Source: Acidobacteriota bacterium
Lineage (GTDB): Bacteria; Acidobacteriota; Thermoanaerobaculia; Gp7-AA8
Direction: 5' to 3'
Length of the DNA: 64,000 bases
Assembly: GCA_003223645.1 (NCBI GenBank)
Contig: QHVT01000006.1
Location: 248,001-312,000, forward strand
A program made the position numbers and the translations under genes. Within the stretch, counting starts at the first letter, position 1. Every line of letters starts with the position of its first letter. The notes under the pieces were generated by a model. The model was given only the letters and a program-made list of their open reading frames with translations, searched no databases and had not been told where the DNA came from. Shown here in pieces: positions 1 to 64,000 of this stretch.

Positions 1-490
1 CGAGATACGTGATCACGTCGCCGCCGGGACCGATCTCGTTCGTCGGCTCCTGTCCGCCGTAGCCGACCGGCGTGAACGGCGCGCCGACGGAAAGCGCGTC
101 GAGCGAGCCGGCGGCCGGAAGGCGCGCCGGAGTGAGGCCTTTGACCGGCTTGTCGAGCACGACCACCGCGATATCGTGCGGATCGCTCTGTGCCTGGTTG
201 TACAGCGGATCGGCGTAATACGTGCCGGAGAGCAGCTTCGAATTCGCGTCCGCATGTTCGTCGAACGTGACGAACACTCTCGAGACGCCGAGGTCGCAGT
301 GCGCGGCGGTGAGGAACACCGTCGGCGAGATGAGCGTCCCCGAGCAATACGGGAACGTGCCGGACGTGAAATGTCCGACCAGCGCGCCGACTTCGGGATG
401 CAGCTTGCCATCGTCGGTACCATACGTAATCGCCATGGCCGGGAGAGCGATGAGAACGAGAACGGTGATGAGAGAGAGAATGCGAGTCAT
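1..490 (-). CDS. Trypsin-like serine protease, N-terminal part (runs off window start)
   Basis: My translation from CAT at 488-490 gives MTRILSLITVLVLIALPAMAITYGTDDGKLHPEVGALVGHFTSGTFPYCSGTLISPTVFLTAAHCD...DPHDIAVVVLDKP: signal peptide, TAAHC and DIAVV motifs. Absent from the ORF track because no stop lies inside the window. Confidence 0.85.
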   Translation of the reverse strand, partial: MTRILSLITVLVLIALPAMAITYGTDDGKLHPEVGALVGHFTSGTFPYCSGTLISPTVFLTAAHCDLGVSRVFVTFDEHADANSKLLSGTYYADPLYNQAQSDPHDIAVVVLDKPVKGLTPARLPAAGSLDALSVGAPFTPVGYGGQEPTNEIGPGGDVITYL

Positions 491-2462
491 TCCTGGACGG
501 GCCTCCTTCGTTTGTCTGTTGCTGATTGCGCCGGCGATTTTAACCGCCTGCCGGAAAGAATCAATCACATCGGCACCCGCACCCGCGTCCGCACGTCCCT
601 CCATCCTCCTCGTCACCCTCGACACCACGCGCGCGGACGCGATCGGCGACGCGACGCCGTCGTTCAACGCGCTCGCGAAGCAAGGGCTCCTGTTCCGCCA
701 GGCGTATACGGCGGTGCCGCAGACGCTGCCGGCGCACACCTCGATGATGACCGGCTTGTATCCGGCGGGACACGGCGTGCACGAGAACGCGCGCCGTCTC
801 GAGGAATCGCGCGCGCTGATCTCGGAGCGATTGCACGCCGCCGGCTATCGCACCGCGGCATTCGTCTCCGCGTTCGCGCTGGCGCGGCGTTTCGGTCTCG
901 CGCGCGGCTTCGACCTCTACGACGACGACACGCCGCCCGGACTCGCGGAGCGGACGGCGCGCGAGACGACGGACCGCGCGATCGCGTTCTTGAAGAGCGA
1001 GAAGAATCGTCCGCTGTTTCTGTGGGTCCACTACTACGAACCGCACTATCCCTACACGCCGCCCGAGCCGTATCGCACACGTTTCGCGAAGAATCCATAC
1101 CTCGGCGAAGTCGCGGCGATGGACGAGCAGCTCGGACGTCTCGTGACTGCGTTCGGCGACGGTGCGATCGTCGTCGTCGCCGATCACGGCGAGGGACTCG
1201 GCGAGCATGGCGAAGCGCAGCACGGCAATCTTCTCTATCAGGCGACGATGCACGTACCGCTGCTCGTCGCGGGACCCGGCGTCTCCGCGGGCGCGATCGA
1301 CACGCCGGTCAGCACGCGGCGCGTGTTCGACACGATCGCCGACTGGGCCGGCATTTCTTCGGAGAGCTCACTGCGCAAGGCGAAGCCGGAAGTGCTCGCC
1401 GGCGAGGCGATGAAGCCGTTCCTCGATTACGGATGGCAGCCGCAGGTGATGGCGCTCGAAGGAAGCCGCAAGGCGATCTTCGCGGGCAAGCTCGAGGTGT
1501 ATGACGTGCTCGCCGATCCGGGAGAGACGCACGATCTCGCATCGACGGCGGCGCTCTCGCGCGAGCAGCGCGCGACGCTGCACGACTATCCGATTCCATC
1601 GATCGAAACCGCCGCGGCCGCGACTCCTTCCGACGCCGAAGAGCGCCGCAAGCTCGCGAGCCTCGGGTACGTCGCATCGGAAGTGAAGCCGGTCATCCGC
1701 AAGGACGCGCCGCGTCCCGCCGACATGACTGCACTTTTCCCGATTCTCGACCGCGCGTCGGGTCTCTTCGTGCGCGAGCAATACCGCGACGCGATTCCGC
1801 TGCTCGAACAGATCCGCGCGCGTGATCCGTACAACCTCGACGCCGCGCTGCGTCTCGCGACCGCGCATTCCGCCCTCGGACATGAAGCCGCGGCGCTGGC
1901 GGCATTCGAGGACGCGCAGCGGATCGCGCCGCTGTCGCCGGACGTGCGCGCGTATCTCGCGATGCATTACGCGCGCGCCAAGGATTGGGAGAAGGCGGCG
2001 CCGCTGCTCGAGCAGGTCGTCGCGGAGTCGCCCGATCGCGTACCGGCGCTGGAGGCGCTCATCATCATCCGCGACCGGCAGCAGCGTTACGAAGACGCGC
2101 TCGCGCTGCGGCAGAAGCTGTATTCACTCCGTCCGCCGACGAAAAAAGAGCTCGCCGATCTCGGCCAGCTGGCGATGATGCTCGGGCAGACGCCGGCCGC
2201 GATCGACGCGTTCGAGAAAGCGGGCGGACACGATCTGGAGCTCGGCGTGCTGTACCTCGCGTCGCGGCGGTTCGAAGATGCGCGCGCGGCGCTCGACCGC
2301 GTCCCGCCGTCGCATCCCGGCTACGCGATGGCGCTATTCAAGCGCGCGCAAGTGAGCGTGCTGCTGCACGAGCCCGATGCGCGTGCGCGCATCGAAGCGG
2401 CGCGCGCGCACGCGGATGCAACGACGCGTGAGTTGATTGCGAGGGAGCAGTTGTTTCAGTGA
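480..2462 (+). CDS. Sulfatase-family lipoprotein with C-terminal TPR repeats
   Basis: MRVIPGRASFVCLLLIAPAILTAC lipobox; RPSILLVTLDTTRADAIGD, PQTLPAHTSMMTGLYPAGHGVHEN and DHGEGLGEHGE sulfatase motifs; TPR-like C-terminus. Start at 480 is in frame with ORF 222..2462. Confidence 0.88.
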   Translation: MRVIPGRASFVCLLLIAPAILTACRKESITSAPAPASARPSILLVTLDTTRADAIGDATPSFNALAKQGLLFRQAYTAVPQTLPAHTSMMTGLYPAGHGVHENARRLEESRALISERLHAAGYRTAAFVSAFALARRFGLARGFDLYDDDTPPGLAERTARETTDRAIAFLKSEKNRPLFLWVHYYEPHYPYTPPEPYRTRFAKNPYLGEVAAMDEQLGRLVTAFGDGAIVVVADHGEGLGEHGEAQHGNLLYQATMHVPLLVAGPGVSAGAIDTPVSTRRVFDTIADWAGISSESSLRKAKPEVLAGEAMKPFLDYGWQPQVMALEGSRKAIFAGKLEVYDVLADPGETHDLASTAALSREQRATLHDYPIPSIETAAAATPSDAEERRKLASLGYVASEVKPVIRKDAPRPADMTALFPILDRASGLFVREQYRDAIPLLEQIRARDPYNLDAALRLATAHSALGHEAAALAAFEDAQRIAPLSPDVRAYLAMHYARAKDWEKAAPLLEQVVAESPDRVPALEALIIIRDRQQRYEDALALRQKLYSLRPPTKKELADLGQLAMMLGQTPAAIDAFEKAGGHDLELGVLYLASRRFEDARAALDRVPPSHPGYAMALFKRAQVSVLLHEPDARARIEAARAHADATTRELIAREQLFQ

Positions 2463-2464
2463 AC

Positions 2465-2530
2465 TGTGGAGCGGCGGGCTCTCAGCCCGCCGGAAATGAA
2501 AACGGCGGGCTAAGAGCCCGCCGCTCCACA
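2465..2530. repeat. Palindromic element (palindrome of palindromes) between convergent genes; possible bidirectional terminator
   Basis: tgtggagcggcgggctctcagcccgccggaaatgaaaacggcgggctaagagcccgccgctccaca. Confidence 0.85.
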
Positions 2531-2547
2531 AGAACCTCAGAGAAGAA

Positions 2548-5500
2548 CTAGAACTGCACTCTGAGCCCCAGCTGGTACCGCCGCGGGCCATAGAACGATC
2601 TTGCGAACGGCGTCTTCACGAATGGCGCGTCGTTGATCTCGGTCGCGAGACAGCCGGGGCCGGCCGCGGTACACGTGCCGAGGGTGCCGACGCGGTTCTC
2701 GAAGTTGTATCCGGTCTGCTTATCGAACAGGTTGAACATGTCGAACACGAACTGCAGGTTCAGCCCGCGCGGCAGCGGCAGGTTCTGCGTGTAATTCAGA
2801 TCGACGTTCGTGTGCGACGGCGTGTGCCGCCGCCCCGCCGGTTCCGCGAAGCGGCTCGAATCGCTCGACGACGTCGTCAGTTCCGGGTTGTACGGCAGGA
2901 AGCTCCAGAGCTCGTACGGCTGGCCCGACTGGTAGTTGAAGAACGCGCCGGCACTCGCGCGCCACGGCAGCGTGTAGGTGCCCATGACCTTGAGCAGTTG
3001 GCGGCGGTCGCCGCGCAGATCGCCGTAGCGGTTGTTCCACACCTGGCGTCCCGCGCCGTCACCGATGAACGAGGAGCCGATGAACGCGGCTGCGTCGTTC
3101 ACGACAGTGGTGTTGTCCTGGTCGAAGTTGCCGTAGTAGTGGCTCCAGGTGTAGGAGCCGCGGATGAACATCGGTCCGCTGTTCCACTCGGACTCCGCCG
3201 TGGCCTCGTAGTATTTCGTGAACGCGCCGTCGAGCTCCGCGATGACGTACGAGCTGCCGCTGCCGATGGCCGCGAGGCGCGCCGGCAGGTCGGGGATGTA
3301 CGGCTGGCGCGGCACGCCGCCGGGTGCGTCGGACGGAACGGAGGTCGCGATGCACTGTCCGCCGGTGGCGCCGGGACCGACCTTGTAGCAGACGCGCGAG
3401 TTGTTCGGGACGTCTTCCCAGAAGTGGTCCCCGCGGCGATAGCGGCCGTAGAGACGCGCCGACCAGTGGTTGTTGATCTGCTGCGCGGTGCCGAGCATGT
3501 ACTCGTTGACCTGCGGCGGATCGATGTCCGGCACGAAGAGCTTGCCGCTCGACGACGTGACGGGATCGACGCCGATCAGGTTGCCGCTGGCGTCGAAGTA
3601 GGCGTTGATCGAGCCGACGAGGTTGCGGTCCCACGACGCGGCGCGCGCATCCGAGTTCGCGGCTGGGTTGTAGCGCGCGTAGCTCGCATACAGCGTGTCC
3701 GAACCGTTGTAAGCCCACGTCGCGCCGAGGCGCGGCTGGATCATCTTCCGCCACGGCACCTCGAACATCTTGTACTTCGTGCCCGGCGACTTGGTGTAGC
3801 CGGCGAGGTTGTTCGCCTTCGCCAATCCCTGTCCGTACAGTGTGTCGTTGCTCGCCATCACGCCGACGTTGAACGACCAGTTGTTCATGCGGATCGTATC
3901 GTTGAATTCGAAGGCCTGCGAGTGGAACTCGGAATGGATCGTCGGCACGGCGCCGGTGGTCTGCGGGCTGAAAAACGCGGTGAAGAAGATCGGTTTGACG
4001 GAGCCGCAGACCGCGGCCGTACAGTTGGTGGCTCCGCCCTGGATCGAAATGTCGCCCCAGCCGTTCGACGTCTGAAAGCGATCTTCCGAATCTTCGTAGC
4101 GTTGATAGCCGGCGTGGAGGTCGTGCTGCGTCGCCGATCCGAGCGTCAGGTTGTAACCGACCTGGCCGCTCTTACGATAGAAATCGTCGTCATCGTTCAA
4201 GAAGGGGCCGAAGCCGACGCGGCCGCCGCCCGTGCGGACGCCGTTCTGCACGTAACCGTACTTGTCGATGTACGCCTGAAAAAAGGCATTGGCCGCGGCG
4301 TTGCTGCCGGGAGCCGGCACCGTGAAACGGCCGAGTGTGTCGAGATTGTTGATGTCGAGATGCGTGCCGAGCGCCGTCGAAATGGTGACGCCGTTCACGC
4401 TGTGGTCGGCCGTCTGAATCCCGGGATTCCGATAGTCGGTGAACTTCGCCGTGGCGTAGCTGCGCGTATTGATCACGTCCGAGATCTCGAGCGTGCCGAC
4501 CTGGAACTTCGTGACGCTGCCGTTGCCGGTGGTGCCGGCGTTGCGTGTGCCGAAGTCGTCGCCCGAGGTGTCCTTGCGGTTGGAGTAGCGGTAGCTGCCG
4601 TTGATCAGCCACGACTGCGCCGGCGTCCACGTCAGCTTTCCGAACTCCTCGTTGCGCGTGCTCTCGTACTTCGGGAGATCGCCGTAGAGATTCGCCTGGT
4701 TCGAACGCTCCCTCGTCGGGCGGTAGTACGAGCCATAGAAGAACAGCTGATCGCCGATGATCGGACCGCCGAGGCTGACCGTGGTCCAGTCACGATCCTC
4801 GAGGTAGCGGGAGTTCGTGCTGCCGGCCTGGTCCGCGATGAAGCCGTTGTTCATCAGCTGGTAACTGACTTCGCCGCTGAACTTGTTCGTGCCCGACTTG
4901 CTCACGGAGTCGATGAGGAAGCCGCCGGCGCGGTTGAAGTCGACCGCTTTCGCGCCGCCCTTCACCACGGTGACCTGCGCGATGTCGTGCGTTGCCGGCT
5001 CGGCGTTGAGGATGCCGAACAGCGGCATCGTGACGTTGACGCCGTCGAACTTGTAGACGTTGTCCTGGCCGCTCGCACCGGCGCTCGGTCCGCGGAAGTC
5101 GTCGTTCGTGACCTGAACGCCGGGGATGAGCTTCTGCAGGTCCTTGTAGTCCTGCGCCACCGGGAGCTCGCGGATCTGCTGCTCGCCGAGGCCGCTCTGC
5201 AGCTCCGTCGACTCCTTGTCGACGAGCGATGCGGCCGCGGTGACGGTGATCGTCTCCTCGACACCGGCCATGCCGAGGGCTGCGTCGATGTCGATGTCCT
5301 GGCCGAGCTGCACCGACACATTCCGCGACACCGTCTGCATCCCCGCGAGCGTGAACGTCAGCTTGTAGTTGCCGGGAATGAGCTGCGGCATGCGGTATTC
5401 ACCGTTGCTGTCGGTGAGCGTCGTGCGTGGCGTCGGCAGGACGTTCGCGCTCGCTTCGACGGTGACGCCGGGCAGCGCCGATCCGTCGGTGGCGGTGACG

Positions 5501-5598
5501 CGTCCATGAAGAGCGCCCGTCTGTTGTGCGAGCAGTGGAAGTGCGAGGAAGAGAGAGAACAGGAGAATCGATCGAACAACGCGTGAGAAAGCGGACAT
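2548..5598 (-). CDS. TonB-dependent receptor with carboxypeptidase-regulatory-like N-terminal domain
   Basis: Signal peptide; TGALHGRVTATDGSALPGVTVEA; plug-like GVEETITVTAAASLVDKESTEL; C-terminus ends GPRRYQLGLRVQF (terminal aromatic). Confidence 0.9.
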   Translation of the reverse strand: MSAFSRVVRSILLFSLFLALPLLAQQTGALHGRVTATDGSALPGVTVEASANVLPTPRTTLTDSNGEYRMPQLIPGNYKLTFTLAGMQTVSRNVSVQLGQDIDIDAALGMAGVEETITVTAAASLVDKESTELQSGLGEQQIRELPVAQDYKDLQKLIPGVQVTNDDFRGPSAGASGQDNVYKFDGVNVTMPLFGILNAEPATHDIAQVTVVKGGAKAVDFNRAGGFLIDSVSKSGTNKFSGEVSYQLMNNGFIADQAGSTNSRYLEDRDWTTVSLGGPIIGDQLFFYGSYYRPTRERSNQANLYGDLPKYESTRNEEFGKLTWTPAQSWLINGSYRYSNRKDTSGDDFGTRNAGTTGNGSVTKFQVGTLEISDVINTRSYATAKFTDYRNPGIQTADHSVNGVTISTALGTHLDINNLDTLGRFTVPAPGSNAAANAFFQAYIDKYGYVQNGVRTGGGRVGFGPFLNDDDDFYRKSGQVGYNLTLGSATQHDLHAGYQRYEDSEDRFQTSNGWGDISIQGGATNCTAAVCGSVKPIFFTAFFSPQTTGAVPTIHSEFHSQAFEFNDTIRMNNWSFNVGVMASNDTLYGQGLAKANNLAGYTKSPGTKYKMFEVPWRKMIQPRLGATWAYNGSDTLYASYARYNPAANSDARAASWDRNLVGSINAYFDASGNLIGVDPVTSSSGKLFVPDIDPPQVNEYMLGTAQQINNHWSARLYGRYRRGDHFWEDVPNNSRVCYKVGPGATGGQCIATSVPSDAPGGVPRQPYIPDLPARLAAIGSGSSYVIAELDGAFTKYYEATAESEWNSGPMFIRGSYTWSHYYGNFDQDNTTVVNDAAAFIGSSFIGDGAGRQVWNNRYGDLRGDRRQLLKVMGTYTLPWRASAGAFFNYQSGQPYELWSFLPYNPELTTSSSDSSRFAEPAGRRHTPSHTNVDLNYTQNLPLPRGLNLQFVFDMFNLFDKQTGYNFENRVGTLGTCTAAGPGCLATEINDAPFVKTPFARSFYGPRRYQLGLRVQF

Positions 5599-5666
5599 AC
5601 GACCTCCTCGATGATGTTGTGATGAAAAAAAGACGGCTCTGGGCGCGTATGGTAAACGATTTCAGA

Positions 5667-6626
5667 TCAGCCGAGGGGCCATTCCAGCTCGCCGAGAAAA
5701 CGCTCGTCTTCGCGCCAGCGCTCGTGCACGGCCACATGTAAATCCAGAAAGACTTTCGCGCCGAGGATCGACTCCAGCTCGACGCGCGCCTCGGTGCCGA
5801 TGCGCTTGATCATCGCGCCCTGCCTGCCGATCACGATCGGCTTCTGCGAGTCGCGCTCGACGACGATCGTCGCGTAGATCTTGATCAGGTTTTTCTCTTC
5901 GTCTTCTTCGTAGCGTTCGACGGCGACCGCCGTCGTGTACGGCAACTCTTCCGAGGTGTGCTGCAGCACTTTCTCGCGCACGATCTCGGCGGCGAAAAAG
6001 CGCTCCGGCTGCGTCGTGTAGTCCTCTTTCGGATAAGCCGCCTCGCCGGGAGCGACCGCCTGGAAGAGCAGCGCGATCAGCTCGTCGACGGCTTCGCCTT
6101 TCGCCGCGGAGATCGGAACGATCTCGTCGAAGATGCCGAAGGCGTTGTACTGCTCGATCAGCGGCAGCAGTTTGTGTTTCTTCAACAGATCGATCTTGTT
6201 GAGGATGACGAACCAATTTTGTGGAGTGGTGAGCGCCTCCGGCGCTCTTTCAGAAGGCGCGCCGGGGGCGCGCACTCCGCGCTCTTTCTCCTCGCGCAAA
6301 AGATCGATCACGAACTGATCGCCCTTTCCGAACGGCTCCGACGCGTCGACGATCAGCGCGATCACGTCCGCCTCGGACAACGCCGAGCGCACGTGATCCA
6401 TCATCCGCACGTTCAGCTTGTGCAGCGGACGATGAATCCCCGGCGTGTCGAGCAGCGCGATCTGCCCGCGCGGATCGTTGAGGATTCCGACGATGCGATT
6501 GCGCGTCGTCTGCGGCTTCGCGGAAACGATGGAGACCTTATGTCCGAGGATGCGGTTGAGGAGCGTCGACTTGCCGGCGTTGGGACGGCCGACGAGAGCG
6601 GCGATGCCGAAACGAGGATTGGACAT
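5667..6626 (-). CDS. era: GTPase Era
   Basis: MSNPRFGIAALVGRPNAGKSTLLNRILGHKVSIVSAKPQTTRNRIVGI, DTPGIH, NKIDLL, C-terminal KH region. Contains an in-frame palindrome insertion (6223-6278). Confidence 0.95.
   Translation of the reverse strand: MSNPRFGIAALVGRPNAGKSTLLNRILGHKVSIVSAKPQTTRNRIVGILNDPRGQIALLDTPGIHRPLHKLNVRMMDHVRSALSEADVIALIVDASEPFGKGDQFVIDLLREEKERGVRAPGAPSERAPEALTTPQNWFVILNKIDLLKKHKLLPLIEQYNAFGIFDEIVPISAAKGEAVDELIALLFQAVAPGEAAYPKEDYTTQPERFFAAEIVREKVLQHTSEELPYTTAVAVERYEEDEEKNLIKIYATIVVERDSQKPIVIGRQGAMIKRIGTEARVELESILGAKVFLDLHVAVHERWREDERFLGELEWPLG
6223..6278. repeat. Palindromic element inside era coding sequence
   Basis: ggagtggtgagcgcctccggcgct...ggcgcgccgggggcgcgcactcc imperfect inverted repeat. 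Confidence 0.75.
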
Positions 6627-6635
6627 GGTCAGCAG

Positions 6636-6736
6636 ATGAAGGCAGAAGGCAGAACGCAGAAGGCAGAACGAAGAAGGATCGTGTTTGCACACTCGCTTCT
6701 AACTTCTGCCCTCTGCCTTCTGCGTTCTGCCTTCAT
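6636..6736. repeat. Inverted repeat with GGCAGAA-type tandem arms
   Basis: atgaaggcagaaggcagaacgcagaaggcagaacg...cttctgccctctgccttctgcgttctgccttcat. Confidence 0.9.
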
Positions 6737-7962
6737 TCCCTCTCCTCCTCGTCCTCGCCTTCCGCCTGCCAGTCGGGATCCTTCGTCACGCGCACCCGAT
6801 AAATCTTACGGCGGTCGGCGCGCTCGACGATGAAGCGAAAGCTGTTCTTGTTCACGTACTCGCCGGCCTTCGGCACGTGACCGAGCGTCGTGAAGATCAA
6901 ACCGGCGACGGTTTCGTAGTCGTCGCCGGAGAGATTGGCGTCGAGCTCTTCTTCGAGGTCTTCGACGTGCAAACTGCCGCTGACGAGATATGTGCTGTCG
7001 CCGAGGTCGGCGACCGTCGCTTCTTCGTCCTCGTGCTCGTCGGCAATCTCGCCGACGATCTCTTCGATGATGTCCTCGGTCGTGATGATCCCGGCCGTGC
7101 CGCCGTATTCGTCGACGACCACCGCGATCTGCAGATGCTCGCTCTGAAACTCGCGCAGCATCTCCGAGACTTTCTTCGTCTCCAGCACGAAGTACGGCGG
7201 ACGCGCGAGCTCCTGCACGGTGCGCTTCTCGTTTTTCAGGATCGCGTCGAACAGCTCCTTGATGTGCACGATCCCGGTGATCTGATCGATGCTCGTCTCG
7301 TAAATCGGGATGCGCGAGTACTTCGACTCGCTGAACTGCTTCGCCAGCTCGTCGATCGGCTTGCGCGCGTCGAACGTGAGCACGTCGATGCGCGGCGTCA
7401 TGATCTCGTGCGCGAGCCGGTCCCCGAAGTCGACGATCGACTGCAGCAATTTTCCCTGCGCGGGCTCGAGCACTCCCGATTCCTCGCCGACGTCGATGTA
7501 GGCCTGCACTTCTTCCTGGGTCACGTCCTCTTCTTCATCCTCGGCCTGTTCGGCGCGCTCGCGCCGCTCCAGCATCTTGCGCAGCGGAAAGAGGACCGGT
7601 GAGAAGAGGTAGTAGCTGCCGCGCGAGAACGGAACGAGCGCGCGCAAAATCAATGCGCCCGTGTCTTCCGGCACGAGCGCAAGCGCGAACTTCCAGAGCA
7701 GGACCGCGAGCCCCCAGATCAGGATCGAGCGCAGCACCGCGGAGCCGACGCCGATCTCGTCGAAGATCATCATCGTCGCCGAAACACCGACGACGAGCGA
7801 GACCTGCAGCGGCACGTCCGTGTGCGAGTCTTCGAGATCGAGCTGGCGCAGACGGACGGGACTGAGCTGCAGCGCAAACGACCGCAGCGCATCGAAAATC
7901 AGGTAAAGCACGCCGCAAACGACGGCGATCAGGACCCAATGGATGTGGATGCTACTTCCCAT
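6733..7962 (-). CDS. CNNM/CorC (HlyC)-type transmembrane CBS-domain protein
   Basis: N-terminal TM segments, VTQEEVQAYIDVGEESG, CBS-like pair (MTPRIDVLTFDARKPIDELAKQFSESKYSRIPIY; VVDEYGGTAGIITTEDIIEEIVGEI), CorC/HlyC C-terminal domain. Confidence 0.9.
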   Translation of the reverse strand: MGSSIHIHWVLIAVVCGVLYLIFDALRSFALQLSPVRLRQLDLEDSHTDVPLQVSLVVGVSATMMIFDEIGVGSAVLRSILIWGLAVLLWKFALALVPEDTGALILRALVPFSRGSYYLFSPVLFPLRKMLERRERAEQAEDEEEDVTQEEVQAYIDVGEESGVLEPAQGKLLQSIVDFGDRLAHEIMTPRIDVLTFDARKPIDELAKQFSESKYSRIPIYETSIDQITGIVHIKELFDAILKNEKRTVQELARPPYFVLETKKVSEMLREFQSEHLQIAVVVDEYGGTAGIITTEDIIEEIVGEIADEHEDEEATVADLGDSTYLVSGSLHVEDLEEELDANLSGDDYETVAGLIFTTLGHVPKAGEYVNKNSFRFIVERADRRKIYRVRVTKDPDWQAEGEDEEERE

Positions 7963-7966
7963 GTTT

Positions 7967-8046
7967 CGGTTGCGCGGTCACGCAGTCGCGCGGTTACGCG
8001 GCGGACTTGGCTCGCGCAACCGCGCGACCGAGCAACCGCGTAACCG
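7967..8046. repeat. Inverted repeat with arms built from a ~12-bp GCGCGGTyrCGC-like unit
   Basis: cggttgcgcggtcacgcagtcgcgcggttacgcgg ... cgcgcaaccgcgcgaccgagcaaccgcgtaaccg. Confidence 0.8.
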
Positions 8047-8095
8047 TCAAAGGGTTGGATTCTAGCGTAGCGCAATTGGGTTTACCCTAGATGCC

Positions 8096-8740
8096 ATGAA
8101 CCTCTTGCCGATCCTGTTCCTCCTGGTCTCGTCCACGCTGGTCTTGCGGTCGGGCGATCGCATCATCGCCGACGGACCGGTCAAGGAGGAGAACGGCGTC
8201 GTCACCTTCCGCGCGAAAGGCACGCTCTACTCGCTCCCCGCGATCGAGATCGATCGCATCGAAGACGCGAGCGCGAACGCGCAAACTGCGGAAGTCGCGA
8301 AGACGAAGTTCAAAGTGTCGGAAGAGGATCGCAAACGCCTCCTCGCCGAGCTGGAAGCAAACCACTCCGGCACCGTCGCACCGCAGCAACAACGCCCCGA
8401 GCCGCTGCCGCCGCCACCGACCGCCGCGCAGCAGAAAGGTTCCGAAGAAGACGAATGGGCGTGGCGCCGCGAAGCGCGCGCCCACGAAGAAGCCATCTGC
8501 CGCGCGAAAGAAGAGCTGGAGTTGCTCCAAACCCGCGCCGAAGAGCTCCGCCGAAAAATCCTCCAACTCACCGCCCTCGGCTACAAACCGAGCAGCTTCA
8601 CCTACGACTCCATCCAGCTCACCAACACCCTCGACGCGATCCCGCGCGCCGAGCTCGAAGTGACGCGCGCACAGCGCGCGTTCGACGAGTTCCGCGAGGA
8701 AGCGCGGAGGAGAGGGATCATGCCGGGCTGGCTGCGCTGA
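8096..8740 (+). CDS. Hypothetical secreted protein with coiled-coil C-terminus
   Basis: Signal-like N-terminus MNLLPILFLLVSSTLVLRSGDRIIADG; long charged helix; no family recognised. Confidence 0.6.
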   Translation: MNLLPILFLLVSSTLVLRSGDRIIADGPVKEENGVVTFRAKGTLYSLPAIEIDRIEDASANAQTAEVAKTKFKVSEEDRKRLLAELEANHSGTVAPQQQRPEPLPPPPTAAQQKGSEEDEWAWRREARAHEEAICRAKEELELLQTRAEELRRKILQLTALGYKPSSFTYDSIQLTNTLDAIPRAELEVTRAQRAFDEFREEARRRGIMPGWLR

Positions 8741-8850
8741 CGCGCAAGCGCTGCGCTGTTTGCGGCTTCGCTGATGGCGGACTGCGGCTGCGCTGATGGC
8801 GGATGGCTCCCCTTCTGATCAAATCATGCGCTGAGCAACGGTCACGCTCC

Positions 8851-9262
8851 TCAGTAAGCATGCTGACAATTTAAGCAAACTCGCTGAAAAAGTCAGGATA
8901 TTTCTTTCCGTTTCAGCATGCGCGCTAGCATCATGACAGATCGCTCTTGCAACTTCAGCAAGAGCGCTGAATAATCAGAAGTATCAACTGAAAACTAAGC
9001 AAGTATGCTGACGTTTCCAGCAAATGCGCTCGAGATTTCAGCAGATGCGCTGAAAATATCAGAGTCACAGCTTGATATTCAGCATGCATGCTGAAATCAT
9101 CGGGGATCGCACTCGCGATTTAAGATAACGCGCTTAAAATTTAAGCGTTTGCATTGAAAACTCAGCAAGTGTGCTGAGAATTTCAGCGCATTCGCTTACA
9201 TCAAGGCAAATCACAACGTCGTTTTCAGCACATTCGCTGACGGAGATGGATGCACGCGCTCG
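8851..9262. repeat. Array of ~19 degenerate palindromic units with ~21-bp period, consensus near TCAGCAnATGCGCTGAAAATT
   Basis: CGCTGA/TGCTGA-like half-sites at about 8861, 8882, 8923, 8965, 8987, 9006, 9027, 9048, 9069, 9089, 9131, 9152, 9172, 9193, 9235, 9257, i.e. spacings of 19-22 or multiples. Exact 16-bp palindrome TCAGCATGCATGCTGA near 9079. Confidence 0.88.
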
Positions 9263-9338
9263 AAACCTCAGCGAACGACTTCAGCGTCTGCTGTCGTTCC
9301 GGGGCGCGGCTACCGTCCCGCTGTTTGCCGACCTCGGG

Positions 9339-9413
9339 AGGCGTAGTTCAGTTCGATAGAACGCCGGCCTGTCACGCCGGAGGTCGCGGGTTCGAGTCCC
9401 GTCGGCCCCGCCC
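9339..9413 (+). tRNA. tRNA-Asp (anticodon GTC), structurally imperfect
   Basis: Anticodon arm ccggc-ctGTCac-gccgg, T-arm gcggg-ttcgagt-cccgt, D-stem gttc/gaac. Acceptor ggaggcg/cggcccc has two mismatches and the D-loop lacks the usual GG. Confidence 0.78.
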
Positions 9414-9818
9414 AAATACGCACTTGATGAGCCGCCGCTCTTACAAGATCGCGATTCTGGGACGCGAAAACCTACGCAGAAACCGCCGCGGAAGCATGCG
9501 ATGTTTCACGTTTCGGAGCGAGTGTTCCACAAAAAAAAGCGTGGACCATCTGGCCGAAAATGGGCCGGCCCGTCGTCGGAACAGCGGCGAGCGTGACGCG
9601 AGGAGCGCGCGCAAAGGCGCTGCGTTCCGTTCAACGCGAACGGCGCACACCCGGAGGTGTAGCCGTTCCCTATTTACCGAGACGGCAACGAAAATCCGGC
9701 GACCGCGGAAAATGCCGCTGAGCGCGTTGAGAGAGACATTGAGCCGGGAAGAACGTGATTGGTGGCCCTCTAACAATTCAAAGACGAGCCAACGGGAAGG
9801 CTTCTGAGGAGAAATTTC

Positions 9819-11342
9819 ATGGCCGAGAACGAAGACACAGACATCGTATTCGAACCTACCCCGGTAAATGACGCACGCTTTCCCCAGCCCACGGCACCGA
9901 GCGCCGCGGCAACGGCTTTCGAGCCGGGACTCATCGAAGTGCAATTCCGCGCGGGAGGGGCCGCAGAAATGCTGCCGCAGATCGCCGGCATCGCGCCACC
10001 AGGCGGCGTTCCTACGAGAGTGCAGTCGGTGTTGCAGCGGCATGGGGTGCAGGCGGTCGAGTCGAGCTTCGGCATCCCATCCGACCGGCTGGCTGCCATC
10101 GCCGCGCAGCCTGCGAGTCCTGCGACGGCGGAAGCAGAGGGCCCGGCCAGTCTCGATCGGGCCAACTTCTTCCAGCTAAGCTTCCCGGCGGAGGCCGACT
10201 TGGGGCAGATCGCGGCGGAGCTCCGCGAGTTGCCGGAGATCGAGCGCGCCGTTCCGGTGCCCAAAGCCATTCCTCCCGCCGCGCTTCCGCTCAGTGAACC
10301 GTTGGTGGGAACGAACGATCAGTTGGCGGTTCCGGAGCGCCAGTGGTACGCGTTCCGGACGAAGGCCAACCGAGCCTGGTCGCTGTCCTCCGGCACTGGC
10401 ATAGTTCTCGCCGACATCGACTGGGGATATCGCATCACACATCAGGAGTTGGCGCCGCAACTCGACCTGTCTCAGGCCTTCAATTCCTTCGACGGCGGAA
10501 CGAACGTAACCACAGGAGGATCGATCTCCCACGGTACGGGGGTCACCGGACTGGCGGCTGCGGCAGTGAATTCGCTCGGCATGGCTGGTATTGCGTTTGG
10601 CGCCTCGATCTGGCCGATCCAGGCGGACTCGGGCCCCGGTGTGGCGCTCCCAGGTAACTCCTGGGCTCGCGCGATCGACCACGTCACCGCGACCAACAGC
10701 GGCGGCAAGCGCAAGGTGATCATCCTGGAGGTGCAGACCGGCCTGTTCGGCAACTATGAGCAGGTGCCGTCCGTAAGCGCGGCCATCGTCGCGGCCATCG
10801 CCGCAGGGGTCGTGGTCTGCGTCGCTGCCGGCAACGGCGATCGGGATGCGGGTCTCGATGACACCGGGAATCCCTTTCCGCCGACGGGCTCAATCCTGGT
10901 CGGCGCGACCGCCTTCCATCCGGTCAACAACGTGCGGGCCTCGTTCAGCAACTGGGGACCGCAAGTCACTGTGGCCGCGCCCGGTGATCCTTCCCACGAC
11001 CTGACTTGCGGCTCGAGTGCCGACAATGCCTACGTAGCCGGCTTCGGCGGCACCTCCGGTGCAACGCCAAAAGTCGCCGCCGCAGCGGCGCTCATGCTGC
11101 AAGTGAATTCAGCCCTCACACATCAACAGATCCGGTCCATCCTCAATGGCACCGGAACCCCCGTGATCAGCGATCCCGGCAAGCCGGTGGGAACGTTCCT
11201 CGATGTGGAGGCCGCGGTGCATGCCGCCATGAACCTAACGATTGGCGCCGGTCCGGATGACGGTGATGCGAACGCCGGGAGAGGAGGGGCGGCAGATCTG
11301 CACGAATCGGCACTCGCGGCCTCGGTCGTACCGCCGTCGTAA
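9819..11342 (+). CDS. S8 (subtilisin-like) serine peptidase
   Basis: D region GIVLADIDWGYRITHQEL, H region SHGTGVTGLAAA, S region FGGTSGATPKVAAAAALML. Confidence 0.92.
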   Translation: MAENEDTDIVFEPTPVNDARFPQPTAPSAAATAFEPGLIEVQFRAGGAAEMLPQIAGIAPPGGVPTRVQSVLQRHGVQAVESSFGIPSDRLAAIAAQPASPATAEAEGPASLDRANFFQLSFPAEADLGQIAAELRELPEIERAVPVPKAIPPAALPLSEPLVGTNDQLAVPERQWYAFRTKANRAWSLSSGTGIVLADIDWGYRITHQELAPQLDLSQAFNSFDGGTNVTTGGSISHGTGVTGLAAAAVNSLGMAGIAFGASIWPIQADSGPGVALPGNSWARAIDHVTATNSGGKRKVIILEVQTGLFGNYEQVPSVSAAIVAAIAAGVVVCVAAGNGDRDAGLDDTGNPFPPTGSILVGATAFHPVNNVRASFSNWGPQVTVAAPGDPSHDLTCGSSADNAYVAGFGGTSGATPKVAAAAALMLQVNSALTHQQIRSILNGTGTPVISDPGKPVGTFLDVEAAVHAAMNLTIGAGPDDGDANAGRGGAADLHESALAASVVPPS

Positions 11343-11351
11343 TACGGGCGT

Positions 11352-11885
11352 GTGGGCCGCTTTCCAAGCGGCCCCACGGAGATCCTTCGCTTACTCCTCG
11401 AGGTTGAAGTAATGACGGTTGACGCAGCGGGCACCCCGCTTAGCTTAGCTGGAGGCGTGCGCAACTGGCGCGATCTCGAGATGTCCGCGCCGGAGATGAC
11501 CTACGGACCGAACGTTTACGACGGAATTACATCCGTTCGCTCACGAATCCGGCGGGGTAACGCGACCCGCGTTGACGCGGCTGTCGGTCACGCGGGCGCG
11601 ACGCCCGTCGTGTCGCTCGCGGACAAGACCGTGGTCATCACGCCGCAGACGGAGGCGAGAACGACATTAATCGAGCCGAACCGTCACGCCGACGACGCCA
11701 CCCGCCATGGCGCGTCCGTTTTCGTGGCTTACCCGATCTTCGGCGTAGTCGCGCTCGCGCTTTTCGCCACCGCGTTCCTTCTCCATCAACGCATCCACCC
11801 GCTCACGCTCGCAAGGTACGGAAAGTTCCACACGGTCGTCTCGGCGAATCGAATTACCAGAAACGGCCAACGCGGACGTGCGTAA
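11352..11885 (+). CDS. Hypothetical protein, one predicted TM segment
   Basis: Open frame directly downstream of the S8 peptidase; YPIFGVVALALFATAFLL hydrophobic stretch; weak support. Confidence 0.35.
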   Translation: MGRFPSGPTEILRLLLEVEVMTVDAAGTPLSLAGGVRNWRDLEMSAPEMTYGPNVYDGITSVRSRIRRGNATRVDAAVGHAGATPVVSLADKTVVITPQTEARTTLIEPNRHADDATRHGASVFVAYPIFGVVALALFATAFLLHQRIHPLTLARYGKFHTVVSANRITRNGQRGRA

Positions 11886-12202
11886 GCAAAAAAAGTGCGC
11901 ATCGTCATCAGCTCCGGCGGCGACGCCCCGGTGCTCAAATCCGCCGACGGAAACACTCGCTCTTCACCGCCGGCCCTCCTCGATGTCCTCGGCGATCCCG
12001 GCGATGACGTCGCGGGCGTGCAGTCGCTCGTCGCGCGCATCCGCGAGCGCGTGACCGACTCCCCGCCCGCGCGCGGGCCGCGAGCAGAACCCGAAGCTCA
12101 CGGTGGTGGCCGAGGTGGGGACGAAGGGGGCACGTACTTTTTCGTGTCCCGCTAGGGAAAACACCTTCTCCGTCTCTCCCACAGCAAGAGGAGAAGTTCC
12201 CG

Positions 12203-13480
12203 ATGAAACAAGTCGTGCTCGCGTTTTCCCTGGCCCTCGCCGCATCCGCTGCGTTCGCGCAGAACGAACTGACGATCGATCTCAAAGACACCGGGACCAT
12301 CGCGCTGCCGGTGGCGCCCGGCGACTACACAATCCGAATCATCAACGTGATTCCGGGCAAGCAGTACAACGTGACTTCCGTGATCTCGCCGGTGATCGAG
12401 GCGCCGATTTCGATCGCAGCGGCGAAGGTAGCGGTGACGCCGCCCGCGACGCCGGCGCCGGCTGCACTTCCGGGTGGCCCCCTTGCAGCTGCGCCTCTCC
12501 CGCCCACCTGCGCCCAACTTCAGACTGACCTTGATACGGGCGTCGCAAACGAGGACGGAGCAACCCTCGCTGCACGGATCAGCACCGACACCACGAGAGC
12601 CAGCGGACTGACACCGGCCTGCACCCTCAACATCGCGCAGGCGTGCGCTCGCCTACTGGCGCTCGCCACGACCAGATTCACAAACGCGAGCACCCCTGCG
12701 GAACAGAAGGCCGCCATTATCGACATCCGCGCGTGGGGACACACGGCCGGATGCGCCAACGTGGTCACCTATGCCGACCAACGGTGCGCCGCGTTGCTGA
12801 CGACCGCCCAGGGTGCGGTCGCCGGCGTCGCCAACGAGACCGCGTGGGCCGCGATCACCGCTCCGCTGCGCGTTCTCCGGGACGCCTGCACGGGAATCGA
12901 CACCTACCTCAACTCGATCGAGCAGGTCCTCGGCCCGGTCTCGGTCGGCCGCAACGAGATGCTCACCGTCACCATTGTCCGGCAGGACAACAACACGACC
13001 TGGGTGCGGACGTACACCACCGGCCGGCGCGGTGACTGGCTCGCGGGCTACGGGATCCTCCTCGCGCCCAATCGCGACGCGAGCTACACATCCGCTGCCC
13101 TCGGCGGCAACACGTATCAGATCCGACGCAACCGCGACCGCGAGGCGTTCGACTTTGTGCCGACGCTTACGTTCACCTTCATGCGCGGAAAAGACGCCGG
13201 AAAGGACTGGTTCCACGCGCCGGTGTTCGGAATCGGCTACGACCTCCAGACGATCTCCGCGACATTCGGGTATTCCTACACCTATAACCACAACTTCGCC
13301 ATCTCCGCCGGTCTGATGCTGCACCAGCAGCAGCGGCTGAAAGGCAAGTACGAAGAGAATGAGTATTACGAAAAGACGGGAGCCATTCTCGAGAACAGCG
13401 ATCTCACAGAGAAGACGTGGGCGCCCAACGTCTACTTCGGCATCACGATTCGTTCTCTCACCAATCCGTTCGCGCGCTGA
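12203..13480 (+). CDS. Hypothetical exported protein, possible outer-membrane C-terminus
   Basis: MKQVVLAFSLALAASAAFAQ signal peptide; Pro/Ala linker; C-terminal alternating amphipathic strands. Confidence 0.7.
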   Translation: MKQVVLAFSLALAASAAFAQNELTIDLKDTGTIALPVAPGDYTIRIINVIPGKQYNVTSVISPVIEAPISIAAAKVAVTPPATPAPAALPGGPLAAAPLPPTCAQLQTDLDTGVANEDGATLAARISTDTTRASGLTPACTLNIAQACARLLALATTRFTNASTPAEQKAAIIDIRAWGHTAGCANVVTYADQRCAALLTTAQGAVAGVANETAWAAITAPLRVLRDACTGIDTYLNSIEQVLGPVSVGRNEMLTVTIVRQDNNTTWVRTYTTGRRGDWLAGYGILLAPNRDASYTSAALGGNTYQIRRNRDREAFDFVPTLTFTFMRGKDAGKDWFHAPVFGIGYDLQTISATFGYSYTYNHNFAISAGLMLHQQQRLKGKYEENEYYEKTGAILENSDLTEKTWAPNVYFGITIRSLTNPFAR

Positions 13481-13571
13481 AACTGCGGACCAACGGCGGC
13501 GGTGGCGACATGCGCCACCGCCGCCGCTAATCATCGACCGTGCTAGTTCTCCTTCTTGCGCTTCACTCGCC

Positions 13572-13769
13572 ATCCAGGCGCCGTCGAACTCCGCGGCGTC
13601 GTACGTCGTGCCGGTCGCGGACGGCGTACTGACGATGTCGCTGCTCACCGTCGGCGACTCGGTGAACCTGAAACCGGACGGCACGCCGTATCGCCTGGTC
13701 GGCTCTCCCGACGGCCTTGGTGCGTACGACAACGGCGACGGCACGTTCACGCTGCAGGAGACGCGCTCC
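13572..13769 (+). pseudogene. Fragment resembling the N-terminus of PhoX/DUF839-type alkaline phosphatases
   Basis: IQAPSNSAASYVVPVADGVLTMSLLTVGDSVNLKPDGTPYRLVGSPDGLGAYDNGDGTFTLQE resembles remembered family text (VGxPDGLGAFDNGDGTFTLL), then coherence is lost. Confidence 0.55.
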
Positions 13770-13804
13770 CGAGAGAAACTGATCCGGGGCGTTAGCCCTC
13801 CGCC

Positions 13805-13834
13805 CCTGTCACGCCCGGAGGTCGCGGGTTCGAG
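13805..13834 (+). repeat. tRNA-Asp-like fragment; direct repeat of 9368-9396
   Basis: cctgtcacgcccggaggtcgcgggttcgag versus cctgtcacgccggaggtcgcgggttcgag (one extra c). Confidence 0.8.
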
Positions 13835-13905
13835 CCCTCATCCACAACCAAGTGAGTCACGCCAACAGCGAAGCCGCCATCCCCGCACTCGCCATCGGGC
13901 GAGCC

Positions 13906-14553
13906 TCAAGGCTGCGGCCCGAACGTCTCGCTGATCATCGCGGTCGCATCCGCCTGAATGCCTTCGAGCGCTTTGCGCGCGCGGTCGAGGAACGGATCGA
14001 ATCCGGCGGCCATGACGATCGATGATTTGATCGTGGCGCGATTGCGTTCGACGAGGATCTCGATCGGGCCGCTCTCGTGCACGATCTGGCCGGCGCGTGC
14101 GAGCGGATCGAAGTCGCCGGCGTAGAGAATCTGGCGTTGGTCGGGCTCGTACAGAACGTGAATCGTGCGCGGGTCTTTCACGGCGAGCATGTGCAGCACA
14201 ATGCTGCGAATCGGCGCGATGCCGACGTCGCCGGCGAGGAAGACGACGCCGCGATCGTCGTCGTCCGGCAGAAGGAAATCGCCGTACGGTCCGTCGACGG
14301 AGACTTCCGCGCCGGCTTCCAACTTGCGCAAGGCCTCGCCGCCCTTTCCCGCTCCGATGCGCACGCACAACTGCACGGCCTCGGGGCGCTCGGGCGCGGA
14401 CGCGATCGTGTACGCGCGCGACACGCCTTCCGGAAAGCGGAAGTTCACCCACTGGCCGGGCTGAAACGAAAAGTCGTCGTTGAAGGAGACGGTGATCTGC
14501 AGCACGCTCGGTGCGAGCGGCTGAATCTCCGTCACGATTGCGCTCGTTCTCAT
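13906..14553 (-). CDS. Ferredoxin/flavodoxin-NADP reductase-like FAD-binding oxidoreductase
   Basis: FQPGQWVNFRFPEGVSRAYTIASAPE, GPYGDFLLPDDDDRGVVFLAGDVGIAPIRSIV. Confidence 0.88.
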   Translation of the reverse strand: MRTSAIVTEIQPLAPSVLQITVSFNDDFSFQPGQWVNFRFPEGVSRAYTIASAPERPEAVQLCVRIGAGKGGEALRKLEAGAEVSVDGPYGDFLLPDDDDRGVVFLAGDVGIAPIRSIVLHMLAVKDPRTIHVLYEPDQRQILYAGDFDPLARAGQIVHESGPIEILVERNRATIKSSIVMAAGFDPFLDRARKALEGIQADATAMISETFGPQP

Positions 14554-14571
14554 CGCGGCGGATTGTACCCG

Positions 14572-14658
14572 AGGAGCGCGGGCGTCTCTCGCCCGGCGCG
14601 CTCTACGAAACCGATCGGGCAGGATGCCCGATCGGTGCGGGCGGGACGCCCGCTCTCC
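14572..14658. repeat. Palindromic element with an additional internal palindrome
   Basis: ggagcgcgggcgtctctcgcccgg...ccgatcgggcaggatgcccgatcgg...tgcgggcgggacgcccgctctcc. Confidence 0.8.
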
Positions 14659-14664
14659 GAGAAA

Positions 14665-15180
14665 TCAGAACCACATCCCCGACTTCGACAGCTTGGCGAT
14701 TTTCTTCAGGATGCGATCCTTTTTGAAGCCGCGCAGGTGATCGACGAAGAGCGTGCCGTTGAGGTGATCGATCTCGTGGCACATCGCGCGCGCCATCAGG
14801 CCGTCGCCCCACATCTCGCGCGTCGTGCCGTTGCGATCGGTGTAGCGCAGTTTCACGCGCTCCGGACGCGTCACGATCTCGACGAAGTCGGGAATCGACA
14901 GGCACCCCTCTTCCTCGGTGATCTCCCCTTCCGACTCGATGATCTCGGGATTGATGAAGACGTGGCACTCACCGGGACGCTTGCCGACGGAGAGATCGAT
15001 CACCATCAGCCGCTTCGCGACGCCGACTTGGTTCGCGGCGAGGCCCACACCCGGCGCGGCGTACATCGTATCGATCATGTCGTCGATCAGTTTCTGCAGC
15101 GACTCGTCGATCGCATCGACCGGCGTCGCGGGAAGACGCAGTACATCGTCGCCGTATTTTCGGATTGCCAGAACACTCAT
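14665..15180 (-). CDS. def: Peptide deformylase
   Basis: GVGLAANQVG, EEGCLSIP, HEIDHLNGTLF motifs. Confidence 0.97.
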   Translation of the reverse strand: MSVLAIRKYGDDVLRLPATPVDAIDESLQKLIDDMIDTMYAAPGVGLAANQVGVAKRLMVIDLSVGKRPGECHVFINPEIIESEGEITEEEGCLSIPDFVEIVTRPERVKLRYTDRNGTTREMWGDGLMARAMCHEIDHLNGTLFVDHLRGFKKDRILKKIAKLSKSGMWF

Positions 15181-15926
15181 GATTTCTTTTTCAGGCTTTC
15201 GATCATCGCCTCGACGGTGTGCATGGCGCGCTTCTGATAGAAGTCTTCGAGCACTTTGCGGATGCCGGGATATTTCGACAGGACGCCGTCCAGCTTTTCC
15301 TTGTCGAGCCGCAGCAGCTCCGTGCGCTGCGATGCGGTGATCGTCGCCGTGCGAGGCTTCCCGGTCAACACGCTGACTTCTCCGAAAAAATCCCCTTCGC
15401 CGAGGCGCGCGAGAAAGACGGGAGCGCTCTTGTTGGCGAGGCGCGTGTAGACCTTCACCTCGCCGGACGCGATGAGATACATCGACGATCCGGGATCGCC
15501 TTCGCTGATGATGACGCTCCCCTCGTCGTGCGATTCGACTTCCATCTCCTTCACGATCGCGGTGCGCTCATCATCATTCAACATCTCGAAGAGAGGACTC
15601 TGCGGAAGCGGACGCGCCCCGAACAGCGGCTCGCTCACCCCTGCCGCGCTTTCGTCTTTCTTCAGATGCTCGCCCGCCTTCTCGCCCTTCTTGCGAACGG
15701 CGATCGCCTGCACGGTGAGCCCGTTGTCTTCGTAGTACTTCGCGGTTGCTTCGTACTGCTCGACCGCCTCCGCGGTCATCCCCGCGCCCGCGAGCGCGTC
15801 CGCGTACTGCAAGCGAATGCGCGGATTCGACGGATACTTCTCGTGCTCTCTCTTCAGCAGCGGAACCGCGCGCGCATACTCGCGCCGCGCCAGCAGACTC
15901 GCTCCACTTTCAGTCTCTTCGGCCAT
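15177..15926 (-). CDS. TPR plus cyclic-nucleotide-binding domain protein
   Basis: LFEMLNDDERTAIVKEMEVESHDEGSVIISEGDPGSSMYLIASGEVKVYTR...LARLGEGDFFGEVSVLTGKPRTATITA; start MAEETESG. Confidence 0.88.
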   Translation of the reverse strand: MAEETESGASLLARREYARAVPLLKREHEKYPSNPRIRLQYADALAGAGMTAEAVEQYEATAKYYEDNGLTVQAIAVRKKGEKAGEHLKKDESAAGVSEPLFGARPLPQSPLFEMLNDDERTAIVKEMEVESHDEGSVIISEGDPGSSMYLIASGEVKVYTRLANKSAPVFLARLGEGDFFGEVSVLTGKPRTATITASQRTELLRLDKEKLDGVLSKYPGIRKVLEDFYQKRAMHTVEAMIESLKKKS

Positions 15927-15949
15927 GCGGGGGGTATTGTAGCCTCCGA

Positions 15950-16149
15950 GCCTCCTGGCCTCCTGGCCGCCCAGGGGAAACCTCTGCACAAGTCGTCATC
16001 CTGAGCCGGCGAAGCGCGGCGAAGGATCTCAAAATGCGAAACGCTTGTAATTTCGAGATCCTTCGCCGTCTATGCGGCTCAGGATGACGTGCATCAGATG
16101 TGGTCAGAGCTTCCCTAGGAGGCCTGGAGGCTGAGAGGCCGGGAGGCCC
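15950..16149. repeat. Nested inverted repeat: GTCATCCTGAGC palindrome (15994-16089) inside CCTCCTGG-type tandem arms
   Basis: Outer arms gcctccgagcctcctggcctcctggccgccc / ggaggcctggaggctgagaggccgggaggcc; inner cgtcatcctgagccggcgaagcg...gcggctcaggatgacg. Confidence 0.85.
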
Positions 16150-16863
16150 TCAGAACCTGATCCGCTGCAATTCCTGCTTCGCCATCGAGGCCGATGTCGA
16201 ATACGGGTAGCGCTCGATCACTTGCTGCAGCGTCTTGCGCGCGAGGGCGAGGTCGCTGGTTTTCTCGTGGACGAGGGCGGTTTTGTAGAGGGCGTCGGGG
16301 GCTTTGTTCTGGTCGGCGAAGTCGGTCGTGACGCGGGCGTAGTAGCGCAGCGCGTTGGTGTAGTCGCGGGCGGCGAAGTAGGTTTCGCCGATCCAGAAGA
16401 GGGCGTTGTCGGCGAGGTCGCCGGCGGGATCGGCGTCGAGGACGCCCTGGAATCCCTGGCGCGCTTCGGCGTAGGCGCCGCGGCCGTAGGACATGATCGC
16501 CTTGCGATAATCGTCGGCGATTTTGGCGCTCGCCAATGCGCCCTGCGGCGGAGCTGCGACGAGCGGCGCGGACGGACGCGAGACTTGTGGTGTGGTCGCC
16601 GGAGTGGTGCGCGCCTCTGGCGCGCTTTCGGGGGACGGCGGCGCGCCAGAGGCGCGCACCACGCCGGCTTCTTCGAGGCGCGCGATGCGATCGTTCAACA
16701 CATCGATGCGCTCGAGCAGCTCCGTGACTGATGTCTGGAGCTGGCCGACGCGCGGGTCTTCGACCGGCGGCTGCGGAACCGGCGCGACGGCGTCATCTTG
16801 CGCCGTCGACGCGCAGGCGGCGGCGAAAAGGAGCGCGGCGGCGGCCCACAACGGCTTCTTCAT
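16150..16863 (-). CDS. Tol-Pal system protein YbgF/CpoB-like (coiled coil plus TPR)
   Basis: Signal/lipobox MKKPLWAAAALLFAAACAS; coiled coil; YRKAIMSYGRGAYAEARQGFQGVL...NALFWIGETYFAARDYTNALRYYARV TPRs. Contains an in-frame palindrome (16604-16662). Confidence 0.88.
   Translation of the reverse strand: MKKPLWAAAALLFAAACASTAQDDAVAPVPQPPVEDPRVGQLQTSVTELLERIDVLNDRIARLEEAGVVRASGAPPSPESAPEARTTPATTPQVSRPSAPLVAAPPQGALASAKIADDYRKAIMSYGRGAYAEARQGFQGVLDADPAGDLADNALFWIGETYFAARDYTNALRYYARVTTDFADQNKAPDALYKTALVHEKTSDLALARKTLQQVIERYPYSTSASMAKQELQRIRF
16604..16662. repeat. Palindromic element inside the cpoB/ybgF-like coding sequence; perfect 22-bp arms
   Basis: gtggtgcgcgcctctggcgcgc - 15 nt - gcgcgccagaggcgcgcaccac. 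Confidence 0.92.
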
Positions 16864-17663
16864 GCTTTATTGCTGTCGCCGAGACGTCGCTTCGCCCGGT
16901 CCGCGTAGTCGCTCTGCGGGAACTCGGTGACGACGCGCTCGAAGTAGAGTTTCGCTTCGCCTTTGCGCCCGAGGGAATGCAGCGCGGTGCCGAGGTCGTA
17001 GAACACGCCGGCGCGATCGCCGTAGTTCGGATAGGTGTCGATCAGGAAGTTGAGGCGCTGCACGGCCGCGTTCCAGCTGTGGCGCTTGATGTAGAAGCGC
17101 GCGACGAGGTGCTCGTGCTTCGCGAGGCGGTCGAGCACGTCCTGACGCCGCGCGGTCGCCTCGTCCTTGAGCGCGCTGTTCGGATACGTGCGCAGCATGT
17201 CGGTGAACTTCTCGAGCGCTTCCTTCGTCTTTCCCTGGTCGCGGTCGGGCCGCTCCATCTGCTTGTACGAGCACATGGCCATGCGCAGCATCGCGTAGTC
17301 GGCCTGCTCGCTGGTCGGATAACGGTTCACGAAATCGCGATACTTGTACTGCGCCTCGACGAGGTTCACCGCATCACCCTGCTCGTAGTACGTGTCGGCG
17401 ACGCGCAGCAGGCTGCGGCGGCCGAGGACTTCGTTGGGGTGGTTCTCGTAAAGGTAGGTGTAGTACGTGCGCGCCCGCTGCCACTTGTGATGCGCGTAGA
17501 AATCTTCCGCGCGCGCCCAGACCTGGTCCGGCGAGAGCCGCAGCAGTTCGGGATCGACCGTGACGCGAAACTGCCGCGGTCCGTGATGGCAGGCCGCGAT
17601 CAGCACCAAACCGATCGCGATCGTGAGTTTTCGTAAGTTCAAGTGTCCTCCGGATTCAGGCAA
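16860..17663 (-). CDS. bamD: Outer membrane protein assembly factor BamD-like lipoprotein
   Basis: Lipobox-like VLIAACHHG; ARTYYTYLYENHPNEVLGRRSLLRVADTYYEQGD..., RRLGDSNKA C-terminus; overlaps the cpoB start. Confidence 0.82.
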   Translation of the reverse strand: MPESGGHLNLRKLTIAIGLVLIAACHHGPRQFRVTVDPELLRLSPDQVWARAEDFYAHHKWQRARTYYTYLYENHPNEVLGRRSLLRVADTYYEQGDAVNLVEAQYKYRDFVNRYPTSEQADYAMLRMAMCSYKQMERPDRDQGKTKEALEKFTDMLRTYPNSALKDEATARRQDVLDRLAKHEHLVARFYIKRHSWNAAVQRLNFLIDTYPNYGDRAGVFYDLGTALHSLGRKGEAKLYFERVVTEFPQSDYADRAKRRLGDSNKA

Positions 17664-17858
17664 AAGTTCAAAGGTAAAAGGTAAACGTGATGATCAATCC
17701 GTCATCCTGAGCCGCGTAGACGGCGAAGGATCTCGAAATTGCAGGCTCTTCGTATTTTGAGATCCTTCGTCGCGCTTCGCCGACTCAGGATGACGGGTGT
17801 AGTCGTTGAATTCAGCGAAGCTACTTTCACCTTTTACCTTTTACCTTTTCCCTTTTGC
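17660..17858. repeat. Nested inverted repeat: GTCATCCTGAGC palindrome (17699-17796) inside AAAAGGTAAA-type arms
   Basis: caaaagttcaaaggtaaaaggtaaacg ... ccgtcatcctgagccgcg...cgactcaggatgacgg ... ttcaccttttaccttttaccttttcccttttg. Confidence 0.88.
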
Positions 17859-17868
17859 CTCAAATGGC

Positions 17869-18528
17869 TTAGGCGCTCACCGTGTGAACAGCGCTCCGTA
17901 TCCGTTCGATTGCATCCGCCCGGTTGGTTTCCCCGAAAACTGCCGAACCCGCCACGAGAATCGTCGCCCCGGCAGCGACGACGTGGGGCGCGGTCTTCGC
18001 GTCGACGCCGCCGTCCACCTCGATCTCCACACGGAGTCCCCTCTCGCGGATGAGTCTGGAGATATGACGAATCTTGGGCACAACAGGTTCTATGAATCTT
18101 TGTCCGCCGAATCCGGGGTTGACCGTCATCGCCAGAACGTAGTCGCAAAACTCGATCGCGGTCGACAACGATTCCGCCGGCGTCGCGGGATTGATGGCGA
18201 TTCCGGCCAGCGCGCCGCCGTCACGAATCATTTGCAGCGCGCGCTGCAGATGCGGCTCGGCCTCGATGTGAATCGAGATCATGTCCGCGCCGGCGTCGAG
18301 AAAGCGATCGATGTATCTCTGCGGATCGCTGATCATCAGATGACAGTCGAACGGCAGCTTCGTGCGCGCGCGCAACGCCTTCACGATCGCCGGACCGATC
18401 GTCAGGTTCGGCACGAAGTGGCCGTCCATGACGTCGAGGTGCAACAGGTCGGCGGACGCGACGGTGTCGAGCTCGTCGGCGAGGCGCGCGAAATCCGCGG
18501 AGAGGAGTGATGGGGCGATGCGGATCAT
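17869..18528 (-). CDS. rpe: Ribulose-phosphate 3-epimerase
   Basis: MIRIAPSLLSADFARLADEL, LHLDVMDGHFVPNLTIGP, MTVNPGFGGQRFIEP, VDGGV. Confidence 0.96.
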   Translation of the reverse strand: MIRIAPSLLSADFARLADELDTVASADLLHLDVMDGHFVPNLTIGPAIVKALRARTKLPFDCHLMISDPQRYIDRFLDAGADMISIHIEAEPHLQRALQMIRDGGALAGIAINPATPAESLSTAIEFCDYVLAMTVNPGFGGQRFIEPVVPKIRHISRLIRERGLRVEIEVDGGVDAKTAPHVVAAGATILVAGSAVFGETNRADAIERIRSAVHTVSA

Positions 18529-18535
18529 GGGGATG

Positions 18536-18702
18536 AGAAGGCAGAAGGTAGAAGGCAGAAGGCAGAAATGAAGATGGATTTGCGAGCACAGACCAAGAAT
18601 GCAGAGCGCAGAACGCAGAACGCAGAATTGAGATGCCCGCCCGCCGGCCAATCCGGGTGTGTTTCTAAATTCTGCATTCTGCGTTCTGCCTTCTGCATTC
18701 CT
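18536..18702. repeat. GGCAGAA tandem run followed by inverted repeat with GCAGAAC-type arms
   Basis: gagaaggcagaaggtagaaggcagaaggcag... ; aatgcagagcgcagaacgcagaacgcagaatt ... aattctgcattctgcgttctgccttctgcatt. Confidence 0.88.
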
Positions 18703-18774
18703 GGACCGTGCGCGCAACCCTTCCCCTCGAAGCGCGCACGAGATGACGGAGCATCTGTACCTGTCACCCTACCC

Positions 18775-19551
18775 TCACCCCGGTCCTCCCGGCGCCGGTC
18801 CCGCCGCCGGCGACTCGATGATACTCGTCTCCTCCTGCCGCGACACGACGACGGAGATTCCGTCGCGGCCGCTCACCGGGGAGCCGCGCAGCGGATATTG
18901 GCGGATGATGATGCCGTCGGCGATGCCGGGATAGGCCTCGTATTTCACGGTCGATACGGTGAGGCCGCGCGCTTCGAGCGCGGGACGGACGGCGTCGAGT
19001 CTTCGGTCGATGAGATCGGGCATCACGTACTGCGGGGGTGGCGGCGGCACGCCGACGAGCAGCGCGACCGCGGTCTGCGGCGCGACGACGGTTCCTTTCG
19101 GCGGATCGGCTTCGAGCACGCCTTTCACGTCGGCGCCGACGTACGAGACGGTGTTCAGCTTCATGTTCTGTTGTCCGAGGCGCAGCATCGCGGTGCCGGC
19201 GGTCATGCCGGCGAAGTCGGGCACGCGCAGCACGAGCGGTCCCGCGCTCAGCTCGACGCGAATCGTCGAGCCGCGCTTGATGAGGCTCGTCGCGCCGGGC
19301 GTGCGGTTCTGCCAGACGACGTTGCCGAGCGGCACTTTGTCGGAGTTGCGGCGATGGGCGTCATCGACTTCCAGCTCGACGCCGAGATCGCGCGTGACCG
19401 CGCGCGCGTCAGCGATCGACCGGCCGATGAGGTTCGGCGTCGGAAGCGAGCGGCCTTTGACGAAGAACGTGAACCAGAAGTACGTGCTCGTGCCGAACAC
19501 GATCAGAAGCACGGCGCCGAACACTATGTTTTCAAGACAGCCGCGCTTCAT
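18775..19551 (-). CDS. PASTA-domain protein
   Basis: One TM segment followed by PASTA-like repeats: LPTPNLIGRSIADARAVTRDLGVELEV, RVPDFAGMTAGTAMLRLGQQNMKL, YVMPDLIDRRLDAVRPALEARGLTV. Confidence 0.9.
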   Translation of the reverse strand: MKRGCLENIVFGAVLLIVFGTSTYFWFTFFVKGRSLPTPNLIGRSIADARAVTRDLGVELEVDDAHRRNSDKVPLGNVVWQNRTPGATSLIKRGSTIRVELSAGPLVLRVPDFAGMTAGTAMLRLGQQNMKLNTVSYVGADVKGVLEADPPKGTVVAPQTAVALLVGVPPPPPQYVMPDLIDRRLDAVRPALEARGLTVSTVKYEAYPGIADGIIIRQYPLRGSPVSGRDGISVVVSRQEETSIIESPAAGPAPGGPG

Positions 19552-19576
19552 CCGATCTCGTATCCCTCGAAACCAG

Positions 19577-19668
19577 CCGTCATCCTGAGCGCAGCGAAGG
19601 ATCTCAAAATACGCAAACGTTTCGCATTTTGAGATCCTTCGTCGCGCTTCGCCGACTCAGGATGACGG
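19577..19668. repeat. GTCATCCTGAGC-family palindrome
   Basis: ccgtcatcctgagcgcagcgaaggatctcaaaatacgcaaacgtttcgcattttgagatccttcgtcgcgcttcgccgactcaggatgacgg. Confidence 0.9.
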
Positions 19669-19699
19669 TTTTTCTCACGACCTCTCACGATCACGAGCT

Positions 19700-22186
19700 T
19701 CATCGCCCTTCGGCCCGCTCAGTCGCGCGATCCGTCTTCTCGCGCTGCTCCGCGCGGTACTCGCGCTCGTCGTACTTCCGGTCGTGGTCCTTGATGATGT
19801 AGAGCGGGATGAGCGCTTCCTTCCAGACGTCTTCGACGCGCTGCACGAAGACGAACTTCAGCGCCGCCTTCGTCTCCTCCGGCACTTCGGAGATGTCCTT
19901 GCGATTGCCCTCGGGCAGCAGCACGGTCTTGATGTTCGCGCGGTGCGCGGCCATCACTTTCTCTTTGATCCCGCCGACGGAAAGCACTTTGCCGCGTAAG
20001 GTAATTTCTCCCGTCATGGCGATGTCGTGGCGCACGGGACGCTCTCCCATCACCGAGGCGATGCAGGTCGCGATGGCGACGCCGGCGGACGGACCGTCCT
20101 TCGGGATCGCCCCGGCGGGGAAGTGGATGTGGATGTCGTGCTCGCTGAACTTCTTCTCGGGGATGTCGATCTCGTGCGCCTTCGAGCGGACATACGAGTA
20201 CGCGGCCTGTACGGACTCGCGCATCACGTCGCCGAGCTGGCCGGTGACGGTCGTGCGTCCCGTGCCGGGCATGCGCGTGGCCTCGATGAACATGATCTCG
20301 CCGCCGAACTGCGTCCAGGCGAGTCCGGTCGATACGCCGATCTCCGGATGCCGTTCCGCGAATTCGTGCTCGAACTTCACGAGGCCGAGGTACGCCTCGA
20401 TGTCGTCCGTCTTCACTTCGTACGTCTTCGTCTCCTCGTCGCCGCTCGCGACTTTGCGCGCGATCTTGCGCAGCACCGTCGCGAGGTTGCGCTCGAGATT
20501 GCGCACGCCTGCTTCGGCGGTGTAATCGCGAATGATGAGCAGGATCGCGTCTTCGTCGATCTTCACCTGATCGGCGGTGAGGCCGTGATTCTCGAGGAGC
20601 TCGGGGATCAGATGCTTCACCGCGATCGCGAGCTTTTCGTTTTCCGTGTAGCCGGAGAGGCGAATGACTTCCATGCGATCGCGCAGCGGACTCGGAATCA
20701 TGTCGAGCACGTTCGCGGTGCAGATGAAGAGCGTGTGCGAGAGATCGAACGGGATCTCGAGATAGCGATCGACGAACGCGTGGTTCTGTTTCGGATCGAG
20801 CACTTCGAGGAGCGCCGACGACGGATCGCCGCGGAAGTCTTTTCCGATCTTGTCGATCTCGTCGATCATGATCAGCGGGTTGTTCACGCCGATCTGCATG
20901 TAGCTGCTGATCAGTTTCCCCGGCATCGCGCCGATGTAGGTCTTACGATGTCCGCGAATCTCCGATTCATCGGTGACGCCGCCGACGGCCATGCGCACGA
21001 ACTTCCGTCCGAGCGCGTCGGCGATCGCTGCGCCGAGGGAAGTCTTGCCGACGCCGGGAGGACCGGTGAAGCAGAGGATCGGTCCCTTGAGATCGCCCTT
21101 CAGTTTGAGCACGGCGAGAAACTCGAGGACGCGCTCCTTCACTTTGTCGAGTCCGTGATGCCGCGCGTCGAGAATCTCTTCCGCTTTCTGCAAGTCGAGT
21201 CGATCTTCGGTGTGCTGCGTCCACGGCACCTGCAGCACCGTGTCGAGATGTCCCTTCAGCACCGCGTAGTCCGATGATGACTGCGAGAGCTGCCCCATGC
21301 GCGTCACTTCGCGGCGCAGCGTCGTCTTGTGATCCTCGATGATCGGCAGCGTCTCGATGCGATCGCGGTACGTGTCCGCCTCGCGCTCCGCGGCGTTCGT
21401 TTCTCCGAGCTCGTCCTGAATGATGCGCAGCTGCTCGCGCAGATAGTTCTCGCGATCGCGGCGATCGATCGAGGTCTGAATCTGACGCTGCAATTCGCGA
21501 TCGACGGTCGCGCGTCCGAGGTCGCGATTGATCCAGTCGATGAGCAGCTCGATGCGCTCGATCGGATTCACCGTCTCGAGCAGCAACTGTTTTTCTTCGA
21601 GCGGGAAGTTGACGAAGGACGAGAGCAGATCGGCGAAGGTGTCGGGACCTTCGCTGACGTTCATGCGCAGGATGTTCAGCAGCTCGTTCGAATACTTGGA
21701 GTCGCTCTCGACGAGCTTCTCGAAGAGCGTCATCGCCTTGTTCATCAGCGAGTCCGTCTTCACGCCCTTCGGAATCGGGCGCGGCGCGACCTCCCGCAGT
21801 TGCGCCTCGAAGTACGGCTCGTTCTGCAGCATCTGCACGAGCTCGACGCGCTGGCGGCCCTGCAGGAAGAGTTGATAGCGATCGGACGAGAGCGGCAGGC
21901 GCTGCACGATCGCCGCGAGCACGCCGATCTGCGAGAGATCCTCGGCGCGCGGATTCTCCTTGTCGCCGGTCTTCTGACAGAACGCGGCGATCAGGTTCTG
22001 ATCGTCGGGGAGACTCTTGAGCAGGCGCACGTTGCGGTCGATGCCGACCTGCAGCGAGAGCACGCCGCCGGGAAAGAGCACCGACGAGACGAGGGGGATG
22101 ATCGGCAGCCGGCTCGGAACGTCGAGGTCCATCCAGTCCTGGGAGTTGTTGGGCAACTGCGGTTTCCCGCGATTCGATTGGGCCAT
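19700..22186 (-). CDS. lon: Lon protease (endopeptidase La)
   Basis: [50 protein letters not shown] and proteolytic [17 protein letters not shown]. Confidence 0.97.
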
Positions 22187-22359
22187 TGCTTAGCCGGCGC
22201 CGTCCGCGCGCGCCGCAATTGTAGTCGCTTCACACAACAAGAAATCGCGTGAAGCGAATTGCGCGCCGCGATCGCGCTCAAAGCGAGGTGAACAAGTGCT
22301 GCTACACTGCGAGCGCGACGGCACGTTCCTGGCAGCAGAAGCCGTCGGACAACGATCGA

Positions 22360-23355
22360 ATGTCGAGTGCGAGCGAGCCTTTTCTATCAGACCCGGCGCT
22401 GAAGCGGGCGGATCTGCATTGCCACAGCCGCTTCTCGATCTTCAAGTACTTCAAGCGCGCGAACACGCGCGACTGCTACAACGCACCCGAGGACGTGTAT
22501 CGGATCGCGAAAGAGCGCGGCATGTCGTTCGTCACGCTCACCGATCACGACTCCATCGACGGCGCGCTGTATCTCCTCAATAAGTGGCCGGACATGAAGG
22601 ACTTCTTCATCGGAGAAGAAGTCGAGACCTATTTCCCGGAGACGAGCCAGCGCATCCACATCGGCGTGTGGGGACTGAACGAGGCGCAGCATCGCGAGAT
22701 CCAGCGGCTGCGGCCGGACATCCGCGAGCTGATTCCGTACATGAAATCGGAGCGGCTGCTGTTCGGCATCAACCATCTCTTTCAGAACTATCGGATGAAG
22801 AACGTGCCGGCGCGCTACATCGCCGAGCTGCTGGACATGTTCAAGGTCTTCGAAGTGCTGAACGGCGCGATGGCGTCGTATCACAACAAGATGGTGCAGC
22901 AGCTCGTGCAGCACGTGAAGGAAACGCACGGCCAGCACATCTCGATGGTCGGCGGCTCCGACGCGCACACGTTGAAACACGTCGCGAAGGTGCACACCGT
23001 CGCGAAGGGCGAGACGCCGCAGGAGTTCCTCGACAACGTGCGCGAGGGAAACTGCTTTGCCTGGGGCAGCGAGATGCGCTTCCGCGAACTGATCGCGGAC
23101 ATTTATCTATTGACCCTCGCCTACCAAAGCGAAATGGGCGCCGACCTCCGCAACCGCGAATACACGCGAATGGACAAAACGATCCAACTCGCTGGAAGAC
23201 TCGCGTCCATCCCCGCGACGATCTCCGGCATCCCCGCGGCGATCACGTCGCTGAATTACCTCAAGCAGATCGTGGTGACGAAGGGATTGTCGTTCCGCTT
23301 CTCGAAGCTGGTGGAGGAGATCCGGCCGGGATTTGCGACGGGCGAACAGCAGTAA
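22360..23355 (+). CDS. PHP-domain metal-dependent phosphoesterase-like protein
   Basis: RADLHCHSRFS, FVTLTDHDSIDG, MVGGSDAHTLKHVA. Confidence 0.88.
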   Translation: MSSASEPFLSDPALKRADLHCHSRFSIFKYFKRANTRDCYNAPEDVYRIAKERGMSFVTLTDHDSIDGALYLLNKWPDMKDFFIGEEVETYFPETSQRIHIGVWGLNEAQHREIQRLRPDIRELIPYMKSERLLFGINHLFQNYRMKNVPARYIAELLDMFKVFEVLNGAMASYHNKMVQQLVQHVKETHGQHISMVGGSDAHTLKHVAKVHTVAKGETPQEFLDNVREGNCFAWGSEMRFRELIADIYLLTLAYQSEMGADLRNREYTRMDKTIQLAGRLASIPATISGIPAAITSLNYLKQIVVTKGLSFRFSKLVEEIRPGFATGEQQ

Positions 23356-23361
23356 CCCGCG

Positions 23362-24435
23362 TCAGATCTTCTCTTTCACGAAACTCTCGATCGAGCCCAA
23401 CCGCGATCGCAGCCGCGACTTCGGCGTCGGATGCTTTGCTGCCGCCGTCTCCGGCGCCGGCGGCGCCGACACGGATGTACCGCCGAGGAGTCTCATGTAG
23501 TTCACGGCGGGATGCTGATATCCCGCCTCGGAATACCAATTGGTGCTGCCGGAAGGGACTCCCGTCAACGGAATGAAGCCGGTCGCCGGCTGGGCATAGC
23601 TGACGTGAGTCGCTTTCATGATGTCCGTGAATCCGACGACGGCGGCATAGATCAGGTCCGGCACTTTGATGCCGGACGCCGCATAGACGTCATCGTCGTC
23701 TTTGATGCTCGCCCAGCAATTCGGCACGATATCCAGCGAATTGACGTAGCGCATCGAGTAGCCGAAGCTCGAATCGAAGTAGCTCGCGAACGCGGCATTG
23801 CCGGCACTCGGCCCGGCGAACGTGGCGGGCACGACGTGCAGGTTGGGACACTGACTCGCGAGCACGTTCTGAAGCCACGGCGCGATGACCGAGGAGAGAC
23901 AGCCGCCGAGACTGTGGCCGGTGACGACGAGGACCGGATTGTCGTTCGCCGGAGCAGAGAGATAGCTGCCGAGAAACTGCACGAGCGTTTGGCCGCCGAT
24001 GGCGCAGCTCTCGATGGCTTTCAATCCGTCGACCGTGCCGCCGGCGATTCGGGCGGGATTGTCCGGCGCCCAAGGGAGCGGAACCTGATGCGCGATGTCA
24101 AAGTCCTCCCAGATATTTTCGACGCTGCCCCACGCGTCATTCACATCGGTGTCCGTGCCGCGCGTGACGACGGCGGCGAACGTCGGCGGCAGTCCGGCGG
24201 CCATGGTGTACGCCGCAACGAACACGAGGTTCGCGTTGTCGTGGTTCTCCGCCGGTCCCCAGACACACTGCCACGAGCCGGTTGCATCGAGCGGCCGCAG
24301 CGCAGCGACCCCCGCCGCAATTTCCGCAAAATCGAAGTACGAGACTTCGCAGAGCTGCAGATAGGCGATGGCAAACGGATCGGGAGTGGTGGTGGAAGGC
24401 TGGGTCATTGCCAGCTTTTGTTGATCGTTCGCCAT
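23362..24435 (-). CDS. Class 3-type lipase (alpha/beta hydrolase)
   Basis: VLVVTGHSLGGCLSSVIAPWL nucleophile elbow; FAGPSAGNAAFASYF; MRYVNSLDIVP. Confidence 0.85.
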   Translation of the reverse strand: MANDQQKLAMTQPSTTTPDPFAIAYLQLCEVSYFDFAEIAAGVAALRPLDATGSWQCVWGPAENHDNANLVFVAAYTMAAGLPPTFAAVVTRGTDTDVNDAWGSVENIWEDFDIAHQVPLPWAPDNPARIAGGTVDGLKAIESCAIGGQTLVQFLGSYLSAPANDNPVLVVTGHSLGGCLSSVIAPWLQNVLASQCPNLHVVPATFAGPSAGNAAFASYFDSSFGYSMRYVNSLDIVPNCWASIKDDDDVYAASGIKVPDLIYAAVVGFTDIMKATHVSYAQPATGFIPLTGVPSGSTNWYSEAGYQHPAVNYMRLLGGTSVSAPPAPETAAAKHPTPKSRLRSRLGSIESFVKEKI

Positions 24436-24567
24436 GAGCGTCTTCTCCCTATGGACGGATTGAGTGAACCATTTCGATTATACAATCGCGCTTTAGCACC
24501 TCCGGGACGACAATTCCGCTCTCGCGATCGCGCTGGGAATTGTGCTATTCCTCGAAGAGGATCCCTT

Positions 24568-27500
24568 CTAGAGCTTCGTATTTCTCGCGGACTCGTCAGA
24601 GGTACAGCCAAGTGAATCGAGAAGCTGGAACGCGGCCCAATACGCGGGATGACGGAATTCCAAAACGTCACTCCGCAGGGCCCCGATTTGCGCGGCCCGA
24701 AGTGCGTCCGCGGGTGCAGCACCGTTCACGAGCCGGTCATGAAGCATTGCCATGAGAGGACCGATCTCGTTGTCGTCAACATCCCAGAGTGTACCCACGA
24801 CAGACGGTACTCCCGCTACGAGAAACGCGCGTGCGACACTCGGAACGCCTTCAACGCCCGCAGTGTGACCTCGAAGCGTGCTGCAAGATGCAAGCACGAC
24901 CACGCGCATGTGCCGGAACGATAACTGGGCTATCTTCTGGACGGTCAGAAGACCGCCTCCACCATCTTCAGGTGCAAACAGCAACGCCGAGTGCCACGGT
25001 TCACTGGGCCGAGTCACCGCGTGACCGGCGAAGTGGACAACATCATAGGCGTCGGCGATCGAGATGAATTGGGATACCGTCGCGTGCAAACCGGTCACGA
25101 CGATCTGCCGGCTGTACATGCGCGCGATGCGATTCACCTCTTGTTCCGAAGCCGGGAGCAACGACAGATTCTCGAATGGCCCGCCTGCGAGCAGCGGGTT
25201 TGCAAAAAGAGCCGCGCCGGAAGGAGACCGTGTCGTGGGACACGGTCCTGAGCGATGCACGCCGGCATAAACCGACGCACTTGGAGTGGTGAGCAGAACG
25301 TAATCTTCGATGAGATACCGACCAGTACTTCCATTCATCAAGGCTGCAAAGGGTAATTGCTGCAATTTTGCGTCGGGTACCACGATGAGCGAGCGCGATC
25401 GCGAAAGCTGCTTCTGGAGAGGCTTCAACAACCACTCGTACAACGTTCGAGAAGATGCATCGACGATCGCTCTGTCGCGGTGCTCGGTCAGAGCATCGAT
25501 GAAGGACTGAACTTCGCGTTCCAGGACTTCGCGACGGATCGGCACTCGCGTCAGGATCGCGTATGCATGGTCGATGGTAACGATGGCAATCGCATCCTCC
25601 AGAATCTGGTATTCGACGAGGAGCGAGCCGGCCGGCAAAGACTCTCTGAGCGCGTCGATGGAGATCGGACGCGAAAGCGATCCCTTGCCCTCTTTCGCAA
25701 AGATTTCCTCGAGGATGGCACGGGCACGTCCGCGCTCGACGTATCCGAAGACACCGGCAGCGTCGTGGCGGGCCAGCGCCAGCGACACGGCGTCGGTAAA
25801 CAACTCGCCGGCGTCGTCGAAGATGCCTGCGCGAAGATCGGCGTCCGGAGTATGGACTCTCTGCTGCTCAAGGCGCTCCATGCCGCGTTCGAAATCCCGT
25901 TGAGCATCGTCTAGTCGGCCAAGATCTCGACTGACGCGGCCCCGCTGCAGATAGAGCTCGGGTAATAAGAGAGCGCGCTTGGCACCCTCCTGAAACTCGA
26001 TGGCCGCGGAAAGAGAGGAGAGTGCTCGGCGCGGATCCTGGCGTCGAATCAGCGAGCCGGAAACGGCATCGGTATCGGCGATGAGCTTCCGACGAATCGC
26101 CGGATCAGATACTTTCAAGGCTTCCTTGTGCGCCTCGGCGAGCGCGCTCCGCCACTCCCTGGTGTGACCGAGGTGATATTCCGAGGCAGCGAGGCGCAGG
26201 AACATGTCGCAGTCGTCGCGCGGGATGGAACCGCTGAAGGTCGTCCGTTCGGTACCGATGAGCACCCGCGCCAATTCCCATTCACCGTGTCGCAACGCCG
26301 AACGAGACAACCCGCCGACGGTGATGCGCATGCGTCTGGAGTCGCCCGACCGAGCGAGCAGCGTCAGCGCGTGCGTGCCGCGACTCAATGCAAGATAGCG
26401 TTGTCCCAGGAAGTCATAGGACTGGCTGATGAGTGCCTCGACGGTCCCGGCGAAACCGAACTCGCCGAGACGGTTGAACATCGATAGCGAATCACCCGCG
26501 GCAGTAAGCGCTTCGCTCCAACTCCCGTCTGCTGCGTCACAAAGCGCAACGTGATACAGAGCAAACGCGACAAGTGCGTCATGATGCGATCGAGCCGCGC
26601 GCTCCGCTGTGATCAAAGCTATCAGACGCCTCCGTGCTTCCGGTGCCCGGTTTTCGTCGATCAGCGCGATGGCGGTGTAGCACTCGCTCATCGCCGCCAT
26701 TGGATTGTCCACGGAGGCGAAGAGCTGCGTTGCCGCCTCATAAGCTGGAAGTGCTTGTCCGGCATTCTGATCGCGACTGGCGTACCTTCCGCTTCGATAG
26801 CGCAGAAACGCCCTCGCATGGACGTGCAACCGATTCGCATCGGGCGCGGCGGCAGCGTAGTCGATGGATCGCAAAACATCGGTCAAGAACTGTTCACCGC
26901 TGCGAAGACGTAACGCTTCGGCAATGACGGCGATGCGAGACAACATGGCCGACGCGGCGCCAAGATTTCCGGCTTCGACGAAATCCGCCCAGGCGGAGAG
27001 GTAGATACTCTCTGCATAAGTTCGCGCCTGTTGCGGATAGGTGCGGGTAAGCCGGGCCAGTTCTTCGTCGGATAGCTTCTCGAAGTGTGCAGTCGCCTTT
27101 TGCCAGGCGGTACTGTCGTCAGTCGTTTTATCGAGCGTCGCTGCATGTGCGCGCGCAAGGGCCGCCCACGACGAGGACGAGTCGCGGAGAAGATAATGCC
27201 GCCACGCTGCCGACGCTGCTCGTCGCAGTCCGAGAAGCTCCAACGCGCGGGCGCGGAGAAAAAGCGGCGACGAGGCATCTGTGTCGAGTACTCGGGCATG
27301 ATCGGCGGCGGCGAGCGCAGCGAGGAGATGCTCGCGTGCACTCAGCGCAGTACCGACCATCACTTCCGCGACAGCGAGATTTGTCCACACCGAAGCATCG
27401 CGTCGATTCTGTGGAATCGACTCGAAACGTCTGACCGCGTCTTCAGGCCGGCCGGTGATCAGATTCGCTACACCGAACGCATGCGCCGAACGGATCGCGT

Positions 27501-27783
27501 CATCGGAATCAATGTTTGCCAGTTTCTCAGCCGCCTCCAACAGAGTCCGTGGAGCGGGCAGAATTCCGACTGTTGCGGACGCGAACCGGTCGCCATCGCA
27601 CGCCAACGGAACACCCAGTGAGTGGTTCGCATTCGCGAGGAGAATCGCTTGCTTGAAGGCAACGTTCAGCCGCCAATGACGGATCGGCCGGCGCAGCATG
27701 AGCGCTGCGCCGGCGGTACAACACGCGATTACGACCATCCACGCCGCCAAACGCGACGGCCGGCGCTTTCCCGACAGGCTCAT
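24568..27783 (-). CDS. TPR-CHAT protein (caspase-fold protease domain at C-terminus)
   Basis: TPR-like N-terminal region; YDVVHFAGHAVTRPSEPWHSALLFAPEDGGGGLLTVQKIAQLSFRHMRVVVLASCSTLRGHTAGVEGVPSVARAFLVAGVPSVVGTLWDVDD: His/Cys dyad candidates. Confidence 0.93.
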   Translation of the reverse strand: MSLSGKRRPSRLAAWMVVIACCTAGAALMLRRPIRHWRLNVAFKQAILLANANHSLGVPLACDGDRFASATVGILPAPRTLLEAAEKLANIDSDDAIRSAHAFGVANLITGRPEDAVRRFESIPQNRRDASVWTNLAVAEVMVGTALSAREHLLAALAAADHARVLDTDASSPLFLRARALELLGLRRAASAAWRHYLLRDSSSSWAALARAHAATLDKTTDDSTAWQKATAHFEKLSDEELARLTRTYPQQARTYAESIYLSAWADFVEAGNLGAASAMLSRIAVIAEALRLRSGEQFLTDVLRSIDYAAAAPDANRLHVHARAFLRYRSGRYASRDQNAGQALPAYEAATQLFASVDNPMAAMSECYTAIALIDENRAPEARRRLIALITAERAARSHHDALVAFALYHVALCDAADGSWSEALTAAGDSLSMFNRLGEFGFAGTVEALISQSYDFLGQRYLALSRGTHALTLLARSGDSRRMRITVGGLSRSALRHGEWELARVLIGTERTTFSGSIPRDDCDMFLRLAASEYHLGHTREWRSALAEAHKEALKVSDPAIRRKLIADTDAVSGSLIRRQDPRRALSSLSAAIEFQEGAKRALLLPELYLQRGRVSRDLGRLDDAQRDFERGMERLEQQRVHTPDADLRAGIFDDAGELFTDAVSLALARHDAAGVFGYVERGRARAILEEIFAKEGKGSLSRPISIDALRESLPAGSLLVEYQILEDAIAIVTIDHAYAILTRVPIRREVLEREVQSFIDALTEHRDRAIVDASSRTLYEWLLKPLQKQLSRSRSLIVVPDAKLQQLPFAALMNGSTGRYLIEDYVLLTTPSASVYAGVHRSGPCPTTRSPSGAALFANPLLAGGPFENLSLLPASEQEVNRIARMYSRQIVVTGLHATVSQFISIADAYDVVHFAGHAVTRPSEPWHSALLFAPEDGGGGLLTVQKIAQLSFRHMRVVVLASCSTLRGHTAGVEGVPSVARAFLVAGVPSVVGTLWDVDDNEIGPLMAMLHDRLVNGAAPADALRAAQIGALRSDVLEFRHPAYWAAFQLLDSLGCTSDESARNTKL

Positions 27784-27820
27784 TCTTTGTCGAAGAGCTT
27801 AGCAGGCCAGATTGCGCGAC

Positions 27821-28630
27821 TCACGGCCAGCCGGTGACGGGACAGGAATTGACAGGATCGGCGTCGATCCTCGGGAGCGGCGGGTCGCTACCGACCGTTC
27901 CCTCCCTTGCGAGGTTGTAATAGAGGTGGAAGTGATGTTCGACATCGTCACCGGACCCGGTCGTAAAAATATCTGCAAGAGGCTGATTCCCGATTGTGAT
28001 GAGATTTTGGTCGGAGCCGAGTTGGACCTGTACATCCCGCACATCGCGTTTCTTGAACGTCAGGATCACGTCGTCGGAATCGATCTGTAGCAGCAGGAAC
28101 ACATCTTCGGGGGTCTGCAGACTTGATGTAATCGTACCGCTCCGTCGCTTATAAACAGTGATGAATTCATACAGCGAACCAGAATAGAGAGAGCCTCCTG
28201 TGATGTCGAAGAAAGCCGAAAACATGGCGTCATCAGGATATTCCCCAAAGCATTCATCCACCGGCAGAGGGTCGAGACCAGGGTGAACTGTCGTCATTTT
28301 CGGTACATGCTCTTCGAAAGAATTCTGAATCTCGACGTCGCTCGTCACGACGTTCTCGATCTTGATGACGTGATGTGAAAGGTCATAACGAGCGTAATCG
28401 ATTTGTCCGGCTCCGGGGGGATGTTGGTATTTGACGCCTAGTTCGGAACGACTCGTCGGATACATACCGGCAATCGGGAATTCGACATAAGGAATATGCC
28501 TCTTGATTTCCGGAACGTCGGGAAGATTGTCGAATGGCAGAATGAGCCGCCTTGCGACATTAGGCAGTTTGTCTTCTGGTGGTTGGGCAAAGCAGGCAGT
28601 GCCGGCAATACGGACGGTGAGAGTGCGCAT
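27821..28630 (-). CDS. Hypothetical protein in caspase/CHAT operon
   Basis: Short gaps to both neighbours on the same strand; no family recognised. Confidence 0.6.
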   Translation of the reverse strand: MRTLTVRIAGTACFAQPPEDKLPNVARRLILPFDNLPDVPEIKRHIPYVEFPIAGMYPTSRSELGVKYQHPPGAGQIDYARYDLSHHVIKIENVVTSDVEIQNSFEEHVPKMTTVHPGLDPLPVDECFGEYPDDAMFSAFFDITGGSLYSGSLYEFITVYKRRSGTITSSLQTPEDVFLLLQIDSDDVILTFKKRDVRDVQVQLGSDQNLITIGNQPLADIFTTGSGDDVEHHFHLYYNLAREGTVGSDPPLPRIDADPVNSCPVTGWP

Positions 28631-28646
28631 GAGTGTTTTCCTTTCT

Positions 28647-29471
28647 TTATGTAAGAAACGGGTGCGGACGCCGCGGTACGTTGCCGAGGAGTGTGGCGCG
28701 CTGGTCCGAAGCCAAAGGGTTGATTGCTTTCAGCAGCAGCAAGTATGTTCGCTTGAAGTTTTGCCGCAGTGCAGGAATAGCGCGGCTACTAAAAAGCAGA
28801 TGGGGAGGAAACCCGCTCACAACCGGCAATTGCTGAGCGAATCTGCCCTCTTCGCAGGCGGCGACGACGAGCAGATCGACGGTCGCCACTTCAATGCCTT
28901 TATCCCACAGCGAACTGAAGCGATGTATCGTCAGAATGGTCGAGAGTTCGGTGTCGTCAATGAGCGCTTCGAAAAGAGGTTGAGCGTCGATGTCAGCATC
29001 CGGTGGACCGACGTCGAAATCCGCCGCCACAGTGTCGGGATCAAACCCACCAGCAAAGCAACATTCGAGGATAATTGTGATTAAGGCATCCGGTGGCGGC
29101 TTTACTCTCTTTACTACCGCAGATACCTCGGAATCGGTAAGCGCCGCCGCGATTCGATTGCCGTTTGGGGAATGAAACATCAGCAAGGCCTCGTCCGCCA
29201 TTCGTCCACCGATTGGAACAACGGTACCGTGGCCACAGAACACAAACACGAGCTGGTCGCCTGTCATCGCACCACTTAAAAGCCAGTTTTCGAGATCATC
29301 CAGGATTACCGCCTTTGTCGCCGAGGAGTCCGGCCTCATCCTGATGTCAGTGAAGCCGTACTTCGTTCTCAAAAGATCCGCCCAGTTGTTCGCTTCGGCA
29401 ACAGCTGCTTTCAGGGGGCGCGTTGGGGGCTCATACTTGTCGATACCGACGACTAGAGCCTTCTTGGTCAT
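28647..29471 (-). CDS. Caspase-family (C14-like/metacaspase-like) peptidase
   Basis: KALVVGIDKYEP...LKAAVAEANNWADLL; LVFVFCGHGTVVP (His); LITIILECCFAGGFD (Cys). Confidence 0.9.
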   Translation of the reverse strand: MTKKALVVGIDKYEPPTRPLKAAVAEANNWADLLRTKYGFTDIRMRPDSSATKAVILDDLENWLLSGAMTGDQLVFVFCGHGTVVPIGGRMADEALLMFHSPNGNRIAAALTDSEVSAVVKRVKPPPDALITIILECCFAGGFDPDTVAADFDVGPPDADIDAQPLFEALIDDTELSTILTIHRFSSLWDKGIEVATVDLLVVAACEEGRFAQQLPVVSGFPPHLLFSSRAIPALRQNFKRTYLLLLKAINPLASDQRATLLGNVPRRPHPFLT

Positions 29472-29567
29472 GACGTCCTCCTTCCTATTCGAACGAGATC
29501 GGGGCGCGTTCAGATCTCGTTCTGGTCGGAAGACGGACGTGCTCAGGGATTTCTCAAGAAATCTTCG

Positions 29568-48097: not shown

Positions 48098-48829
48098 ATG
48101 CGGGCGGTGATTGTAATTCCGGCGCGTTACGCGTCGACGCGTTTCCCCGGCAAACCGCTCGCGCTCATCGCCGGCGTCTCGCTCATCCAGCGCGTGTACG
48201 ACCGCGCGGCGCAGTCGCAGCGCGCGGACGCGGTGTACGTCGCCACCGACGACGATCGCATCTTCGAGCACGTCGCCGCGTTCGGCGGAAAGGTCGTGAA
48301 GCCGGACGGCGACTTCGCGAGCGGAACCGATCGTTGCGCGGCGGCGCTGCCGCTCATCGAGTCGATCGAGAAGCAGCCGTTCGACATCATCCTCAGCGTG
48401 CAGGGCGATGAGCCGCTGATCGACATGACCTCGGTCGACGCTCTGATCGATCGCCTTTCGAATTCGATCTCCGGAATGGGAACGCTGGCCTGTCCCTTCG
48501 AAACCGATGACGAATTCCAGGCGCGCGACGTCGTGAAAGTCATCGTCGACTCGGTCGGCAACGCGATTTACTTCTCGCGCGCGCCGATCGCAACGAAAGA
48601 AACCGCGCTGCACCACATCGGCGTTTACGCCTATCGCCGTTCCGTGCTCGAGCGCTTCGTTGCTCTCCCGCCCTCCTCGCTGGAACGCGCCGAATCGTTA
48701 GAACAGTTGCGGGCAGTGCAACACGGCTTTAAAATTGCCGTGCTACAAACAACCAAGCCGCACCTGGGCGTCGATCGCCCCGAGGATGTGGCGCGCGTCG
48801 AGGAAGAACTTGCGAGACTGCATGCGTGA
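48098..48829 (+). CDS. kdsB: 3-deoxy-manno-octulosonate cytidylyltransferase
   Basis: VIVIPARYASTRFPGKPLALIAG, VQGDEPLID, LHHIGVYAYRRSVLERF. Confidence 0.96.
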   Translation: MRAVIVIPARYASTRFPGKPLALIAGVSLIQRVYDRAAQSQRADAVYVATDDDRIFEHVAAFGGKVVKPDGDFASGTDRCAAALPLIESIEKQPFDIILSVQGDEPLIDMTSVDALIDRLSNSISGMGTLACPFETDDEFQARDVVKVIVDSVGNAIYFSRAPIATKETALHHIGVYAYRRSVLERFVALPPSSLERAESLEQLRAVQHGFKIAVLQTTKPHLGVDRPEDVARVEEELARLHA

Positions 48830-48916
48830 TTGCGAGGGACGGGCGTGAGCCGATGGCTCACACTGAATGAAACACACTCGACGTACCTAAACTCTCTCCC
48901 CCTGAAAAACAACCCC

Positions 48917-50690
<1,774 letters not shown>

Positions 50691-50702
50691 GAAGTCGCCG
50701 TC

Positions 50703-52835
50703 ATGCCGGAGCGCCTCACCGGAATCATCGAGCGCATCCGGCATTACAGCGCCGTGACGGGGTTTTGCGTCGCGGAGTTGCGCGACGGACACGGCGCGCT
50801 CGTCACGCTGGTCGCTGTGTCTCCACCTCTCGAGCCAGGCGATGAAGTCGAGGCAGAAGGCGCGCGCGTCGTCGATCCTCGCTACGGCCTGCAATTCAAA
50901 GCCGACCGCGTCGCGCCGCTGCTGCCGGTGACCGCGGAGGCGATGACGCGGTATCTCGCATCGCGACGCGTGCCGGGAATCGGGCCGGCGCTCGCGAAAC
51001 GTCTCACGGCGAAGTTCGGGAAACAGCTCGTCGCCGTGCTCGACGACGCTCCCGAGAAACTGCTCGAGGTTCCCGGCATCGGACGCGCGAAGGTGGAGAC
51101 GATCAGAAAGGGATGGAGCGAGAAGCGCGATGTGTGGCGGCTCGCGGCGCTGCTGGCGGAGCATGGCATCGGGACGGGACGCGCGGTGCGGATCCAACGA
51201 GTATTCGGCCCCGCCGCACTGACGATCGTCCGCCAGAACCCATACCAGCTCGCACAGGAGATCAGCGGCATCGGCTTTCGCATCGCCGACGGAATCGCCG
51301 GCTCGGTCGGCATCGCGCGCGATTCTCCGTATCGCATCCACGCCGGATTGCTGCACGTGCTTCGCGACGCGCGAAACTCCGGTCACTGCGGACTGCCGCG
51401 CGAAGAGCTGTTGTCGAAAACGGCAACGCTCCTCGAGTGCGAGACAGCGCTCGCGTCGGGCCTGCTCGACGAGCTGCTCCGCGAACGTGTCCTGATCGCG
51501 GATTCCGGCATCGTCTTCACACGCCGCCTGTACGAAGCCGAGACTCGCATTGCCAGGCGGCTCAAAGAGCTCGCTTTCGCCGATGCGCTCTTCGACGAGA
51601 GCGAGCTCGACGCGCTCATCGACGACGTCGAATCCGACTTCGTACTGCCGGACGAGAAGCGCGGCGCGGTCCGGCTCTCCCTGACGAATCCCGTCTGCGT
51701 CATCACCGGCGGACCGGGCGTCGGCAAAACCACGGTCGTAAACGCGATCCTGCAGATCGCGGCGAAGCGGGAGCTGGACGTCGCGCTCGCTGCACCGACC
51801 GGACGCGCCGCGAAGAGGCTCTCCCAGCAGACCGGTCATTCCGCGAAGACGCTGCACCGGCTGCTCGAGTGGAGTCCCGGCCACGAGGGATTCGCGCGCG
51901 GCAAGGACCGGCCGCTCGGCTGTGACCTGATCGTGGTCGACGAGGCATCGATGTGCGACGTGCCTCTGTTCGAAGCGCTGCTCGACGCGATAGAGCCGGG
52001 AACGTCATTGCTCATCGTCGGCGACGCCGACCAACTGCCGTCGATCGGACCGGGGCAGGTATTGCACGACATCATTGCGTCGGGTGCGATGCCGGTCGCG
52101 TCCCTGAAGACGGTCTACCGCCAGGGCAGCGGCAGCAGCATCATCGCCAACGCGCATCGCATCAACGCGGGAAACGATCCCGATTTATCGAATGAGGAAG
52201 GAAGTGATTTCTTTTTCTTCGGCGCCCGGAGCGCGGAAGAGGCGCGCGACCGCGTCGTGGACATCGTGGCGAACCGGCTTCCGAATCGCTTTGGCCTTCA
52301 TCCGCTGCGCGACGTGCAGGTGCTGGCACCGATGCGTAAGGGCCCGGCCGGCGTCGATGAGTTGAATGCCGTCCTTCAGCGGACGCTCAATCCCGCGCGA
52401 GCCGTGCCCGGGCGGACGTTCGCGAGCGGCGACAAGCTCATGCAAACCGTCAACAACTACGACAAAGAAGTGTTCAACGGCGACGTTGGAATCGTGCGCG
52501 AGGTCAGCGCGGACGGCGACACCGTGATCATGGAATTCGACCGCGTGCTCGTCGAGTATTACGGCACCGACATCGATCAGCTCCAGCTCGCGTACGCGAC
52601 GACCATCCACAAGGCACAGGGCAGCGAGTTTCCGGCGGTCGTGATCCCGCTGCTGACGTCGCACGCGATGATGCTCCAGCGCAGCCTGCTCTACACCGCC
52701 GTCACGCGCGCGTCGCGGTACGTCGTTCTCGTGGGCCAAAAAGAAGCGGTCCACCGCGCGGTGAAGAACGCAAAGGAACTACAGCGGTGGACGCGGCTGA
52801 AGGATTGCCTGACTGCCGGCGGAGACGTCCAATGA
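50703..52835 (+). CDS. recD2: RecD2-like SF1 ATP-dependent DNA helicase
   Basis: VCVITGGPGVGKTTVVNAIL, VVDEASMCDVPLFEALL, TIHKAQGSEFPAVVIPL, LLYTAVTRASRYVVLVG. Confidence 0.93.
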   Translation: MPERLTGIIERIRHYSAVTGFCVAELRDGHGALVTLVAVSPPLEPGDEVEAEGARVVDPRYGLQFKADRVAPLLPVTAEAMTRYLASRRVPGIGPALAKRLTAKFGKQLVAVLDDAPEKLLEVPGIGRAKVETIRKGWSEKRDVWRLAALLAEHGIGTGRAVRIQRVFGPAALTIVRQNPYQLAQEISGIGFRIADGIAGSVGIARDSPYRIHAGLLHVLRDARNSGHCGLPREELLSKTATLLECETALASGLLDELLRERVLIADSGIVFTRRLYEAETRIARRLKELAFADALFDESELDALIDDVESDFVLPDEKRGAVRLSLTNPVCVITGGPGVGKTTVVNAILQIAAKRELDVALAAPTGRAAKRLSQQTGHSAKTLHRLLEWSPGHEGFARGKDRPLGCDLIVVDEASMCDVPLFEALLDAIEPGTSLLIVGDADQLPSIGPGQVLHDIIASGAMPVASLKTVYRQGSGSSIIANAHRINAGNDPDLSNEEGSDFFFFGARSAEEARDRVVDIVANRLPNRFGLHPLRDVQVLAPMRKGPAGVDELNAVLQRTLNPARAVPGRTFASGDKLMQTVNNYDKEVFNGDVGIVREVSADGDTVIMEFDRVLVEYYGTDIDQLQLAYATTIHKAQGSEFPAVVIPLLTSHAMMLQRSLLYTAVTRASRYVVLVGQKEAVHRAVKNAKELQRWTRLKDCLTAGGDVQ

Positions 52836-52915
52836 TCCTTCGTACGCCCCACGCATCGGAAAACTAGAGTGGAGGACAGTTGCCGGCGTCCCGATGGAAG
52901 CGCTGGCGTTGCGCA

Positions 52916-55186
52916 TCAGCGCAGCAAAGTGCCGCCGGAAGATGCCCGGAGAGGCGACGGGCGTGTGATGCGGGTCGCCTCGGCTCGTTTCCGGAGCATC
53001 TCCGGGAACCGCGGATCGCCGCGTAGCGCTTCCAGACCAACATCGATTGCGAGCCAGGAATACCACCATTCCCCTTCGCGGATTCCCTTCTCGATCAACG
53101 CAAACGCCTGATCGAAATCGCCGAGCTGGGCGCGCAGGCGCATGCGGAAGTACGTTAGAACGTAACGCGTGCCGGCCAGTTCGTCGGCGCGATCGGCGAT
53201 TGCGCGCGCCTCGGCGATGCGGCCGGCACGCGCCAGAATGGCGCCTCGCCACAACTCGAAATTCGGATTCACGTCCGCCCGGATGCGATCGATCAAACTC
53301 ATCGCTTCGTCGATGCGTCCCGCATGCATGGACGCCAAGGCAACGTACGCCCAGACATTGTCCGATTCAGGAAATTGGGCCTTCGCATTGTGGAGCAATT
53401 CGAGTGCGCGCTCCGATTGCCCCATGATGATGAGGTACGCGGCGTAGGCCGTCATGACTCGCGGCGAGAGCGGATCGAGCTGGCGCGCCTGCCGGTGCGC
53501 GGCCTCGGCCTCGACGAATCGCTTCGCATGCGTCAGGCGGGTCGACTGCTCGATGTACGCCGGTGCAAAACTCGGATTCAACTGCAGAACGCGCGCGACG
53601 CGCCGCTCGTACTCCTCATCGTCGCCCGTCAGCGCCGCGGCCACGGCGAGATTCCAGTGCGCTTCCGGAAGCGACTCGTCGAGCGACAACGCCTTTTCCG
53701 CGAGCGCAACGAGCGGCTGGATGCAGTCGCGTGTCGGAGCGAGTCCGAGCCGGGCCTCGCGTCCGTACAGGTGCGCGAGCGCGGCATAAGGCAGCGCGTA
53801 TTCGGGGTCGATCTCGATGGCGCGATGAAAATACTCGATCCCTTTCGCCAGCCCGGCCGCCGTTTCTTTCGTCGCTTCGCGATGTCCGCGCAGATACTCG
53901 GCGTGCGCTTCAGGGTCGGGCGCGCGGCTCGCCGGCGGAACGACCTTGAGCCGTACTTCCTCGCAGAGATCGCGCGCAATCGCTTCTTCGAGCGCGATGA
54001 GATCGGTCAGATCGTGCCGGTACTTCTTTCCCCATAACGCAGTGCCGTCGGAAGCCTTGACCAGTTCCGCGTCCAACAACACCACTCCATTGATGGCGCG
54101 CACGCTGCCCACCAGCACGGCCTCGACGTTGAGCACTCGCGCCGCGTCCTGGGGATCAGCGGTGTTGCGAAAGCGCGACGCCGAGGAGCTTGCGATCACG
54201 CGCAGGCCCTCGATCCGGCCGAAGTCGCGCACGATGTCTTCCGGAATCCCGTCGCTGAGAAATTGCATCTCCTCGCTGCCGCTCTTGTTGTGGAACGGCA
54301 GCACGGCAATCGACGTGATCAAAGGCCTCCTGATTCCGCTCGAGCGAATGGGCGGAGTGCTGGCGCTTCGCAACGCCGCCGCGACTTCGCGCATCGACGC
54401 ATAGCGATCGTCGCGATTCTTCGCGATGCAGCGGCGGACGATCACGTCGATCTCCGGCTCCGGCAACCGTGGCGGATCGTGATGAAGGATGCGGTGCAGC
54501 GTATCGATCGCCGTTACGCCGTCGAACGGATTCTCCTTGGCGATGACCTCGTACAGGATGCAGCCGAGGGCGAAAATGTCGACGCGGCCGTCGAGGTCGC
54601 GCAGCCCGCGCGCCTGTTCGGGCGCCATGTAGCCCGGCGTGCCGATACACAGCCCTTCCTCGGTGAGATTCGCAGCGCTGCGCTCGTCGCCGCGGAAACC
54701 GGCCGCGCGTTTCGCCAGCCCGAAGTCGACGACTTTCGCCCGCTTGTCCTCCGACACCACGATGTTCTCCGGCTTGAGATCGCGGTGCACGATTCCTGCG
54801 TCGTGCGCTTTCGCCAGACCGTCTGCAATGTCCGCGAGATATCGAAGCAACACCTCGCGCGAGTCGTGATTCAAGTGATGCCGCAGCGTCTCGCCCTGGA
54901 TCAGCTCCATCGCAATGTACTGCAGGCAGCGATCGCCGACCGCCTCGGAGCCGATGTCGTAGATCGTGACGACGTGCGGATGATTCAGCCGCGACGCCGT
55001 CCGCGCCTCGCGTTTGAACCGTGCCAGCGATTCCGCGTCCTCGGAGATGTCGTCCGGAAGAATCTTGATCGCGACGTCGCGTCCGAGGCGCGTGTCGCGC
55101 GCCCGATAGACCTCGGCCATCCCGCCGCTGCCGAGCAAAGCGGTGACCTCGTACGGCCCCAGCCGTGTACCGCGTGACAATGTCAT
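52916..55186 (-). CDS. Ser/Thr protein kinase with TolB/FlgO-like and TPR regions (paralogue 1)
   Basis: YEVTALLGSGGMAEVYRARDTRLGRDVAIKIL, HRDLKPENIVV, VDFGLAK, APEQARG; SIAVLPFHNKSGSEEMQFLSDGIPEDIVRDFGRI; TPR. Confidence 0.95.
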   Translation of the reverse strand: MTLSRGTRLGPYEVTALLGSGGMAEVYRARDTRLGRDVAIKILPDDISEDAESLARFKREARTASRLNHPHVVTIYDIGSEAVGDRCLQYIAMELIQGETLRHHLNHDSREVLLRYLADIADGLAKAHDAGIVHRDLKPENIVVSEDKRAKVVDFGLAKRAAGFRGDERSAANLTEEGLCIGTPGYMAPEQARGLRDLDGRVDIFALGCILYEVIAKENPFDGVTAIDTLHRILHHDPPRLPEPEIDVIVRRCIAKNRDDRYASMREVAAALRSASTPPIRSSGIRRPLITSIAVLPFHNKSGSEEMQFLSDGIPEDIVRDFGRIEGLRVIASSSASRFRNTADPQDAARVLNVEAVLVGSVRAINGVVLLDAELVKASDGTALWGKKYRHDLTDLIALEEAIARDLCEEVRLKVVPPASRAPDPEAHAEYLRGHREATKETAAGLAKGIEYFHRAIEIDPEYALPYAALAHLYGREARLGLAPTRDCIQPLVALAEKALSLDESLPEAHWNLAVAAALTGDDEEYERRVARVLQLNPSFAPAYIEQSTRLTHAKRFVEAEAAHRQARQLDPLSPRVMTAYAAYLIIMGQSERALELLHNAKAQFPESDNVWAYVALASMHAGRIDEAMSLIDRIRADVNPNFELWRGAILARAGRIAEARAIADRADELAGTRYVLTYFRMRLRAQLGDFDQAFALIEKGIREGEWWYSWLAIDVGLEALRGDPRFPEMLRKRAEATRITRPSPLRASSGGTLLR

Positions 55187-55228
55187 GAGAAGGACCCGCG
55201 CACATTGTACGCGGAGGCACCAAAATAG

Positions 55229-55415
55229 ATGTAAGGAGAAATGCGACTTTTCGTAACATCCGCGCCACCGCGCGCGTCCTCGCCATGGTCGTGTCGACCG
55301 CGGTGCTGTTCGTCATCCTGCAAACCGGCGTCGTGCTGACGCGCGGGAGCATTCATCGGCGACAATCGAATTTGCCGGCACCGTCACCGCGAACGATCGG
55401 ATAGAGCTGGCGCAG
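55229..55415 (+). pseudogene. plsC remnant with N-terminal and C-terminal pieces joined by an internal deletion
   Basis: NIRATARVLAMVVSTAVLFVILQTGVVLTRGSI and IEFAGTVTANDRIELAQ versus intact NIRAAARVFAMTVSTATLFVVLQIGVLLTRGSI and IEFGGTVTASDRKELAL. Confidence 0.88.
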
Positions 55416-57678
55416 ACGCCGTCCTGCGAAATGCGTCCTCGCGTAATTGGAGCATCGCGGCGAACCGCGAATCGGAGCGCAGACAATCCATCCCGGGATC
55501 GGAGGGCAGGAAAATGTAGAAGCAGTCTTCGTCGCGAAGCCCTTGTTCGATCAGCGCGAATGCAGCGTCGCGGTCGCCGAGCTCGCCGCGCAGTTGCGCG
55601 CGCCAGTACGTCAGCACGAACCGCGTCTTCGCCAGCTCATCCATGCGGTCGGCGATTTCCTGCGCCTCCGCGATGCGGCCCACGCGCGCCAGGACGATCG
55701 CCTTCCAGATCAAAATATGCGGACTCGTCTCCGCGGGCGCGCGCTCGATGGTCGCGATGGCCTCCTGCGGCCGGCCGATCTGCGAGTACACGAGTCCGAG
55801 ATAGGCATACGTGTGCTCGTAGTCGGGAAACTGTTCGGCGGCATTGTGCAGAACGGTGAGGCATTCGTTCCACTGCCGCATCACGCCGAGTCGCCCGCCG
55901 TACGCCGTCATCACGCGCGGCGACAGCGGATCGAGCTCGCGCGCCTTCTGATACGCGGCTTCACCTTCGGCGTATCGCTGCGCGGATACCAGTGCGAGCG
56001 ACCTCTCGGCGTACGCCTGCGCGAAATTCGGATTCAGATCCAGCACGCGCGCGATGCGGCGCTCGAATTCCGGCATGTCTCCCGCCAGCAATGCCGCGAC
56101 GGCAAGGTCGAAATGCGCCTCCGGCAGAAACTCGTCGAGCGACGACGCCTTGTTCCCGAGCGCCGCCTGCTGCCGCCGGCAATCGCGCGTCGGTGCGATT
56201 CCGAGCAGCGCCATGCGTCCATAAATCTGGCCTAACGCGGCATACGGCAGCGCGTACTCGGGATCGAGCTCGATCGCCCGGTGATACTGCTCGATTCCCT
56301 TCTTGAGCGCCGGCGGCGTCTCCTTCGCGATCTCGCGTTTTCCGCGCAGGTAAACATCGTGCGCTTCCGGCAGCGGCGCGCGGTTGCGCTGCGGCGCGAG
56401 CTCGAGCCGTACCTCGTTGCAGAGATCGCGGGAGATCTCCTGCTGCAGCTCGATCACATCCGTCAGCTCGCGCGTGTACTTCTTTCCCCAAAGCGCGCTG
56501 CCGTCCGCGGCTTTGACGAGCTCCGCGTCGATCACCACCTTGTCCCCGATCATGCGCAGTCCGCCGACCAGCACCGCCTCGACTTGCAGCTCGCGCGCGG
56601 CCTGCCGCGGATCCGTCGTCTCGCGGAAGCGCGACACCGACGAGTTGGCGATGACGCGCAAGCCGGCGACGCGCCCGAGGTCGCGCACGATGTCTTCGGG
56701 AATTCCGTCGCTGAGAAAACGCATCTCCTCGCTCCCGCTGCGGTTGTGAAACGGCAGCACCGCGATCGAGGCGATCGCCGGCCTCCGCGCGCTGTGAATC
56801 CGCGGGAGCGAGTCCGTAGAGGACGGCGGCGCGGTCATCGCCTTCCGCAGCTCGGCGGCGACTTCGCGCATCGAGCTGTAGCGATGCGCGGCGTCCTTGG
56901 CGAGACAACGGCGCACGATCGGATCGAGAACCGGATCGGGCAAGGGCGATGGCTCGTGATGGAGAACGCGATGCATCGTATCGACCGGCGTGTCGCCGTC
57001 GAACGGGTTCTCTTTCACGATCGCCTCATACAGCATGCAGCCGAGGGCGAAGATGTCGGCGCGGCCATCGATGTCGCGTTGCCCGCGAACCTGCTCCGGC
57101 GCCATGTAGCCGAGCGTGCCGACGCAGAAGCCCTCGGCGGTGAGACGCTCGGCGCTTCGCTCGCTCGCGAAGCCCATCACATGTTTAGCGAGTCCGAAGT
57201 CGACGACTTTCGCGAAGTCATCGTCCGAGACCATGACATTTTCCGGCTTGAGATCGCGATGTACCACGCCGGCGTCATGCGCCTTGGCAAGACCGTCGGC
57301 GACGCCGGCGATGTAGCGCAGCAGGACTTCGCGCGACGCGTGCGCGAAATGGTGGCGCAGCGTCTCGCCGCGAATCAGTTCCATCGCGATGTAATGCAGC
57401 CGCTGAGCGCCGACATCGACTTCGCCGATGTCGTAGATGGTGACGAGATGCGGATGATTCAGCGCCGAAGCCGTCTGCGCTTCGCGCGTGAATCGCGAGA
57501 GAGACTCCTCGTCGGAGGACAACTCCTCCGGCAGGATCTTGATCGCGACTTCGCGGCCGAGGCGCACATCCCGTGCGCGATAAACCTCGGCCATTCCGCC
57601 GCTGCCGAGCAAGGCCGTGACCTCGTACGGCCCGAGCCGCGTTCCGTATTTGAGCGTCATGGGAAGGCCGGCGTTCAT
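55384..57678 (-). CDS. Ser/Thr protein kinase with TolB/FlgO-like and TPR regions (paralogue 2)
   Basis: Same architecture: LLGSGGMAEVYRARDVRLGREVAIKIL, HRDLKPENVMV, VDFGLAKH. Confidence 0.95.
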   Translation of the reverse strand: MNAGLPMTLKYGTRLGPYEVTALLGSGGMAEVYRARDVRLGREVAIKILPEELSSDEESLSRFTREAQTASALNHPHLVTIYDIGEVDVGAQRLHYIAMELIRGETLRHHFAHASREVLLRYIAGVADGLAKAHDAGVVHRDLKPENVMVSDDDFAKVVDFGLAKHVMGFASERSAERLTAEGFCVGTLGYMAPEQVRGQRDIDGRADIFALGCMLYEAIVKENPFDGDTPVDTMHRVLHHEPSPLPDPVLDPIVRRCLAKDAAHRYSSMREVAAELRKAMTAPPSSTDSLPRIHSARRPAIASIAVLPFHNRSGSEEMRFLSDGIPEDIVRDLGRVAGLRVIANSSVSRFRETTDPRQAARELQVEAVLVGGLRMIGDKVVIDAELVKAADGSALWGKKYTRELTDVIELQQEISRDLCNEVRLELAPQRNRAPLPEAHDVYLRGKREIAKETPPALKKGIEQYHRAIELDPEYALPYAALGQIYGRMALLGIAPTRDCRRQQAALGNKASSLDEFLPEAHFDLAVAALLAGDMPEFERRIARVLDLNPNFAQAYAERSLALVSAQRYAEGEAAYQKARELDPLSPRVMTAYGGRLGVMRQWNECLTVLHNAAEQFPDYEHTYAYLGLVYSQIGRPQEAIATIERAPAETSPHILIWKAIVLARVGRIAEAQEIADRMDELAKTRFVLTYWRAQLRGELGDRDAAFALIEQGLRDEDCFYIFLPSDPGMDCLRSDSRFAAMLQLREDAFRRTASAPALSDRSR

Positions 57679-57739
57679 TGTAAGTGAACGCGCGAATGCT
57701 CAGCGGAGTTGACCGGCCGGCGCGACGAGGTCCGTTTCG

Positions 57740-59971
57740 TCAGACCAGTGCGAGCGCCGGCGGCCGGTACTTCTCCAGCAGCGCGTCGAAGCGCGGATCG
57801 GAGCGAAGGCGTTCGAGCGTCCGATCATGGCGGGCGAAGTTGCAGTACCACTCGCCGCTGCGCATTCCTTCCTCGAGCAACGCGAACGCGGCGTCGTCGT
57901 CGCCTAACTCGAGATGGAGGATGGCGCGGTGGTAGGTCAGCAGAAATTGCGTTCGAGCGATCTCGTCGACCTCATCGGCGATCGCTCGCGCTTCAGCAAC
58001 CCGGCCCGCGCGGGCAAGGATGATTCCCTTCCAAACGAAAATATTCGGATTCGTCTCCAGCGCCGTGTGGTCGATCAATTCGATTGCTTCGCGGTGCCGT
58101 CCGAGAAATGAGTAGGAAAATGCGAGGTAGGCGCGAACATGCCCGGTCTCGGGAAACTGTTCCGCCGCGGTGCGCAGGATCGCGACGCAGCGGTCCCATT
58201 GTCCGATGAGGAACAGGCGGCCGGCGTACGCGGACATCACGCGCGAGGACAGCGGATCGAGCTCGCGCGCCTTTCTGTGCGCCGCTTCGGCTTCTTCGAA
58301 TCGCATGGCGCCGACGAGCGCCACCGAACGGTCGACATACGCCTGCGCATGATTCGGATTGAGCTCCAACGTGCGGTCGAGCTCACGCGTGCACTGCGCC
58401 ATGTCGCCCATCAGGAGCGCGGCGACGGCCAGATTGTGATGCGCTTCGGGCAATTGCTCGTCCAATGCGAGTGCTTTACGGGCCAGAGCGATCTGCTGCA
58501 TCACGGAGTCGCGCGTCGGCGCGATGCCCAGCATCGCCTGTCGTCCGTACACCAGCGCGACCGCCGCATAAGGCAGCGCATACTCGGGATCGAGCTCCAT
58601 CGCCTGATAGAAATACGCGACGCCTTTCTTGAGCGCCGGCGCCGTCTCTTTGGCGACCTCGCGCTTCCCGCGCAGATACGCTTCGTACGCCTCGGGGCGC
58701 GGATCACGCTCCGTCGGCGGGGAGAGCTCGAGTCGCAATTCGTCGCAGACGTCGCGCGCGATCGCTTCTTCGAGCGCGACGAGATCCGTCATCTGCCGCG
58801 TGTACTTCTTCCCCCACAACGCCGTGCCGTCCGACGCTTTTACGAGCTCCGCGTCCAGCACCGCCGTGCCGCCGATCGTTCGCACGCTGCCGACGAGCAC
58901 GGCCTCGACGTGCAGCTCCTTCGCCGCCTGACGCGGATCGGTCGTGTCGCGGAAACGCGACGCCGACGAGCTGGCGATGACGCGCAGCGTCGGAATTCGC
59001 CCGAGGCTGCGCACGACGTCTTCCGGGATCCCGTCGCTGAGAAATTGCATCTCCTCGCTGCCGCTCCGGTTGTGGAACGGCAGCACGGCGATCGATGCAA
59101 TCGGTGACTTTCTGAGTCCACCCGTGCGAATGGCCGGAGCGGCGATCGCGTTTCGCAGGTCCGTCGCGACTTCACGCATCGACGTGTAACGACCGGCGCG
59201 ATCCTTGGCGATGCAGCGCCGCACGATCGCCTCGATCGCGACGTCCGCCAGCGGCGGCGGATCGTGATGGAGAATACGATGCAGCGTATCGATCGCCGTC
59301 TCGCCCTCGAATGGATTCTCCTTCGCGATCGCCTCGTACAGGATGCAGCCGAGGGCGAAGATGTCGACGCGGCCGTCGAGATCGCGCAGACCGAGTGCCT
59401 GTTCGGGCGCCATGTAGCCGGGCGTCCCGACGCAGAGTCCTTCTTCGGTGAGATTCACGGCGATGCGCTCGTCGCTGCGAAAACCGGCCGCGTGTTTCGC
59501 CAGGCCGAAGTCGACGACCTTGGCGTGATTGTCGTCCGACACCATGACGTTCTCCGGCTTGAGATCGCGATGAACGATCCCCGCGTCGTGCGCCTTTGCC
59601 AACGCGTCCGCGACGTCGGCGATGTAGCGCAGCAACACCTCGCGCGGCTCGTGCTGCAAGTGATACCGCAGCGTCTCGCCGCGGATCAGCTCCATCGCGA
59701 TGTAATGCAGACGGCGATCGCCGATCTGTTCGGCGCCGATGTCGTAAATCGTGACGAGATGCGGATGGTTCAGCCGCGAGGCCGTCCGCGCCTCGCGCTG
59801 AAAGCGCGCCAGCGATTCCGGATCCGCGGAGATGTCGTCCGGCAGAATCTTGATCGCGACGTCGCGCCCGAGGCGCGTGTCGCGCGCGCGATACACGTCG
59901 GCCATGCCCCCGCTGCCGAGCAAAGCAGTGACTTCGTATGGCCCAAGCCGTGTCCCACGAGACAATGTCAT
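57740..59971 (-). CDS. Ser/Thr protein kinase with TolB/FlgO-like and TPR regions (paralogue 3)
   Basis: Same architecture: LLGSGGMADVYRARDTRLGRDVAIKIL, HRDLKPENVMV, VDFGLAKHAAG. Confidence 0.95.
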   Translation of the reverse strand: MTLSRGTRLGPYEVTALLGSGGMADVYRARDTRLGRDVAIKILPDDISADPESLARFQREARTASRLNHPHLVTIYDIGAEQIGDRRLHYIAMELIRGETLRYHLQHEPREVLLRYIADVADALAKAHDAGIVHRDLKPENVMVSDDNHAKVVDFGLAKHAAGFRSDERIAVNLTEEGLCVGTPGYMAPEQALGLRDLDGRVDIFALGCILYEAIAKENPFEGETAIDTLHRILHHDPPPLADVAIEAIVRRCIAKDRAGRYTSMREVATDLRNAIAAPAIRTGGLRKSPIASIAVLPFHNRSGSEEMQFLSDGIPEDVVRSLGRIPTLRVIASSSASRFRDTTDPRQAAKELHVEAVLVGSVRTIGGTAVLDAELVKASDGTALWGKKYTRQMTDLVALEEAIARDVCDELRLELSPPTERDPRPEAYEAYLRGKREVAKETAPALKKGVAYFYQAMELDPEYALPYAAVALVYGRQAMLGIAPTRDSVMQQIALARKALALDEQLPEAHHNLAVAALLMGDMAQCTRELDRTLELNPNHAQAYVDRSVALVGAMRFEEAEAAHRKARELDPLSSRVMSAYAGRLFLIGQWDRCVAILRTAAEQFPETGHVRAYLAFSYSFLGRHREAIELIDHTALETNPNIFVWKGIILARAGRVAEARAIADEVDEIARTQFLLTYHRAILHLELGDDDAAFALLEEGMRSGEWYCNFARHDRTLERLRSDPRFDALLEKYRPPALALV

Positions 59972-60010
59972 GGGAAAAGCCCCATCCGTATTCTAAGCGT
60001 AGGGACAAAC

Positions 60011-60733
60011 ATGTACTTGAGGAGAAACATCCGCGCAGCCGCGCGCGTCTTCGCGATGACAGTCTCGACTGCCACGCTGTTCGTGGTTCTGCAAATCGGT
60101 GTCCTGCTGACGCGCGGAAGCATCCGCTGGCGGACGCGCGTGATCCGCTGGTGGTCGCGCGCGATGGCGCGCTGCCTCGGCATGCGCACCACGATCCGCG
60201 GCACGCCGCCGTCCGGCGCGTTCGTGCTCGTCTCGAATCACATCAGCTACCTCGACGTCGTGGTGATCTTGCAGTCCCTCGACGTTGTCTTCGTGGCGAT
60301 GTCGGAGCTCGACCGCGTGCCGGTCATGCGCGCGATCGTCGGCAGCGGCGGCACGATCTTCATCGATCGCAAATCGCGCCGCGACCCGCTCCGCGTGGGC
60401 GACGAGATGGAGAACGTGCTGCGCGCGGGCCGCGGCGTCGCCCTCTTCCCCGAGTCGACGAGCAGCGACGGACATGACGTGCTGCCGTTCAAATCCGCGC
60501 TCCTCGAAGGCGCGGCGCGCAGCGGACGGCCGGTGCATTTCGCGGTGATCCGTTACGAGCAGGAAGGTGTCGCGTGGTGGGGCGACATTGACGTGAAATC
60601 GCAGCTCCTCGGATTGCTGCGGATGCCGCGCATCGACGCATCGATCGAGTTCGGCGGCACGGTCACGGCGAGCGATCGGAAAGAGCTGGCGCTGAAACTG
60701 TGGACGGAAGTTCGGTCGCGGGTGATCGGATAA
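60011..60733 (+). CDS. plsC: 1-acyl-sn-glycerol-3-phosphate acyltransferase
   Basis: FVLVSNHISYLDVVVI (NHxxxxD), GTIFIDRK, LFPESTSSDG. Confidence 0.93.
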   Translation: MYLRRNIRAAARVFAMTVSTATLFVVLQIGVLLTRGSIRWRTRVIRWWSRAMARCLGMRTTIRGTPPSGAFVLVSNHISYLDVVVILQSLDVVFVAMSELDRVPVMRAIVGSGGTIFIDRKSRRDPLRVGDEMENVLRAGRGVALFPESTSSDGHDVLPFKSALLEGAARSGRPVHFAVIRYEQEGVAWWGDIDVKSQLLGLLRMPRIDASIEFGGTVTASDRKELALKLWTEVRSRVIG

Positions 60734-60745
60734 CATGCCCCTCGC

Positions 60746-64000: not shown

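Follow-up and report, generated by a model that had tools for sequence, protein, structure and literature searches.

The palindrome at positions 16604-16662 of the window (the whole 64,000-nucleotide stretch of DNA analysed here) belongs to a family of about 100 inverted pairs, most of the sampled complete ones lying inside genes and nearly all of those being read in a single phase. With a probability of roughly 80%, we regard the family as a recently amplified, lineage-restricted REPIN-like element that inserts indiscriminately, with purifying selection keeping the genic copies that preserve the reading frame.

In-frame palindromes in a cpoB/ybgF-like gene and in era

Two genes of the window carry a copy of the element:

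16150..16863, minus strand: host gene, CpoB/YbgF-like, with signal peptide, coiled coil, Ala/Pro linker and TPR_6 repeats
16601..16665, minus strand: complete element, two inverted REP-like arms and a 15-nt spacer, encoding GVVRASGAPPSPESAPEARTTP
16604..16625, plus strand: left perfect arm, GTGG-T-GCGCGCC-TCT-GGCGCGC
16641..16662, minus strand: right perfect arm, the sequence of the left arm on the opposite strand
5667..6626, minus strand: host gene era (GTPase and KH domain)
6222..6278, minus strand: decayed second copy, in Era, encoding GVRAPGAPSERAPEALTTP, with one Val codon missing from the left arm

An earlier note on this DNA had described an in-frame palindrome with perfect 22-bp arms in the cpoB/ybgF-like gene, and the description is accurate: over their full 22 nt, 16604-16625 matches the reverse complement of 16641-16662 without exception. 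The inverted repeat extends to 16598-16625 / 16641-16668 (28 nt, 96%), and it folds into one long hairpin (z = -8.9 against shuffled sequence). The minus-strand reading frame 16150-16863 runs through the palindrome, GVVRASGAPPSPESAPEARTTP being read at 16600-16665; ASGAPPSPESAPEAR is a predicted tryptic peptide of this insert and ASGAPPPEGAPEAR a predicted relative of ASGAPPSPESAPEAR. The signal peptide and coiled coil of the protein were recognised by reading the sequence, without a prediction tool, and the insertion site is its Ala/Pro linker. Because the linker around the insert varies in all relatives compared, absence of the insert from them is not demonstrable residue by residue.

With up to 3 mismatches allowed, the 22-nt arm has three matches, where shuffled sequence predicts 0.01. 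The Era insert was correctly assigned by the earlier note to the same element family as the cpoB insert: it is a decayed member read in the same phase, with diverged arms and a left arm that has lost one GTG codon. Of the further claim that both copies share orientation and frame, the shared frame stands; a shared orientation says little, since the element hardly differs from its reverse complement and the spacer alone is directional. In alignments with the Era proteins of L207-L209 and L211-L213, which represent six related MAGs, the insert is absent from all of them, and the Era peptide is thus not ancestral. Relatives of Era place the host among the acidobacteria, near 'gp7' / Thermoanaerobaculia MAGs. 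In an AlphaFold model of modest overall confidence (mean 66), the insert is a disordered coil (pLDDT <50, residues 118-134) between helix 101-115 and strand 137-143, which carries NKID.

Two other acidobacterial Era relatives (L210 and L206) carry different palindromic insertions, in frame and in the same loop. The one at L210:1354-1541 is a palindrome with 74-nt arms and ends GTCATCC...GGATGAC, and that at L206:1331-1400 consists of two hairpins in tandem. These sequences support the view that the Era loop is permissive and may have taken up different palindromes independently.

Architecture and copy number of the family

Searched at up to 2 mismatches in the 6.38-Mb genome, the core GTGCGCGCCTCTGGCGCG occurs 98 times forward and 99 times in reverse, against 3 and 4 for a reversed-pattern control, and from this arm count we put the family at about 100 inverted pairs genome-wide, the further copies for which the earlier note had proposed a search. 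In consensus, an element reads GGAGTGGTGCGCGCCTCCGGCGCGC, followed by 5-21 nt of spacer and then by the reverse complement. Each arm consists of GTGG-T and a perfect 7-bp mini-hairpin, GCGCGCC-tcc-GGCGCGC; a single arm thus has the architecture of a REP and the inverted pair that of a REPIN. Elements are 55-71 bp long, about 60 nt, and add 19-24 amino acids in genes. The spacer is far more variable than the arms, and its peptide varies freely. The family appears confined to a narrow lineage: in a set of 60 related genomes that covers the same genus, no strict inverted pair was found, the exact 25-mer arm had no match in GTDB genomes (a search that may omit the window's own genome), and Rfam gave no match at the element.

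More than 10 palindromic families occur in the genome, whose sampled inverted repeats were clustered with strict overlap. Palindromes of the form GTCATCCTGAGC...AAGGATCTC, at 15997-16091 and 19588-19648 of the window, make up a separate dispersed family, one copy of which separates the cpoB-like gene from the gene next to it. Repeats of the AGAAGGCAG type form inverted arrays at 6636-6736, 18536-18717 and 48917-49012; this type is the largest inverted-repeat cluster sampled, with 147 in 2.8 Mb, mostly intergenic. Palindromes of other families lie at 46710-46866, 44556-44637, 47978-48058, 61603-61667 and 2465-2530.

Host proteins of the inserts

The family is also present twice in a glycerol kinase gene elsewhere in the genome:

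L204:16749-18296: glycerol kinase gene with two in-frame copies

In the alignment to 6ude, a gap preceding the conserved YALEGS motif coincides exactly with one of these inserts, and the second lies just beyond the end of the alignment. As for Era, comparison with intact orthologues indicates that the peptide is not ancestral. Other hosts include a histidine ammonia-lyase-like protein, tryptophan synthase alpha (where the copy sits at the very N-terminus, possibly ahead of the real start), gamma-glutamyltranspeptidase and signal peptidase, among others. In a genome of the same genus, most matches to the hosts are 12-25 aa shorter across the insert and a few show little length difference; as the comparison is by match length, it does not prove absence of the insert at each site.

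Such inserts could in principle be an artefact of gene calling or assembly, GC-rich palindromes holding spurious reading frames open and the window cases being ancestral low-complexity linkers. The element is indeed open in almost all reading frames, and the CpoB linkers of relatives are Ala/Pro-rich as well. We nevertheless give this explanation hardly any weight. Recognisable Pfam domains are present in 16 of the 20 host proteins checked, which are unrelated to one another, in most genic copies the coding signal keeps one phase across the two flanks, and the alignments of Era and glycerol kinase orthologues without the insert contradict it.

Genic placement, phase and length

Placement was counted in 2.815 Mb of tiled DNA (44% of the genome), with genes called by an in-house hexamer model (84% coding in the tiled DNA), for 49 well-matching complete pairs; a pair was taken as genic if it lay wholly inside a called gene. 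By this definition 32 of the 49 are genic and about a third lie outside genes. The phases of the genic copies are distributed 28/2/2 (n=32), phase 0 being GGA-GTG-GTG-CGC..., and half-elements in genes likewise tend toward the same reading frames. A flush length of 2 mod 3 is seen in 25/32 genic copies against 6/17 others (Fisher p=0.005); seven genic copies are off the frame-keeping length under a simple no-duplication model. Target preference was considered as the cause of the phase bias and rejected: coding sites weighted by that preference predict 26% in phase 0, against the 28/32 (88%) observed (p=4e-13).

In phase 0 the arms encode GVVRASGA and APEARTTP, and the resulting linker, GVVRASGA...APEARTTP, would be flexible, neutral and hydrophilic, rich in Gly, Ala, Pro and Thr. 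Reading in the other phases yields peptides rich in Cys/Trp or in Arg. The genic to non-genic ratio is 32:17, compared with an expected coding target of 86%; as a rough estimate that leaves non-genic losses uncounted, about a third of genic insertions would survive relative to non-genic ones, near the phase-0 share.

The same observations may be read in terms of function, with the element adapted to or selected for coding, its peptide serving for example as a regulatory linker and copies kept for it. The dominance of a single phase, the decay of the Era copy by exactly one codon and in frame, and the preference of genic half-elements for the same frames all fit such a function. Arm substitutions by codon position, however, are similarly distributed whether a copy is genic (7/8/19) or non-genic (7/9/20), a pattern that offers no evidence for function of the encoded peptide and on which we rejected purifying selection on it. 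The host proteins are unrelated, the spacer peptide is free to vary, non-genic copies are common, and a survival filter accounts for the phase bias. A functional peptide is on this evidence distinctly improbable, and the frame bias has the appearance of selective survival among insertions. The earlier note had proposed selection for a coding-compatible frame in a protein-coding mobile family. The first part draws support from the one phase that prevails far above target preference; against the second stand the openness of nearly all frames, the third of copies outside genes and the matching substitution patterns.

A related reading, to which we allow a small but real chance, is that the element evolved coding compatibility and was not merely filtered for it. 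On either strand its two arms read, in one and the same phase, as a harmless linker, and its core is mainly a multiple of three. If this reading were true, approximately one in four to one in three chance insertions into genes would do no damage.

Target site and insertion

The terminal bases of the element alternate between G and C alone, with a Y/R preference immediately outside. From these flanking letters, the likeliest inserted segment is GAGTGG...CCACTC, which would enter at Y-S^S-R and duplicate nothing. On this reading the core is two nucleotides shorter than the flush length and, for the majority of genic copies, a multiple of three, and the rejoined flanks are ordinary codons, mostly Ala and Gly with a few Pro and Arg. 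The commonest end dinucleotides of the family are CA and CG. Work on TnpA-REP shows that cleavage directed by GTGG can fall at CA or CC (PMC8266576), a resemblance that is suggestive only.

Short, palindromic, species-specific and high in copy number, the element might also be a classical MITE, its arms being the terminal inverted repeats of a DDE-transposase IS and its movement a cut-and-paste process that duplicates the target. We hold this to be unlikely: target duplication of at least 2 nt is absent in 43 of 49 copies, in the 2.8 Mb sampled no arm pair encloses a segment of the size of a transposase gene, and each arm is a GTGG-tagged hairpin of REP-like form.

A second REPIN-like family and the RAYT gene

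A single Y1_Tnp/RAYT gene was found:

C4:52935-53816 (C4:53122), locus L054: Y1_Tnp/RAYT gene, flanked by four copies of family B

Family B is REPIN-like, GTGGAGCGGC...GCCGCTCCAC, with about 100 pairs in the 2.8 Mb sampled, and is also open in most frames. It is genic in 26 of 100 cases, with phases 6/16/4; genic residence is commoner in the GTGG family (32/49; Fisher p=6e-6). Given these flanks, the RAYT was rejected as a demonstrated cognate mobiliser of the GTGG family: it is cognate to family B, not demonstrably to the GTGG family. The cognate RAYT may have been lost or left unassembled (the genome is about 97% complete), or the single RAYT may mobilise the GTGG family in trans.

A model for persistence in coding DNA

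The preferred reading, a REPIN-like element filtered by purifying selection, can be put as a sequence of steps. An element of about 60 nt, composed of two inverted GTGG-tagged REP hairpins, would have been amplified recently to about 100 copies, probably by single-strand transposition through a Y1/HUH (RAYT-type) transposase. Its flanks suggest that it would enter short Y-S^S-R sites, genic and intergenic alike, and leave no target duplication. Purifying selection would then purge most genic insertions, and the survivors would mostly be those with a core divisible by three that entered between codon positions 1 and 2. Both arms would in that case be read as a hydrophilic Gly/Ala/Pro/Thr linker that surface loops could tolerate; the peptide would thus be translated and the insert presumably neutral.

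Relation to known systems

The nearest precedents are intragenic REPs and the palindromic elements of Rickettsia (RPE; Ogata et al. 2000, 2002). According to reviews (PMC10969869, PMC2229807), RPE lie in frame in many unrelated conserved genes, and the present family is like them in consisting of mobile-looking palindromes in frame in unrelated conserved genes and tolerated by the protein. It differs in size (55-71 bp, against 105-146 bp for RPE; PMC2229807), in tag (GTGG, against CGTC in RPE-4/6; PMC3733652) and in host, an acidobacterium, RPE being Rickettsia-specific. In Opitutus terrae, intragenic REP dimers of GTAG families, some with GTGG (GTAG-20), encode 20-30 aa (PMC3733652). These share with our family the REP dimers in reading frames, the GTGG hairpins and the presence of several REP families per genome. 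Most REPs in that survey are intergenic, and it also names flexible linkers as neutral sites (PMC3733652). In the present family, genes hold two thirds of the complete pairs, and almost all of these genic pairs share a single phase.

Pseudomonas REPINs are likewise inverted doublets of tagged (GTAG/GTGG) palindromes that form a hairpin and occur in many near-identical dispersed copies. They are predominantly extragenic (of the 1,067 commonest 16-mers in SBW25, only 14 overlap genes), and each RAYT examined is flanked by REPs (PMC3116915); here, in contrast, 32/49 are genic and no cognate RAYT with the same REP flanks was found. Inverted repeats also occur in protein-coding genes of Nematomorpha mitochondria; those are long, perfect (up to 284 bp) and animal mitochondrial (PMC6649704).

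Rickettsia is the best-known case of in-frame palindromes, and genome decay is a possible excuse there. Here, a gene-dense acidobacterial genome of 6.4 Mb tolerates inserts in conserved proteins, among them Era, a histidine ammonia-lyase-like protein and glycerol kinase. With about 100 natural insertions of near-identical sequence, the sampled ones mostly across different proteins, the family is a natural experiment on tolerated sites and frames. It shows a route by which a mobile repeat can survive within coding DNA, and it opens to test whether repeats evolve harmlessness there.
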